Shown here one piece after another: positions 1-64,000 of a stretch of 64,000 bases of DNA. The translations under genes were made by a program, and so were the position numbers. Every line of letters begins with the position of its first letter. The first letter of the stretch is position 1. Source of the stretch: Rhizodiscina lignyota. Its lineage: Eukaryota > Ascomycota > Dothideomycetes > Aulographales > Rhizodiscinaceae. The stretch is from assembly GCA_010015805.1 (NCBI GenBank), contig ML978126.1, positions 372,001 to 436,000 on the forward strand, written 5' to 3'. The notes under the pieces were generated by a model. It had not been told where the DNA came from and ran no database searches. It saw only the letters and a list, made by a program, of their open reading frames with translations.

Positions 1-811
1 TGGGACTTTCAATGGCGCAACCGGACTTTGTACTTAGCATCTGATGGCAAACCCCTACAAAACTGGCGTGCGGAAATAGGCACGGGCATTGGCATCGGAG
101 TATGAACGTGTCATACACAAAATAAGGCCGGTATACTGCATAGCGAATGGTGTCCAGACAGAAGAGTAGGTAAATGAATGATATGGTACGAATATGGAAT
201 AATTGTTTCTGCTGATTGCTTGCTACGTTGTCATTGATGCTCTTTCACGCCTGCTTTCACTACTGATGAAGGCCTCCTCCTAAGTCTGTCAGTGTATTCT
301 GTTTGGCATTTGGCTGTGTTTATCTGTTCATAGACTAAGTTCTATTTGACGATAGCCCGTGAAGCGCGGATTTCTCTTAAAAAATGGTATAATCTAGCAA
401 ATGTGACGCGCGTCTTCTTTCTTAGTAGTAGTGTAATGATGTTCTCATGGCTTTCGTGGGATCCCACCTGCATCACGTCGCCGTATATTCCGCCTTGGAC
501 GTTATGCCGTACTGCAGTAGCAGACGTCGAACGAATCTCACATCAAATCGTTGAAAATAGTGAGCATTCTCGAAAAGGGCCTAGAAAGCTTGTGAATTAA
601 AGGATAGAGAGGGACGAGGGAGGAGAGGGCTCCCTGACCGATTATATACACTAAAATAAGGAGAAATGCATCGGAAATTAGGACTCCGAAGCCCACGGCG
701 ACTCCGAGCCGTGCCAGTTGACTGACACGTTCAACAGCAGAAACCAATAATCATGATTCAGATTGTATTTGACCTAACAGTTCGTCTCGTGCTGATCAAT
801 AACACAAAGCG
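1..811. other. Left-edge intergenic sequence
   Basis: No coding region can be supported here. The open frames are short, several lack an ATG, and none resembles a known family. The part next to 812 is presumably the 3' flank of the HET-domain gene on the minus strand. Confidence 0.5.
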
Positions 812-2860
812 CTAGATGATATTAAATGTCTGTGTCCAATCAGGCAAATCCCAGGGAAATAACGAACGCGGATAATCCTCCAGGGTTCTATCAGTATCTG
901 AAAATCGTCCAACTCGTCGAAATTTGGATGGCTGACCATCAACAAGTTGTAAAATCAGTCCGGTATCAGTAAGTCTACGGTAATAATCCGTGCTCCTCGT
1001 GACTAGCAAAAGGTATACATCCTGCAGATCAACGGACGGATCATCGAGGGACCAATCATGATCGCAGTGATAGATCATAGAACTCTGTTCCGCCATAGAG
1101 TCTATATCCTCCGTAACAGGCCTGCAATTTTCTCCAGGGCGCTCTGACCACAGAATTTGTCGGGCAGGCCCCCTCACATGAAGATGCGCCCCTGGCAATG
1201 CTCGTCCGTTAGATCTCGCTGATACAGACACTTCTAGCACTGTGAGTTTGATTTTAAAGAACTCACGGGGGTAGGAGTGCGAAATCGCACCGTCTACGGC
1301 AGCCCATGACCAAGATGGTGCAATGTAGTCTCTCTTATTACCGTCGTTTCTAGGAGCTTTAATTCCAACCGTGTACCATAGAAGGTCGAGAGGAAGGATT
1401 TCTTTCCACAGTCCGGCAACAGGGGTAAGGCCAGAGTTCAATTGTAATTCTTTGATAATGCCGTTAAGAGCCACCAGTCTGTCTTCCGGGAATTTGAGTA
1501 GACACTTGGAGTAGATTTTGAGCGTATAAGCCCATGCGACATGAAATGATCGAAGCTCCTGTGATATCGGAAAGCCGAGGGATGGACTGAAATGATGTCT
1601 GAGAGTGGAGAGAGTATTCTTGAGCCTCAGGCCATATCCAATACCTTCTTCTGCGGTACATTCATAGTGCTGTAAACACTCCCACTCTATCCCAGTTGAT
1701 CTGAAATGCAGCGTTCGGGGTGACAGTCCACGTTCTTGAACTACCCAGCCTCGAGTTGACAGCGGCCCTTCCGCAATAGAATGACGTCTCCTACTCTCGA
1801 TGACGATCTGATGCCTCTCAGTACCTCCCAAATGACAAGTTTCATAGAGCAACGGGTTCCTGGTGAAGAAACATCCTCCTCCGCTGTCCTTTGAAGCCGT
1901 CGCCGCAATATTGCAGGTGCCTCCTTGATATATGTCTCCCATAACTGCTGACTGGTCTTCCCAGTCTTGTGGAGAGTCTTGGACGATACATAACGAATCA
2001 ATCCACAGAAAGCGAAAGCCGAGTCTCCGAGTGATGATAACAGCATGTTGAAAGGTCAAGGGCAAACTGTCAAAGGGAATTGACTGATGAAAAGCGCTTG
2101 GATCGTTTTTGGTCAACTGGAGGACAGGCGCTTTACCCCAGCAATGGCTCAAAGTTAGGTACTCCGGTTTCACTTGTCCGCCCACAGAATCTGTCAAACA
2201 GACCCGTATTGTAGGATTGGCTTCGTCGCCCACCTCCAACAATCTTCGAGGGGCGATTTTAGACGACTGCTGCACGTCTGCGCACCTTGAATGGTTTTCC
2301 CGGCAAATTTTCAACCACTTCATTGCTTGCGCGAGAGAAGACTCGGATCCAGTATACAAACTCGCATTAGCTGCCATTTTCCATGGTGTAAATCGAGACT
2401 TGGGGCCGTGATAGTGTTTTAGTGCTACAGATTCATGCGAGATAGTTTCGAAGTACCGGCATTCGAATGCTATCCAACACTGCCATATGTCCGTATTTGT
2501 ATCCAGGGTATCGGCACAGTACAGATGGAGTGAGGATGGAAATGTGTGCACATCCGAGAATTTGTGCGGGAGTTTGTGCGCGAGAAGTGTGCATAGGTGA
2601 CATCCCTCGAGGATGGCCCTTGTCATGTCATCTTTGGTGGCATGAAATCGATATTTTTCGACAAATTTGCCGCTCTCTTCAACATCGTCGCCTTCAAATA
2701 GCCTCGAGAGAGTGCGAGTGTGGCTGCCTCGTAAAATTATTGATTCCGAGGTCAGAAACTGACAGAGGATACACAGCTGATCTCGTTCGAACTTTATATC
2801 GACCTCGCCGGTACCCAACTTTTGGAGCTCTTCTTGTAAATCCAATAATCTCTCAGTCAT
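812..2860 (-). CDS. HET-domain (heterokaryon incompatibility) protein
   Basis: This is an intronless 682-aa protein. The HET domain begins near residue 235 with LTLSHCWG. It continues with the family blocks FLWIDSLCIVQD, DWEDQSAVMGDIYQGG and NIAATAS, then a later RGWVVQERGLSPRTLHF block. This order is diagnostic for the HET family, which triggers incompatibility or cell death after non-self recognition in filamentous ascomycetes. No NACHT, ankyrin or WD repeats are visible, so it is the common stand-alone type. The N-terminal 230 residues contain a few Cys pairs and no domain I recognise. The ATG is the first in frame. Such genes are often fast-evolving and sit in accessory regions, which fits the neighbouring P450 and regulator. 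The partner or allele it senses cannot be inferred. Confidence 0.9.
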   Translation of the reverse strand: MTERLLDLQEELQKLGTGEVDIKFERDQLCILCQFLTSESIILRGSHTRTLSRLFEGDDVEESGKFVEKYRFHATKDDMTRAILEGCHLCTLLAHKLPHKFSDVHTFPSSLHLYCADTLDTNTDIWQCWIAFECRYFETISHESVALKHYHGPKSRFTPWKMAANASLYTGSESSLAQAMKWLKICRENHSRCADVQQSSKIAPRRLLEVGDEANPTIRVCLTDSVGGQVKPEYLTLSHCWGKAPVLQLTKNDPSAFHQSIPFDSLPLTFQHAVIITRRLGFRFLWIDSLCIVQDSPQDWEDQSAVMGDIYQGGTCNIAATASKDSGGGCFFTRNPLLYETCHLGGTERHQIVIESRRRHSIAEGPLSTRGWVVQERGLSPRTLHFRSTGIEWECLQHYECTAEEGIGYGLRLKNTLSTLRHHFSPSLGFPISQELRSFHVAWAYTLKIYSKCLLKFPEDRLVALNGIIKELQLNSGLTPVAGLWKEILPLDLLWYTVGIKAPRNDGNKRDYIAPSWSWAAVDGAISHSYPREFFKIKLTVLEVSVSARSNGRALPGAHLHVRGPARQILWSERPGENCRPVTEDIDSMAEQSSMIYHCDHDWSLDDPSVDLQDVYLLLVTRSTDYYRRLTDTGLILQLVDGQPSKFRRVGRFSDTDRTLEDYPRSLFPWDLPDWTQTFNII

Positions 2861-3616
2861 GGTGTAGAGTCAAGCATTCAGCCATGCTCTTCAATTGAAA
2901 CGAAGCTGTCGCGCTCGACTGTACTGCTGTAGCCTGACACACTCAGCTGAAAGTGATGTGGCATTCAAGCAGATTAGTCATAAACACTATCAGCGCCACA
3001 TTTGCGGGGGAGGAACAAAACTTTCGATTTATTAAAGCAAGTGGACAAGGCTGATAGAAGCGGAACGTTTGACATTTCCTCTCACATCGCGGATTCAACG
3101 TCCAAAGTGCCGATCGGGCCACCGGCAAGAAGTCTGCTTTGGACTTAGTCCGTATGTTTGCCCTATTCGGGCTATATTTTATGAGCATCGAGAACAGACT
3201 AAAAAATCCACTAAGTTTCGTCACCTGGACGAGCTCCGTAGCGCCGTCTAAATAGCCAATTCCAGAATGCTAGACGAACACCCTCCCGCTACAGGGAGCG
3301 ATCATCCAACAAATTGATGGGGACGGGCGTGAACAAGATTTCCTCAAGGGCTCTTAGTATCAAATAAACAGAGCTCCCCAGCATATTACTGCATATTCGA
3401 AGTGCCCAGTTAGATACCTGCGCACGGCAGGCAGGGACCCGTCTAGAACCAGCTATTCAGTCCCCTTTTCTCAAACAGGCAGTCTACTCGATGCATCATC
3501 TCGATGGGTGATATTGCCATGACGATTTCTCGGACGGTGCTATCAAAGGACGATTGGGAGATATAAGTTGATCTCATCATTACCATGAGAAAATTCAATG
3601 CGCGAAAGTAGTCAGT
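2861..3616. promoter_or_regulatory. Divergent intergenic region, HET gene and P450
   Basis: This 756-bp spacer separates the divergent HET and P450 starts. A TATA-like gatataag lies at about 3560-3567. A 9-codon upstream reading frame (ATG at 3585, stop TAG ending at 3611) ends just before the P450 start codon at 3617. No other gene is supported. Confidence 0.45.
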
Positions 3617-5219
3617 ATGCTTTCAATTACTTCAACAAACTTGGCCATATTGGGTACGACGCTGTTTGGCGTCTTTGCCTTCTATTTCATAATCAAACCA
3701 ATCGTAGAATACTTCTACGATGCAAAGCGCCTTCGTCAATACCCGAACCAAAACTTCCTCTCTGGATTCACCAATCTCGGCTACATTTACGAGAGGCTTG
3801 CTGCATTTCGCACCGCGAATCTCAACGAAGCCCACAAGGAGCATCCGATCATCAGACTTGGGCCTAACGCGCTTTCCTTTGGTGATGTGAGAGCAATCAA
3901 GGACATCTACGGCCACTCAACGACATGCTCAAAAGGTGACATGTACTGGGTCGCTGCAGGCGCTCACTCTAACCTCCTCGACGTCGTTGACAAAGGGGAG
4001 CATGCTCGAAAGAGGCGCCTCGTCAGCCACGCGTTCGCAACACGCAATCTCGAGAACTGGGAGTATAAAGTCGCCGATAAAACAGAACGGCTCATTCGAC
4101 AATTCGATATTGCTTGCGGCGTGGCTGAGAAAGCCGGAGAGCGGTTCGCGCAGATCGATTACCGCAAGTGGTCCAACCTCTTTACCGTCGAAGCTATCGC
4201 GGATATCGGACTCAGTTACCGTATGGGCATGCTCGAGAGAGGCAACGACTTGATGACTGTTGAGCGATCGGATGGTACACACAGAGAGTATGGCTTCATT
4301 GAAAGCCTCCATGGCGGGAATCGAGCAACATCGATTATCGTTTGGCCGACCGCGTGGTTCACAATCATCCGAAACATTACGAAGCTGACTTCAGGTTGGT
4401 TCCGATCCCAGTGGCAGCATGGAAATAACTACGGCGATATCATCAAGCACATGACTCGTATCAGGCTTGAGAGACATGAGAAGGGCGAGAGGCTTGATGA
4501 CTTCTTCCAGTTCCTGATGGAGGATCGGGGTGGCGTGCCGCACAATCTTGACATCGGCGAGGTTGAAGCTGAAGTGAACGTTATCAGTAAGATGGTTCCC
4601 GAAGCCAGTTGGCTTGGTTACTGACGAAATGATAGTGAATGCGGGTTCAGACACAACTGCTATACAGCTCACGCATGTGATGTACTTTCTTCTCAAGAAC
4701 CGCTCAAACTTGGAGAAGCTGCGGGAAGAGGTCGATTCCGCTCTTGCACCAGATGATATCGTGGCGCCGTATGCTACGATCCGACACCTTCCGTATCTTC
4801 GAGCCTGTCTCGATGAGTCGCTCCGAATGGCACCCCCGGTTTCATTTGGACTCGCACGGAAGACACCTCCAGAAGGAGCGGCAATCCTGGGCCAGTGGAT
4901 CGCAGGGGATATTACAGTCTCCATTCCGGCATATATTGCTCATCGTGATCCAACGATCTTCCAAGAGCCAGCAGCGTACCGCCCCGAGCGATGGCTCGAT
5001 GAGAAGGCCAAGGAGATGCAGCCTTACTTCATCCCGTTTTCCATGGGTGCAAGAGGATGCATCGGGAGAAACATCAGCTATTTGGAACAGCATGTCCTTT
5101 TGGCATCGCTCGTGAAAAGATATGACTTCGAGCTCGCGGATGAACAATATGAGCTCCCACGAGAAGAAGCATTCAACCTTTGGCCAGGCCCGTTGCCAGT
5201 GAAGGTTCGCAGGAGATAG
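3617..5219 (+). CDS. Cytochrome P450 monooxygenase
   Basis: Exons are 3617-4586 and 4636-5219, giving 517 aa. The 49-nt intron starts gtaag, has an actgac branch site and ends atag. Splicing rebuilds the I-helix oxygen-binding motif as NAGSDTTA (residues 325-332), which strongly supports the model; without it the two halves look frameshifted. Other landmarks are the K-helix ESLR (384-387), PERW (440-443) and the haem loop FSMGARGCIG with Cys465 as thiolate ligand. A hydrophobic stretch at about residues 6-24 is the ER membrane anchor. Length is normal for a fungal microsomal P450. The substrate is unknown; the sequence broadly resembles fungal P450s often annotated as benzoate 4-monooxygenase-like, but I would not assign that. 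It converges with the Zn2Cys6 gene at 5462-6988. Confidence 0.93.
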
Positions 5220-5461
5220 ACAGGCTTAATGTACGAAGGAGTTAGTTTCCAGCGAACGAACATTCTGAGGAGCCACGCTATCAAAGTTGCCCCCAGCTCG
5301 ATTGACAAGCTTCCTCGGGTCGGTAAAGTTGTATTCGAGGTTACCAGGGAGTAGCTTATGCCTTGGAAAACTTGCTTCTCGATATCATAGAAAGGGGACG
5401 CCGTTGCAGGCCTCGTTCGCTCGCCAGAAACTAGCGCCTTCGTATTCGGCGGCAATCTCGT

Positions 5462-6988
5462 TCAAGTATCCAATCTCTGCAATTGTTCAATGCGAGTGCG
5501 CGTATGAAAACCGAGTCTTGACTCGATATCGTTTAAGACCATCCATATTCTGGCCTTCTTTGCTCTTCCGTCAATGTACTTAGCGGCTTTTTCTAGTTAG
5601 CATGTAGTAGATTTCACATAGGACACAACCATACCGTAATAAAGTGGCTGTACAATCTGGACCAACGCTCCGTCCGATATCTGTGAGAGAGCAATTGATC
5701 CGATCTGGTTGGCGTGATACTGTATCTCGTCATAATTCTCGTCTTCCGGAAGAGGCCGACGTTTCTGTTCCGCAAGTAACAAGAGCTTGATCTCGTGATA
5801 AGTAGCCATTGCTGCAGCCGCCGCGGATACAGGGAACCAAATGTCAACAAATCCTTCCCATGACGCTTGGCCGCATGTGAGGCCTTTGGACTCTGAGGGC
5901 AGCTGATTGAACCATTCCTCAACTTCGCGTGATACTTCAGCAACGTTGCTAAAATATGTCAGGGAAGTGCGAGTCGAAATGTCGGCCGTGTAGATCAGAT
6001 TGATAGCTCGGCTGCAAAGCCAGAGAATATGGTTGCCTCTTGCTTCATCTTCGACTTCTCCACTCGGCCAAGTAACGTTCCATTCCTGAGGTGAAAGGTT
6101 CGTGGGACATTCATTCATTAATGCGACCGCAATATCTTGTCTCACGTATATTTGGAATGTAGCCTTATTTATACCTTGGCACTGGCTGTCGATTTTTTGG
6201 GACTTGATCAGCGTCGTTGCGCCATGGATGTGTTTCCGGTGATCCAAACCCGGAGCAGCTAAAAGCTCATAGCTGCTGAGGAGGATTGTTGCAGTCAAGA
6301 TGTCTTCCTGGTTAGACTGGGGTTCTGCAAAAGCAGCTAAGAGAAGCCTGAGGCTGTCTCCATATCTTGCAGCCGCGACAGACCCATGAACGCTTCCGCC
6401 CTTTAACAAGCTGATTTGTTTCGCAGACAATGCACATATAGATTGTCGTATGAGAAGCGAGAATATCGCACGCCTTGGAACATCCCTCTGGTAGCAGAGT
6501 CTGTGGTCAAAGATGTCCATCCATGTCGCGATGCCCGTTTGATAGACTCTGAGTAACTCTGCAGTTTCTCGATCGATGTTTTGAGCTTGGGGCCCCCGCA
6601 ATTGCACTGCCGGGGAGTCCAAAGGCGAAATGGTAGCGAGCTCATTCCGCGAGAGATTAAATATGTCCCAAGTAGATTGCGGATTGTTGTCGATGGCACC
6701 AGTGGTTGCTATCGGTGTAGATTCCGCCTCCTGTGTAGCCGCAGGTGGACACCATTGCGATGCAACGATGAAGTCCGGATAATTGCAATCCAAATTCCTT
6801 CTGCGACATTCTCTGCAGATAGGCTTCTCTTCATCGCACCGTACGTGACGCGAACGACACGCAATGCTTGTTCAAGAATTAGTTCAACGCAAGTATGTCT
6901 TGTAAAGCGGTTTTGGAACAAACCATCCCGCCTTTCGCCTGGCCCCTTTTGCTTCCCGCACCCTCACTTCTTGCTCTCGGCGAACCAT
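5462..6988 (-). CDS. Zn2Cys6 transcription factor with fungal-specific domain
   Basis: The model is complement(5462-5592, 5635-6866, 6924-6988), 475 aa. Intron 1 (57 nt) splits the first zinc-cluster cysteine codon (TG|C). Intron 2 (42 nt, tgctaac branch) lies near the C-terminus; unspliced, the protein would end early with an unrelated tail. The spliced product has a textbook Zn(II)2Cys6 cluster: Cys22, 25, 32, 39, 42 and 49, with the core CRSRHVRCDEEKPICREC. The rest matches the helical fungal-specific transcription factor region (ARYGDSL, LLSSYELLAAPGLDHRKHI, QIVQPLYYE). It should act in the nucleus on CGG-type sites. It is divergent from the HD-domain gene and convergent with the P450, so a pathway-specific role in this small block is a reasonable inference. 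Confidence 0.9.
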
Positions 6989-7286
6989 CTCGTAGTGATC
7001 TCAAGCACCGTTCATAATGTCGAAGACGCTGAGGAGCCGTATCAAGATATAGACCCATTGACTGAGGAGTGTCACTAGTGTGCAAGCTGGAAAGGGATTG
7101 GGCATAAAATGGGACGCGGAGGCTTGAACCCAAAGAAGTTAGGCAAATGCGGAGAATAATCAGCTATGCCCTTTTTCGGAGACTTATAAGGTAAGCTTTC
7201 CTTTTGTTCAAGTTACTCCGCATTCCAGCGGCCCCCTCTGTGCTTTGTAGTATTATCTGACGAAAATCGAAAGATTGCATTTCACG
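6989..7286. promoter_or_regulatory. Shared promoter, Zn2Cys6 regulator and HD-domain gene
   Basis: The two start codons face away from each other across 298 bp, so they probably share a regulatory region. No clear CGG palindrome for the regulator was picked out by eye. Confidence 0.45.
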
Positions 7287-7988
7287 ATGTGCTTTCCAGT
7301 TGAGCCAACTAGTCCAACAGCGCTGAGGGAGCCCTTTTTCTATAATGTGGACACCAAAGCTCTCATCGACAAACTGCCTGAGGATGTCCGATCTAACGAC
7401 ATCTGCATTTCAGCACTGAAATTTGTGGCACCAAACGTCCATCCTAGCATCTTGAACCACAGTATCCGTACCTTTCTCCATGCGTACGACATTGCAGAGG
7501 ACGAGGGATCAGCTTTCGAAGATGAACGGCTCCATCTTCTATTTGCGGCATGCCTCTTGCATGACCTGGGTGCGTCCCCCAATTACGATGGCCCTCAGCG
7601 ATTCGAAGTCGAGGGTGCGGACGTTGCTACCGACTTTCTAACCTCGAATGGCGTTTCCAAGGAAGACGCCCACGAGGTCTGGGTTGCGATCGCATGTCAC
7701 AGCTCCGCTGGAATTGCGGAGAAGATTAGCGAGCTTTCCCGGCTCGTTAGGACTGCCGTGCTTATTGATTTTGGGAAGAAGATGGACCTTTCCGAGGAAG
7801 CGGAGGACGAGAAAGAAGAGATTGAGGAAAAATGGCCGAGGGATAACATCGAAAAGATATTGGGGGATGAAGTGGTCAAGCAAGCAGTGAAGAACCCAGA
7901 CAAGGCTCCTCCGGCAAGCTGGCCAGGGATTCTTTATCGAGCACATCTCGCGGAGCCTCAATGGCAGGGCGTGAATCGAGCATTCTAA
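7287..7988 (+). CDS. HD-domain hydrolase, cyanamide hydratase-like
   Basis: This is an intronless 233-aa protein. The ATG at 7287 is preferred because the in-frame codon at 7275 is TTG. The HD metal-binding signature is complete: His58 (NHSIRTF), His92-Asp93 (LLHDLG), His138 (ACHSS) and Asp161 (LIDFG). The NHS..R.F plus CLLHDLG combination is typical of the fungal HD family that includes cyanamide hydratase. These are small metal-dependent cytosolic hydrolases or lyases. An acidic stretch rich in Glu follows at about residues 165-185. The true substrate cannot be read from sequence; nitrile, cyanamide or a small phosphorylated or nitrogenous compound are all possible. It converges with the NmrA-like gene downstream. 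Confidence 0.85.
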   Translation: MCFPVEPTSPTALREPFFYNVDTKALIDKLPEDVRSNDICISALKFVAPNVHPSILNHSIRTFLHAYDIAEDEGSAFEDERLHLLFAACLLHDLGASPNYDGPQRFEVEGADVATDFLTSNGVSKEDAHEVWVAIACHSSAGIAEKISELSRLVRTAVLIDFGKKMDLSEEAEDEKEEIEEKWPRDNIEKILGDEVVKQAVKNPDKAPPASWPGILYRAHLAEPQWQGVNRAF

Positions 7989-8193
7989 CATTGTTCGAAT
8001 TGCAGACACATATGGTCGAGTGCAGAATATGATGTACGAGTTTACTATCGAAATAGCAAAGTTGACATTGAAATTCCCTACTCGCTCAGCATTATTTTAA
8101 AATCCTTCAAGGGAGCCTCTCAGACGCAATCAGAAATTCACCGTAGTGAAGCCAAAGACAAGAGGGAAATCACGTTGCGAATTGAGCACACCT

Positions 8194-9227
8194 TCATTTC
8201 TTTATTTCGAACCCACTCCGCTTCTCCAGGTAAGAACCAAAATCCATCAGTCCAGGGTATTCTTTCCTCAGGGCTGGAATGTCAACCCCATAGCCCTCGT
8301 CATGAAACCATTTCATCATGATGTTGACTTCTTTCACCATCCACAGCAACAGGGTGGCAAAGATACTGTAACTTTCAGGCAAGTCCGTACCCGTTTTCTC
8401 CTTGAAAATCTGCTGAATCTGTGCGAAAGTGAGTTCGTCACCAGCCAAGGAGATGGCTCTACCATTGAACTTGTCAGGGTTGAGGAATGCCTCCGCTGCG
8501 AAATGACCAATATCAGGGACCGATATAAACTGCACAGGTCGGTCCTTGAGAACCATGCGGAAGGTAGCCACGAAAACTCTGCCCATCATTCCAGGTGCGA
8601 TGCCCTATGTGCAGTTAGCACTGTCTCATTTTAGAGACGTGATCTTTGGCTGACCTCAAAGAACGCAGTTGGCCTCAGAATGGTCCAACCCATGTCCGTT
8701 CCTTTCGTGCTATCGACTAGATGATGCTCGATGTTGTGCTTGCTGACAAAGTGCGGAACCGAAGTCGGGTTGTCATAGGACTTATCGCCTTGGCGATCCA
8801 CAGAAGTATAGACGAAATGCTTGACCCCGTTCTTGAGCGCTTCGTCGACAAGTGCTTTGCCCTGCTTTTCTTCGGTCTCGACGGTTTGGCCATTACCCAT
8901 TGGGATCTATGCCCGAGTCAGCTCGGTTCTGTGGCCCATGGAGATTAAAAGGGGAAAACTCTATACCTGGACACTGAACACTCCCCAGACAGACTCAGAG
9001 ACCTCATTCTTGGCAGCCTCGAAGATACCCGAACAATCATTCAGGTCCCCTTTGATGACTTTGACATTGCTTCCTTTTGACAATAACTTTTGAGCAGAAG
9101 GCGATGATGGATTTCGAGTCACTCCAAGGATGGTGAACTCAGAAGCTCGAGGCGAGGCAAGCAACGCGTCAATAGTGGCGCCGCCTTGCTTGCCTGTAGC
9201 TCCCGTGATAAGAACGACCTTTGACAT
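8194..9227 (-). CDS. NmrA-like NAD(P)-binding protein
   Basis: The model is complement(8194-8604, 8655-8906, 8967-9227), 307 aa. The introns are 60 nt (gctgac branch) and 50 nt (tgctaac branch). Splicing restores the conserved strings GVFSVQIPMGNGQT and RPTAFFEGIAPGMMG across the junctions. The N-terminus has the Rossmann motif TGATGKQG (residues 8-15). The protein has the usual length of NmrA-like atypical SDRs, which sense NAD(P) redox state or act as reductases. The active-site Tyr and Lys of classical SDRs are not evident in the usual YxxxK form. It converges with the HD-domain gene and is divergent from eIF3g across about 620 bp. It may belong functionally with the P450 block, but this is inference. 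Confidence 0.9.
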
Positions 9228-9844
9228 ATTGAAGAAAGGGACAGAGCGGGCGATGAGGCAATAGAGAAGAGATTCGGACGATTGAATTCTTAATTGGAAG
9301 TTACCTTGCGCGATTTATGGACAAAGAGCCCAGTAATGTGAGTCGTGACGTTAAGATGCGCCACAAGGCTCTAAAAGCCCTAGATTTGAGATATCAGGCT
9401 CCCCGAATCGCCGAAGGCTTGGCCGTTCTCTGGCAATGCCATTTGAGCCTCATTCGGATTATGCAATTATTATGGCATCATAGACAAATGCTGGACGGAT
9501 TGTAAAGCACCTCGGGCATTCTCAGAGGATCGAGTACAAAAGCTCGGTGCTCGCGCTTTTTCGATGTCGTCTGCTTACGATGAAAAGTCGCCGATACAGG
9601 ACTTGTCCCAAAATGGTTAGTTCAAATGTTCGGAAAAACTAGCATACCGAGCCCCACCACCACTGGACGAAGGGCGGAGATAACTTGAGGAGGCGAAACT
9701 TTCGAGCTTTGCCTTCAACATCAACGTCTTTCAACTTCGAACACCTTCCAGATACCATCACCAGTCGTAGGAACATCCACGATATTTACAACTCAAGTCT
9801 CAGTGCACCACAAATTCCAGAATCTCAAAACCCACTCTACCAAA
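9228..9844. promoter_or_regulatory. Divergent intergenic region, NmrA-like gene and eIF3g
   Basis: This 617-bp spacer lies between two outward-facing genes. The stretch before 9845 is rich in short C/T runs (tcaacatcaacgtctttc), as is usual upstream of fungal housekeeping starts. No gene is supported in it. Confidence 0.4.
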
Positions 9845-10778
9845 ATGTCAGCGACACTTACAAAGGCGAAGCCGACGACCGACTGGGCTGCCGACGAAGA
9901 TGAAGACGACGTTCTCCCCCAGCCCGAAGTCATCAAGAACAAAGACGGCACCGAGACGCACATATCATACCGCATCAACGATGATGGCAAGAAGATCAAG
10001 ACCATCCGGAAGATCAAGCACACCGTGATCCGGCAAGAAGTCAACCACCGTGTAGCGGAACGGCGCACATGGTCAAAGTTTGGCGTCGAGAACGGGAGAA
10101 AAGTAGGTCCACAGTCAGATACGACGACAGTGGGTGAGAACATCGAGTTCAAGCCGCGAGCGAACTACAAGACGACGCAGGCGGTGGAGGACAAGGACCT
10201 CTTTGCGAACCAGAAGGCGAAGCTGAAGGAGGCAAAGATCAAGTGCCGTATTTGCAGCGGCGAGCACTGGACATCCAAATGTCCGTACAAGGATACTATG
10301 GCGCCCGAAGGCGAACCTGGGCCTGGTCTGGGTGATTCTGAGGAGCCTGAGGCAACACAAGCTGGCTCTCTTGGTCAAGGTGGAAGCAGCTACGTTCCAC
10401 CTCATTTGCGGAAGGGTGGTGCAGCTACAGGCGAGAGAATGAGTGGCGGCAAATATGGCGAGAGGGATGATCTGGCAACACTGAGAGTCACGAACGTAAG
10501 TTACACCTTTGCAGTAATTTTGTCTTTGAAGACAATGCTAACATGCCTTGCAGGTGAGCGAGTTTGCGGAAGAAGCAGATCTGCGCGAGATGTTCGGCCG
10601 CTTCGGTCATGTCACAAGAGTATTCCTTGCGAAGGACAGAGACACTGGAAGAGCAAAGGGCTTCGCGTTTGTCAGCTTCGCGGATCGGTCGGACGCGGCG
10701 AAGGCATGCGAGAAGATGGATGGCTTTGGGTACGGACACTTGATTCTCAGAGTAGAGTTTGCGAAGAAGGCGACTTGA
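9845..10778 (+). CDS. TIF35: Translation initiation factor eIF3 subunit G
   Basis: Exons are 9845-10495 and 10554-10778, giving 291 aa. The 58-nt intron has a tgctaac branch. The start at 9845 gives the family N-terminus ([19 protein letters not shown]), so the in-frame ATG at 9803 is probably 5' UTR. The N-terminal eIF3g domain is followed by a CCHC zinc knuckle ([13 protein letters not shown]), a linker with [10 protein letters not shown], and a C-terminal RRM. The RRM's RNP2 (LRVTNVS) is split by the intron, and its RNP1 is GFAFVSF. In the family this cytosolic subunit binds eIF3 and RNA and supports scanning and reinitiation. All expected parts are present. Confidence 0.96.
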
Positions 10779-12405
10779 GAAGCTGCGGTATTGTAGAGAC
10801 AGCGTTTACGATAGGCATGACATAAATCAAGACTGGCGTTGCATGCATTTACTTTTCTCGTTTTCGTGATATTTACATGCGAAGCGAGAAACATTGTTCT
10901 TACCTGTACAAGCATGGACTCTTGAAATTACCCTCTCCCTACGTTCTGTCGCCATCGATCGAGTTCGCAGTGTGTGCAATTGTGCGTAGTTCTACTTGCA
11001 CATCTCTCCGCCACAGAGTTGACACTGTATGTGGAGGCATGCTTTTAGGGTCCAGTGACTTTCTTCACTCGAATTCGCACCGTTACGGCAGCGACTTTCT
11101 TTCTTCGTATTTCTCTCTTCAATGAAGCTTGTACGTCAGATGGAGGCACGCTACTTGAGTCACATCAGGTTCTTCGGTTGGACTCGCACCATAGGCTGAA
11201 ATGTATGTATTACAAATCCTCCAAGTCAAGTTCGAGTCTTCGCCTGGAGGCGGCGACCTTGTTCAATAGCGCTCAGAGTCTACTCACCGCCCTGCGCCGC
11301 TTTGTGAAAATCCAGGCTTACACACATTGGGTCAGATCATAATAGGCTGCCCATTGCTCCATAATAACAACCGAACTGCCTTGCAGAGAGGAGGTGAACG
11401 TCGAAGTCGTGCTGATGCGGCTCCAGTGAGGAACAGATATGGATGACTGAATGCTCTGCAAGGCCCGCCTCAAGACCGGAATTTATATCCCAATCGACTA
11501 AAGCGAAGGTAGGTTACGAAATGAATTTCCTTATTCGCTTTAGAAGCAAGGCGTTGACTTTGAGGTCAAGGCATGTTCGTAGAACACGTGTTCCACCTTT
11601 GCGACGTGGAGGAAGTACATTGGGCTTGGGAAGCCCTTTCCAATGGCTCAGCGCAGCTAACGAACATTGGTTACCATGACAGGAGTGTATTTAATTACGA
11701 CGCAAGCAGCGAATAGTGTTGCCTGTGTCTCTTCCGCTTTGACCGTGCTATGCCCAAGATTGTGCAAGAGTACTTTATGTGCGTTTCTCAGGGCCGCGTT
11801 TGTCCTCCGGAGTGGAACCAGAACGACAGTGCGAAAGTTTCCATTGAAGATTGCCGTATTATGCGATGGGCGAGTCTAAACTGATGCTGGTAGAGCCGGT
11901 AGGTGTAGAGGCGCCAGAGTTACGCCATGGGTTATAGTAGTTAAGCGTCGCCCTTGTCATTCGATACGTCGTTACAATCTGGGAAGATGGTAGAACCCTG
12001 AGAAGTCGTCATACTAAAGAGCAGATCTTAGTTAACCAGGAAAGAGGCTTGAGGGGTTGAAGGGTTAGAGTGATCCGACTCTTGCCAAGAGAGAGATAGA
12101 GACGTCGAGAGTTTGAAGACAAGAATGGCAAGCTTAGCAGCTTGACCAAAAATACAAGAAAGTGAGATGGAACAGTATATGGGAAAATCAATTACTACTT
12201 GAGTGAGTGTGCCTAATTGATATATGAATTCGTGCCTCCATTCAGACTGGGTTTATGATTGCTGCAGCAACTGAGAAGACAGTGGGTCGTAATCTGAGTG
12301 CTGCTTAAGCAACTCTGTTCATGATATGGAAAGATATTCGTTGACATTAGAAAGTAACGTTATAGTATTTTAGTAACATAAGTAGTTGTTTGAAAGCGTG
12401 TTATG
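10779..12405. other. Convergent intergenic region, eIF3g and Rrn11-like gene
   Basis: This 1.6-kb stretch lies between two convergent genes. No coding region is supported. It contains two degenerate 50-bp direct copies at 11032-11081 and 11141-11190, listed separately. The rest looks like ordinary 3' flanking DNA. Confidence 0.45.
11032..11190 (+). repeat. Degenerate 50-bp direct repeat, two copies
   Basis: Copies at 11032-11081 and 11141-11190 align without gaps at about 34 of 50 positions. Both begin TGGAGGCA.GCT, share TCTTC in the middle and end in TCGCACC. The start-to-start spacing is 109 bp. It may be an old duplication; function is unknown. Confidence 0.4.
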
Positions 12406-13713
12406 CTAAATGCGAGCGGATACATCAGGATCAAGCCGTGATGCCTTGTTGAACCACTCTTGAGCATCCTCGAGCTCCCTTTGACGTGCATCTGAACGTC
12501 CTTGTGCTCTTGGGCTGTGGTCAAACTCTGGCGATGTGGTAGCGCCGTTCCCACTGGGAGAATTGCCTTCTTCCATGACAGTTCCTTCAGGTTCTGGCTG
12601 TGGAGACAACAAGTCGGCGAGCCAGAGGGAAATCATACCTCTCAGCTCAAGGAACGTGGCATTATGATCATAAGGGGGCCCTTGCAGGAGGTCATCTAGT
12701 CGCGATGCAATTGCACGAGCTTCTTTCAGTTCGTTAGCTGCAACTCTCTCTAGCCTATCCTGTCTGCTTTCTTGAGTGATGGGTGAGGTCTGAGAGAAGT
12801 GCGAAGAAGTGTCCTCAGGATTTGATCCTATTGGGGGCAAAACCGGGTCAGCCTCCAATTCAATGGCTGCAACAGCTCGTTTCCTTGCTTCTGCCACTTG
12901 ACACAGCCAAGCGCTGAACAGCGCTGGATAGAAGTGTTGAGCTCTGGGGAGGCTCCTGGGCCCGACGTTCCGCAGATTTGGATACTGTACGATGAGGCGT
13001 TCGTAGTAACCCTTGGCAGCCTCGAAGCCTTCTTGGGTATATGAAAACTGTGGAAAATACGGCTTGTCTTCAGGCTCCTCGTCTGAACTTACGCTCGCTG
13101 CGTCATCCTCGACTTCTTCGTTGGATTGTGCAGCATTTTTGGGATTATTGCGCATGAGAATCTCAGCACCTATGCCCCATCTATCGGCACGACGAAGGTC
13201 CATTTCCTGGCCAGTACGTAATAGTAGTGCCCATGCTCTTCCGGCGCGCTCGTAGTCTCCTTCAAGTAGACAGCGATGCATCATTGTGGTCAGGACTGCG
13301 ATGTGATTCTGTCGCAAGCTTGCGTGTACGCTGATGGAGGGAGTGGCATCGTTTCCAACTGCATCTGGATCGGCTGAGGGCACGGCCGGATTATCAGGCT
13401 TCGGAGGTCGCCCTCGTTTTCTTACGTCTTCGGGATAGGTATGAGGGAATGGTCCCGATGGTATGTCTCTGCTTGGAGAAAGACCGGCGGTGCGATATTG
13501 TTCTGCTTGGTTTGCTGTTAGGCTGGTTATGCCCAAGGAAGATCCCCGCGACAATTGAGCAGTAGCATCTTCGCCAATCGCATCACTCTCGTGTGAATAC
13601 TCTTCTTCCTCAGCCTGGCCTCTCTTCCGCTTGCGATGCGTGTTTGTAGGCCGCGACATCTGTCTTGAAGGGGCGGTCCGGTGAGGGAGCTGGAAGTGGT
13701 GAGCGGAAGGCAT
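12406..13713 (-). CDS. RRN11: RNA polymerase I initiation factor Rrn11-like protein
   Basis: This is an intronless 435-aa protein. The N-terminus is basic and low in complexity, with a nuclear-localisation-like KRKRG and a possible AT-hook-like KRGRPPK. A helical repeat region starts near residue 133 with the block MMHRCLLEGDYERAGRAWALLLR, followed by RRADRWGIGAEIL. This matches my memory of fungal Rrn11, the TPR-like core-factor subunit that recruits RNA polymerase I to rDNA. Acidic and Ser-rich linkers separate the helical segments, and the C-terminus (LEDAQEWFNKASRLDPD) is again TPR-like. A second in-frame ATG at residue 19 is possible. It is divergent from the RING gene. The family assignment rests on memory of the conserved block and is good but not certain. 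Confidence 0.72.
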   Translation of the reverse strand: MPSAHHFQLPHRTAPSRQMSRPTNTHRKRKRGQAEEEEYSHESDAIGEDATAQLSRGSSLGITSLTANQAEQYRTAGLSPSRDIPSGPFPHTYPEDVRKRGRPPKPDNPAVPSADPDAVGNDATPSISVHASLRQNHIAVLTTMMHRCLLEGDYERAGRAWALLLRTGQEMDLRRADRWGIGAEILMRNNPKNAAQSNEEVEDDAASVSSDEEPEDKPYFPQFSYTQEGFEAAKGYYERLIVQYPNLRNVGPRSLPRAQHFYPALFSAWLCQVAEARKRAVAAIELEADPVLPPIGSNPEDTSSHFSQTSPITQESRQDRLERVAANELKEARAIASRLDDLLQGPPYDHNATFLELRGMISLWLADLLSPQPEPEGTVMEEGNSPSGNGATTSPEFDHSPRAQGRSDARQRELEDAQEWFNKASRLDPDVSARI

Positions 13714-14276
13714 CGGCGGTGGCCTTCGGTTCGACTGAAGGGTGGCGATGACGACCTCACACCACTCGCCAATTCAGCTCGTTGCTGCTGCTAGAACGTT
13801 ATCCGCTTCTGTCAAGCGCAATGGATTGTGGTATAGCGCGTGGGATTCTGATTCTGCGATGGTACCTAGGCCGGCTGGCTGTTTCGAAGTCGCGGACGGG
13901 TGTCGAATGGGAGACGCGTGTTTGCGAGTTTGCTCAGCAGGCCCAGGAAGTGGCGGTAGTTATAGTGTCCCGCAGGGCTGGTGGAGCTGAGCGACCCACG
14001 TGCATGGCACACTGCAGAATCGGGAGCGGGCGTGGATCTCGGTCGACACTTTAAGGCACGCCCTGGACCGTTTGGGATGCGTATGCCAAGGCCAAGGCAG
14101 TTCGGGCGCTACCCTGCCTGTCCTGGATTGCAGCAAGTCACGCTCCAACCAACAACCAACACAGCCGCGCCAACATCACTGCACCGCAGCCTGCCACCTC
14201 CACCCCTCTGACTTGTCTTCTACTCCCCAAAGTCATTCATTTTGCTATTTCTCCGACTGACTGACACCGACTCATC
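13714..14276. promoter_or_regulatory. Divergent promoter, Rrn11-like and RING genes
   Basis: This 563-bp head-to-head region is C-rich toward the RING gene, with CCAACCAACAACC and CACC runs before the start. That is a common fungal promoter texture. No gene is supported. Confidence 0.45.
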
Positions 14277-16516
14277 ATGGGTCAGGCCGCGTCGAGGAGC
14301 CAGACTGCTCCGACGCCTCCGTCGCGAAGGCGGCGCGAGCGCCTATCCACCCTCTTCACCTCTCAGCCCAGCACTGAGGCAGAATCTTCCAGCTCCTCCC
14401 GTGAAGCTCTCTCACGGCGGAGGAGCAGCCTGATGGATCCGTTTATTCGCCTCAGAGACGACCTGAGCCTTCAAAACCACAGCGATACTCCCTCCTTACG
14501 CTCTCGTATCCGTCGACCGAGATTGAGCACCATATCCGACTCCGTCTCGCGCCACATGCCCATTCGAAGAGGTACTCGCCGAGGCTCGACTTCCGCATCA
14601 GCGACTCGCACATCTCCCTCATCCGACAACTCAGATCCCTTCTATCTTGACGAGAACCCGAGATATCTATTACCGAGCGTTGATGTGCCAGAACTGACCT
14701 TGGATATGGACGATCTGACTGGTGAAGGCGACTCTGGTGCCAGAGGTTCAAGCAGGAGATCTGCGCTTCGTCCCGCTTCTTCTTTATCTGATCGCTTCTC
14801 CTCATTACGGCCCGACAGGGGTATACGCAATATGACGAGCTCTCTGAGACGGAGACGCTCGCCTCTATCACGGGACGAAGACCAAGCAGCAATGCTATCA
14901 AGACTTCTCTCCGTCGCTGCAGCTGCGACTGCGGCTACCCTGATGGGCGGTGATCAGCGCGCAGTATCGGAAGCTAGGAGCATATCTGGAGATGGTGAGG
15001 ATGGTACATTCGAGAGTTTTTTGCGAGCTCTGCAGAGTGGAAGGATAGCAGCAGCACTTAGACAAAGTGGAAGCGAGAACAACGACGATCCGGATGGTGA
15101 AGGTAATCCAGCTGCTCCACTCAACTTCTTCCGAATGTTTCGATTTGGATCATCAGGTGTGAGTGGACGCAACGACGAGACCCGCAATTCGTCGAGCAGG
15201 CCAGGCAGCAATACTGGAATGGGCAGAGGCAACAACAACTCTGAAGATGGTACAGATGGACGGATGGTGCCAATAATAATCGTCGGAATTCGTTCAATCA
15301 GTCCCGGAGCCCAGGAGGAGAACAACATGCCTCCATTCTTGGATGCTCTTTCGAGCTTTCCAAACACTCTCGCTTCACCGAGTGATGTCACCATTGATGG
15401 ATTGATGCGGCAACCACAGCACGGTACACGCATAACTCACAGGAGACGAGCATCGATGGGAGGTCTCGGCACCTTCCCGGCAAACTATGATAGCCAGAGA
15501 CATCATCGCACCCCGGAACGTCCACGTCCTTTATCAACGACATCAGACAGTCCCTCAGGTCCACGACCTCCTCCATCTACCCCTGCAAGTGCCGGCTTGT
15601 CTGCATTCTCGTCAGGCACGACTACTCCCACCACCACCACTCCCGTCAGTCCTTCTCTCATCCCTCAAGCCGACATGAATTCGAGACGTTCGAGCTTTGC
15701 TCCTCGAACTGCCCTCTCTGGCCTGGACACTCCCGTGGAGGAGCCGTCAACGCAACAGAGGCCAGCTAGACAAAGGCGAAGAAGGAGTGAGTCGGACTTC
15801 TCCACATTTGGAGCGGGATCGTCAAGGCGCAACGGCGTTGTTGGACCGGATGCACCTACCGACTCAGGAAGTGAAGGCTCAAGGAGCTGGATCATCTATG
15901 TTCTAGGTGGGAGCTATCCGGAGAACCACCCTATCCTTACCACTCCAAGCCTATTCACCGACTCACCGACTTATGAAGACATGCTGCTTCTATCCGCATT
16001 GCTTGGCCCTGCAAAACCACCAGTTGCCAGTGAAGCTGATGTAGCATCCGCGCCTGGCCTGCTCACCATCACAGGCACTCACGGTAATCTCGTAGCTGTG
16101 CCTGCAGAGGGACACCCTGATGCAGGCGATATGACTCTCGCTCTTGCTGTCGGTGAGCGCTGCCTCGTGTGCTTGTGCGACTTCGAAGCCGGTGAGGAGG
16201 CGAGGAAGTTGGTCAAGTGTGGGCACTTATTCCACAGATTATGCATCGACCAGGTAAGTCAAACGCTTCACATCAACATGCGGCTCGGCAGAGTTTTGTT
16301 CAAGATTTCATTTCAATATCAATGTTCTCGCGCGAGTCATGGACTGATGATCTGACGTATAACTTGCAGTGGCTTACCACGGGCCGTAACTCATGTCCCC
16401 TCTGTCGAGGACAGGGTGTCGATGAGAAGTCTTCCGACACGCAGGCACAGTCAAGGCCCGGGGACCCGCCGCCCCCCGCTGCCTCAAACGAAACCCTAGC
16501 AACAGATATTAGTTAG
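14277..16516 (+). CDS. RING-H2 finger protein, putative E3 ubiquitin ligase
   Basis: Exons are 14277-16253 and 16370-16516, giving 707 aa. The 116-nt intron (gtaagt, tctgac branch, ttgcag) falls inside the RING, and splicing joins CIDQ to WLTTGRNSCPLC. The finger spans about residues 629-671 as C-x2-C-x14-C-x-H-x2-H-x2-C-x11-C-x2-C with GHLFH, so it is the C3H2C3 type. The first 600 residues are mostly Ser, Thr, Pro and Arg rich and look disordered. A partly conserved block (SWIIYVLGGSYPENHPILTTPSLFTDSPTYEDMLL is its extent, about residues 539-573) precedes the RING. The N-terminus MGQAAS fits an N-myristoylation site, suggesting membrane attachment. Substrates are unknown. Confidence 0.88.
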
Positions 16517-19500
16517 CAATCCTTTGGATGCCCAGCCCCAATAGCACCTCCACCATCGCGGATCCCATGATCCTCTACCATCATACTAAAAAATACCCAC
16601 GACGGCCTCTCACATACTCTTTTGCCGCAACAAGCGCACATCGTTGTGATACCCAATCTACCACCTGGGCATGAGCGAACGGATAATCGGATTCGGAATC
16701 GACTCGGGTTTTTGCAATTGCGATTACAAGGAATAACGATTATGGTTTTTAACTCTTGGACTGCCATCTTTCTTGAGGCGCAAGCAAATTGTACTTACTC
16801 TCTTTCGTTTCTTCGAGCGGTTCAAATGACAACAATGAGCATGACACTGCAACGAAAGTTTTGGTTTCCACCTATCTTTCCCTTTTCCGGTCCTGTGTCA
16901 AGTGCTGTACCCTGACGGATGGTGACTAGGCTCCGCCGCGTTTCCTAATTCCGCGACACAGGTGATCTGAAACATATTCCAGTGGAACTGACGCCGCTCT
17001 CCGCTCCATCCTCCTTCGCGCAAGGATCCAGATAAGCCGGGGCGAAAAGTCTATCTTCCAGACCTCGCAACCTTTCCTTCCTCCCAGGTCGTACAATGTC
17101 CAGTATTCTCTCAACTAGTCCTTCAGATTCTCGTAGGCTGTTTGACGTGCGCATCGCAACAATGTTACCTTCCACCGTCCGCATACACCTGCCCCCATGG
17201 CGGCTGCTTGCGCGACGCTTTCCTCGTACGGGCGTATGAACACGAGCAGTGTTTTCAGCTTTCAATCGTTGAGACTGTAGTTACAATTTTTCCGACGTTC
17301 TAGAAACTCGAGAGAACAGCTGTCCTTATCGGCACATTTCCTTTCTTGGCACGTGAACGTTCCTCTTTGGATTTTCTCAACTGCCGTTTTGTTCTTTTCA
17401 GCAAGCTGAATCCGTTCATATACATGCAACACTGCACTCGGCGTTTTACTCCTCCCCGGCGCCGAAAGAAGAGAAGAGACGCGACCACGGCAGTCGCATT
17501 TGTCGAGCGTTCCATCGCGCCGTCCTGTCCGCGCGCGGCGTCGCGCACGGTATGCCCGCTGCCTGCAGAAGACGCTCGCGGCATGGGCAAGGCGTGCTCT
17601 GTTTCTGAACTGTGGAGCGGCGGAGCCTGGGCCCTGGGCCAGCTGTGACGGCATGTCCGTTGTAAGGCAGGGCGTTCCAGATGGGCGCACAGTGGGTCTC
17701 ATCGCGGGTCATGCAAAAAAAGTGGCACTGGGCGGGCGTGCGGATAACGGCGGCGGAATAATGTGCAGCTGCTCGCGCATTCTTTTTTTCCCCTTCGCGG
17801 CGGTGTGTGTCCCCATTCAGCCGGCAATGGGTTGTGCCAAAATGGAATGGACAAGGTGGAGCGGATTTGAACTGGGGGTCTGGTCCTGGTCCGTAGTCCC
17901 TGCGACACATCAGGGGAGGGCTCTGCTGGAACCTCGAGGGGGAGCGCTGTCAGAATGCAGGGACGAGGTCCCATGGGTCATGGGCAATGGCGGGAGGCCA
18001 AAATGAAGATTTGAATGCCAGATGCGTTAGGGATAATGGTAAAGATGGTGAACGATAATGGATGGCGGGCGTAGGTGTACACAGTCCACTACGAACAACA
18101 TACTATTTAGTATGATGATCGACGTAAATATTTATATTTTAAGCGTCAAGTCTGATAGGTAATTATATCATTAGGGCGTTTTCGTCTGCCCTCTTTGAGA
18201 GTTGTTTAGATTCCTACTCGTATATATTGCTCCATATCTCGTGTCTGGAGGCGGACGAATTGATGCGCAACGCGAGTAATGGTACCCGGCAAGAAATCTG
18301 TGTTCAGGCGCCGCACATGAATCAAAATGCAATAAGTCCAGAGCTATCCGAAATCACCACCATATGATGATCCCAGACTCTGCTACTGTCTTCCGAAATA
18401 CCAAGTTACCAACTATGTACACTCGCCACGGTGCTTCCACAAAGCAACTTCAGAGGTGGTTCTGTTGCATCAGCATGGACTTGCCGTCCGAGCACTGCAA
18501 CGCATAAACATCTCATCTTAACTACACCGACAACTGTTATGCCAGAAAGAAGATAGTGAAGGCAGATCTCTCGGGCGAATAAGACGAATCTGGAATTCTG
18601 CCGGATTTGGCTTTATTCCTCGACTGAATTGCAACGTCGTGATCCTCTTTCCAGGCCTATCCTTGCCCAGTGACTGCTGTATCTGGAAAAACAGCTGATA
18701 TGCTTTGCTCTGGTTGGATTGTTCGACAGCGAGCTATGTACTAATGAGTTGGTATCTGCCAAGAATTGTAAGTCAACGATTCTCAACTGAGATGTGGTCC
18801 TTGCATTATTGTCGTTTTAGTTCGGCATCGTAGTCAGATAGACTCAGTTCGAATCCAGCTTTTTCTGATATGCTTGCATGTAATAAAACAAATGGAAAAA
18901 GTTTATGCAAAGCGGCTGTATTTGCTTGCACAATTCGAGTGACATGACCAGGAAAGCCTTCTAGTAATTGGACATAACCAGTGAATGCGAAGAATTGCCA
19001 GCATTGGGGTGGGAAGGTGAGGTTGATGAGCTCCACGAAATGTCTGTCATACTTGACAGAGCTTACCTCATTATTGCCGCCGTAGCCCACAGTCACATAT
19101 TGGTCTCACATCCACGACTGTCAATCGCACACTAGCTGGAGGTATGGTGTCTGGAGCTTTACTGGTGAAAGAGATTGTCTTTCGTTATTGCCCTCCCTAG
19201 CAGAAGATAACTTTCCGCAGGACCGATTGGCAAACCGCGTTTATCATACAGGCGGGTGACACGGCAAAGTCGTAGATCGTATCTGTCCAGGCTCTGCCGT
19301 AGCTGGAAGAATGAGAGTGGATACAATACATTTTGACGAGCACCACCAATAGCAGAGTCGCGAATGATGAATGTTGCCAAGCAGCGTTGGAGGAGGAATC
19401 GTATCTCTGACACTTCGAGGGTGAATTACTGAGCAATCATCCAGAGCACACGTCGTGCGAATGATCACGAGAACAAGTATCGAGACTCGATTCCCTGCAC

Positions 19501-22500
19501 CATTCATCAGCCCTTTGTGGAATCGTGATAGCAAGTTGCCTGAAAATGGAAAGCTGATCATTTCCTGCAGCCGCGCAGAACTTCCTTCAGCAGCTCAGCC
19601 GCGGAGATTCTGAACGCGGACGATAATTCGTAAATGCTGCTGCTCAACCATTCCACTGTACCCGCTGATACGTCTTGTTCAGCGCCTGCGAGGTCCATCG
19701 ACGATAATAGGTGTCCACAACGTCCTGCGAACAGGCTGATCATTGCCTGTTACGCCACACTGCATTGCAGCGTGGAAGTGCTTCGATGATTGGCAGTGCA
19801 GCTATGGCAGCGCAGATTGCTTTCGTACTCGTTGGATGCATGCTTTCTGAATCAAGGCATCAGCCGCACGAATTCAGACATGCAGGGCATTGTGACAGCT
19901 CGCGCCCCAAAAGCAGACAATGCCATTCATGAAGTTGGGCTGATGTCGATGTTGTTCATACAGTGCAGGTCACACCTCAACGACAGCTGCAGCCAGCGGA
20001 GCACAACACAAGCGGAAAGTTAGACGCCTCTAGCGCGGCTTGTCCATGCTTCGCCCTGCAACTATTCGAGGAAAATACATATCCATCAGCCTAGTAGTTT
20101 AGTTTTCCGGGCGTTCACCCACGCCAAGCCCAGGTTCCAATTTGCAATTGCGGGTGCTACCGGTCCCTGTGCCGCGGGTCCTCTACAGTCGACCGGGTGC
20201 TGATGTTAGTGCGGGAGGTGGTGAATAGCGATAACTGCGGGAGAGGAAGAGGAACCGTGCACAATCGCAAATGACCTCATTATCTGTCTGATGAGGTATT
20301 TTGTGAGTGCAATCTCACAATTTGATAAGCTGTCTCGCAATGTCTCGCAATCATTCTCGCAGACTTGGGAAAAGTCTAAATGGCAGGAAGAACGGCACTC
20401 GGCCACGTGGGTTTGGATCGTCCGACATGTATGTACCTGCTGTCATGCTACATATGCAGACTTGTTTGGTTCAGAATGTCTTGGGCGACGATCCGGAATT
20501 TAGAGTACCGTTGGTCCTGTCGGGAGTTGAGGGAGGACGACAACTGCGGAGACCTCATGGGTGTTGCAGGAGTGCTAAAATTGAGCCTGACCACGACCAT
20601 GATTTCCAAGATTTGGTATATTTGGCCAATGCCGGGGCCAATAATACCGTTGAGCGGCGCATAACAATAAATGATGAGTAGCCTCCGTGTGCTGACTGCT
20701 AGCGCGTGGAAGAAATGGCGTAATATGAGCAAGATGAACACTTTCCGATCGCAATGAAATGGCCGAAGTGGGCGAGGACGATGACACGGAGTGGGAATGC
20801 CGGCCAAGAGGGCGCATGATACTCGATTGAGCAGATGACAGGCTAAGGAGGCCTTGTGGAGACCGTCGACGTGCAGCTTTGGGAGTTCCACGAAAAAGGA
20901 TAGACATGGCACATTTGGCGCCATGAGCACGGCGCAACGGTTCCTGCTGCTAGATGGCCAGATCCGGGTGGTGGGCTCGTCCTGTCCTAGGATCAAGCAT
21001 GTAAGGCACGTGGTAAGGCACCGAGGAAAGGCAGAGATGTGGTGGGAGATGTCAGAGTTACGGCAGCTGCAGGCGGACGGCCTGTGTGGGGAAGAGGCAG
21101 GGAAGGGAGGTCGAGCAGTCGAGGTACGTGCAGAGTGGAAGGGGGAGGAGTAACGCTAGAGAGCAACTAGAAGGCGTTGGAAGGCTTACCGGTTTGTCTC
21201 ACTTCTTGTCCATCTCATGCCGCGGATTATGCAGGTGGTGCTGCCTGTGTCGAATAATGTGCTTGCATGCCTCCCAGCTCCGCCAAATCAGTCTCCTCCA
21301 CAACTGCCGCAATTCATCCATGCAGGAGGGCAAACCCTTCATTCTGTGTGCGGTCTGATTGATACTCCACACTCTACGTGAGTGGCGTCAGCGCAGTTAG
21401 CCCAGACTAATCTGGCCTACGATTTTACGGCCGGCGTCGATTTCGAACGGATGATCGCTGGATGGAAGCAGCCGGAAACTCGGAGCTAGTAGTTCTTGGG
21501 CATCGAGTCGCTATTCGCTGTGGAGCAGGTGCGCGCTGCGAAAAAGAAATAGCCTGGAGGATCCCGTGGATCGGGATTGGATGACGCACAGCATTTCCCG
21601 CCAGCGATTGACAAGTTGATATTAACTTTTCTCGTGCTAGGCGCTCATCAATGCACGGAAGCAGCCGCCGAAAATGCAGATCGCAGCACCTCGCAGCTTG
21701 ATGGACGGTGGTAAGAAAGCATGAGAAATCCTGCTCTCTTGTCAATGTGACAATGCCCAAGTGGTATCACCGCCGTCATCGAGCGTTCCAAATGTAGCCC
21801 AATGTGGCATCAGTATGTCGCCGCACTGACGGTCCTGTTTCGTTAAGGTTTACGGAAGGGGGGCTCGCGGTCGACGTTGTTTGGGCTTCAGGTTGCACCT
21901 AGGTCCTAGCAAACCCTGACAGCCACCAGCTCGAAGGGCTGTACTGTGGTACCACACAATTCGCCCTGGACGGCGCGGGAGCATCCAGAGTGGCGCCATT
22001 TTGGCAAGGAGAATCAGAGCGTTTTCAGCCAGCGACGTGACTGGCTGGACAGGAGTGCATGCGTGCCGGCTGAGCTCAGAGCAGCACGTCTCCTACCTTA
22101 ACCCATGGCTATCGTGAATCATCCGCTGGGGGCCGTCAAGCCATTCCGGAGCTTCACACAGGGCGCGCGCATCGAGCCCATACTTGCGCCATATGGAGGA
22201 TTGATGAGACACTGCGCGCATTTGGCGGAGAAATGCGCTTCATAAATTTTCCATCTTGCGGACGGCAGTGATTGGCAACGATGGCGCAAGCACGAACGGT
22301 TTGAGGTCTGAGGTAAACTGGTTAGCATGGTGTTTGAGGAAGCCAATGCACGTCCGGCCATGCATGCCCGCACCACTCCACTCCTCGTAACTCGCCCCCG
22401 AGAGCGCTGCGCATGATCACCAGTCCGTCTGCTCAGGAGAGCGAGGATACAGCTCTGCTTGCTCAGCAGCCATGTTCCCCGTCGCGGTGGAGAGGGTGGT

Positions 22501-24050
22501 AGAGACGTCGCGGTGTATATAGTGGAATTTACATTTTCCGCTGGTGCTACCATTGCATGCCATGGTACCTGTGCGAAACGCATTTGCCTCGGGCTAGCAG
22601 CCTCACTGGACTGCGTCAAATGCATCTACCGCAAACCCCAAAACGAGGAAATCCATGCGCCTACTATAGTGCCCGTCTTGTCCGCCCATTCCCGCGTGGG
22701 AACAGCTCCTTGGGTCGGCCTTCCCAGCAATTCCCAGCAGTCAGAGGCGCCGTTGGACGCCGTTGAGCAACGTCAAGCCCACATGCGCCTCGTGCCACCC
22801 ATTTCCATCTCCAGGACGTGCTGACGCACATCGGGGCCATCAGTGCGGCATCGAGCAATCCTCACCACGCTGCCCCAAGGGCTGCATGTTTCCTGGCCCA
22901 ACTCGGAGTGCGGCTTTCGACCGCCCAGTCCAGTGAGCAGGCAGGGACATCGCCCGATCCCCAGCAGCGCGACTACAGCTGTACGGCCTGTACCTATACC
23001 GGCCTGGCTTGGCCTGCCCTGGACAGAGGCTGCGCCAGCTGGAGACCGTCTGAACATACATCTGCACTGCGAAAGACGCCTGTTCCGTTGAGGAAAGCCC
23101 CCCGGAACCCTCCCCACTTTCTCTTCACCCTCCGTCTCGACGCTGCAGCTTGGCCGCCTGGTCGTGGCCGTGCTGGAGATCTTCCAATTCGACAGCTGGC
23201 GCGACGTGCATGCCGCTGGACCCACTGCGCTCCAAACGCTACTAGTATGTTCTAGCTGGGAATCCTGGGATTGCGCTCTCTCCTCGTACAGACAATCGAC
23301 AGGGTTGCTGGCACTGCTGAGCAGCGACGGGCGCGTCCAGCGTCCACCTCATCACCTACAACCTAAAAGGCGGGTCTGATAAGACGAAGGGGACCAGCAT
23401 TGACGTCTCTCTGGCACATCATACTGCTTCTTCCCTTAGGACTTGCGCCAGGGATGTTGCAGGCCTCGTGCGGAAACGCATTCCAAGGAGTCTTCACTCG
23501 ATAATATCCTGGATAGCGTTCCCTTTCAAATCTCCTCCCGTGTGGAAATCATCAAACATCCCCTCGACGTTCGAGCAATCAAATCCCATTGCGCGCATCA
23601 CCTACCGGAAATTTCCTACTGGCGCTCGACTTCCCTCATCCGCAGAACGGTCCGGACATTTAGCACTTTTACGCGCCAACACGAGTGGGAGATCGACCGC
23701 TGCCCCACGGTTCTCATCAACGGCATCCGCCTCAATTGGTATCCGGACCACCATCTTTGTCTTCAGTGTGTCAGAGCACAGGTCGACCGTTGTGCCTGAA
23801 CGCCGCTTCTGCTGGGATTATAATATCCGTCTACCTCTCTGCTGGAGACACAGGGGACGGGGATCCGCGCATGATTCCTGACATCAATGTGTGAACCTAT
23901 TCTTGCACACCTATATTGCCGTATTCATTCGCACGGGCATCTGTTTCTTTGACATTGTTGAACTGTCCATCATCTCCTCTTCTGTCGCTAGAGAGTCCCC
24001 AAGTCGCGTCACCTGCCAACAGCGCTCCTCTCGTACTTTCAATGCCGTAG
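16517..24050. other. 7.5-kb gene-free stretch
   Basis: No gene, RNA or mobile element could be supported in this long stretch between the RING gene and the moc3-like regulator, which both read rightward. The overlapping open frames at 17.3-18.0, 20.3-21.0 and 22.1-23.9 kb occur on both strands of GC-rich DNA. They have no domain, splice-corrected extension or family resemblance. The 3' part probably contains the promoter and long leader of the regulator starting at 24051 or 24120. Long non-coding RNA or decayed repeats cannot be excluded. Confidence 0.5.
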
Positions 24051-26663
24051 ATGACGACGGTTCAAGTACCGCTACCCTTTCAAAATCTCCACCGCAAGTA
24101 CATCCACCACGCAGCGGTCATGTCGGGTCCTTACGATAACAACAACTACTCTCGTCTCCCACCATTCTATCAACCTCATCATGGACCGCCAGGCCAGCAG
24201 CAACCCGAGGGCTATATTCCGGGGTTTCCCCACTTCCAGGGCCTGTCATCCGAATATTTTCCTCCCGCTTATTCCCAGGTCGAAGATTTCAGCGGATCGT
24301 TGGGGCCACAGCAGGCGACTGCGCGGGTGCGAAGGAGAATTGGAGCAGCCGGAGAGCATGTGAAGCATCGCAGAACACGCAGTGGCTGCTATACGTGTAG
24401 AAACAGGAGGGTGAAGGTGTGTCTCCAGACCCCCCGGTTGAAAGGTTACAAGAGCTGACTTGGACCCAGTGTGATGAGGCGCGCCCAATATGTGAACGTT
24501 AGTGTCTATCTCGTGCGCCATCAGGTGGCGAAACTAACAATATCGCCCAGGGTGTCGCAAAGGCAACAGAGAATGTGTATATCCCGAACCAAATACAAAC
24601 TCCAAGGCCAAGCGGAGAGACTCCAAGTCATCCAAGGCTTCTCATGGCGACAGTGGATCGTCGCCTGGCTCGGGGGATGAGCCGGAGCCAGACAGCGCAG
24701 AAGGCAATGCCGAGGGACTCCCAACGATACTGGACAATGAAGACATGGAGGAACTTGATGAAAGTGCTCGGCCATCGCCAAGTAGAAGGAGTAGCAGACA
24801 AGCATCAACGCCGTCTCTCACACATCAAAGCCCAACTCCATCGACAGAAGACTCCACGTCAGCGCTGAACTCTGCGATAGACCCTCTACCTCCTACACAG
24901 GTCGGATCCAGTCGGCATCCCCCAAGACAACTACCTAAACCGCAAATCAACCAAATTCATAGTAGAAAATGGTCGGAGTTGCCACGGGAGGTAGTATTCT
25001 ATCTCAACTATCACCGAACGCATCTCACAAACTACCACTACGCCTTTAAGTATGAGATTGACGACTTTCTCAAAACAACCTTCTTGGAGATTGCTCTTAG
25101 AAGCGAACCGTTATTGTATGCCGTCGTGAGCTTTTCCGCCTACCACTATACTGTTGCCAAAGGCGAGGGCAAGATCCAAGATTTTCTCAGTTACTACAAC
25201 AAGTCTGTCACTCTGCTCAGGCTATCACTCACGAAGAATCCAAAGCCTAACGTTGCGACGCTAATGACAATCCTCCAGCTCGCGACTATCGAGGTACGAA
25301 GGTCAGATTCATAGAGTAGGAATCTAAACTAAATGCAAATAGGAATATCTTGGAGACTGGGTGAGCCTTTTAAGCCACCAAAGAGCAGCGTATCAGCTGT
25401 TCACGAATCTATACACACATCAAACGGTGATGCAAAATGAAATGAGTCGGAAAATCTTTGGATGGTACACTCGCTATGACCTGATGGCAGGTATGATGTC
25501 TGGCAATGGCACTTTCCTCCAACGTGAATGGTTCGAGGTGCGGCATGATTATTATGAGCAGGAGATGAAATCACATCCGGGAGACATTGCGCTATTGTAC
25601 ATGGAGCGGTTCGCCGCAAATGGCGTAATATGCGCTGATGCCGCCACGCTCTGGGCGCGAAAGAGTAAGGGCTTGGTGACAGAAGAGGAGTTCAATATCA
25701 AGGCTTCGGAACTGGAAGCACAACTCACTGGATGGGAGAGCACGATCCATCCGACCTTGACAGATCCATCCAAGTTGATTACGGACTTTTCTGGCGCGCC
25801 TCCTCGAGACGAGAACGACATCGTTAACCCGTACGAGCCGGACTTCATGTATGGCGATCCAATATGGTCAACAAACCTAATGTTGCTAGACTGGTGGGCG
25901 TTCGAACTCATGTACAAGCACCAGCTCTCCATCGTCCGTAGACAACAGCCGTCGGAGCACACTAAGGAGCTGGCTCTCAAGATGCTACATATGTTTGAGG
26001 CGATCCAGCTGTACCCTGACAAACCTGCTGGTATGATAATTGCGGCACAAGCAACCATCGGTGTTGCGGGACTGTTCATGCCAAAGGACGAGAAGCACTC
26101 GATGTGGATTCGCAGGAAACTTGCATATGTTGAGGGACTTGGGTACGTCGCTCTTGGCTTGACAGGGCCCGACTTGCTAACGTCGCCATCGCAGGTATTG
26201 CTACCCCAAAAGCTTCCGCGAAAAGATGACTAGCCACTGGGGCGTTGACCTCACGCATTGGTGGCTTCCGAATGACGAAGGACTTCCGCCTATCTTGCGC
26301 ACAGTACGCAACCTCATCCACGATCGTAGCGAAGGGCCTCAGCGCGACCAGATAAGTGAAGACATCCGTGATATGCGCGGCATCTTCACTAGTCTGTCAC
26401 TCGATAATGAGGCTGCCGGCGTCAGCCAGAGTCCGATCAGCCTCATCGTTAGTGACGACGGAAAAGGCAAAGAGATGGCGACGCCGACTATGCGCAATGC
26501 GATGATCGAAGAGGGCGGGATCGCATCTCCCGGCAGCATGGGTTGGCAGCCCGCAGGCGGCTTCATGGAGGTCGACGACGAGGTGTTAGGGTATGATGAC
26601 GCCGCCGAGTTCAGCTGGGCCTATGGCCCGCCTAACGATGAGAGGCGCGGCTCTAGGACGTGA
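24051..26663 (+). CDS. Zn2Cys6 transcription factor, moc3-like
   Basis: Exons are 24051-24416, 24470-24497, 24551-25293, 25343-26142 and 26195-26663, giving 801 aa. Translation from the ATG at 24120 (MSGPYDNNN) would give 778 aa and looks more like a natural start. The four introns are 49-53 nt, most with CTNAC-type branch sites. The zinc cluster is rebuilt over two introns: CYTCRNRRVK, then CDEARPICER, then CRKGNREC (first Cys at residue 113). Exon 2 is only 28 nt. A Ser/Pro-rich linker leads into a helical fungal-specific domain (SRKWSELPREVVFYLNYH, YHYTVAKGEGK, HWWLPNDEGLPPILR). The closest named relative I recall is S. pombe Moc3, linked to sexual development and stress. The long upstream region suggests complex regulation. 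Confidence 0.9.
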
Positions 26664-28216
26664 ACGAGTTCATGAAGAAATGCTGGAATGTCAACGAAGA
26701 GAGACTTCTGTCGTATCTGCCGAAACGGGCAGAGACGATCTAGTGCGTGGAGCCAGAAAGGCTCTGCAAGTTTCAGAACGCGCGAGACCTGGTGGAAGCT
26801 CCACTCCGATCGTGACGCAAAACAGGTCCCTACGATGGATAACCCTCTCCCACCTGACCCGAGAACGTTGGGAATGACAACGCCATGACTTTCGCTCCGA
26901 CATAAGATACCTCAATACATCTTCACGACGAACAACGACTCCACCTCCCTGTACATACCTCTCTCTAACCCCGTTCCCCACGTCACGAATGGAACTCTAC
27001 TGGAGGGCTCTAGAATTGCACGAGCAAGCGGATGACGATATCTGAAGCGACTTTTGGTTTTTCTGCTTATGATTTGGTTTTGGCTCGCTATATATCACGA
27101 CATCTGACACTGCTGGTCTGAAGCGTTCAAAAGTACACCACCCCCGACTCACCTGTTTCAAGCCTTCCTCATTTTGTTCATATCCAAAATTTCCATGTCG
27201 CTTTCGCGTTCGCTTTAGCGTACGCTTTAGCGTGCCCAATGCAGGCACTTTTAAGTTCTAGCCTAAGACAAGCACAGTCCGAACCCACGTTCAAATCTGT
27301 GCACGCGCGGTCTCAAATTTGCAGTGCGCCAGCGCAATTTACTTTAAGACGGCTCAGAGGTACCACGCGTTCACGATGCACAACTTGAGTCAGAGCAAGG
27401 CGCCAAAAGCCCTAGTTGCGCTTTCGGCAGCGCACTCTAATAACATGTGCAAGTGGTATTGGTAGAAGTACTGCGTCTGTAGTGAGAAGGCCGGAAAACC
27501 CGTGCCGAGAGCTCCTCACCAAAAAAGGAAATGACCATGACGAAAAACTGGGGCATCGGTTTGGTGGATCATTCAGTGGTTTGGTAAAAAGTAAAACAGA
27601 AAAACAAGAGCGGCGCCGTGCGCAAGAGGCCGCCCAAAAAGCAACAAGCGCTCTCGTCAGCCCAATCATGCCGGAGAGAAATCGAGACGGTCTGTGTAGC
27701 CCTTCGACATGATAGTCGCCATCCAAAGCCGGCTCCCCGTCTGTATGTTTGCAGATCATCCGTCTCTGCAATTACATAGTAGAACCGTCAAATGCGGGCT
27801 GCTTAAGCGCCTTCACGGCTCTTGCGGTAAGAGGCCTGATGAGAGAACGTCAGCATGCATGTTCAAGATGAAAAGACATGTTCTGTCTGGCACGAAGTGC
27901 GAATGCAGAAGGTGCGTCGGGCTGGTGTGCTCCCGGCTGCATGAAAGGGAGTTGAAAGCATTTTGAAAGCATTAGGCATGGTTTAAAAAGAGCCTAATAT
28001 TGACAGCAAGGACAATTCCAAACCACGTCTTGCTGCAACGCAACAGAAGAGTCTAGATTCCAAAACTGATACGATTTGGCAGCGCATTTGGAATGTGCGG
28101 AGAAATATGAACAAGTGCGACCACCTCGTCGTGATGAATTTCATTTTCGACAGATAGTCCAGGGAGGACAGAGCGAAAAATGCAGAAAGGCAGGGAGCGC
28201 GTATCAAGAACGCTTA
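26664..28216. other. Convergent intergenic region, moc3-like and BAR genes
   Basis: This 1.55-kb stretch separates two convergent genes. It contains a three-copy 12-bp tandem repeat at 27199-27234 and no gene that can be supported. Confidence 0.45.
27199..27234 (+). repeat. Three tandem copies of a 12-bp unit
   Basis: Units at 27199-27210, 27211-27222 and 27223-27234 follow CGCTTTMGCGTN. Each unit is itself nearly palindromic around CGCTTTAGCG, so the block could form small hairpins or bind a factor. It lies in an intergenic region. Confidence 0.6.
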
Positions 28217-29676
28217 TCATACCTCTTGTTCGACTTGGAGTCTAGGAAGGGTCAGTCCAGCTCCCCGATTTGGAAGAGACTTGGTATCTTACTGGTCGAC
28301 TGCGGGAGCAAGCTCGCTCAGGATCTCATATGCGCGCTTGTGGTATTCGAGCTGAGCCGCAATCAGCTCAGCGAGGTTCCGAAGTGGCTCGGGCGTGTCG
28401 AGAACCTGAGATAGATCACACAAGGTCAGCCTAAATGCTTCTTGAAAAAGAGCGGTGTCCTCCGCTGGACAAAGCAAAAGTGGCGACTCTCCGGAAGCCT
28501 TGCAGATCCACTTTTCTATGCTCCAGGGGACATCGACATGGCTTTGCAAGCACTCACATTCTTCATAACTCCCACAGCCTCTTCCGTCTGTCCCACAAAC
28601 TCATCTTCCGCAGCCTCAATCTCGGCCCTGGCCTCCTCGCTCAGATGTTCCTCCGCGTCGCCGAACTGCTCCCTTTTCTGACCAGGGATGCTGAACGCAC
28701 CATGGGTCTTAGCTTTGGCCTTAACAGCGTCGAGATTGAGACGAGCATTCTCCACATTCTTGCGCGCTCGCGCGGCAAACTGCAGATTCGTGTTGAGCGT
28801 CGTGCTCCAGCCAGCTAAAAAGCGAGCCTGGATGGCGGCGTCTTGAGCCAGGCGCGCCTCGCCAACCTTCTCGCTCGCGATTGCGTACTTCTCGAGAGCC
28901 TGAGCAAGGGGATCTTCAACGCTGCCGGCGGCAGACCCACCGGCTGCCTGCTGCTGCTGGGCGAGAGTCTGTGAGCTGTTCAACGCAGCGCGCGCGATGG
29001 CGTGGCTGAAGGTCTTGGGCTGAGGACGAGCGGACGGGGGAGCGGTCATCGCTGCCGCAGCTTCGGAGGGGGAATGAGAATTCGAGAGGAGGGAGACTTT
29101 CTCGGAGACGGTGCGGCCGAGGTCATTGAAGGATTCGCGGATGTTGGACGGGTAGTCGTATGCTTCATGGGTATATTGGGACCTGAAGATTGATAAGTAG
29201 GTAGTTGAAGTGGAATGCGAAAGATGTGTCCGTGATTCAAGTTTGAGTTCACTCGCCGCCTTGTCAACAGCCAGCTGGTAAGATGAGGGAGACGTACGTG
29301 ACCTGCAGCATCTTCTGATGTACCTGCTTCAGCGCATCGACGCGCTTCTCCAGCTCCAGGTAGTCTGGAGGGAGCTCCGTCTACGTTATTCTACATCAGC
29401 CATGTATCCATCGTCATGCCTTTGAGCTGAGCGCAGCAGTCTCGAATCTGCCGCGCAGATGAGATTGCATACCTTGTCCTCTGCCTGACCAAGCTGCTCG
29501 CGAACATATTGCTGGGTGCGTGTCGACCATGGCTTGAACGAGTCTCTGTCGATGGATACCTCCGTCAGTGTTATGTATGCTCAGGCAGAAAAGTTGTATA
29601 GGGGATGATGAGAAGGTTGAGCAACTTACTGTACGTTCTTGCCAAAGGCCGAAAATGTCTTGCCAATATTGTCCAT
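28217..29676 (-). CDS. BAR-domain membrane-curvature protein
   Basis: The model is complement(28217-28241, 28293-28405, 28558-29182, 29298-29380, 29473-29545, 29630-29676), 321 aa, six exons with all phases consistent. It begins MDNIGKTFSAFGKNVQDSFKPW and continues QQYVREQLGQAEDKTELPPDYLELEKRVDALK. Long amphipathic helices follow, with the block VLDTPEPLRNLAELIAAQ near the end. This is the pattern of the fungal BAR/endophilin-like family (Gvp36-type), cytosolic dimers that bind curved Golgi or endocytic membranes. The last 25-nt exon adds LQVEQEV after a 51-nt intron (actgacc branch). If that intron is retained the protein ends at VDQ (28289), so the exact C-terminus is uncertain. No SH3 domain is visible. 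Confidence 0.85.
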
Positions 29677-30321
29677 GGTGGGCGACTAAATGAAATGGAA
29701 CGTCGACGTTGCGAGGGGTTAGAAGTTGCTTGGGGAGTTCTTGTTGTTGTTATGCTTAACGTTTGGCTTCGCTTGCGTTGACAGCTGCTGGTGGACGTTG
29801 CATGTGCTGAGACCCGCCGAACAAATCCGGCCTAGCACCGACTCAGCTGCTCCCTTCCGCGCAAAGATAGCAGTCGCGTAAAGCTGGAGCCATTTCTCGC
29901 TTCACTCTCACAGATAACACTTTCAGTCGTCACTCAAGCAATGGACTTCGCAGGCAGTGCTTCCACATATGTTCATTTCATTCTATGTCAACAAGCCGGC
30001 ATACAAAGCGTCCCCGAGTATGCTAAAGTCAAAGCTATCTATAAGAAGAGAAAACTGGGGAGACCACTGTGTTGGTCTCACATATGTGCCTGAGAATGAG
30101 ATTCCGGTATCTCATGTTGTCATCAAAGTCGTTAACCAAGGCCATGCGAGAGCATCCACCCTAAAATCTACCGTTTGAGCCCTACGAGGACTGGAAGCGA
30201 GATTGTCGTTTCGTCTCAAAGCCAAGCACAGCGGCGAGAACCCACGACTAACCGACCCAGGAAGAAAAGAAAGACCAAACGCCACAGACGCTCAAGAGAA
30301 ACGCAGCGTGAAGCTGACGTG
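29677..30321. other. Intergenic region upstream of the BAR gene
   Basis: This 645-bp spacer holds the promoter of the minus-strand BAR gene and the 3' flank of the BYS1-like gene. No gene is supported. Confidence 0.4.
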
Positions 30322-31275
30322 TTACTCTTGGTGAAGCTTGTGCCTGCGGGCGTGTGGGTGCAGAGCAGCCTCCGGTTGACGCTTGTGGTGGAAGACGCCA
30401 CGCTCATCAACGAATTTCGTCGCCCAGTGGGTCGTGTAGGTAATCAGGGTCGTGTAGACGAAGTGGGGATCCTGCACCGCGGGTGGAGAAGTCGTTGCTG
30501 GTGCAGCTTCCGCTTCCACGGACTTTGAGTGATGATGAGATTTCGATGACGGTGTGCTTGAAGAGCTGGTCGATGACGGCGATGGTGTTGACGAAGGCGT
30601 TGAAGATGGCGGGGTGGATACAGCCGCGGCATTGACTTCATCGTCACTGCTAGTGGACGATGAAGTGGCCTTTGCGGAAGACGATGGCGTAGATGAAGAG
30701 CTGGAAGGAGCTGGAGTTGACGAGCCAATATAACCAGCAGCGTCGACAGAAGTGGATCCGCTATCAGAGGAGCCACCTGCGCTCGTTGAGCACAAGTAGA
30801 GCGTAGTATCTGCATCCGGCGTGCACGCTTTCGAGGCCCAGTCATCGTTGAAATTCGTGTACGCGCCTCCGCATGTTGCGTTGCCAGCAGGACAGGTGAC
30901 GGTCGGGCAGCCAGAACCGCTCTCCATGTACATGCCTTTGCTGTGGAAGGGGCACTTGGTGCCGTCGCAATTCACGTTCGAAATATCGTACCAGACCGTG
31001 GTCGAGCCGAGAGTGTACTCCATCTGCGTGATATTGGTGCACTGGTCCGTCTTGGAGAGTTTCAACGACATGCCACCCTTGGAAAGCATTTTGTATTGCT
31101 GGCTGAACTTCCCACCGTTGGACGAGATCTTCGTTGGACCATCGTCCTCGCCAACACTGACGGCCCACATGAAGACGTCGAAGTCGCATTCGTTGTAAAT
31201 GATTGCATTGCCGACAGCCTGGACGGCAGGAGCGAGCGCGAGGAGCGCCGACGCGATGAGTGATGGTGTATGCAT
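30322..31275 (-). CDS. Secreted BYS1-domain (thaumatin-like fold) protein
   Basis: This is an intronless 317-aa protein. The N-terminus is a clear signal peptide, with cleavage likely after residue 20 (PAVQA|VGNA). Residues about 21-165 match the Blastomyces yeast-phase-specific protein (BYS1) family: AIIYNECDFDVFMWAVS, an IS.NGGKFSQQYK block, then ITQMEYTL and VWYDISNVNC, and six or more cysteines for disulfides. A Ser/Thr/Pro-rich, probably O-glycosylated region covers about 165-245. A short tail follows (VQDPHFVYTTLITYTTHW) with a Kex2-like dibasic KR at FHHKR. The protein is expected to be extracellular or in the cell wall. The biochemical function of the family is not known; some members are regulated by morphology or during host contact. 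Confidence 0.85.
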   Translation of the reverse strand: MHTPSLIASALLALAPAVQAVGNAIIYNECDFDVFMWAVSVGEDDGPTKISSNGGKFSQQYKMLSKGGMSLKLSKTDQCTNITQMEYTLGSTTVWYDISNVNCDGTKCPFHSKGMYMESGSGCPTVTCPAGNATCGGAYTNFNDDWASKACTPDADTTLYLCSTSAGGSSDSGSTSVDAAGYIGSSTPAPSSSSSTPSSSAKATSSSTSSDDEVNAAAVSTPPSSTPSSTPSPSSTSSSSTPSSKSHHHSKSVEAEAAPATTSPPAVQDPHFVYTTLITYTTHWATKFVDERGVFHHKRQPEAALHPHARRHKLHQE

Positions 31276-33124
31276 CTTTGGTGAAGAGTACGGCGCGTCG
31301 TAAAGTAAGTTGATGTTGAGGTGGTGAGCCGGCTCGAAAAGGAGTGCGAGGCCGGAGTACGGAGTATTCAGTCTTATGCAAAGGAGTGCGTGCCGCGGAG
31401 CTCAATGAGTGAAGGGCGTCACAGCGGCAGAATAGGTCTTCGAATGTACTTTGATGCACGCAAGACCCGGCTTGCAGTAGACGGACAAAAGAACGAGGTT
31501 GCAGGAAGAAGGAAGGCTTACAGGCGCGTCCGTGGATATATACGAACGGCAGGGGGGGGAAGAGCCTGAGTGAAGCGTGGTCTGTGTTGATTGCTTAAGT
31601 CTCGCCGGCCTAACGCCAGTAAGAGGTACTAAGAACACTCGCATGAATAGGACTGCCAATAGCACGCACCGCCCACTCTTGCGCAGGCTGGGATGCCATG
31701 TGGCCTAGAGCTCTTTGACCATTATTTCCGCGTGCAATTTTGCCAACCGCACGAATCTACTGCAGGCCGAAAACAAGTCAGGGGCCACAGATTAACTGCA
31801 TTCGAGATAGGCTCATCACTCCAAGATGCCGGATCCCCAACCGACCCAGGCCTTCTGCAAGCAAAAGGTCAGGAACACCCGCAGAATGGACAGCGGTCCC
31901 CGGTCCGTAATTACGTTTCCACCCAAGCAGAACACCCGGAGTGAATGACAATTGGTGGGCGCGCGGCTTGTCTTACATTTGCTTCAAAACGAGTGAAAAG
32001 TCAGCGATGAAGACAACCGGGCTTGAGCACAAACTGCTCAACAATTTCAACCTGGATCTCGGCGCATATTCGGGGCGACAGCTGGACAGCGGCTGCAGTT
32101 TCGGCGCATGTGCAGTCTGGAAGGTGTCAATCGCTGGCAGAACGATAGGCTGCGGGATAGCGTGGGTGGTATCGATAAAGCAGCGCAGATCAGGTACGCC
32201 AGGAACGAGGTGCAGCTGCCGGCGCACGGCGCCCGCTGTTGCACCAATCAGCCCCGGCGGATCGCAACGCTGGCTCACAACCCCTGGCGGCGCAATTCGT
32301 CGTCTCGTCCACTTGGAAAAGTTCGCGCTTGCGCGAGCTCCACAAGTAATTTCCCATTTTTCTTGCTTTGCCCCGGCCCCAACGCCTTATGAATGCGACG
32401 ATGCCGCTGCTACTGCAGGTCAGCAAAAAATCTGACTTCTAGAAGCCTGAGAATATTCAAATCTTCGATTGCCGAGACGACCGTGGCGACATCGGAACCA
32501 TCATTGGCTTGATGGGGAAGGGATTGACACGTGCTGAATGAATGGCAATTGGAGAGCAGAAGGACGGAACGAAAAAGAAAGCACCGAGAGAGAACCTGCG
32601 ACGACGGATCTGTGTCACATCTGCGCTGGGTCCTGTGTTTCTTCGAGGAGGCTTAACGAGAGTTCAGCTCGTTGTACAGAGTAGATGGAAATAGTCTTCA
32701 CAGCTAATAGAGTAGTGAAACATGCGTGTGAACAAGCCCAATGCCGCGAGACATGCTGTGTGAAGAAGGGCGACGAAAGCCGGAGGACGCGGAGCTCCGC
32801 GAGAGCCAACCGCGATCAGAGATGCAAGTGAAGCCACTGCCACTGCCACGGGAAACCGAGCCGACGAGAAAAAGAAACTGCCTGAGGTGTTCCGAGAGGG
32901 CAGAGTCGAGATATCAATTGGGTAGGAAAGCCGGTGTGAACTGTTCAGCCTGCAATGTCGTGCTGCGTGCATCGGAGCGAGCGGCGTCTTGGCCGCCGAA
33001 CTGTGTGCTTGCCTGATTGGGCTGTTTGCGACGCCCTCGCCCTCCAACAAGTTGGACATCAACGCATGCGTTGTCAATCCCATGTGTCACTTCCAGGCAT
33101 GATGATTACACGTATTCTCACAAC
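31276..33124. promoter_or_regulatory. Divergent intergenic region, BYS1-like gene and SDR
   Basis: This 1.85-kb stretch separates the divergent starts of the secreted protein gene and the SDR. It must hold both promoters. No gene or repeat is supported inside it. Confidence 0.4.
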
Positions 33125-34246
33125 ATGAATCCAATCACCTTGGCCAAAGGTTCTGGCCTTTTCCCGTCGCGCAAGTTCTCCCTCTCAGAGACGCCGCAGC
33201 TGACTGATCAAGTCGCCGTCATTACCGGAGGCCAGGCAGGAATTGGCGAAGAAATCGTTGCTCAGCTATTGATCCACGGGATAGCTAAGGTCTACGTGCT
33301 TGCAAGAACCCAGCAGAAGTTTGTCGACGCAAAGAAGGCTTGGGCGCAGCGACAGAGCCTGGATGTTCAAGATGTGGACAACCGGACGGAATTCGTCCAA
33401 TGCGACTTGAGCGACCTCAAGGTGACTGCTGAGGCGGCAAAGAAGTTGATACAGAAACTGGATAGGCTAGATATACTATTCTGCAATGCTGGTTAGTGGA
33501 CTATCCATCCTGATATCTTCAGATGGTTGTCTTACAAGGCTCTAGCCAATCCACCACAGAGCACGTATACTCTCTCAGTCGACGGCGTTGATAACATCTT
33601 TGCGACGAACCACCTCAGCCACTATGCCCTCACGAATATGCTCCTGCCCGTTATCGAGCGGACATGGTACACCTTCGAGACCGCCTGCCATATTGTCGTG
33701 TCGTCATCATCCTTGCATATGCTTTGCAATGAGCTCTCGCTTGACTCGTTAACGTCGACAACTCCTCCCAAGAAACCTGCAGTCTATGATGGATGGTGGC
33801 GATACGGACGAAGCAAACTGGCGAACATACTCTTCACGAAGTACCTCGCGAAGTTGGAGTCGGACAAAGGCTACAAAGTCTATCCAAACTGTTTCTTTCC
33901 CGGGAACATACCAACCGACGCAATGGATACATGGAAGGACATGGTCGGAAACTTTGCTGGCTCCATCCCGAAAAAAATCTTCAGTGTGATCGGTCAATCC
34001 CTTGAGGAAGGAGCGACGACCGCTATGTATCTTGCAGCTAGCAAGGAACTGGAAGAACGGGATATCATGGGCGACTATTTCGTTCCAATTGCGATGGAAG
34101 GAGAACCGAGCAAGTTAGCCCAGGACAAAGACTTGATGAATAATCTCTGGTATTGGAGTGATCACAAAGTTACTGAAGTGCTCGGGAAGGACTGGCAGGA
34201 TTTTGCTAAGCAGACTGCTGGGATTGCTGCATCTGGACAAACATGA
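33125..34246 (+). CDS. Short-chain dehydrogenase/reductase, retinol dehydrogenase-like
   Basis: Exons are 33125-33491 and 33546-34246, giving 355 aa. The 54-nt intron lies in the NAG motif, and splicing yields CNAANPPQ. The cofactor motif is TGGQAGIGEE (TGxxxGxG). The catalytic Tyr and Lys are in YGRSKLAN, and the upstream serine is in VVSSSSLHML. The N-terminal 35 residues precede the Rossmann fold. The pattern resembles light-chain/RDH-type SDRs that reduce or oxidise sterols, retinoid-like or ketone substrates with NAD(P)H. The substrate is unknown. It stands alone, with no obvious pathway partner next to it. Confidence 0.92.
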
Positions 34247-36035
34247 GTCTACGAAATCATATGGAACAGCACAGCGAGAAGAAGAAGCAGAGAATCAAGT
34301 AAGAGCTTGGGCAACATTATGATGACAATCGGAAAACGTTTGAACATCCATGCGTGCGAAAGTCACATACCCCGCAACATCAAAATTGAGACCTCCTCTT
34401 TTATGGCCGTTGCAGTCTGGTGTTCAATAGTATGAGATTGCGCATGATGGCGGTGGAGAAGAAGAGCTTGAGGGCGACGCAAGTTCCCTTCGCTGACGAC
34501 TTAATTCGCCATGTTCCATTACTGCTCATGGTACAGTACGCTGGCGATCGAGAGTGAAAGCAACTGTGAACGGAAACACTTCCGTTCTAAATGGTCTCTT
34601 TGTTGGAGATCATGGTCATGCCTGGCAAGCTCGCGGTTTAGGGCTTTTGAGTCTGCGCCCACTCTCAGGCTAGTTGACCAACACTTCTGCTCCCCTGCTT
34701 GCAGAGATAAAGGCCAGTCGTCCAGTGTTAGACACCGCAATACAACCACAGAGTACAACGGGCGGCATGTACCCTCGCATATGCATATGGATCTCGACCT
34801 ATGGACGCACAAGAATAGCGCCTCAAACCCGCAAAGCTGGATGAGCCGGACCTCGCACGGCGAGCAGCAAACCTGGAACCTGGCCCTTGGGCCATTCAAA
34901 GCAAACATCGATACCCCGGTGTCGAGTTTCATGGCGTTTATCTTCTGCGGTTGTCTTCAAGCGGGTGTGGCCGAATCGAGCGAGTTGCATGTCATGCGCC
35001 AGTCTACCCGCGGCTCCGCGCGCCAATCGAGTGTGCGTTTAGAGGAACGCGCTCGTATCGGCAGTGGTTAGGGTCATTTGCGTTTCGGGAATTGGCCAGT
35101 CAGAAGGTTGAGATGCGAATGAGATCGCCTTTGCAGAACATTGCAGAATATGTGGACCACGGCATCAGTGTGCTGTCGGGCGCTTCACCGACCACCATAC
35201 CCCACACAACGTCACAGTCGGACTCTCCTACGCATGAAAATGGCTCAGACTTTGGATATCCTCGAAAATATCTCATTGCAGGGACATATCCAAGGACCGG
35301 GGTCCCGATGCCGGTCAGATAAAGAAGCCAGTCGCTGGTTTTCTTGTTACATCCGCACCGATGACGAACATTAGCCGCACCCTATTACACATGTGAAGCT
35401 GAAACAACCACATGATGTACTGTGCTAGTGCGCGGGGAGGATAGATGCTTGACCAGCGTGCAGATTGGGGTCCTTACATACCGTTCGTGGACTGGGCTCG
35501 CGTAGCTGCAGATGTCAAAGCTTCGCCAATATTGCACATCGAAAGCACTGCAGCTCCGAAATCCAGAACGTCGGCGCTTCTTCCGCCAGTGGGATAAGAG
35601 CCGGCGCGTTGATCGTCGAGCTGCAGGATTGTGGTTGTTGCGTGGGGTGCGTCATGCAACGGCATAATTGAACGACACTCGTATTGCGATGCTGTCGACA
35701 AGCATGTATTTTTCTTTCGAAGCGGCTAACTGAGGGTATTCGAGCAACAGCACAGATAGGTTGAGATTCAGGTCACTCTGAATCACTTCTGATCATCATA
35801 GCATGGGTGGCTGTTTGAGAATTGGCACATCACTCTGTAGAGAAGGGAGCAGAGCAGATGGTTTTAGAAAGATAGACTGTCGAGACTATCCAGAAGTTGA
35901 TGTGTTAAACATCCGCAACCGAACCAGAACTTCATCCATTCGCCCATACCCTTCCCAATAGTGTATACTCCCTACCGCTGCCTATCTTGCAAGGTCATGC
36001 TTCGTAATCTTCGTTCATAAGAGCCCCCGTGCAGA
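34247..36035. other. Convergent intergenic region, SDR and FKBP12
   Basis: This 1.8-kb stretch lies between convergent genes. The open frame at 34.5-35.1 kb has no family resemblance and overlaps antisense frames of similar length, so it is not called. No repeat was recognised. Confidence 0.45.
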
Positions 36036-36698
36036 TCAAGCTTTCTTGCCGTTGATGGCCTTGAGCTCAACATCGCTGCTAAAGGTCAGTATTCGCGGGC
36101 AGAAGGTGGAGAGCTTGGAAAGGGGCGTACAAGATGAGAGTCGAGCCAGGAGGAATGACCCCGGGGAATCCACTGTGTCGCGTCAGTCATCAATGTTTGC
36201 AGATGCGCAAAACCGAGGCGGAGGCTTTGCATACCGGTCGCCATAAGCATAGTCACTGTAATGCCATGTCAGTTTTATTCTTATATACTCGAGACATCAA
36301 AGACAGAGCGTACCTTGTGATCGTCAGAGTGGACTTCTCGCCCAACGTCATTCCATCGTCGCTGGAAGTGCCAATGATGCCATCATCCCAACCTGGAGTT
36401 CGACAATCTCGTCAGTCCTTTGTTCGCTCAATGTGATCTTTGCGTCTCCGCGTACCTTTAATGACCTTTCCCTCGCCAATCTTGGTCACAAAGTCGCCGC
36501 GGCCAACCGAAGAGTCAAACCTGTACAAGAAGATGTAAGCGTGTTCCAAAACAATAGCTCACAGGGTGACAAGGCTTACTGGTTACCCTTCATGCCATTG
36601 TCGTACAGCCAGCCGGTGTACTCCATGGAGACAGTGTCACCCTTCTTTGGCTTGTCCGTGCCATTGCCCGGTGAGATGAGTTTCTTCTCGACACCCAT
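36036..36698 (-). CDS. FPR1: FKBP12-type peptidyl-prolyl cis-trans isomerase
   Basis: The model is complement(36036-36075, 36131-36172, 36235-36255, 36314-36392, 36456-36520, 36580-36698), 121 aa in six exons, one only 21 nt. The spliced protein shows the FK506-binding pocket in order: YTGWLYDNG, FDSSVGRGDF, VIKGWDDGI, a Tyr in [25 protein letters not shown], and the family C-terminus INGKKA. FKBP12 catalyses proline isomerisation in the cytosol and is the receptor for FK506 and rapamycin. The acceptor before exon 6 is a tandem TAGCAG; using the downstream AG gives the standard LIFDVEL, while the upstream AG inserts a Ser. Retained introns hide the gene from simple frame searches. Confidence 0.95.
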
Positions 36699-39152
36699 GT
36701 TGTTCGTTTGCGGTAGATTCTTGGGAGAACTGAAGTTTTCAGAAGTCTCGCGTGAGTGAAAGAAAGAGGAAGAAAAAGGTGTGGTGCGTTCAGAAATACG
36801 TTTATCCCCGAAGAGCCGGTAAGCAGGGAGGTTCTTCAAGGCCCTGGATCGACTGGAGATCGTGTTAATCGCCAACGGCTTTTCTAGGTTGACAAGGGTG
36901 ACGAGAGTCTGGATCTGCAGGGTCTAAGGAAAACGCGGCTTGCTTGAGTTTAGCACTCTCCAACTAGTGGGGGTGCCGGATAAGGAAAAAACACCAGAGA
37001 GCAGTGATTGGAAGCGTTGAAGGGAAGCGTTGAGATCAAATGGAAGCGGAGCCACGAGAGCAGCGATGACATACGCACTACGAGCAGGCAGGCCGTCGCT
37101 TTAATAAGTGTCCGCCAGTGACGAGCACTTGCTGGATTCAAGGGAGCAATTGCTGCTGCTGCTGCTTTCCGCTCGTGTTGTGAGCTGAGCACGCGCAACT
37201 TGATGCAAGGGCACTGCTGGTAGGATGCCGGCATCAATTGCATCACTTGCGAATGACGAGGCCAGACAGAGGGATTCTTGCCTCTCAACTCAGAGACGCA
37301 GCCAACCATCCATGGATTGCCCTACCAAGGTGGGGGCTCGACAGACATAGCGTTGACTTCCCGTGATTCCGATGAGACCGTCGAGACTAGGAGCAAAGGC
37401 TCTACGCAATGGCTTCCGCTAAGACTGCAGAAGCGACTCGCGGCAAGCTGATACACCACGAGTGAAACGCGACATCGTGCACTGTGTCTGGCAACAATTC
37501 GTCCAGCTTCACCGAGGGCCTCTTCGGCCGGCATCCTTCCCCACGCGTTCTGGAGGAGCAAGATTCTTACACGCTTCTGCTAGGGAGGACGGGCCTGCCT
37601 CCACGTATTTTTGCTTTTAGAGCCGGGTTCCGACGACCATTCAGGCACTATCCTGCCATGTCGGAGAGCGGTGCGGAGCGTGAGGCGCGAGGGGAAACTG
37701 CTTTGACGACGATCATGCAAAGCTCCTTGGTTGTGCCATGCGACTGCCATGCGGCATCCGGGCGTCGAAGGAGCGCATGTTGCGGAACCGTTGATGATTG
37801 ACAGCTTCACGATACAAGGACATCGCTGTTGGCAGTTGATGTGGCGGTGACGCCTCTCGAACTCTCCCAATAGTCGGCCTCCCGCATGTTGAAGCATGTT
37901 GAAAAGCATGCTACACGCGAGGATAACTGCATCTTGGAGCACCAAACGAGGCGGCAGCTTGCGGCACATCGAATACAACAATAGAAAGTGGCAAACGCCA
38001 CAAGTTCGACGACGCTGAATCGGCAAAAGGGCAACTGCTACTGATAAAGGCGTCGGCACCGCCACTAAAGCTGTGGAGCAGGGGCTGTCACATATTTACC
38101 TGCCGCTCTCAGCAGCATGCAGCTTCGTATGCTAAGCGAAACCACCAACAAATCTCCGCAAGAGGACAGAAGCGATAGGTACTCACCGGAGCGTCCCCCG
38201 CCTCAGTGGACAGGTACAACGACGTTGAAGCGAATCTTCAAGAAGCCGTTATGTTTGTTCCGGGTCAATGCACCTCAACAACTTCAGAGGACACACGACG
38301 GCTGTCACCTAGATAAGCCGAGTAACGTCTCATCACAACGGCCGGACAAGAATATTGTGATGTCTTCCCCGCCACGCTGCATGGGAATTGTTGCCTGGGC
38401 GTCTGCGATGGAGAACCTCCGCCATCGATCGTTTGGATCTCGCAGAGGAGATGCAAGAGTCGTCCGATCATAGTGGTCCCGCATTCAACTTGCATATGCA
38501 ACTGCGGCACGCTTATTCGAGAGTTCGCATCTGCGATGATAGAACTGCGGTTCTGCATTGAAGCTGTAGAGAAATACGTCCGAACGACTCCGAACTGCGA
38601 GAGATGAAAAATATGGCTGGTCCCTATTTTAAAGCCATATCGTAGCGTGCGGAGACAAAACCATTTTGCTCCACTCAAGAGCATGAGTGTGGTTACACAA
38701 CATTTGCGTTATTGACGTGCCCTCCGCCATCAAATCCCATTGGAAAGGCACACATAAATTGCCCTTGCTCGATGGGACGACCCGTGCGGGTCATGCAAGC
38801 CATATATACATCTCAACGGCTCAACCGTCAGAGCGGTCGACTTCAGCAAATAACTATCCGGCCTCCCGTTCTTGACCGTTCACTGGAGCCATCAGATTCG
38901 ATCCCAAACCGGCTCTCCACGTCCGCAATCGCACTTACAACCTTACAACCACATATATAACCCCGGTCTCTGCAAGTCAGCGACTCGCGTCGTTGTCTTC
39001 TGCGTAGGGCCATGCCCTCATACATACTGCCGGCAAGCGCGCGATACCCTGGATGACCATAACGTTGGTCCTAATGTGCATCGGCCCGCTCGATAGACAC
39101 GTTGGATTTATTTCCAAACTGGACCCCTGCTGGTTTATCGAAGAGGTTGGAA
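36699..39152. other. Intergenic region between FKBP12 and HIS2
   Basis: This 2.45-kb stretch contains the FKBP12 promoter and the 3' flank of HIS2. A short (GCT)n microsatellite lies at about 37151-37167. No gene is supported; the open frames near 37.6-38.7 kb have no recognisable family. Confidence 0.45.
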
Positions 39153-40188
39153 TCATGCCTCCGCAGGGGCTGTGGAAAAGAACGGGTGCGATTCGAGCTG
39201 AGACAGGCTTATTGCGGCGGTGGGCAAAGCTCCGAACCCATCTCTTGGCTCTTCCCCTTGCCGTTCAAGGAAGCATATCTGCTGGATCCCAGCTTTCCGA
39301 ATTGCATCGAGAACCCGATCATAGTTCAGGCCGACCTGCTCGACACCGTGGCTGTCGTCAGAGAGCGTAAATTGGCCATTCATGGCAAGAAATTCCTGGA
39401 AACGACGATCAGCACAATTTCAATCCTTGTCTAGTCGCACGCACCTGGCAAATCTCGACTTGAGGGTAAGGCTCGCTCATCCCTTTCCGCAGCGCTGAGG
39501 AATTCAACTCGACGATCCCTCCATAACTGGCTATGAACTTCAGATTACGGATAATTTTCTCCCATACGTCTTCCCATTGCTTGAAGCTCCCGTTTGGATC
39601 GGCGCTAAAAAGCCGAATGAGGTCGAAGTGCCCAACCACTTGTGGCTTCAGCTTTTGCAGCATGGCGTACTGGGCATCAAAGTACTCCCCAAAGAGTTCC
39701 TCGTCAGATCCACCTACCAATTTCTTGACTTCGTCATAGGTAGCTTTGTCGTAATCGATGGGGATCGTATAGACGTGATGCACAGAGCCCACGAAGTAGT
39801 CAAAGTTGTGCCTTGCTTGCAGCTCCTTGATCAAAGTCAGAGTCGAAGGGCGGATCCACTCGCCCTCGAAACCGATCAGGATCTGGATCTGGTCCGCATA
39901 TTTCTGCCTCATTTGCACCGCATGCTCATAGAAGCCGTCGATTAGCTCATGTAGCCGTTCGACGGTTGTGTGTGCCTCCCTCTGCATGCGTGAGCGAAAA
40001 TATCAAGTTGTTGAGCGGAGAGTGGCTACCTCTCCTGGATAGAAGTCTTGCTCTTCGCGGGGTATATGTTCGGTTAATGCAAAGACTTGCATCTTACGGG
40101 CAATGGCTGTTTGTATCATTTCCTCAAGCGTGTTCCTGGCATGACTAGGGCAAAATTGACCGGAATGGCTATGATGTGAGAAAGGCAT
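39153..40188 (-). CDS. HIS2: Histidinol-phosphatase (PHP family)
   Basis: The model is complement(39153-39395, 39445-39981, 40030-40188), 312 aa. The introns are 49 and 48 nt. Splicing gives YPGE|REAHTTVERL and VEICQ|EFLAMNG. The metal-binding motifs of the PHP phosphoesterase fold are present: SHHSHSGQFC at the N-terminus, LTEH, GFEGEW, GSVHHV, GHFDLIRLF and DDSHG near the C-terminus. The enzyme removes phosphate from L-histidinol phosphate, the penultimate stage of histidine synthesis in the cytosol. The length is typical for the yeast-type monofunctional enzyme. Two telomere-like CCCTAA units about 200 bp upstream may form a promoter site. Confidence 0.94.
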
Positions 40189-40645
40189 GGTGACGTGTTC
40201 AAGTTGTTCGATCTAGAAGCTCTAAACTGCCGGAATTGGATAGAGGAAGCCAGAAGGTGCAGAGCAGATCCTGTGAATCTTTGAATGCTGCTGATTGTAA
40301 TCCGTGGTTCGGAGTACCCAAACCTTCAACAGTTTGATACTTGCCAAGCCCACGTGCGGCAGATCTCCACCACGCCAGCCCAGTGGTAACCCTAACCCTA
40401 TTATTTTACGTGCCACTTCTGCATCTGTTCCTCAAGTCCATTCGAATAGAGAGATGTACTTCATCATAGGTGTCCCTATTTTGAACATGTATCATTGTGG
40501 TTAAGATAAAGATGTTGATTGAAGGAGTTCGAAACGACTCGTTACAGCTTTTTGATAGTGCCGGATGGGTATATCGTACTAAGATAATTTACAATAGAGC
40601 CATCTAGCAAGAGGCTCAGGATCAGGGCTGCTGCACGTAAAGTCA
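40189..40645. promoter_or_regulatory. HIS2 promoter region
   Basis: This 457-bp spacer lies upstream of minus-strand HIS2 and downstream of MOB3. It includes the telo-box-like sequence listed at 40387-40402. Confidence 0.45.
40387..40402. promoter_or_regulatory. Telo-box-like element (two CCCTAA units)
   Basis: The sequence TAACCCTAACCCTATT sits about 200 bp upstream of the HIS2 start. AACCCTAA elements in some fungal promoters are bound by Tbf1- or Rap1-like Myb-type factors. With only two units in the interior of a gene-rich window it is not a telomere. Confidence 0.4.
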
Positions 40646-42237
40646 TCAATCCGTTGTTTTTGGGATCTCTTCGGCATCGCCTGCCTTCACCTCTTCTTCG
40701 GATGCCGCAGGATCCTCTAGCGGCTTGCTTTCTTCCTCCTTGGTTTCCTCCTTGGTTTCCTCCTTGGTTTCCTCCTTGGTTTCCTCCTCGAGCTTCTTAG
40801 TGACAGGCTCTGTTTGATCTTCACTTTCAGATGCCACGGGTTCTGGAGTCTCACTAGTACTTGGGGATGGCTCCGTGTGCTGCTTTGGCGCTATTGGCGT
40901 ATCTCCTTCGATGTCCCCTTCTTCTACTGTTGTTTCTCCTGGGCTAGTTATGGAAAGGCCAGGTTTCTGTTGTGGCTCGTCTGGCTCCTCCTTTGCTGCC
41001 TCTTGAGCTGGAGCTTCGGTGGCCTCGGATTGTTCAACTGGGTTTGTACCATGCTCGGCAGGGTCTTCCTTGCCCAATGTTTCGACTCTTGTTAAGTCCA
41101 AGTTCGGATCCTCCTCTTCCTCATTCTCTTCGATCACCGTGTCAACTGATGTGGCGCCGGATGACGGGCTGTGTCTATGCCTCTTGGTCGTATTGCCCGT
41201 CGCTACGCTTGTGTTCAAGCTAGGCAGTGTGGCAGGAGGCTCACCATTGTCTCTTTCTTTCTCCGTGTGACCTACGTCTTTCTTCAACGTTGTGCCGGAC
41301 CTCTTTAGCAGCTCTGGACCTTGCGCTCCACTCTCCTCGATCCTCTCTGTTTCTAGACCCTCCGCTTCCGGAGGGATTGTGTAGTTGTCCTCTGGGATCA
41401 ATTGATAGACATCGCAGACGGTCTTGAACAGCACATAAAGGCCACTCTCCCTCTCAACTTTCCAAAACATTTCCCGATGCTGGAACCACGCGTGCGCAAA
41501 GATCCTGTACACCCTCCTGAACACATTCGTGAGCTGACGCACCTGCTGATGGGCCTGTCCTGTCTCCGTGCCCATCGCAAGTCTGCTGGGGAAATTTTTT
41601 GGGCTTGTCAGCGTCGTGGCTGCCCAGTCGAGAGTGTGGCAGCAGTAGTCGATCGCGCAGCACGATTTTGGTGGGTCATGCACAGCACAGAGGTACTGCC
41701 ACTCGGAGGCGCGCATCTCAGGACATGTTGTTGCGGAGCAAGGAGGAAGGTCGGCGAAGAGGGCAATGAGGATCGAGTTGGCTTTCTGGCAGAGGAAGCG
41801 GCAGAGCTCATAGAGCCAGAGAGCACGGTCGACGCCATCTGGAGGTTGGGCGAGGCGTAAGGCTGTGGGGCGGTCGATGGGTCTCGTTGTGTGCGAGTCT
41901 GAGGGATGGATGGCCGCATTGTGAAGGGCTTTGAGATGCTCGGTTAACTGAAATGCCGAGTCTATCTATGGAAAGTCAGTATTGTTGATCGACTGCAATT
42001 CGAGTGGCTGCATAGTACTTCTGTTAGTTCAACAAGTGGAGGTCCCTCCGCCATGTCTGCAGCCTTGGTGCCCGGCCGTATTCTACGGGAAGCTCCATGA
42101 TCTACTTTGCTGGCGTTCTCGAGCTTCCCCTGGTCTTCTGGAAGTGCGCTGGGTGACCTGGGATGTATGAAGTCTTCCGAGAGTGGTGGAGGGCTGGGCA
42201 GTCGAGGAGACGTGGAGGGCGACATTGCGGAGGTCAT
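40646..42237 (-). CDS. MOB3: MOB3/phocein, STRIPAK complex subunit
   Basis: The model is complement(40646-41965, 42019-42237), 512 aa. The 53-nt intron (tactgac branch) joins PLVELTE to IDSAFQLTEHLKALHN. The Mob1/phocein domain covers about residues 72-260: WLYELCRFLCQ, zinc-ligand Cys and His in CSATTCPEM and HAWFQH, and EMFWKVERESGLYVLFKTVCD. In ascomycetes the phocein-type MOB3 is part of the striatin-interacting STRIPAK complex, needed for hyphal fusion and fruiting bodies. The C-terminal half is a long, acidic, Ser/Thr/Pro-rich tail, also known from fungal MOB3, ending in a KEET repeat. The N-terminal 70 residues are Pro/Ser-rich. It shares a 290-bp promoter region with the GTPase gene. 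Confidence 0.86.
40741..40788 (-). repeat. 12-bp coding microrepeat (KEET units) in MOB3
   Basis: Four exact copies of TGGTTTCCTCCT (plus-strand form) encode a Lys-Glu-Glu-Thr repeat in the acidic tail of MOB3. Exact identity at the DNA level points to recent slippage, so copy number may vary among strains. Confidence 0.8.
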
Positions 42238-42527
42238 ATTGCTCCAGAGCTTTTGCTAGTGTTTTGATTTCGACTTGAATAGTGACCACAGCTTCACAGG
42301 ATAACTAAAAGCGTCTTGCCGAGCTCATGGCGAGACCGGGCGCGTAAATCGCATTTCCAGAACACGCTGCGAAGTCGCGTCAAAAAGCCTTGGCATAAAA
42401 AAGTCGCCGCCAGGCAACGAGGCGATTGGGTGGCAAAGCCCCCAAGCATGGGTTAGTGCGTACCTAATGTTTGGGTGCTGCCCCAGATGCAAATCTCCAC
42501 CAACCTCAGCAACATTCTATACAGGAA
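42238..42527. promoter_or_regulatory. Head-to-head promoter, MOB3 and ZNG1
   Basis: Only 290 bp separate the two divergent start codons, so the promoters must be close together or shared. The ATG at 42528 is used for ZNG1 because the upstream in-frame codon at 42471 is TTG. Confidence 0.55.
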
Positions 42528-44131
42528 ATGGCAGATGCTATGGACGTCGAAGATGATGAAGCACCTATCCTTGTCGACGATGATGGTCAACCAAGAGCTG
42601 CTGATGCTCTGGCAACTCAAGTAAACGACCTGAATATTGTAAAAGTGCCAATAACGATCGTTACTGGTGAGCAGATGAACAATTTCCCCACGAGTTTGAG
42701 CTCGAATTAACCGTTTTCTGAATCTGTCTTCTTTTGACTCTGACTCTCTATGCCCCATTCAGGCTATCTGGGAGCTGGCAAGACTACATTAATGAATTAC
42801 ATTTTGAACGAACGCCATGGGAAGAAAATAGCGGTCATCCTTAACGGTAGCTACCACGTAACCTCAGTCACTCTAAAAGACCTGGCTGATCATATGTATT
42901 TAGAATTTGGAGATTGTCAGTTGCTCGAAGCCACAGTGAAATATTGTACTCATAAGCCGGACAGCTGCGGACATCGAACGGAGTCTCACAGTCAATCAAG
43001 ACGGCCAGCAGGCAGAAGAATGGCTTGATCTGGCAAATGGCTGCATCTGTTGTTCCGTCAAGTAAGTCCCCTCAGCGCCTTTGTATCTTGATATACTAAT
43101 ACATGCGAAGGGACTCTGGCGTCAATGCCATTGAGTCCCTCATGGAGCGACGTGGCGCATTCGATTATATTCTCCTGGAGACCACCGGTCTCGCCGATCC
43201 GGGCAACATTGCACCTCTCTTCTGGGTAGACGAAGGGCTGGGAAGCACCATTTATCTAGATGGGATCGTTACGTTGGTCGACGCAAAGAACATCCTCAAG
43301 AGCCTGGACGAGGCGCCCGCTCCAGAGGAACACGCAGCACCCGCAATTAGCAAGCTCGGTGCAAGTATGAACCTCGATCCGAGTTCGAACTTGGAGCCGT
43401 CAATGTTCCCAAAGGCGTATCGCGAATTGAAACTGCAAGCAGACGCGGAGAATCACGAGCACAACGGGCCCCATCTTACAACAGCACATCTGCAGATTTC
43501 GCACGCGGACGTGATCGTCATCAATAAGAGCGATTTGGTCACGGATCAAGAATTGGCTAATGTACAGCAGCGAGCACGATCGATCAATGGTTTGGCGAAG
43601 ATACATGTCACGTCTCACAGCAAGGTGCCTCAATTAGAAGGTGTGCTACTTGACTTGCATGCTTATGATGATGTGGATGAGGCACAATTGGATTTTGCGG
43701 CCAAGGGCCATAGTCATCTTGATTCAGTAAGTACATGCCTTGCTTTCCAATGAACCCAAAACTGAAGCAACACGCAGTCGATATCAACAACTGCTTTCCC
43801 ACTTCCTCCTCTCACGAATTCACAGCTCCAGGCACTCGATGTCTGGCTAAGATCTGTATTGTGGGATTCCGTCTTGCCCGGAATGGCCAATGCTCAAAAT
43901 AAAGAAACGAGGTTCGAGATCCACCGTAGCAAGGGCAGAATACAACTGGTGAATGCCGGGTTGAAATTATTACAAGGCGTTCGAGAGGTATTCGAATTGC
44001 TTGATGCGACTGAGGTATCGGGGAACGCGCAGGGAAGTGCTGGTATAGGCGGCAAACTCGTGCTGATCGGAAGGGGAATCGTCGAAAGCGCATTCCGTGA
44101 TAGCTTGCGCGAAACTTTGCAGATTGATTAA
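42528..44131 (+). CDS. ZNG1: ZNG1-type CobW/COG0523 GTPase metallochaperone
   Basis: Exons are 42528-42666, 42763-42846, 42904-42915, 42965-43061, 43111-43726 and 43778-44131, giving 433 aa. Exon 3 is a 12-nt microexon that supplies part of EFGDSADIE. The Walker A motif GYLGAGKTT starts at residue 47. The metal-binding CxCC motif is GCICC (residues 104-108), followed by [11 protein letters not shown] and the G4 motif NKSD; a C-terminal CobW domain follows. Eukaryotic ZNG1 proteins use GTP to deliver zinc to methionine aminopeptidase 1. The N-terminus has the acidic [14 protein letters not shown] stretch, but no clear CPELVPI-type recognition motif was seen. Convergent with the F-box-like gene 190 bp away. 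Confidence 0.93.
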
Positions 44132-44322
44132 AGAAAAACGCTTCAGAGAAGTCGACCATAGCGTAAGCGATTCGTTTCAGATCTGTGCGCCGACGGGTCG
44201 CCTTGCAGATGGTTGACAGAAAACAGCTTCTGAGTAGTGGGCCACAGTTTAGACAATTCGTTCCAGACTTGGTGTCGACAGTTTGCGACAACCATGGCTG
44301 TAACTCAATCCACTCCATTGAG

Positions 44323-45174
44323 TTAGACCACCATTGATTCGTCATTTGTGTCCAGCTTCAACTCTCGGCAATTGCTTTGGCAAGGTAGTTTGAGTACGTA
44401 GTCGAAGAGACCGGCAGGTACGATGATGGAGTCTCCTGGGGAATCGTGATCTTGAGCATTCTGCGTTATGGTGTGTTGAATGACTTGTTCAACCTTCGGG
44501 CGCAGAATAGTCCAGTGACTCTTCCAAGTGTCTTGGAACACTCTCAGAGAGAACGATTGGAAGCCTCGAATTTTTAAAATATCATTCCAAGGTGTCTGTC
44601 GAAGAAACTCTGCGCAAGTCATCGAAGGGCGCGTTATCTTTCCGACAGTGCTTTTGAGACACACCGGACAATTTTCATCCACAACGCAGATGAGATGTCG
44701 AAGAGACGGGTATTTGCCTTGGCCTTGTTCCTGCACGAACCCGCTGATCACGTCCTGACCGTTCTTAGGCCACATGCTGATGTCAATGGATCTGCAGGAT
44801 TCGTGGAGTAAGGGTACTCTGATGTTAAGAGAGCTCATGAGAAACAAGTACTTTTTGTCAATGTGGTCAATTCCACCCATGTTTCCACCAATGTTGACGA
44901 CTTTATTCGACCAGAGATATGTGATGGTCTCTTTTCGAAGCATATGACACGTCGAAGCCAGTTTCTGAGCCGCGTGACGGTCGAAACTCATGTCTTGGGA
45001 ATCGCTGAGCACCACTCGGAGTGGAACTGGCCTGGTCGAAGCATTTGTCCATGCTCTGATGCAAATCTCGAAGGAGTCGAAGAGCATGTCATAGATGAGG
45101 TTGCGGATTTCACCAGGGAGCGTTTGCAACGTTGGAGGAGGCCCTTGCTTTTCCTCGAGAACACCATCGGACAT
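44323..45174 (-). CDS. F-box-like (LPxEIRNxIY) protein of unknown function
   Basis: This is an intronless 283-aa protein from the ATG at 45174; the frame extends upstream but without an ATG. It begins with LQTLPGEIRNLIYDMLF at about residues 15-31, the F-box-like motif very common in expanded filamentous-fungal families. A middle block, KLASTCHMLRKETITYLWSNK, is typical of these proteins (chamber of helices after the F-box-like motif). A CPVC pair lies further on. There is no transmembrane segment or catalytic motif. Role unknown; a ubiquitin-ligase adaptor is possible. It resembles the broken gene at 50732-51589 in length, order of motifs and a CxxC pair, so the two are likely paralogues. 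Confidence 0.72.
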   Translation of the reverse strand: MSDGVLEEKQGPPPTLQTLPGEIRNLIYDMLFDSFEICIRAWTNASTRPVPLRVVLSDSQDMSFDRHAAQKLASTCHMLRKETITYLWSNKVVNIGGNMGGIDHIDKKYLFLMSSLNIRVPLLHESCRSIDISMWPKNGQDVISGFVQEQGQGKYPSLRHLICVVDENCPVCLKSTVGKITRPSMTCAEFLRQTPWNDILKIRGFQSFSLRVFQDTWKSHWTILRPKVEQVIQHTITQNAQDHDSPGDSIIVPAGLFDYVLKLPCQSNCRELKLDTNDESMVV

Positions 45175-45563
45175 TGTGACGCGTCGAAGATGCGTTCGTA
45201 GTACAGAGATGGAGCAGGCGTTGAATGGAGTAAGTTGTCGCTTTGTGGCTTGCTGCTGCGGAGGGTGACTTGGAGAGACTGTAATCTCTGTCTCAAGTTT
45301 TAGATGTTTTGAGACTGCAGCGCGAGTGGAGAAAGTGTGACAAGGTGGCGGCTCAACGGTGAAGGTGCCACAAGGTAGGCTTTCCACGAAGTGCCTCAAT
45401 TTTGGCACATGAGTAATTTTGCCCAAGTTTCAAACCCTCTCAGCAATGACTTCCTGAATTCTTTTCTCTAATCCATCTTTATATTATCCTGGCCCGAGCA
45501 CTGGTTAGCCAACGAATGCCGCGAATTTTATTCCTTATATCAATCTTTAATCATTTCGTGCCT

Positions 45564-45597
45564 CATATCTGCAGCATATCTGCAGCATATCTGACAG
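45564..45597 (+). repeat. Short direct repeat CATATCTGCAG
   Basis: Two exact tandem copies (45564-45574, 45575-45585) are followed by a partial third copy that changes to CATATCTGACAG. It lies about 390 bp upstream of the F-box-like gene start. Confidence 0.6.
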
Positions 45598-48518
45598 CTT
45601 GAGAGCGTCAGCTGCAATAACTTCGTCTAACCATTGCATTCGCGTATCTGCTTCGTTTGGCAAGTTCCGCTTCAGCGTCCAGTTAGATTCAGCAACGCAA
45701 GATCAGCATTGCCCAAGGAGTGTATAAAATATGGCTCGAAGAAAAGGATAAATGTCTGCATACTGTCTTGCCACAAATGGTCAGGTGGACTGATGGTGTC
45801 TCCTGGAGTTTAAGGCGCCAATTCTGGAATTATATTGAGCGCTGTCCGAAGCCATGTGCAGTGATCAGACGAACCGCAGCAAGTGAACAGGGAGCTCATT
45901 TAATACTTGAGATCTTTCCAAGGTCGAAGTCCACTTCGCAGTTGACTAGTAATGGGGCGTCCAAATATATTGATTTACTTCGTACCGAAATCGACGACAC
46001 GTTGCAATTTGCATTTGAAGGAGATAGCAATCAAGAGGACGGCCAGTTTGACAAGAAAAGGAATTGATGGTTCAAGAGAAGAGTCGCTTGACCTGAGGTA
46101 TATCTCGTAGACCTCGAAAAGAGAGTCACATCCTACTCCGGATCTTGCTTGGGAGGTCGAGGAAAGAGATGATCATCCCACGAGAGCCAGTTGGGATGAG
46201 GGCAGGCGTCTCTAATGAAGGAAATCAACCGAAATTGGTTATCGTCGTGGGTTTAACAGCGGGGAAATTACCGTCCTGGTAGGTATCAGACGAGGTGTCG
46301 TCTCAACTTGTGCGACGGAAAGTGCTCGCTTCCGATCAATGCCCTCTTCGCACTAGCCCCTTTTACATACATACGATATGTGCGTAACCGCGCGGGTGTC
46401 CCATCACAACTACTTAATTAATATGTGATGAAATGAGCTTGTACACTCTCACTAATCACTATTTCCTTTCGTCCTTTCTTACAAAACGGCTCTAATTGTG
46501 GGGAAGATCTAGGTATACTCCCGTGTCTGCGCTCCCCTTCCAGCCACATGGGACAGTCCGGTCAGTGGAGGACTCGCCAGGGTGGAATCCCATTGAAGGG
46601 GGCAGAGCTTTACTAAACAAAATTCACGAGGGGTATGGCAGCTAAAGGGGGGCCGTCTCATTGGTATGAACGCTTGTTTAATTGGATTAAGCCATCAGGA
46701 CCAAGAGACACAAGTCTCATTCGAGAAAACATATTTGTACCGAACGAAAGTCTGAGGTTTTAAGGATTGAAAATTTGCCGGACGATGGATCATCTCCAAC
46801 TCTAAGGACCTGAGATGCGCACGAGAGAGAATTGTATGCTTAAGAAGAGATTACAACTGGTTTGACTCAGCGAAAGCTGCTGTAGACATTACATACTCTA
46901 GCGCCATCGCAACCCCAACAGAGGCGCATCGATCACTGGACATACTCCCCCCGTGCCTGTTATTGTTATACCTACCCTTGCCTCAATGGACTTTTCAGTG
47001 CTCCCTGCAGCATGTAGGCTACATAGCTTGATTAAATCCATTCTGTTCCACCCTCCGCCCAGGCTCCCTTGTCCCTTCAACGCGCTCTCATCGATTCCCA
47101 AAATTCTCTGTGGGACGGAATCAAATCAACTTTGCTGAGGTATGCGAGCGGTTCTTGAAGGGCGTATCGCAGAACATGAGTCTAGTTACGTTCGAAATCG
47201 ACTACAATCTTTGTCGTTCTCTTGGAGCGCGCTCCGAAAGGAACTAGTTTCCGGGACTGATTCTTGAAGTTGAGGAGCAAGTTAGAAGGTGCGGACCCCT
47301 AACCTAGGTACTAGCATAATCCGCCCGGTGGAGAACGTCTCGCACTCATGGACACAAGATTGCTCACTGTCTCTGAATTCTGGTAGTATGATGCTGGGGT
47401 AGTGAACTGTTTCGGTGGAGATTGTGCGGGAGAAGATCTGGCTGCGGTGGGCGATAAGATACATCGGCCTTCAACAATACCGATCTGAGCTCGGAGCGCA
47501 TCACCAACTCATATCCTTTCCTCTACCCAACTGCAAAGTGCGATTGCGGCTAGGCATTGTCACTGGAAGAAGCCTTTTGCATGGCACTTCATACTGCTGA
47601 AGACCCTGGGAGAGTAAGTTTAGCCTCAATGTACGATATAGGACGACCCCCGCACGGTGCATTCCTCTACGACAAACTTTTCGATCGAGCACACACCCAA
47701 AGAGACAGCTGACATTGTTCCCAAGGCCCAGCAATTGATGCAGTTTAATGTCAATCTCCTTCCCGCTTTGAAGGAGACATCTTGTCGACGATGATATCTT
47801 CATCTCAGCAGTCGTAATCTCACAGCGCGTCGATGCTGCTTTGAACCGCCAGCACCGCAACGGACCACAATCCGTGCGCCCACTCTCTCCACACATCTCC
47901 ACCACTCCGATCAAACTTGCGTCGGGATATGACGGGAAGCATAATCTCCAAGGGCTCTGATGGCTCTTTTGGTCACTATGGACATAGTTCGGGATTCCCT
48001 TGTTGTGATTGCGACCCATGGCATGGGGAGAAAGGCGTTTGGACAAGCTTGGACGCCCTCAAATGGCCTCCACAATGCCTATGCACAAAGAGAGTGGGGG
48101 ACAAATGATATACTGTATGTTGGCACGACGAAACATGATATACCGGCAACTCCTACTGGAAGGAAGGATGCCGGTGTTTCTTGATGCTGCCTTGATTCGT
48201 CCCTGTGACTTCCACTACGAGAGGAAATCTTGACATCCGTTGCAGACCAGAAGCTGGAACTTCTGGGCCCCGATATGGTCTCTCTGACGCTCATATCACT
48301 GCATCTCCGACAGGATACAGTGAACAGTTTGCTTCATAGAGCATGGGCAGACCCGTACAATATTCGTGCGAGCTGCTTGCAATCCCTCAATGCTCTTGGG
48401 CGAGAGATTTGGGTTGGGCTTTAGCCCAGCTTGTTCGAGCCAAAGTGCGACAAAGCAGACATAAAGAGAATAGATCACAAAGAAAGAGCTGTGCAACGCC
48501 AGGACTTGAATGCTGGAA

Positions 48519-48526
48519 AGAAAAAG
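48519..48526 (+). repeat. Left target-site duplication of the MITE
   Basis: The 8-bp sequence AGAAAAAG directly abuts the left terminal inverted repeat and recurs exactly at 48880-48887. Confidence 0.85.
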
Positions 48527-48879
48527 CAGGGTGTCCAATAATCCTCTGGGATTATGGATTATCATAATCTTAATAATTAAGATTATCATAATCTGATTAT
48601 AATCTGATTATAATCCTAGTACCTAAGCCTAGGGGGGTAGCATCTAAACCTAGAGGGGCTTAGGTCCCGAAAGCTAGGTGCTCTAGGGGTGTGCACAGAT
48701 CATTATTTTTAAAATTTAGAGTATAGTAATTAAAAGTTATAGCTACCTAGCTTTAGGTACCTAACCCTTCTAGGGCTAGGTACATCCAGATTATAAGAGG
48801 ATTATATAATCTCATAATCAGGATTATCATAATCTAACCTAATCCATAATCGTTCATAATCTGATTATTGGACACCCTG
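48527..48879. mobile_element. hAT-type MITE, complete, 353 bp
   Basis: The element has perfect 17-bp terminal inverted repeats, CAGGGTGTCCAATAATC at the left and its complement at the right. Similarity continues inward past a small indel (GATTATGGATTA near both ends). An exact 8-bp target duplication, AGAAAAAG, flanks it. An 8-bp duplication with TIRs beginning CAGGG points to the hAT superfamily. The inside is AT-rich, packed with ATAATC/GATTAT motifs on both strands near the ends, and can fold back on itself. It has no coding capacity, so it is non-autonomous and needs a transposase from elsewhere. The perfect duplication and TIRs suggest a fairly recent insertion. Confidence 0.9.
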
Positions 48880-48887
48880 AGAAAAAG
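48880..48887 (+). repeat. Right target-site duplication of the MITE
   Basis: Exact copy of AGAAAAAG following the right terminal inverted repeat. Confidence 0.85.
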
Positions 48888-50731
48888 AAAGCCAATTGAA
48901 GATCACGGAACTAACAAAGCACGCGGGCTATACTGAGATCTTCCTGCTGAATTTGACAGGGGTATCCAGCTCGGGGAGGCCCACTGGCAGAATTGGGCCT
49001 TCTTCTGATGATCTGCCACGCTGAAAATGGCTTGTATGGGACTTTGCCACATTCATTCATTCGGTCTTTCCATGTCTGAGAGGATCTCCCAGCCAGTGCG
49101 CTCTCTCCTGATTTCCTGTGTGATTCGGACATATCTCCAGGGGTACTCTTTCTATCTTTCCCAGCGCTCTGCGAGCGGCGCTTCGTCTGGGTCTCCTGAG
49201 TGCCCTCGGGATTTATCGGGAACGATCGCAGTCGCTAGGCTATTGTTGACAATGGACTATACGTCGAGCTCGCCCGGCTTTTGGTAAGAAGCCTTCATCT
49301 CTAGTGGTCTGCGCCAAAACTGGTTATTGTCTGTCCAGCTCAGGAATACACAACGTGATAATACGTTGTGGGATCTTTCCTGTCCACTGCTTGAGACTTG
49401 ACTGGCCCGCGGCTGCTCGCCAAACCAGAATCTATCTCAAGGCAGATTCTGGCCCTCACACCCCCAGGGCCGCAATCGTTTTCGTCGAAGATTCTACTCG
49501 GTGGTCCGGCTTCTTACTATCTTGTTCTACCACTCTTAGCGGTATATGAGCCGTCTCCATACCCTCAAACCATTGAGGGACTGTTAACTTGACATCTTTT
49601 GCCATAACCACCTGTATGTCGGTTGTAAGAGGCCGTTGCAGTTTTGGTTGTTCTGTTGTTTCAAGCTGGTGACGGCGGCTTGAGCGTCGAGCAGTGTCGT
49701 AAGCTATACGATTCTTGTATCAGATTCTCTTGTTCTTTTCGAGTCTTCGAAGGAGAGAGACTCGGGTGCGAGACACCCTGCAGTCGCGGTCTTGCAGCTC
49801 ACGAAGGAGAAGTTATTCAATCCCGGTCGAGTGGTGTGGTTGGTTTGCCTCATCCCAAGGAGTTTTCATGGTGTGGAGAGGATCATGAAGGTCAAATGAC
49901 GAATGTGTCAACTCTCCGCCGGCTCGAGATACTCTATTGCCTGCGCATCTGGTGTTGCGAGGTGTCTCTAGGGTGTGGTCCCGATGTTTGCTGTTGCGGA
50001 TTTCGTTGGGGGATGTTCTTTGATACATTGTTTTGTCGTGTATCCATGGACGATAAGGCCTAGAAGAGCAGTGTCACAACGGGGCTCGACTAGTCCAAGG
50101 GAGGAGTACTCTTACGATTCACGGATGAAGCTGGATTTGGCCAAGGTCTGCTAGACGCGTTGACGCTGGCTGGCAAGACCTTTGGCGTCCACGTTGGCTT
50201 GGCACGCCGCCTTGATAAAAATCCCACAATCAAAATCGTACCACCGCTCGTTCTCCACACCATAGCAACAACAACGAGCTGCGTCGTTTAACTTGCAAGA
50301 GCTCTCAACTTCACGACGAACAATCCCCCCAGACATCTCTTTTGCTATCGAAGGGGTGGATACCATCCAAAGCACACCAGCCATCCACCGAGTACTCCGT
50401 CGCAAAGCTTGAACACGGCAAGGCAACTTTCTATTGCTCTTTGCCTTGTACGATCTTCTCAACTCTACCCTTGACGACAAGCTCCACAAACAGCTTGCTT
50501 GAGACGTACCAGAGCAAGCTCGCGGTTATCAAAACTACCAGCTTTTCAGTCTCGATACCAATCTCGATTTCACAGCTCGACATCCTCCACCACTTTTTGC
50601 CACCATCAAGAAACAACAATTCCACTGTCCTCGCCTTAAGAGATCAGCTCGAGTCTCCTGTGAGGATAGAGTTTGGTTCTACGGTTGCTTCCGCCGCAAC
50701 ACCATCACGAAAACATCGCTCAATCACTACG

Positions 50732-51589
50732 ATGGATTCCACTACAATGGATTCTCAGTCCCTTGCCGTCGGAGACCTTACTGGCCCTGCTACACAGGCA
50801 ACAGCACCAGTAGCAGTGCGACCAACACTGATGACGCTTCCCACCGAGGTTCGACTGGAGATCTACAAATATCTGTTCCCACCACCTGACATAACGGTTG
50901 TAATTGACAGGCGGCAGGGTATGACATCTTGCAATTTCCGGTACCCAAACAATCAAGATGGTTGGCGATTATGGGGGGCAATACCACAGTACCTCTTCAA
51001 AGTTTGCCGCGTCATGCGCGCCGAAGTTCACGAAGTTTGCTAGTCGAAGAGAACGGTTACCATCCTAGGAAAGAGAAGGTGCAACGGGGTGGGAGTGAAG
51101 AAAATCCGCCGAGACATTCGAGACATGATCACAAAGCTGTGCATCCAGACGCACACCTGGCACTTCAAGCCATGCAAACTTCGCGGAGCGCCTCAACTCA
51201 AGCCCGGATTCGTCAACTTGAAGCAGTTTCTTATCGCCCTGGACACCGGTTGCCTCCCAAAGCTCCAGCATCTGATTATGCGCGTTTCGATGAACTGCGA
51301 CAAATGCCACGACCCGTTCGCCTGGGGTGAGAAGCAGATCACGGACCTCACGCGGGAGAATGTGTGGTTCTCGAAGGCTGTGCGGGTACTCGGGAAGCTG
51401 AAACCTTTGAAGGAGTTCGAATTGCATCTGAATGATTATGACAGCAAATATGTGGAGGATAGCCCGAACGTATTAGGAATGCTTGATAGACTTAGGCTAC
51501 TGCTGCTCTTGTTCGAGAACACAATTCGTGTTCACATTGGGATGCCGCAAGTGGAGGAACCACGACAGATGGGAGAGATGCAGTTTTAG
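50732..51589 (+). pseudogene. F-box-like gene with an in-frame stop
   Basis: The frame starts at the ATG at 50732 (MDSTTMDSQ) and contains LMTLPTEVRLEIYKYLF, the F-box-like motif, then LFKVCRVMRAEVHEVC. A TAG at 51041-51043 interrupts it. The same frame then continues without another stop to 51589, with SKRTVTILG, a CDKC pair and FKPC. In the paralogue at 44323-45174 the matching place reads YLWSNK, so the TAG sits where a Trp (TGG) is expected: a single-base nonsense change. No intron of usable length and phase removes it. The full span, 285 codons plus stop, equals the paralogue's length. It is a recently broken host gene, a sequencing error, or a gene making a short 103-aa product. Confidence 0.7.
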
Positions 51590-51989
51590 CCTTAGAGCTC
51601 ATTGGGCATCATTGTATCAGTATAAGTAGCTGCTGAAACCCAAATGAACATACAGAAATGCCTAAATATATACTCCAAGTCCTCATGTGACACGTTCATA
51701 TACAATTGGCTCTTGAGCCTCTGACGAACTAGATCTACGATCAAGTTTGAAGAGGGCATCCTAATATACTAAACTGTGCACAAGGTTCAATAGAAGAGAG
51801 CAGAGTCGACTCGCATTTGAACCTATTCAAATCAATCGATGTACTTAATCACGATTCACCAAGCGAGCTTAATTGAAGCGAGCAACGTTTACATGGTGAA
51901 GGTGAATGATTCTATAGTTGCTACAGAAGCTACAGTTTCCACCATATACCTTTAACCATCCAGGTGAGGACTCCATCGTCACCGCAGAC
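51590..51989. other. Intergenic region before the MFS transporter
   Basis: This 400-bp spacer lies between the 3' ends of the broken F-box-like gene and the minus-strand transporter. Nothing is recognised in it. Confidence 0.4.
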
Positions 51990-53626
51990 TCAAATCACGT
52001 AGTTCTTGAATTCTCGTGTTGAAACCTTCCGCTCAAACATGATATCGAGTTCCTCAAACGTCCTGCCTTTACACTCCGGGAGGCGGAAGTAGCACCAGAT
52101 ACAGGAAAGCAGCGAAATACTTCCGTAAATCAGGCCAGTCTTGGCACCCAAGTTCGCTTCGGTGTTGTCGAGAAGATACGGCGAGGCGACATTGTAGACA
52201 ATGCCCAGTGAGGAATAAGCGATGAGGGCAATTGCAACGGTATGTCCACGCAGCCGAGTAGCTGAAGTCTCGGAGAAAATGACGTATGCAACGGGCCCGA
52301 CAGTAAGGAAGTAGATGAAGAACCAGACGAGCAGGAGTGCCGCCTCGGCGTTGACGATCGAGGGATGATTTGGCGCAATACCAATGAATCCGATGAGCAG
52401 CATCAGCAAAGTAAGCGTACACAGGCCGCCAAAGTAGAGGGTTCGACGTCCGAAGCGCGGGATGAGGAAGAAAGAGCAGCACGTTCCAACAAAGCCGAGT
52501 CCTGTCATTCCGACGTTGAGGTTGAATGCCTCGTTCGTCGGGAGACCCGCAAGCTGGAAGAAGACGACAGCGTAGAAAGGTAAGGAAAGACCACACAATA
52601 TCTGGATGGCCCAGGCCATGGCAGAGATTTCCGTGCGGCGGAGGTTAGTTCCCTTGAAGCAGTCCCAATAGCTCGTCTCCATCTTGTAGCTCTTTTCACG
52701 CATATTGGTCCGTTCGATCAGAGCCAACATCTCTTTAACGTCGACCTTCTGAGATTTCCGAATCAACCGTCGCAATGCGTTCTCAGCTTCAGTGACCTTG
52801 CCATGGCGGACTAGCCAGTAGGGCGATTCAGGAGCCCAGAAAATGAACGTGCATATTAAGACTGGCCACATCCACTGTATTGCAAAGGGGATCCTGTAAC
52901 CCCATTGGGTAGCATTGGACGCCATCCCGGCAAGCACACCAGTGGAGATAAATTGCCCAGTTGACCAGCACAGGTTGACATACGCAGTGAGAATGTCACG
53001 CAGCCTCAGTGGGCATATCTCGGACGCGTAAGTGGGCGCCAGCGAAGTAAGGATACCCCACACTACACCACACAGCATCAATCCAACCATAAGGACAGGG
53101 TTGCTTCGAGCGAAGAACGTAATGAAGGTGAATGCTGCCACCAAAACCAGGCAGATGATGAGAGTCATCTTGCGGCCGATAATTTCTGAGACAGGTCCCT
53201 GAATGAAGCCGCCCAGGACACGTCCGACAGGAGAGCACATAGCAAAAGCAGTTTGCCATGCTGCTTTGACAGTGTATTGTCCTTGGTACTCAGATCCGTA
53301 CTGGCGTTGAAAGGCGGGTAGGCCATAGAGATTGGTGATGAGGTTCGAATCTTAATTGTATTAGAGATCCATCATCAAGTCGCAGAACATTACGAACCGT
53401 AGCCGTCCATAACGATACAAACACAGAAAAGCGCCGACCAAACTACAGCCATCGAGTAGATGCTGAAAGCTTCTTTGACGGTGAGGCTGTGCTCGACATT
53501 GGTAGCTTCATTTGCGACATCCTCGAGCTTTACAATCTCAGTGTTTTTGTCATCCTCACTCTTGGCTGCAATGCTCGACTCAACCTTAGGCTCTTCAGCG
53601 ACGTTGGTGTCAATGTTGGAAGCCAT
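51990..53626 (-). CDS. MFS sugar transporter, alpha-glucoside permease type
   Basis: The model is complement(51990-53350, 53398-53626), 529 aa. The 47-nt intron joins MDGYD to SNLITNLYGLPAF. The protein has the sugar-porter signatures GRxxGG-like VGRVLGGFIQG with a following GRKMT loop, PESPYWLVRHGK between helices 6 and 7, RFGRRTLYFGG, and PECKGRTFEELD at the C-terminus. The N-terminal 60 residues are acidic and cytosolic, followed by 12 expected membrane helices. The closest subgroup I recall is the MAL/AGT alpha-glucoside:H+ symporter group, which in filamentous fungi has broad and often unknown substrates. It is divergent from the FMN enzyme and probably imports the cluster's substrate across the plasma membrane. 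Confidence 0.92.
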
Positions 53627-53931
53627 TGCAGCTCATTAAAGTAGGAAAGTGAAGATCGATAATTTCCTTATAGTCAATAGGATTCAGATATGACCCCAGA
53701 TATGCAAATCCCTTTCCCCAGGTTTCCCCCAGGCCTGACCCAAGCTTATATGTGGGGCCTTGAAGTTCAAGGGCAGGGACCATGCACGAAGATAGTTCCG
53801 GGGAAAGTTCCTGGATCGAGAACAATGCGAGCGCGATTGCTAAAGTGAAACATCGAGAGGAGTATTTATCCGTCCGTTCATAGAGCTCAATTCATATGGT
53901 CTTTGTTACTGCAAATCTCTAAAGTTTATCG
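53627..53931. promoter_or_regulatory. Shared promoter, MFS transporter and FMN enzyme
   Basis: The two genes start back to back across 305 bp, implying joint control. The region is AT/C mixed, with a CCGGGG-type patch near 53798. No clear CGG palindrome was found by eye. Confidence 0.5.
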
Positions 53932-55074
53932 ATGAGCTGTGTTGAATATCGCACTCCCATCGAGGTGAAAATGGCGTCTGAACCCGTATTATCGCTGGCG
54001 GAGCTTGAAAACATAGCGCTGGATCGAGTCAACAAGATAACTCGGGAATACTGGACGAATGGCGCTGGCGACAATTCTACAGTGCAAGAGAACAAAGTAG
54101 CATTCAACCGTTATCGAATTCGTCCTCGAGCGCTGCGCAATGTTCAGAATATCGACATGTCAACCTCTGTCCTCGGCCAAAGAGTGAGCCTCCCGATTGG
54201 AATTGCTCCATCTGGATGGCATAAGATGGCAAATCCTGTAGGCGAGGCGGGGACAGCTCGAGCCGCAAAGGCATTGGGGACAATGGTGGCGGTGTCTATG
54301 GGGACAGCAATGGGATCCACTCCGGCAGATGTATGCTCCCCAGAAGAAGTAAAATCGGCAGGCGGTAGTGCAGTCAAGTTCTTCCAGCTCTATGTATTCA
54401 GGAACCGAGAATACACGAGGCAACTGCTCCGCCGCGTGGAGAACGCAGGGTACGGAGCTGTCATGTTGACCGTTGACACGGCGCACGTTGGCAGACGCAT
54501 CTCGGAGATCAGAAATCGGCCAAATATGCCACACTTCCTTCGTACTATCAGCTTTGGATCTCAATTACAGAAGGAAAATCCAGACTCCGCTGACTTTACT
54601 ATCGATGCGAGCCTCGAATGGAACGAAATCATCCCCTGGCTACGACGCAATACCAAGATGCAGATCTGGCTCAAAGGTATCCTTTCCGGAGACGACGCTG
54701 AGCTCGCAGTCAAGCATAAGGTAGATGGGTTGATTGTGAGCAACCACGGTGGGCGGCAGCTTGACGCCTGTATCGCGAGCGTCGACGCCTTACCAGAGGT
54801 CGTAAGGGCTGTTCGAGGTGCTGTTCCCGTTCACATGGACGGTGGTATACGTAAAGGCTCTGATGTTTTCCGCGCCCTGGCGCTCGGTGCGGCCTACGTA
54901 TGGATCGGACGTCCTGCTTTGTGGGGACTGGCATATGATGGAGAACGCGGGGTAGAGCTTGTGCTGAAGATACTGCAGGAGGAATTGAAGATCTGTATGG
55001 GATTAGCAGGCTGTTCATCCACCAAGCAGATCAACGCAAGCTTCCTCGTCCAAGCTAGGGATGCCATGTTATGA
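53932..55074 (+). CDS. FMN-dependent alpha-hydroxyacid oxidase/dehydrogenase
   Basis: This is an intronless 380-aa protein. It belongs to the glycolate oxidase/lactate dehydrogenase TIM-barrel family. FMN and substrate residues are in place: PIGIAPSGWHKMA (88-100), FFQLYV (150-155), the strand VDTAHVGRR (181-189), catalytic Lys in WLKGI (246-250), catalytic His272 in SNHGGRQLD (270-278), and the phosphate loop DGGIRKGSDVFRALALGA (303-320). No cytochrome b2 domain or mitochondrial presequence is present, so it is the single-domain oxidase-like type. It should turn an (S)-2-hydroxyacid into the 2-oxoacid. No C-terminal SKL was seen. ATG at residue 14 is an alternative start. Confidence 0.93.
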   Translation: MSCVEYRTPIEVKMASEPVLSLAELENIALDRVNKITREYWTNGAGDNSTVQENKVAFNRYRIRPRALRNVQNIDMSTSVLGQRVSLPIGIAPSGWHKMANPVGEAGTARAAKALGTMVAVSMGTAMGSTPADVCSPEEVKSAGGSAVKFFQLYVFRNREYTRQLLRRVENAGYGAVMLTVDTAHVGRRISEIRNRPNMPHFLRTISFGSQLQKENPDSADFTIDASLEWNEIIPWLRRNTKMQIWLKGILSGDDAELAVKHKVDGLIVSNHGGRQLDACIASVDALPEVVRAVRGAVPVHMDGGIRKGSDVFRALALGAAYVWIGRPALWGLAYDGERGVELVLKILQEELKICMGLAGCSSTKQINASFLVQARDAML

Positions 55075-55526
55075 ACGACTCGGCCTGTTTTCTGCCGAGA
55101 CGCGGCAATATAAGAGGAAATGAGCTCCGTCTTTTCGCGTCCCACTCTTGTTGCGCCTTCATCGAGTAAATTCTTCCGATTCGATGTCTCTGTCTTCAAC
55201 GCAGAGATGATTGATGGCGAGTCAGTATCGGATATCACGTAGCTGGTGCGTGGCCTCAAAGATTAGAGTAGATCACTTGTTAACAGTGTCCGAACAGTGA
55301 AATCTGCCGAGTGGCTCATGCAAAATGTGCGTCAAGCTTGAATGTGCCGAGCATGGGTGGGGATCCCGGAGTTTTCCCAAATTAGGGGCTTCAGCCACCC
55401 AATTTTGGGTACGGCTGCCCCGAAATACGGGTGACTCGTGGAAGCCAAACACACCCTTCCAACTTCAGCGTGTCAGCGCATGAAAATGCTCATGTTTAAT
55501 ACTGAATTTGCTGTGCGTCCATACAG
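55075..55526. other. Region upstream of the visible regulator exons
   Basis: This 452-bp stretch should contain the first exon of the downstream regulator if that gene is intact, but no CxxCxxxxxxC-type coding segment was found in any frame. It does contain evenly spaced CGG half-sites at 55412-55430, listed separately. Confidence 0.45.
55412..55430. promoter_or_regulatory. Three evenly spaced CGG half-sites
   Basis: The sequence reads CGG-N5-CCG-N5-CGG. The first pair is an inverted repeat with 5-bp spacing and the second pair is everted with the same spacing, forms used by Zn2Cys6 dimers. Its place just upstream of a Zn2Cys6-type gene fits autoregulation, but CGG triplets are common by chance. 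Confidence 0.4.
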
Positions 55527-57577
55527 GCGATGCACGACAGCCATCTTGCACCAGGTGTTCACTCTTGAAGCGTGAATGCATTCGAGCTCCTTTGCATCCA
55601 TTCCGATATAGCAACAATCCCAAAGAGAGTTCTGGAGAAGATGAGTTTGAATTTGCTGAAGATCAAGTCTGGCTGACACCTCCAAGGACCGGTATGCACT
55701 TACCATTATCGTGATTAGACAGCGTCAGGAAGGACTAATCTAGGTGCTTTAGTTGAATTCGTGTATGAAGATCTCTCGGATGTCCAGGCCACATACGAGG
55801 GAACATCGAGGTTAGAGCAGCAACCGTCGAATCAAGACACCTGGAGAGAGGAATGCCCAAGACCCGACGGTCCTCAGTCTCTTGAGAACAGCCCGACCGC
55901 AGCACGTCCGAGGCCTAGCCCACCAGAGCTTACCACATTGGACCGACCTGCCCCTACATTTCCTTCAGTATGCCCATCTGGATTGACACCAGGACTCTCC
56001 ATATGGTCTCCCGAGCACAACAACGGGAGCTTACAAGCACCGAGTGGCGTCTCTAACGAAGTCACGCACAGCACCTCAGTTTCCCCTTCTGCTGCACCAC
56101 ATCGGCCATTGGCGGATGAGAATGAAGCTCTATTGCTACGCCATTTCATTGCAAAGCTCTCTCTATGGGTCAGTGGCCTTACACGAACGAGTGACTCGGT
56201 TTATGAAAGCAAAGCGCTGACTTTTAGGCAGTTCGACTACTGTGATCCGCAAAACTCATTTGCAACCTCAGTCGTGCAATGTGCAGTCACTTCCCCTCCG
56301 CTCCTGTATGCTATTCTTGCAGTTTCCGCACGGCATCTGAGCGTAACGGATGGCTACGATGGTTATGTGGCGGATCAGTACCATCGAGAGTGTCTCGCTT
56401 TGTTAATCCCTATCCTCGACGACAGAATCGCAGCTCTTGACGAGGCACTGTACGCCGCAACGGTTATCTTGCGCCTCTATGAGGAAATATCAGGTGAGTA
56501 TGAGCAACACCGAAAGATCGCTGTTTGTTTGCTCGAGCTCACAAACTGTGAAAGTTCCGCTCGTTGGGCAGGACAGCCAAAGCCACTTGATGGGTTCACA
56601 TACATTTGTGCGAGCCCACGACTATAACCAGCTGTCCGGTATCCCGCAAGCTACATTCAGAGTAGTACTTCGACAAGAGATCGTTGTCGCCTTTAGGACC
56701 CAAAGACCAGTGCAACTATTGCGCGAATACGTTCAAGTTGATCGCTCTATGGATCAAACGGATGACTGGACGTGGGTATTCCACATGCTCGTCCTCTGTG
56801 CCGAAGTGTTGAATTACTGCTATGGAGACGATCCAAAGACCCCTGAAGCCTGGCATGCGCTCGCAGAACGTGCCAATACCTGGTTTTCCTCCAAGTCGGC
56901 ATCTTTTGAGCCGATACGTCATGTCCGGGCCAGGACATCTGAGACCCAAGTGTTTCCAGAAATCTGGTTCCTCAATGATTGCCACGGTAAGTGCGCTATC
57001 TTTTCAGAATGGAACGCAAGTGAGAAATTATCCTGCTCACTGTCCTTTGTAGTTGCGGCTCATCAGTACTACCGTATATGTGAGATCTTGCTTGAAGCTC
57101 ATGATCCAAGAAAGCCGCAGTTGGGTCCAAAGAGAGCTGATGCTGTTGATGCCACTAATGTGAATGCTCTCTCATCAAAACTGTTCGGACTGAGCTGATG
57201 CCGTTATAGCGTGTCATCCGCGAGCACGTTAGAGATATATGCGGGATTGCCTTGTCAAACACTCATTGCGTACCGGCTATGTTTACGTGCTGTCTTGTGA
57301 TTGCAATATGTGAGTTTCTATCTAAAGAAAAACAAGCAAACTACAGCTCATACGTTTCGTCTTAGGCGGTGACCTCTTTGAAGACTATTCGGAGCAAAAG
57401 GCGATGATGGACATCCTGATCAAAACGGACGTGGATTTGGCATGGCCGACAGCCAGTGTTCAAACCTATCTCCGAGAGAAATGGCATTGGGATTGCGGTA
57501 TGGAACGCAGTCTCCCATTGCCATATGTCTCAAGCAAATTGACAGAAGCTGCAGTCCGAATCCCCGAACCCGTATAG
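55527..57577 (+). CDS. Zn2Cys6-type regulator, N-terminal half of zinc cluster not seen
   Basis: Visible exons are 55527-55691, 55744-56493, 56555-56986, 57053-57159, 57210-57309 and 57366-57577; all phases agree and the last ends at TAG. The first visible exon gives DARQPSCTRCSLLKREC, the second half of a Zn(II)2Cys6 cluster. The incoming phase needs a T to complete the third Cys codon, just where such genes often carry an intron, so an upstream exon is expected, yet none was found in the 450 bp before it. The fungal-specific domain is well kept: LLLRHFIAKLSLWV, SPPLLYAILAVSARHLS, AATVILRLYEEISVPLVGQDSQ, VREHVRDICGIALSN-like end. No ATG lies in the first two exons. Either a distant first exon exists or the gene lost its DNA-binding start. 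Confidence 0.62.
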
Positions 57578-57684
57578 CGTCTATACTTTCGTGCTATGAC
57601 CGACTGCTCTTACATCGCCCCATGGAAAGTCAAAGCAAACCTCGGCGAATGGCTTGAATACCGGCCGCAATCAAACGACCTCCC

Positions 57685-58802
57685 TCAAACCCCGTCGCCA
57701 ACCCTGAACTGGTGGGACCATCTCTAAATATCCACATAAGCCAGTGTGCTATACGGAGTCGGAGAAGATCATGACGCACCTGATCCCAAGGTCGAGAAGA
57801 GTCGACAAACCGCAAATCTGTTGCAAGCCGTATGACATGATCTGGGTCATGATTCACTGTGGACGCGTGAATCTGAATGAAAATCAGTCATCAACTTTGG
57901 ATCACAGAATCAGTCACATCTGAGAAAGATACCTGATACGGGCTATGCAAAACGACATCACCCGCCTCATAATTGGATACGAGCCATCGTTGGCCATGAG
58001 CGCGTCCGAATTGGGCAGGGCCGTCAGTGAGGACGCCGCTCGTCAGCATGTTCTTATTGAATGCTGACTTCGCTTCCTCATCTGATAGGCCGCTTGCTTT
58101 AGCTTTCAGCGTGAATTTCTCCTCAAAGTCCTTTCCAAGCGCATGACCTTAAGCAGATTTTAGCCGAGCTTTTCTAAACGACTACGACGTACCGTTTTCA
58201 AGATACATTAATCCTCCGCCGTTAATTTTGATATCACCCATGGGTACCCAGACCGTTACACTCGTCGGTTCTCCGTATCGAAGGAATATCTGGTCATAAT
58301 GCACGCCGATAGCCTTAGTGTCTGGGATGTTATTTCGAAGCAGGGTTCTCTCGAGCCGCCGAGTATCTGTCGACCATCCTGTGAAACGAGCCATGAAATC
58401 CAACAGCACGGGATGCTTGCAAAATTTATCTGCGTACCAATCCTGACTGTGGGCGTCAAGAGCCAAACTGACGAAATCGGCTCCTTGTTGTTCGTCCACT
58501 CTCCCCACACCGATGCCCGGGAAGAGCGTTACGTCTTTTGCAGAGTCGAAGATACCCGCTACGGGTGCAGTACCGTCTTTTAATATACCGCTCGGGGAGA
58601 GGAACTTAAAATAATCTTCGCGGACTTGCAGAACGTCCTTTCGTGGTAATAGTCCTTTCAAAAATAGGTATCCATCGTCTTGAAACCGTCTCCGGAGTTC
58701 ATTTAGTGGTAGGCTTGGATCAGACGGCTTTAGACGAGCTATTTCCGAGGGCTCCAGAGCGCCATCATTCGCGAAAAGCTGTTCCTCAATTGCATGCGGC
58801 AT
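57685..58802 (-). CDS. Phytanoyl-CoA dioxygenase (PhyH) family protein
   Basis: The model is complement(57685-57723, 57780-57872, 57933-58147, 58193-58802), 318 aa. The introns are 45, 60 and 56 nt. Splicing recovers YLENGHALGKDF, LHSPYQIHASTVNHD and the family-like end RWSHQFRVGDGV. The Fe(II) triad is visible: His and Asp in GVHYDQIF and a distal His in VVLHSPYQIH, plus the 2-oxoglutarate-binding Arg in VIRLATDLRF. The N-terminal helix-strand block RRRFQDDGYLFLKGLLP is also typical. It should hydroxylate or desaturate a small substrate using oxygen and 2-oxoglutarate. No peroxisomal targeting signal is evident. It shares a promoter region with the D-2-hydroxyacid dehydrogenase. Confidence 0.9.
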
Positions 58803-59202
58803 CTTGTTCGCTCAAATGTTCGTTAGGAGGGCCTGAATCCCGGTGATACTTTGAGAGACGAGGAAATGAGGTTATATATCATTCGCCGAATGCAATATAC
58901 ATCGAAAAGATTGCAGAAATCCATATATAGAAAATCCCCTTTTCCGTCGGAAGACCTTTGTCCAATGGCGGGCATTTATCAATGCTGGAGTACTGGAGTG
59001 TGGGGTTCACGTCAACCGTAGAAAATTCCTGTATTCAGACAGCACGGCAGAGCTTCCGAGCAAAAGATTGACGGGCTCTCTCGCATAGCAATTAATCCGA
59101 GAGACTCCATGTATGACAACATGACGTGAAATGATAAGTACCAAGCTTTTATCCAGCTCAATGTCTGGGGTAGTAATAAGGGAAAGGTCCCGCAGTGGAA
59201 AT
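58803..59202. promoter_or_regulatory. Shared promoter, PhyH enzyme and D-2-hydroxyacid dehydrogenase
   Basis: The two genes are divergent across 400 bp. The spacer contains CCGTCGG, a close everted pair of CGG half-sites, near 58945. An in-frame ATG at 59131 would shorten it, but the conserved part of the dehydrogenase begins after 59203. Confidence 0.45.
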
Positions 59203-60234
59203 ATGACGAGCAATGAAACGCTTCTAATCACCTTGCCATTCGATCCATTCGAGGAGAGCTACGCAAAGCTCAGAGAACTCCATCCAGGTCTGCAGATCCT
59301 GCATTACAAGACAAAGGACATCGATATTGTTCCACCCGAGATCTGGGCAAGTGCCACAATCCAGCTCACTCTCTATCTGTTCCCACAGCGCAAGGAGCAA
59401 GTGCCCCGGCTGAAATGGGTGCATTTGTACAGCGGCGGAATCAATCAGGCTGTCAACGCGCCTTTGCTTCAGGACAAGGACATCATTTGGACGCGCAACA
59501 GTGGAGTGCACGCACCGCAGATAGCAGAATGGGTGGTAGCAATGCTACTGGCGTACTATCGCCAGATCCCAACGCTACTGAAATGGCAAGAATCCGAGAC
59601 TTGGAGAGCGCAGGATTACTTACCACGCGGGGACCTGTATGGGAAGACAATAGGCTTTTTGGGCTACGGAGCCATTGCTCGACACACTGCTCGCATTGCT
59701 GCTGCGTGCGGCATGCACGTCATTGTGTATACACTACATGAGAAATTGACCGCGGAGGAGAGACAGAGCGATACATTTACCCCCAAGGGTACAGGCGACC
59801 CTCGCGGTGAAATTCCCGAAGAGTGGCACTCCGGTGACTTGAACGAGTTCCTGTCGCAGCAGATCGATGTGCTCGTCATATCGCTGCCCTCAACCGACAA
59901 GACCAGGGGCTCTATCGGGAAAGAGGAGTTCGCGAAGCTCAAAGGAGCATATATTATGAATATTGCGCGGGGAGATATCGTTAAGACTAACGACCTTGTT
60001 GAGGCACTCAATGATGGCACACTCCTCGGTGCTGCTCTGGACGTGACAGATCCAGAGCCACTGCCATCAGGCCATCCGCTTTGGCGCGCCAGGAACACCA
60101 TAGTCAGCCCACATGTTTCTGGAATCTCCAAAGAGTACATGCCCCGCACAATTGAAATCCTCGATGAGAACCTGAGGCGGCTGCAACAACGGAAAGAACT
60201 GATCAACCTGATTCTACGATCAGACGGGTATTGA
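59203..60234 (+). CDS. D-isomer-specific 2-hydroxyacid dehydrogenase
   Basis: This is an intronless protein of 343 aa from the ATG at 59203 (MTSNETLLITLPF); an ATG 24 codons upstream at 59131 would add a poorly conserved leader. The Rossmann motif is GFLGYGAIARHTARIAAACG. The catalytic Arg is in NIARGDIVKTNDLVEAL, the Glu in DPEPLPSGHPLW, and the His in VSPHVSG, so the Arg-Glu-His set is complete. An ISLPSTDKTRG block and a NAD(P) domain of normal size are present. The enzyme should reduce a 2-oxoacid to the (R)-2-hydroxyacid or run in reverse, in the cytosol. Substrate could be glyoxylate, hydroxypyruvate or a deoxy-keto sugar acid. Cofactor preference is not clear from sequence. Confidence 0.93.
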   Translation: MTSNETLLITLPFDPFEESYAKLRELHPGLQILHYKTKDIDIVPPEIWASATIQLTLYLFPQRKEQVPRLKWVHLYSGGINQAVNAPLLQDKDIIWTRNSGVHAPQIAEWVVAMLLAYYRQIPTLLKWQESETWRAQDYLPRGDLYGKTIGFLGYGAIARHTARIAAACGMHVIVYTLHEKLTAEERQSDTFTPKGTGDPRGEIPEEWHSGDLNEFLSQQIDVLVISLPSTDKTRGSIGKEEFAKLKGAYIMNIARGDIVKTNDLVEALNDGTLLGAALDVTDPEPLPSGHPLWRARNTIVSPHVSGISKEYMPRTIEILDENLRRLQQRKELINLILRSDGY

Positions 60235-60311
60235 TTCAGGAGTATGGAAACCAAACTCACAAGCATAGAAGTGTACATAGACTCAGTCTTATGCATTCCT
60301 TACGAGAGCAC

Positions 60312-61550
60312 CTAATCTCGGTCCCCCCAAGCTCCAAATATGTCGTGATACGGCTTCAAGAGATCGCGTGCAGGTAAAAGCTTGACATGCGGACTGAGTT
60401 CAAGTCCGAATCCAGGCTTGTCGAATTCACTGGGCTTGACAATGCCATCGGTGGGTAAGGGTTCCTTCAAGAAGAAATCTCCATGCACAGGACCAACGCT
60501 CCGTCCGTCCGGTGAATATGCCACATATTCGATAAGAGGCGAGTTGGGCTGCGACATGCAAAAGTGAACGGTGTAATGGCTATTGCCATGAGGAACAATA
60601 TCGATGTCATAAGCGGCCGCATGCACAGCTATCCTCATGAGTTCCGTCAATCCACCGCACCACATGACATCTGGTTGTAGTACGTCGAGCAGGCGTCCCT
60701 CAATCAGGTGTCGATAACCATAACGCGTGTATTCGTGCTCGCCTGTGGCCCATCTGACCTGTGGAAAGGCCTGCTTTAGTCGAACGTATCCACCAGTGTC
60801 GTCAGGACTCAACACTTCCTCCCACCACTCGATATGCAAGTCCGCACACTTGCTAATCAGCTTGATGGCATACTGGATGTTGAGGGACATGTAGCAATCC
60901 ACCATAATTGGGAACCCAGGCCCGGCTTTCTTTCGATGAGCGGTCAGAACATCATAATTCTTTTGGAGGCTGTCCGGCTCGCTAGGGCTATATGGGAGTG
61001 GTACTTTGCCTCCCCAGAAGCCTTGCTCTCGAGCAACGTCAGGATTTGGGCCCGTGCAATACGCCGTTAGATAGTCCTTGGTCTGCCCTCCGATCATCTT
61101 ATACACAGGTTCGCCTCGGATTTTGCCTAGGAGATCCCAAAGAGCCAAATCAATGACACTGACAATCATCATCGTGATGCCTCGGCGACCGTAATGCTGA
61201 CTTCCACGATACATCTGGTCCCAGATGAGGTTGGTGTCACGAGGATCAGCATCGATCAAGAATCGCTTGAAATGCTCCTCAGTGAGAAAACATCCCACAA
61301 AACCTCCATGCCCAATAGCAAATCCACGAGTCCCGTCGGACGCTTCGATTTCAACGCAGAAGTGTTTGAGCACGTCTACTCCCCAGCTATCTCGATTGTC
61401 CTTGTACTTTGGGTACTTCGACATCGGATTCGCAATCTCTTGATAGTAAAGCCAATGGCCAGGCTTCTCCTCTTCTGACTTCTTTGGATCAGGCGCGACG
61501 AGAAAAGTCCGCACTGCGGTAATCCTTGGATGCTCTTTTGATGCCGACAT
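60312..61550 (-). CDS. Enolase-superfamily dehydratase, L-rhamnonate dehydratase-like
   Basis: This is an intronless 412-aa protein from the ATG at 61550; the codon six positions upstream is GTG. The mandelate-racemase/enolase fold is complete: capping-domain block GFAIGHGGFVGCFLTEEHF, metal ligands Asp218 (MVDCYMS), Glu244 or Glu245 (EWWEE) and Glu271 (TGEHE), QPDVMWCGGLTE (292-303), and catalytic His321 (VPHGNSHY). The strings GFWGGKVP, QPDVxWCGGLT and DKPGFGLEL match the L-rhamnonate dehydratase group, which removes water from a sugar acid to give a 2-keto-3-deoxy acid. Fungal L-rhamnose pathways use such an enzyme (LRA3). The exact sugar acid is not proven. Next to an SDR on the same strand. 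Confidence 0.88.
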   Translation of the reverse strand: MSASKEHPRITAVRTFLVAPDPKKSEEEKPGHWLYYQEIANPMSKYPKYKDNRDSWGVDVLKHFCVEIEASDGTRGFAIGHGGFVGCFLTEEHFKRFLIDADPRDTNLIWDQMYRGSQHYGRRGITMMIVSVIDLALWDLLGKIRGEPVYKMIGGQTKDYLTAYCTGPNPDVAREQGFWGGKVPLPYSPSEPDSLQKNYDVLTAHRKKAGPGFPIMVDCYMSLNIQYAIKLISKCADLHIEWWEEVLSPDDTGGYVRLKQAFPQVRWATGEHEYTRYGYRHLIEGRLLDVLQPDVMWCGGLTELMRIAVHAAAYDIDIVPHGNSHYTVHFCMSQPNSPLIEYVAYSPDGRSVGPVHGDFFLKEPLPTDGIVKPSEFDKPGFGLELSPHVKLLPARDLLKPYHDIFGAWGDRD

Positions 61551-62057
61551 CGCTGTTGCCCGTAGCACGTTTCGTCTTTGAGGAGATTGATGTCGTGGTA
61601 AATTGGCCTGGTCCCTGGGTAGAGCCTCTTGCCTTCAGAGGGCGCCATATGTGAGTACATGCACGGGACGTGAAAACTCCTGGTTTCCTCCATTTGTAGG
61701 GCGAACTTTCCTGAACTCAGGGCGAAACTTCCTGAAATGAAATTGACTCGGAGATGAATACTTTCGGGCCGAGCTATTCTGTTTGTGGTGTAAAATTTCA
61801 TGTAGTAGGGGGGTTCCGACTACGGTACGATGAAACTGCCTAAGCTTTTACGAAGTAGAGTAAAACATCCCTACTACATATCTGGCATCCTCTAATTCGA
61901 CAACCTCAAAGGAGAAAATCTCATCCAAAGGTCAGTTCTGCAGCGCACCAAATCATGCCTCCAAGCTAGACAGCATTGTACCTATCGTATATGAAGCTGT
62001 GTATTTCCTGAAACAAATCGAGGCCCCTGTTCAAATTGCATAGATGCCATATCACGA
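61551..62057. promoter_or_regulatory. Promoter region of the dehydratase gene
   Basis: This 507-bp spacer lies upstream of the minus-strand dehydratase. It contains CCG-N4-CGG at 61816-61825, an everted pair of half-sites for a Zn2Cys6 factor, a weak clue only. No gene is supported. Confidence 0.4.
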
Positions 62058-63002
62058 TTACAAAATCAATCTGACCTTCAATAAATCGCCTCTTTCTATG
62101 TCCTCCTTGCGTCTCAAAATCTCTTCCATATCCCAGGTGCAGCTTAAATACCTCCCAGCAAGCCAATCTCTTCGTTCCTGCGTCAACCAGGTCACAGTAT
62201 CCCCTGCTATCTCTGGAGTATCACCCAGAGCTGCCAGTGTCTCTTTCGGCATCCCTTTTTCAGCCAGTTCCGTCAAAACCCCACCAGGATGCACAGAGTA
62301 TGCTAATAGACCTCTGTCAGCTGCTTCAACCAGCAAAAATTCAGTGAACCTGAGCGCTGCGGCTTTGCTGATGCCGTATGCGCTCGCCATGGGCCGGAGA
62401 TTATGACTTGCGACAGAGTTGATGTTAACAAGAGTCTTCAGCCCACCGTTGGTGTCCAAAAGCAGCGGTAAGAAATATTTGCTGATGAGATACACGCCTT
62501 TTAGATTCACCTCGAATGTGCGCCACCACGTATCCTCATCAGATTCCGTCACCGGCAGAGCGGGTGTCATGAAGCCTGCGTTGTTCACAATTACGTCGAG
62601 CCTGCTATTGAACTCTTCCTTGATGAGCTCAGCGGCGTTGCTCACGCTCGCAGATTTGGTAACATCAAGCTTTGTCAAGACTAGCTTCGGCGGTTCAACT
62701 GCAGCACTTCTCGCAGCTGCGGCGACATCTTGCGAAAGACTTCCGAAGTCATCGACAATGTCGCCTAGACCTATTGATGCGGCACCCGCTTTGGCGAATG
62801 ATAGCGCTATTGCACGACCGATGCCCCGAGAACCACCGGTAATAAAAACGTTGTGACCTCGATGGTTTGACTTGGAGATGAATGGATATGAGTCGGAATG
62901 GATTGTCGACGTGAAGGAAGCCCCTGGCAAGAGTAAGATATTAGACACCTTCGGAGAATTGGAATGCTCACCATTATATGGTGCAATTAGAGGGTAAGCC
63001 AT
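62058..63002 (-). CDS. Short-chain dehydrogenase/reductase of the cluster
   Basis: The model is complement(62058-62923, 62972-63002), 298 aa. The 48-nt intron is a multiple of three without a stop, so the frame stays open if it is retained; splicing gives MAYPLIAPYNGASFTSTIHSD as the start, which reads like family members. The cofactor motif is TGGSRGIGRA, then NNAG, the catalytic Ser in INSVAS, and Tyr/Lys in YGISKAA. VHPGGVLTELAEKG follows, typical of classical SDRs. It could oxidise the sugar, or act on a 2-keto-3-deoxy sugar acid at C4, as SDRs do in some bacterial deoxy-sugar pathways. That role is inferred from its place beside the dehydratase. Confidence 0.9.
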   Translation of the reverse strand: MAYPLIAPYNGEHSNSPKVSNILLLPGASFTSTIHSDSYPFISKSNHRGHNVFITGGSRGIGRAIALSFAKAGAASIGLGDIVDDFGSLSQDVAAAARSAAVEPPKLVLTKLDVTKSASVSNAAELIKEEFNSRLDVIVNNAGFMTPALPVTESDEDTWWRTFEVNLKGVYLISKYFLPLLLDTNGGLKTLVNINSVASHNLRPMASAYGISKAAALRFTEFLLVEAADRGLLAYSVHPGGVLTELAEKGMPKETLAALGDTPEIAGDTVTWLTQERRDWLAGRYLSCTWDMEEILRRKEDIERGDLLKVRLIL

Positions 63003-64000
63003 CGCAGAATCAACTATTTTGTCTCCTGAGTTCCACAGATTCCCTCCTTTTAACCACACTGTTGTCTTTATAGCTTCAGCGTAAGTGGTATTTAGTAGCT
63101 GAAGGCGTCTGATCATCAATGGACAATGAAATCGGATGATACATCCAGGATACTGATTTAAATATTCTCATCGGCTAACAGTCGTCATATTTCTCCTGCC
63201 CCAAGGCGGACTTTGTATGCTTAGCACCGTATAAGACCGACTTACAGCCTAGCTTCAATGTATAGAGTATACTTATGGCGATTTTCGGCGATTTTGAAGA
63301 CGGCCAAGCTGAAGACGGGGCGTTCGGGCGATCTTCATCAACCCAACTACCTACGGAGTAGCCCCGGCTAGACTCACGGCGGAATTTGGTGAATATGGGT
63401 CCGTTAGGTGCATAAGATAATAGAATGCAAGATTTGTCGTTCCGAAATCTTCAATATTTGGACAGCAAAGCTTTGACCAGAACTGAATTTCTCATCTAAA
63501 ACTACAGTGTAAGCTCCAATTCATATGATATCGTGACTCATAAAATATCATTCACGACCTTGAACTCCTTACTCCATGCATTTCAAGCACCGTAGCAACG
63601 TAGCATTGCCGCAATAAAAATCCCATTGCCGGATACCAGAATCTCCGCCAACGGACTGTCCATTGCCCTTCATGTCCAACTGTTTTTACTTGCTGCGTTC
63701 ACATGCAAATGCAATAACCGAGCAATATCTTTGTGATCGATGGTATCATTAAACATTTCTCAGTGCTGTGGATGATTGGGTCTCGCCTGAACCCATTCCA
63801 TAAAACGCCATAGACGGATTCCGTCTCTTAAAACTTGTTCCACGCTAATTCTATTGAATTTAATGCTCGAGAAATGGGTCGCAGTGCTCGCTTTCGATAA
63901 TTATTGATGGTAAGAGATTCGGGTTGTCTGTGCCATAACCGACGAGTAGGGCCGGCGCGGGTGCGAGGAAGGACTCGGTAAAAGATTGGGCCCCCATTCT
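63003..64000. other. Right-edge region upstream of the SDR
   Basis: This last kilobase contains the promoter of the minus-strand SDR. A short internal repeat, GGCGATTTT twice near 63277-63295, was seen. No further gene is supported before the window ends. Confidence 0.4.

Follow-up and report, generated by a model that had tools for sequence, protein, structure and literature searches.

The locus considered here raises the question of whether seven adjacent genes, located between positions 51990 and 63119 of the window (i.e., the entire 64,000-nucleotide stretch of Rhizodiscina lignyota DNA that was analyzed), act together in the catabolism of a sugar acid and, if so, of which one. A sequence-only reading had proposed a sugar-acid or hydroxyacid catabolic cluster constituting a variant L-rhamnose route. 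All seven genes were confirmed at these positions by gene models and by Pfam and NCBIfam family matches, six of them with intact reading frames (the regulator being the exception), and the two predicted pairs of divergent genes, each with a common promoter, are present:

51990..53626, minus strand: MFS sugar-porter gene (spliced model with two exons, 53626-53398 and 53350-51990; 529 aa)
53627..53931: promoter common to the MFS and FMN-oxidase genes (305 bp)
53932..55074, plus strand: FMN-dependent (S)-2-hydroxyacid oxidase (single exon, 380 aa; FMN_dh 379.3 bits)
55527..57577, plus strand: Fungal_trans_2 regulator (exons 55527-55691, 55753-56493, 56555-56986, 57053-57159, 57210-57309 and 57366-57577)
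57685..58802, minus strand: PhyH-family Fe(II)/2-oxoglutarate dioxygenase (four exons, 318 aa)
58803..59202: promoter common to the PhyH and D-2-hydroxyacid dehydrogenase genes (400 bp)
59203..60234, plus strand: D-2-hydroxyacid dehydrogenase, D-2-HADH (single exon, 343 aa; 2-Hacid_dh_C 154.7 bits)
60312..61550, minus strand: divergent L-rhamnonate-dehydratase (RhamD) paralogue (single exon, 412 aa)
62058..63002, minus strand: classical SDR dehydrogenase with an N-terminal extension (314 aa; adh_short 129.1 bits)

The MFS protein matches Pfam Sugar_tr with 294.6 bits and the NCBIfam SP family with 289.4 bits (cut-off 237.8). The regulator, described earlier as a Zn2Cys6 protein, is indeed a Fungal_trans_2 gene (Pfam, 31.9 bits), but the zinc cluster is represented by its C-terminal half alone (DARQPSCTRCSLLKREC; Pfam Zn_clus 11.8 versus a cut-off of 21), leaving the six-cysteine binuclear cluster that defines a Zn2Cys6 factor incomplete. 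A first exon with the start codon and the N-terminal zinc-cluster half was looked for and not found in this assembly, and there is no ATG in frame in the first recognisable exon.

The dehydratase was correctly assigned to the LRA3 type, scoring 420.6 bits against the NCBIfam L-rhamnonate dehydratase model NF011968 (cut-off 393), and 137.5 and 34.5 bits against Pfam MR_MLE_C and MR_MLE_N, respectively. Its residues D218, E244, E271, D294 and H321, which we take to be the metal ligands (Asp, Glu and Glu) and the His-Asp dyad of RhamD, are invariant in a 23-row alignment. The genome's closest LRA3 orthologue is nevertheless a second, orthodox copy on contig C4, which is 55% identical to the window dehydratase and is located about 1 kb from a transcription-factor gene of the Fungal_trans family. 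In the tree, the C4 gene pairs with Gibberella 3fxg (support 100/99), while the window gene lies outside this pair, sister to fungal LRA3 (98/96) but on a long branch that leaves its position not beyond doubt. Of 121 columns that are nearly invariant among its relatives, the window dehydratase deviates at 14; seven of these fall within two loops that presumably bind substrate, the 22-40 loop and the one following His321, whereas the orthodox copy deviates at 11 of the 121, with a single deviation in these two loops. At the seven loop columns, 27 or all of 28 relatives agree and the window dehydratase differs, so that the conservation typical of RhamD loops (GGDYH loop; PHGSxxYSYHF) is lost. 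An AlphaFold model has 3fxg as its best match (TM-score 0.89), although the 20s loop is modelled with a pLDDT below 50 and contact between this loop and the substrate is therefore not visible.

The window dehydratase is a fast-evolving second copy of the RhamD/LRA3 family, whose long branch and altered loops make another substrate likelier. Together with the retention of an orthodox LRA3 on C4, these features argue for a change of substrate and against the variant L-rhamnose route that had been suggested. They also call for caution in annotation, as the NCBIfam label reads L-rhamnonate dehydratase, yet two loops set the enzyme apart from the 28 relatives in the comparison. Horizontal transfer from bacteria was considered, the enzyme being 58% identical to a protein from a Methylobacteriaceae metagenome-assembled genome, and was rejected as unneeded in view of its placement beside fungal LRA3. 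A RhamD match at E 1e-80 was obtained in at least three of 390 genomes of one order (one of them, G008, already known), a lower bound based on the best-scoring candidates per genome.

The two 2-hydroxyacid enzymes and the oxygenase that were said to be added to the L-rhamnose gene set are borne out by FMN_dh, 2-Hacid_dh_C and PhyH matches. The FMN oxidase combines the FMN_dh fold with Tyr, His and Arg residues, legible in the motifs YWTNGAGD, FFQLYV and SNHGGRQLD, to which we assign catalytic roles. Its closest solved relatives are human HAO1 and spinach glycolate oxidase (~302-314 bits), most lactate oxidases scoring ~154-187 bits, while two double-length L-lactate oxidase entries reach 295 and 305 bits. 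The loop alignment reveals an 8-residue insert in its active-site loop, which is absent in seven aligned paralogues from the same genome and in one Caulobacter LldD. The D-2-HADH possesses the NAD-binding domain and the Arg, Glu and His residues of the catalytic triad of its family. Its three closest relatives in the genome (43-49% identical; contigs C8, C20 and C5) lack any RhamD-type or FMN_dh neighbour; the C8 relative has an SDR neighbour, while the C20 relative (47%) is located 1.3 kb from a gene of the GH79 family, which includes beta-glucuronidases.

These properties bear on a first alternative, namely that the cluster is a satellite of orthodox L-rhamnose/L-lyxonate breakdown, in which the dehydratase paralogue would form the 2-keto-3-deoxy acid, cleavage elsewhere would yield lactaldehyde or lactate, and the FMN oxidase would burn L-lactate, with side roles for the D-2-HADH and PhyH proteins. 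A Caulobacter rhmD locus does hold an lldD-type FMN L-lactate dehydrogenase gene, rhamnose breakdown in A. nidulans proceeds via L-lactaldehyde to L-lactate (PMC9699597), and a duplicate dehydratase gene for a single substrate is conceivable. However, the orthodox LRA3 resides on C4 and the loops of the window dehydratase are altered, while the FMN enzyme carries its loop insert and is closer to HAO1 and glycolate oxidase than to most lactate oxidases, and we consider this explanation somewhat unlikely.

A second alternative is that proposed by the sequence-only reading, in which the hydroxyacid enzymes process the 2-keto-3-deoxy acid in place of aldol cleavage. The gene content agrees with what had been reported, since the cluster contains none of the genome's eight matches to SGL (the only family searched for an LRA2-type lactonase) and none of its seven HpcH_HpaI matches (LRA4-type KDR aldolase). 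Bacteria have a redox route after dehydration, and genes annotated as SDR and FAH hydrolase adjoin bacterial rhmD; by Pfam, however, none of the seven cluster genes encodes an FAH hydrolase. Little can be read from the lack of lactonase and aldolase genes: clusters of known function may also be without an aldolase gene, and as the L-rhamnose cluster of A. niger lacks lraD (PMC5674754), the missing aldolase gene is weak and non-diagnostic evidence. Furthermore, the 2-keto-3-deoxy acid already has a 2-keto group, for which reason an FMN 2-hydroxyacid oxidase would be idle after the dehydratase unless the D-2-HADH were to reduce this group first. This version strikes us as very unlikely.

Judged by stereochemistry, the two hydroxyacid enzymes would seem to act more plausibly ahead of the dehydratase than downstream of it; RhamD-type enzymes dehydrate 2R sugar acids. 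Our preferred reading, which we put forward tentatively as quite possible though short of probable, is that the cluster serves the catabolism of some sugar acid, but not L-rhamnonate, and that the FMN oxidase and the D-2-HADH invert C2 before the dehydratase acts. Under this hypothesis, the MFS protein would import a sugar or sugar acid, the FMN enzyme would convert an aldonic acid to the 2-keto acid by oxidising its 2S (L) hydroxyl with O2, thereby releasing H2O2, the D-2-HADH would reduce the keto group from the opposite face to give the 2R (D) epimer, and the RhamD paralogue would dehydrate this epimer to a 2-keto-3-deoxy acid, with cleavage enzymes encoded outside the cluster. The SDR, for which no specific solved relative was found (the best being a FabG-type reductase, 80.1 bits), may either open the route (sugar to lactone) or oxidise the 2-keto-3-deoxy acid, as has been proposed for those rhmD operons of bacteria that include SDR and FAH genes. 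On stereochemical grounds, candidate substrates would presumably be L-xylonate (yielding L-lyxonate) and D-idonate (yielding D-gulonate), as well as L-gluconate or 6-deoxy-L-gluconate (yielding L-mannonate or L-rhamnonate). A more specific and, in our estimation, unlikely proposition is that the oxidase and D-2-HADH constitute a pair dedicated to inverting C2 of aldonic acids and supply a re-specialised rhamnonate dehydratase; if true, fungi would possess a new way of breaking down 2S sugar acids, e.g., L-xylonate (which arises in vitamin C breakdown), and such FMN oxidases would be candidates for the fungal enzyme converting L-gulonate to 2-keto-L-gulonate.

The long branch and altered loops of the dehydratase alongside an orthodox copy, the active-site insert of the FMN oxidase, the flanking of bacterial RhamD genes by D-2-HADH genes, the precedent of GluC and GluD, the GH79 neighbours and the surplus of CreA-type words in both divergent promoters (see below) may be counted in favour of the C2-inversion scheme. 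Among 15 bacterial genome loci, a D-2-HADH gene directly adjoins the RhamD-like gene in three (versus ~0.06 expected), and the Ketogulonicigenium rhmD locus also contains one; these bacterial D-2-HADHs are only distant kin of that in the window (49-61 bits), and one of the three flanked RhamD-like enzymes (L067) is 35% identical to the window dehydratase. A FMN_dh gene was found in none of 16 bacterial genome loci and in one of 12 plasmid rhmD loci, under the annotation lldD. Those rhmD operons of bacteria that also encode an SDR and an FAH hydrolase resemble the window in the SDR adjoining the RhamD-type enzyme, and in Ketogulonicigenium the rhmD-SDR-FAH genes are accompanied by a D-2-HADH gene on the opposite strand and a tripartite tricarboxylate transporter; the D-2-HADH and SDR are only distantly similar to those of the window, and the operons, unlike the window cluster, possess an FAH hydrolase and are without PhyH or HAO-type oxidase genes.

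In the fungal D-glucuronate pathway, which also comprises GluE, the D-2-HADHs GluC and GluD (now GurA/GurB) reduce 2-keto-L-gulonate to L-idonate (PMC4870679 and PMC5306355), and thus likewise follow C2 oxidation and invert C2; gluD and gluE are divergently arranged (PMC5306355). The preceding L-gulonate oxidation has no known gene according to the accessible text of PMC6353982 and PMC13158570 (2026), whereas in the window an FMN oxidase gene lies in the neighbourhood, and a RhamD-type dehydratase, present in the window, is not among the pathway enzymes described there. If the C2-inversion scheme is right, a fungal sugar-acid pathway would be added and an enzyme family named for the gap in the D-glucuronate pathway that was open in 2026 (PMC13158570). 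The fungal LRA/lra clusters (LRA1-4 of S. stipitis; lraA, lraB and lraC plus rhaR of A. niger) share with the window a RhamD-family dehydratase, an SDR, a regulator and a catabolic layout, but the window dehydratase is a divergent second copy, the SGL-type lactonase is absent, FMN oxidase, D-2-HADH and PhyH are added, and the regulator is an incomplete Fungal_trans_2 protein as opposed to the Fungal_trans neighbour of the C4 LRA3.

Finally, the genes may be chance neighbours belonging to two or more unrelated groups, e.g., MFS, FMN oxidase and regulator; PhyH and D-2-HADH; and RhamD and SDR. Fungal genomes are rich in FMN_dh, SDR and MFS genes, and neither the C23 paralogue of PhyH (whose surroundings, as read, hold none of the other cluster gene types) nor the D-2-HADH relatives mentioned above recur in a similar setting. 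The unevenness of the promoters points in the same direction: CreA-type SYGGRG words number five versus 1.3 expected in the MFS/FMN-oxidase promoter and four versus 1.8 in the PhyH/D-2-HADH promoter, an excess in raw counts, compared to zero, one and two in the RhmD, SDR and regulator promoters (2.2, 2.6 and 2.0 expected). No common 7- to 10-mer above background was found across the five cluster promoters, nor did any CGG/CCG triplet pattern recur in three or more, and with SYGGRG words not above expectation in the latter three promoters, co-regulation is a conjecture. Against chance stands the compact layout, the convergent D-2-HADH and RhmD frames being only ~78 bp apart, and the fact that both an FMN_dh and a D-2-HADH gene lie within 8 kb of the MR_MLE gene at just one of the four MR_MLE loci in the genome, that of the window, in a post hoc comparison where gene counts near the other loci are lower bounds. 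We regard such a fortuitous arrangement as somewhat unlikely.

The PhyH protein has no place in the C2-inversion scheme that is backed by any result. It scores 36.5 bits against Pfam PhyH after splicing, its HxD...H and Arg residues are legible, and its splice pattern is backed by the C23 paralogue (60% identical); we can only guess that it oxidises or O-demethylates the substrate, and, as a bolder and speculative extension, it might strip the O-methyl group from a methylated sugar acid, e.g., one derived from 4-O-methyl-glucuronate. Bacterial neighbourhoods were explored as a guide to its function and abandoned. Kin at 35-40% identity occur in Devosia and on Rhizobium plasmids, the Devosia relative adjoining what reads as an AraC-type gene, and an Arthrobacter plasmid relative (32.5%) lies beside an annotated AraC regulator; none of six fetched plasmid PhyH loci contains a full RhamD match, while in two (L077 and L093) a remote member of the MR_MLE family (68 and 71 bits) lies at a distance of 5-7 kb. 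A scan of genome contigs with two fungal PhyH proteins returned 46 pattern matches and no relatives, the patterns being poor, and a survey of 385 genomes of one class at E 1e-25 returned a single match, the same Devosia.

An L-fucose cluster was also considered, prompted by GH141-like and GH79 genes flanking the cluster and by the FUR1 system of T. reesei, which resembles the window in its logic of SDR dehydrogenase and sugar-acid dehydratase (PMC12370193). The dehydratase proposed there, however, is LGD1 of the galacturonate pathway and not a RhamD paralogue, so that no positive link to L-fucose emerged and the idea was dropped; the words phytanoyl and dioxygenase are absent from the main text of that paper. 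The GH141-like and GH79 genes are both situated within 15 kb on the right flank of the cluster, the GH79 gene about 13 kb to its right.

The window covers positions 372001–436000 on contig C6 of the 33.4 Mb, 29-contig genome, whose introns and gene types suggest a filamentous ascomycete. Both the gene set and the idea of a role in sugar-acid metabolism put forward in the sequence-only reading stand. The seven genes span positions 51,990–63,002 of the window:

First gene, minus strand: MFS sugar porter
Second gene, plus strand: FMN 2-hydroxyacid oxidase
Third gene, plus strand: Fungal_trans_2 regulator
Fourth gene, minus strand: PhyH (Fe(II)/2-oxoglutarate) dioxygenase
Fifth gene, plus strand: D-2-hydroxyacid dehydrogenase (D-2-HADH)
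Sixth gene, minus strand: RhamD-type (L-rhamnonate) dehydratase, RhmD
Seventh gene, minus strand: SDR

The MFS and FMN genes form a divergent pair with 305 bp in common, as do the PhyH and D-2-HADH genes (400 bp), while the D-2-HADH and RhmD frames converge, approximately 78 bp apart.

The substrates of RhamD enzymes are 2R, and the successive action of an (S)-2-hydroxyacid oxidase and a D-2-hydroxyacid dehydrogenase converts 2S to 2R; the same S-to-R inversion takes place when fungi convert L-gulonate through 2-keto-L-gulonate to L-idonate in D-glucuronate breakdown. Because the FMN oxidase, the D-2-HADH and a 2R-family dehydratase adjoin in the window, we favour a mechanism in which the first two would invert C2 of a 2S sugar acid, and RhmD would then dehydrate the 2R form. 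That the 2-keto-3-deoxy acid is itself processed by redox steps, as previously suggested, is judged less likely than such a redox step before dehydration. The lack of lactonase and aldolase genes, on which that suggestion drew, carries little weight: an aldolase gene is also missing from the A. niger cluster (PMC5674754). The oxidase gene for the conversion of L-gulonate to 2-keto-L-gulonate was reported as unidentified in 2019 (PMC6353982) and still so in April 2026 (PMC13158570).

The dehydratase scores above the NCBIfam cut-off for L-rhamnonate dehydratase, and among solved structures the Gibberella zeae enzyme (3fxg/2p0i) comes nearest to it, at 537 bits. A structure model built from 16 sequences (pLDDT 83.7, pTM 0.86) resembles 3fxg, with a TM-score of 0.89. 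A search of the genome turned up four MR_MLE loci, of which that on contig C4 groups with 3fxg (support 100/99), has a PF04082 fungal transcription-factor gene at approximately 1 kb, and is likely to be the LRA3 (the orthodox L-rhamnose pathway enzyme) of this genome. The window copy, 54.9% identical to the C4 copy across 412 columns, is sister to the C4/3fxg pair (support 98/96); its branch is 0.93 changes per column long, those of the pair 0.17 and 0.18. Among 28 relatives (26 bacterial enzymes, 3fxg and the C4 copy), 121 columns are near-invariant, and the window copy differs at 14 of these. Four fall in a loop at approximately residues 22–40, with loss of GGDYH; three come after His321, where SGPYSYHF is replaced by NSHYTVHF. 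The C4 copy, set against the 27 others as a control, differs at 11 near-invariant columns, of which one, a Gly to Ala change beside that histidine, falls in those two loops. Since these loops are altered while the metal ligands and catalytic dyad are kept, we read the window copy as a probable working dehydratase with a new substrate.

The solved structures most similar to the FMN protein are human HAO1 and spinach glycolate oxidase. In the FMN protein, the loop holding the small-substrate gate (Trp110 in HAO1) is longer by eight residues; this insert is absent from one Caulobacter LldD and from seven of the genome's FMN_dh paralogues, the set that was aligned.

The nearest own-genome D-2-HADH relatives (43–49% identity) lie on C8, where an SDR gene adjoins, C20 and C5, and no RhamD-type or FMN_dh gene was found in their regions. 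The C20 relative (47%; C20:378744-386754, L050 and L051) is 1.3 kb from a gene of family GH79, which includes beta-glucuronidases. A Fungal_trans regulator gene is also present within a few kb, and this region looks like a glucuronate-type gene group. In A. niger, GluC and GluD, of the same family as the window D-2-HADH, reduce 2-keto-L-gulonate to L-idonate (PMC4870679, PMC5306355). Galactarate induces both a D-2-HADH gene and a gene of the mandelate-racemase family in that fungus, neither being among the three deletions reported to disrupt galactarate breakdown (PMC5153877).

Both hydroxyacid enzymes near an MR_MLE locus were seen in the window and at none of the other MR_MLE loci found in the genome, which favours a cluster over chance adjacency. 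CreA-type SYGGRG words number 5 (1.3 expected) in the MFS/FMN promoter, 4 (1.8) in the PhyH/D-2-HADH promoter, and 2 (2.0), 0 (2.2) and 1 (2.6) upstream of the regulator, RhmD and SDR, respectively, and no promoter word common to the cluster genes stands out; common regulation of all seven is thus not established. After splicing, the regulator is an unbroken Fungal_trans_2 protein from CDARQPSC on (first residue inferred). A search upstream of this for the N-terminal half of the zinc cluster, both as an unbroken motif and split at the expected codon, did not find it. Either the first exon went unrecognised or it is missing or lost, and a working pathway regulator should therefore not be assumed. 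No description of the seven-gene set was met in the literature searched, most subscription papers being outside its reach.

To the right of the window (C6:436068-449293; L007:6069-9900, L008:1053-9393) lie genes for a thioredoxin, a GH141-like protein with an insertion domain below cut-off, an AMP-binding ligase and a thioesterase, and a second GH79 gene (GH79 C-terminal domain) is located approximately 13 kb right of the cluster; these are plant-cell-wall sugar genes close to a sugar-acid cluster. A second PhyH gene (C23:151222-152326, L046), 60% identical and with a matching splice pattern, has by reading no sugar-acid gene nearby. On C1 (3647641-3651018, L004), an ENOSF1/gaaB-like dehydratase gene is, by reading, near a DHDPS-type aldolase gene, and the two look like the pair of the galacturonate pathway.

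The bacterial genome scan yielded 16 loci with dehydratase relatives. At three of the fifteen loci L054–L068 (L059, L061 and L067, the last with a dehydratase only 35% identical to the window copy), a D-2-HADH gene lies immediately beside the dehydratase gene in the same orientation, with 7 to 35 bases between them, versus approximately 0.06 expected from our own count of 121 strong PF02826 matches in those 15 genomes (about 60.3 Mb). RhamD genes were also met on 13 plasmid records, of which 12 were searched. In one of the twelve, from Ketogulonicigenium, SDR and FAH genes are followed by a D-2-HADH gene of opposite strand, 1.6 kb away, and another D-2-HADH gene lies approximately 5 kb to the other side. 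In one other, from Caulobacter, the rhmD locus includes an lldD-type FMN gene. PhyH was found at none of the 28 bacterial loci (16 genome, 12 plasmid). Ten of the 16 genome loci (L055–L062, L064 and L066) also encode another MR_MLE enzyme, more distantly related, at 0.8 to 7.8 kb from the RhamD relative. In Rhodobacterales LSUCC0387 (L061:2809-12069), the RhamD and D-2-HADH genes come after genes resembling those for a four-carbon acid-sugar kinase (OtnK type) and its partners.
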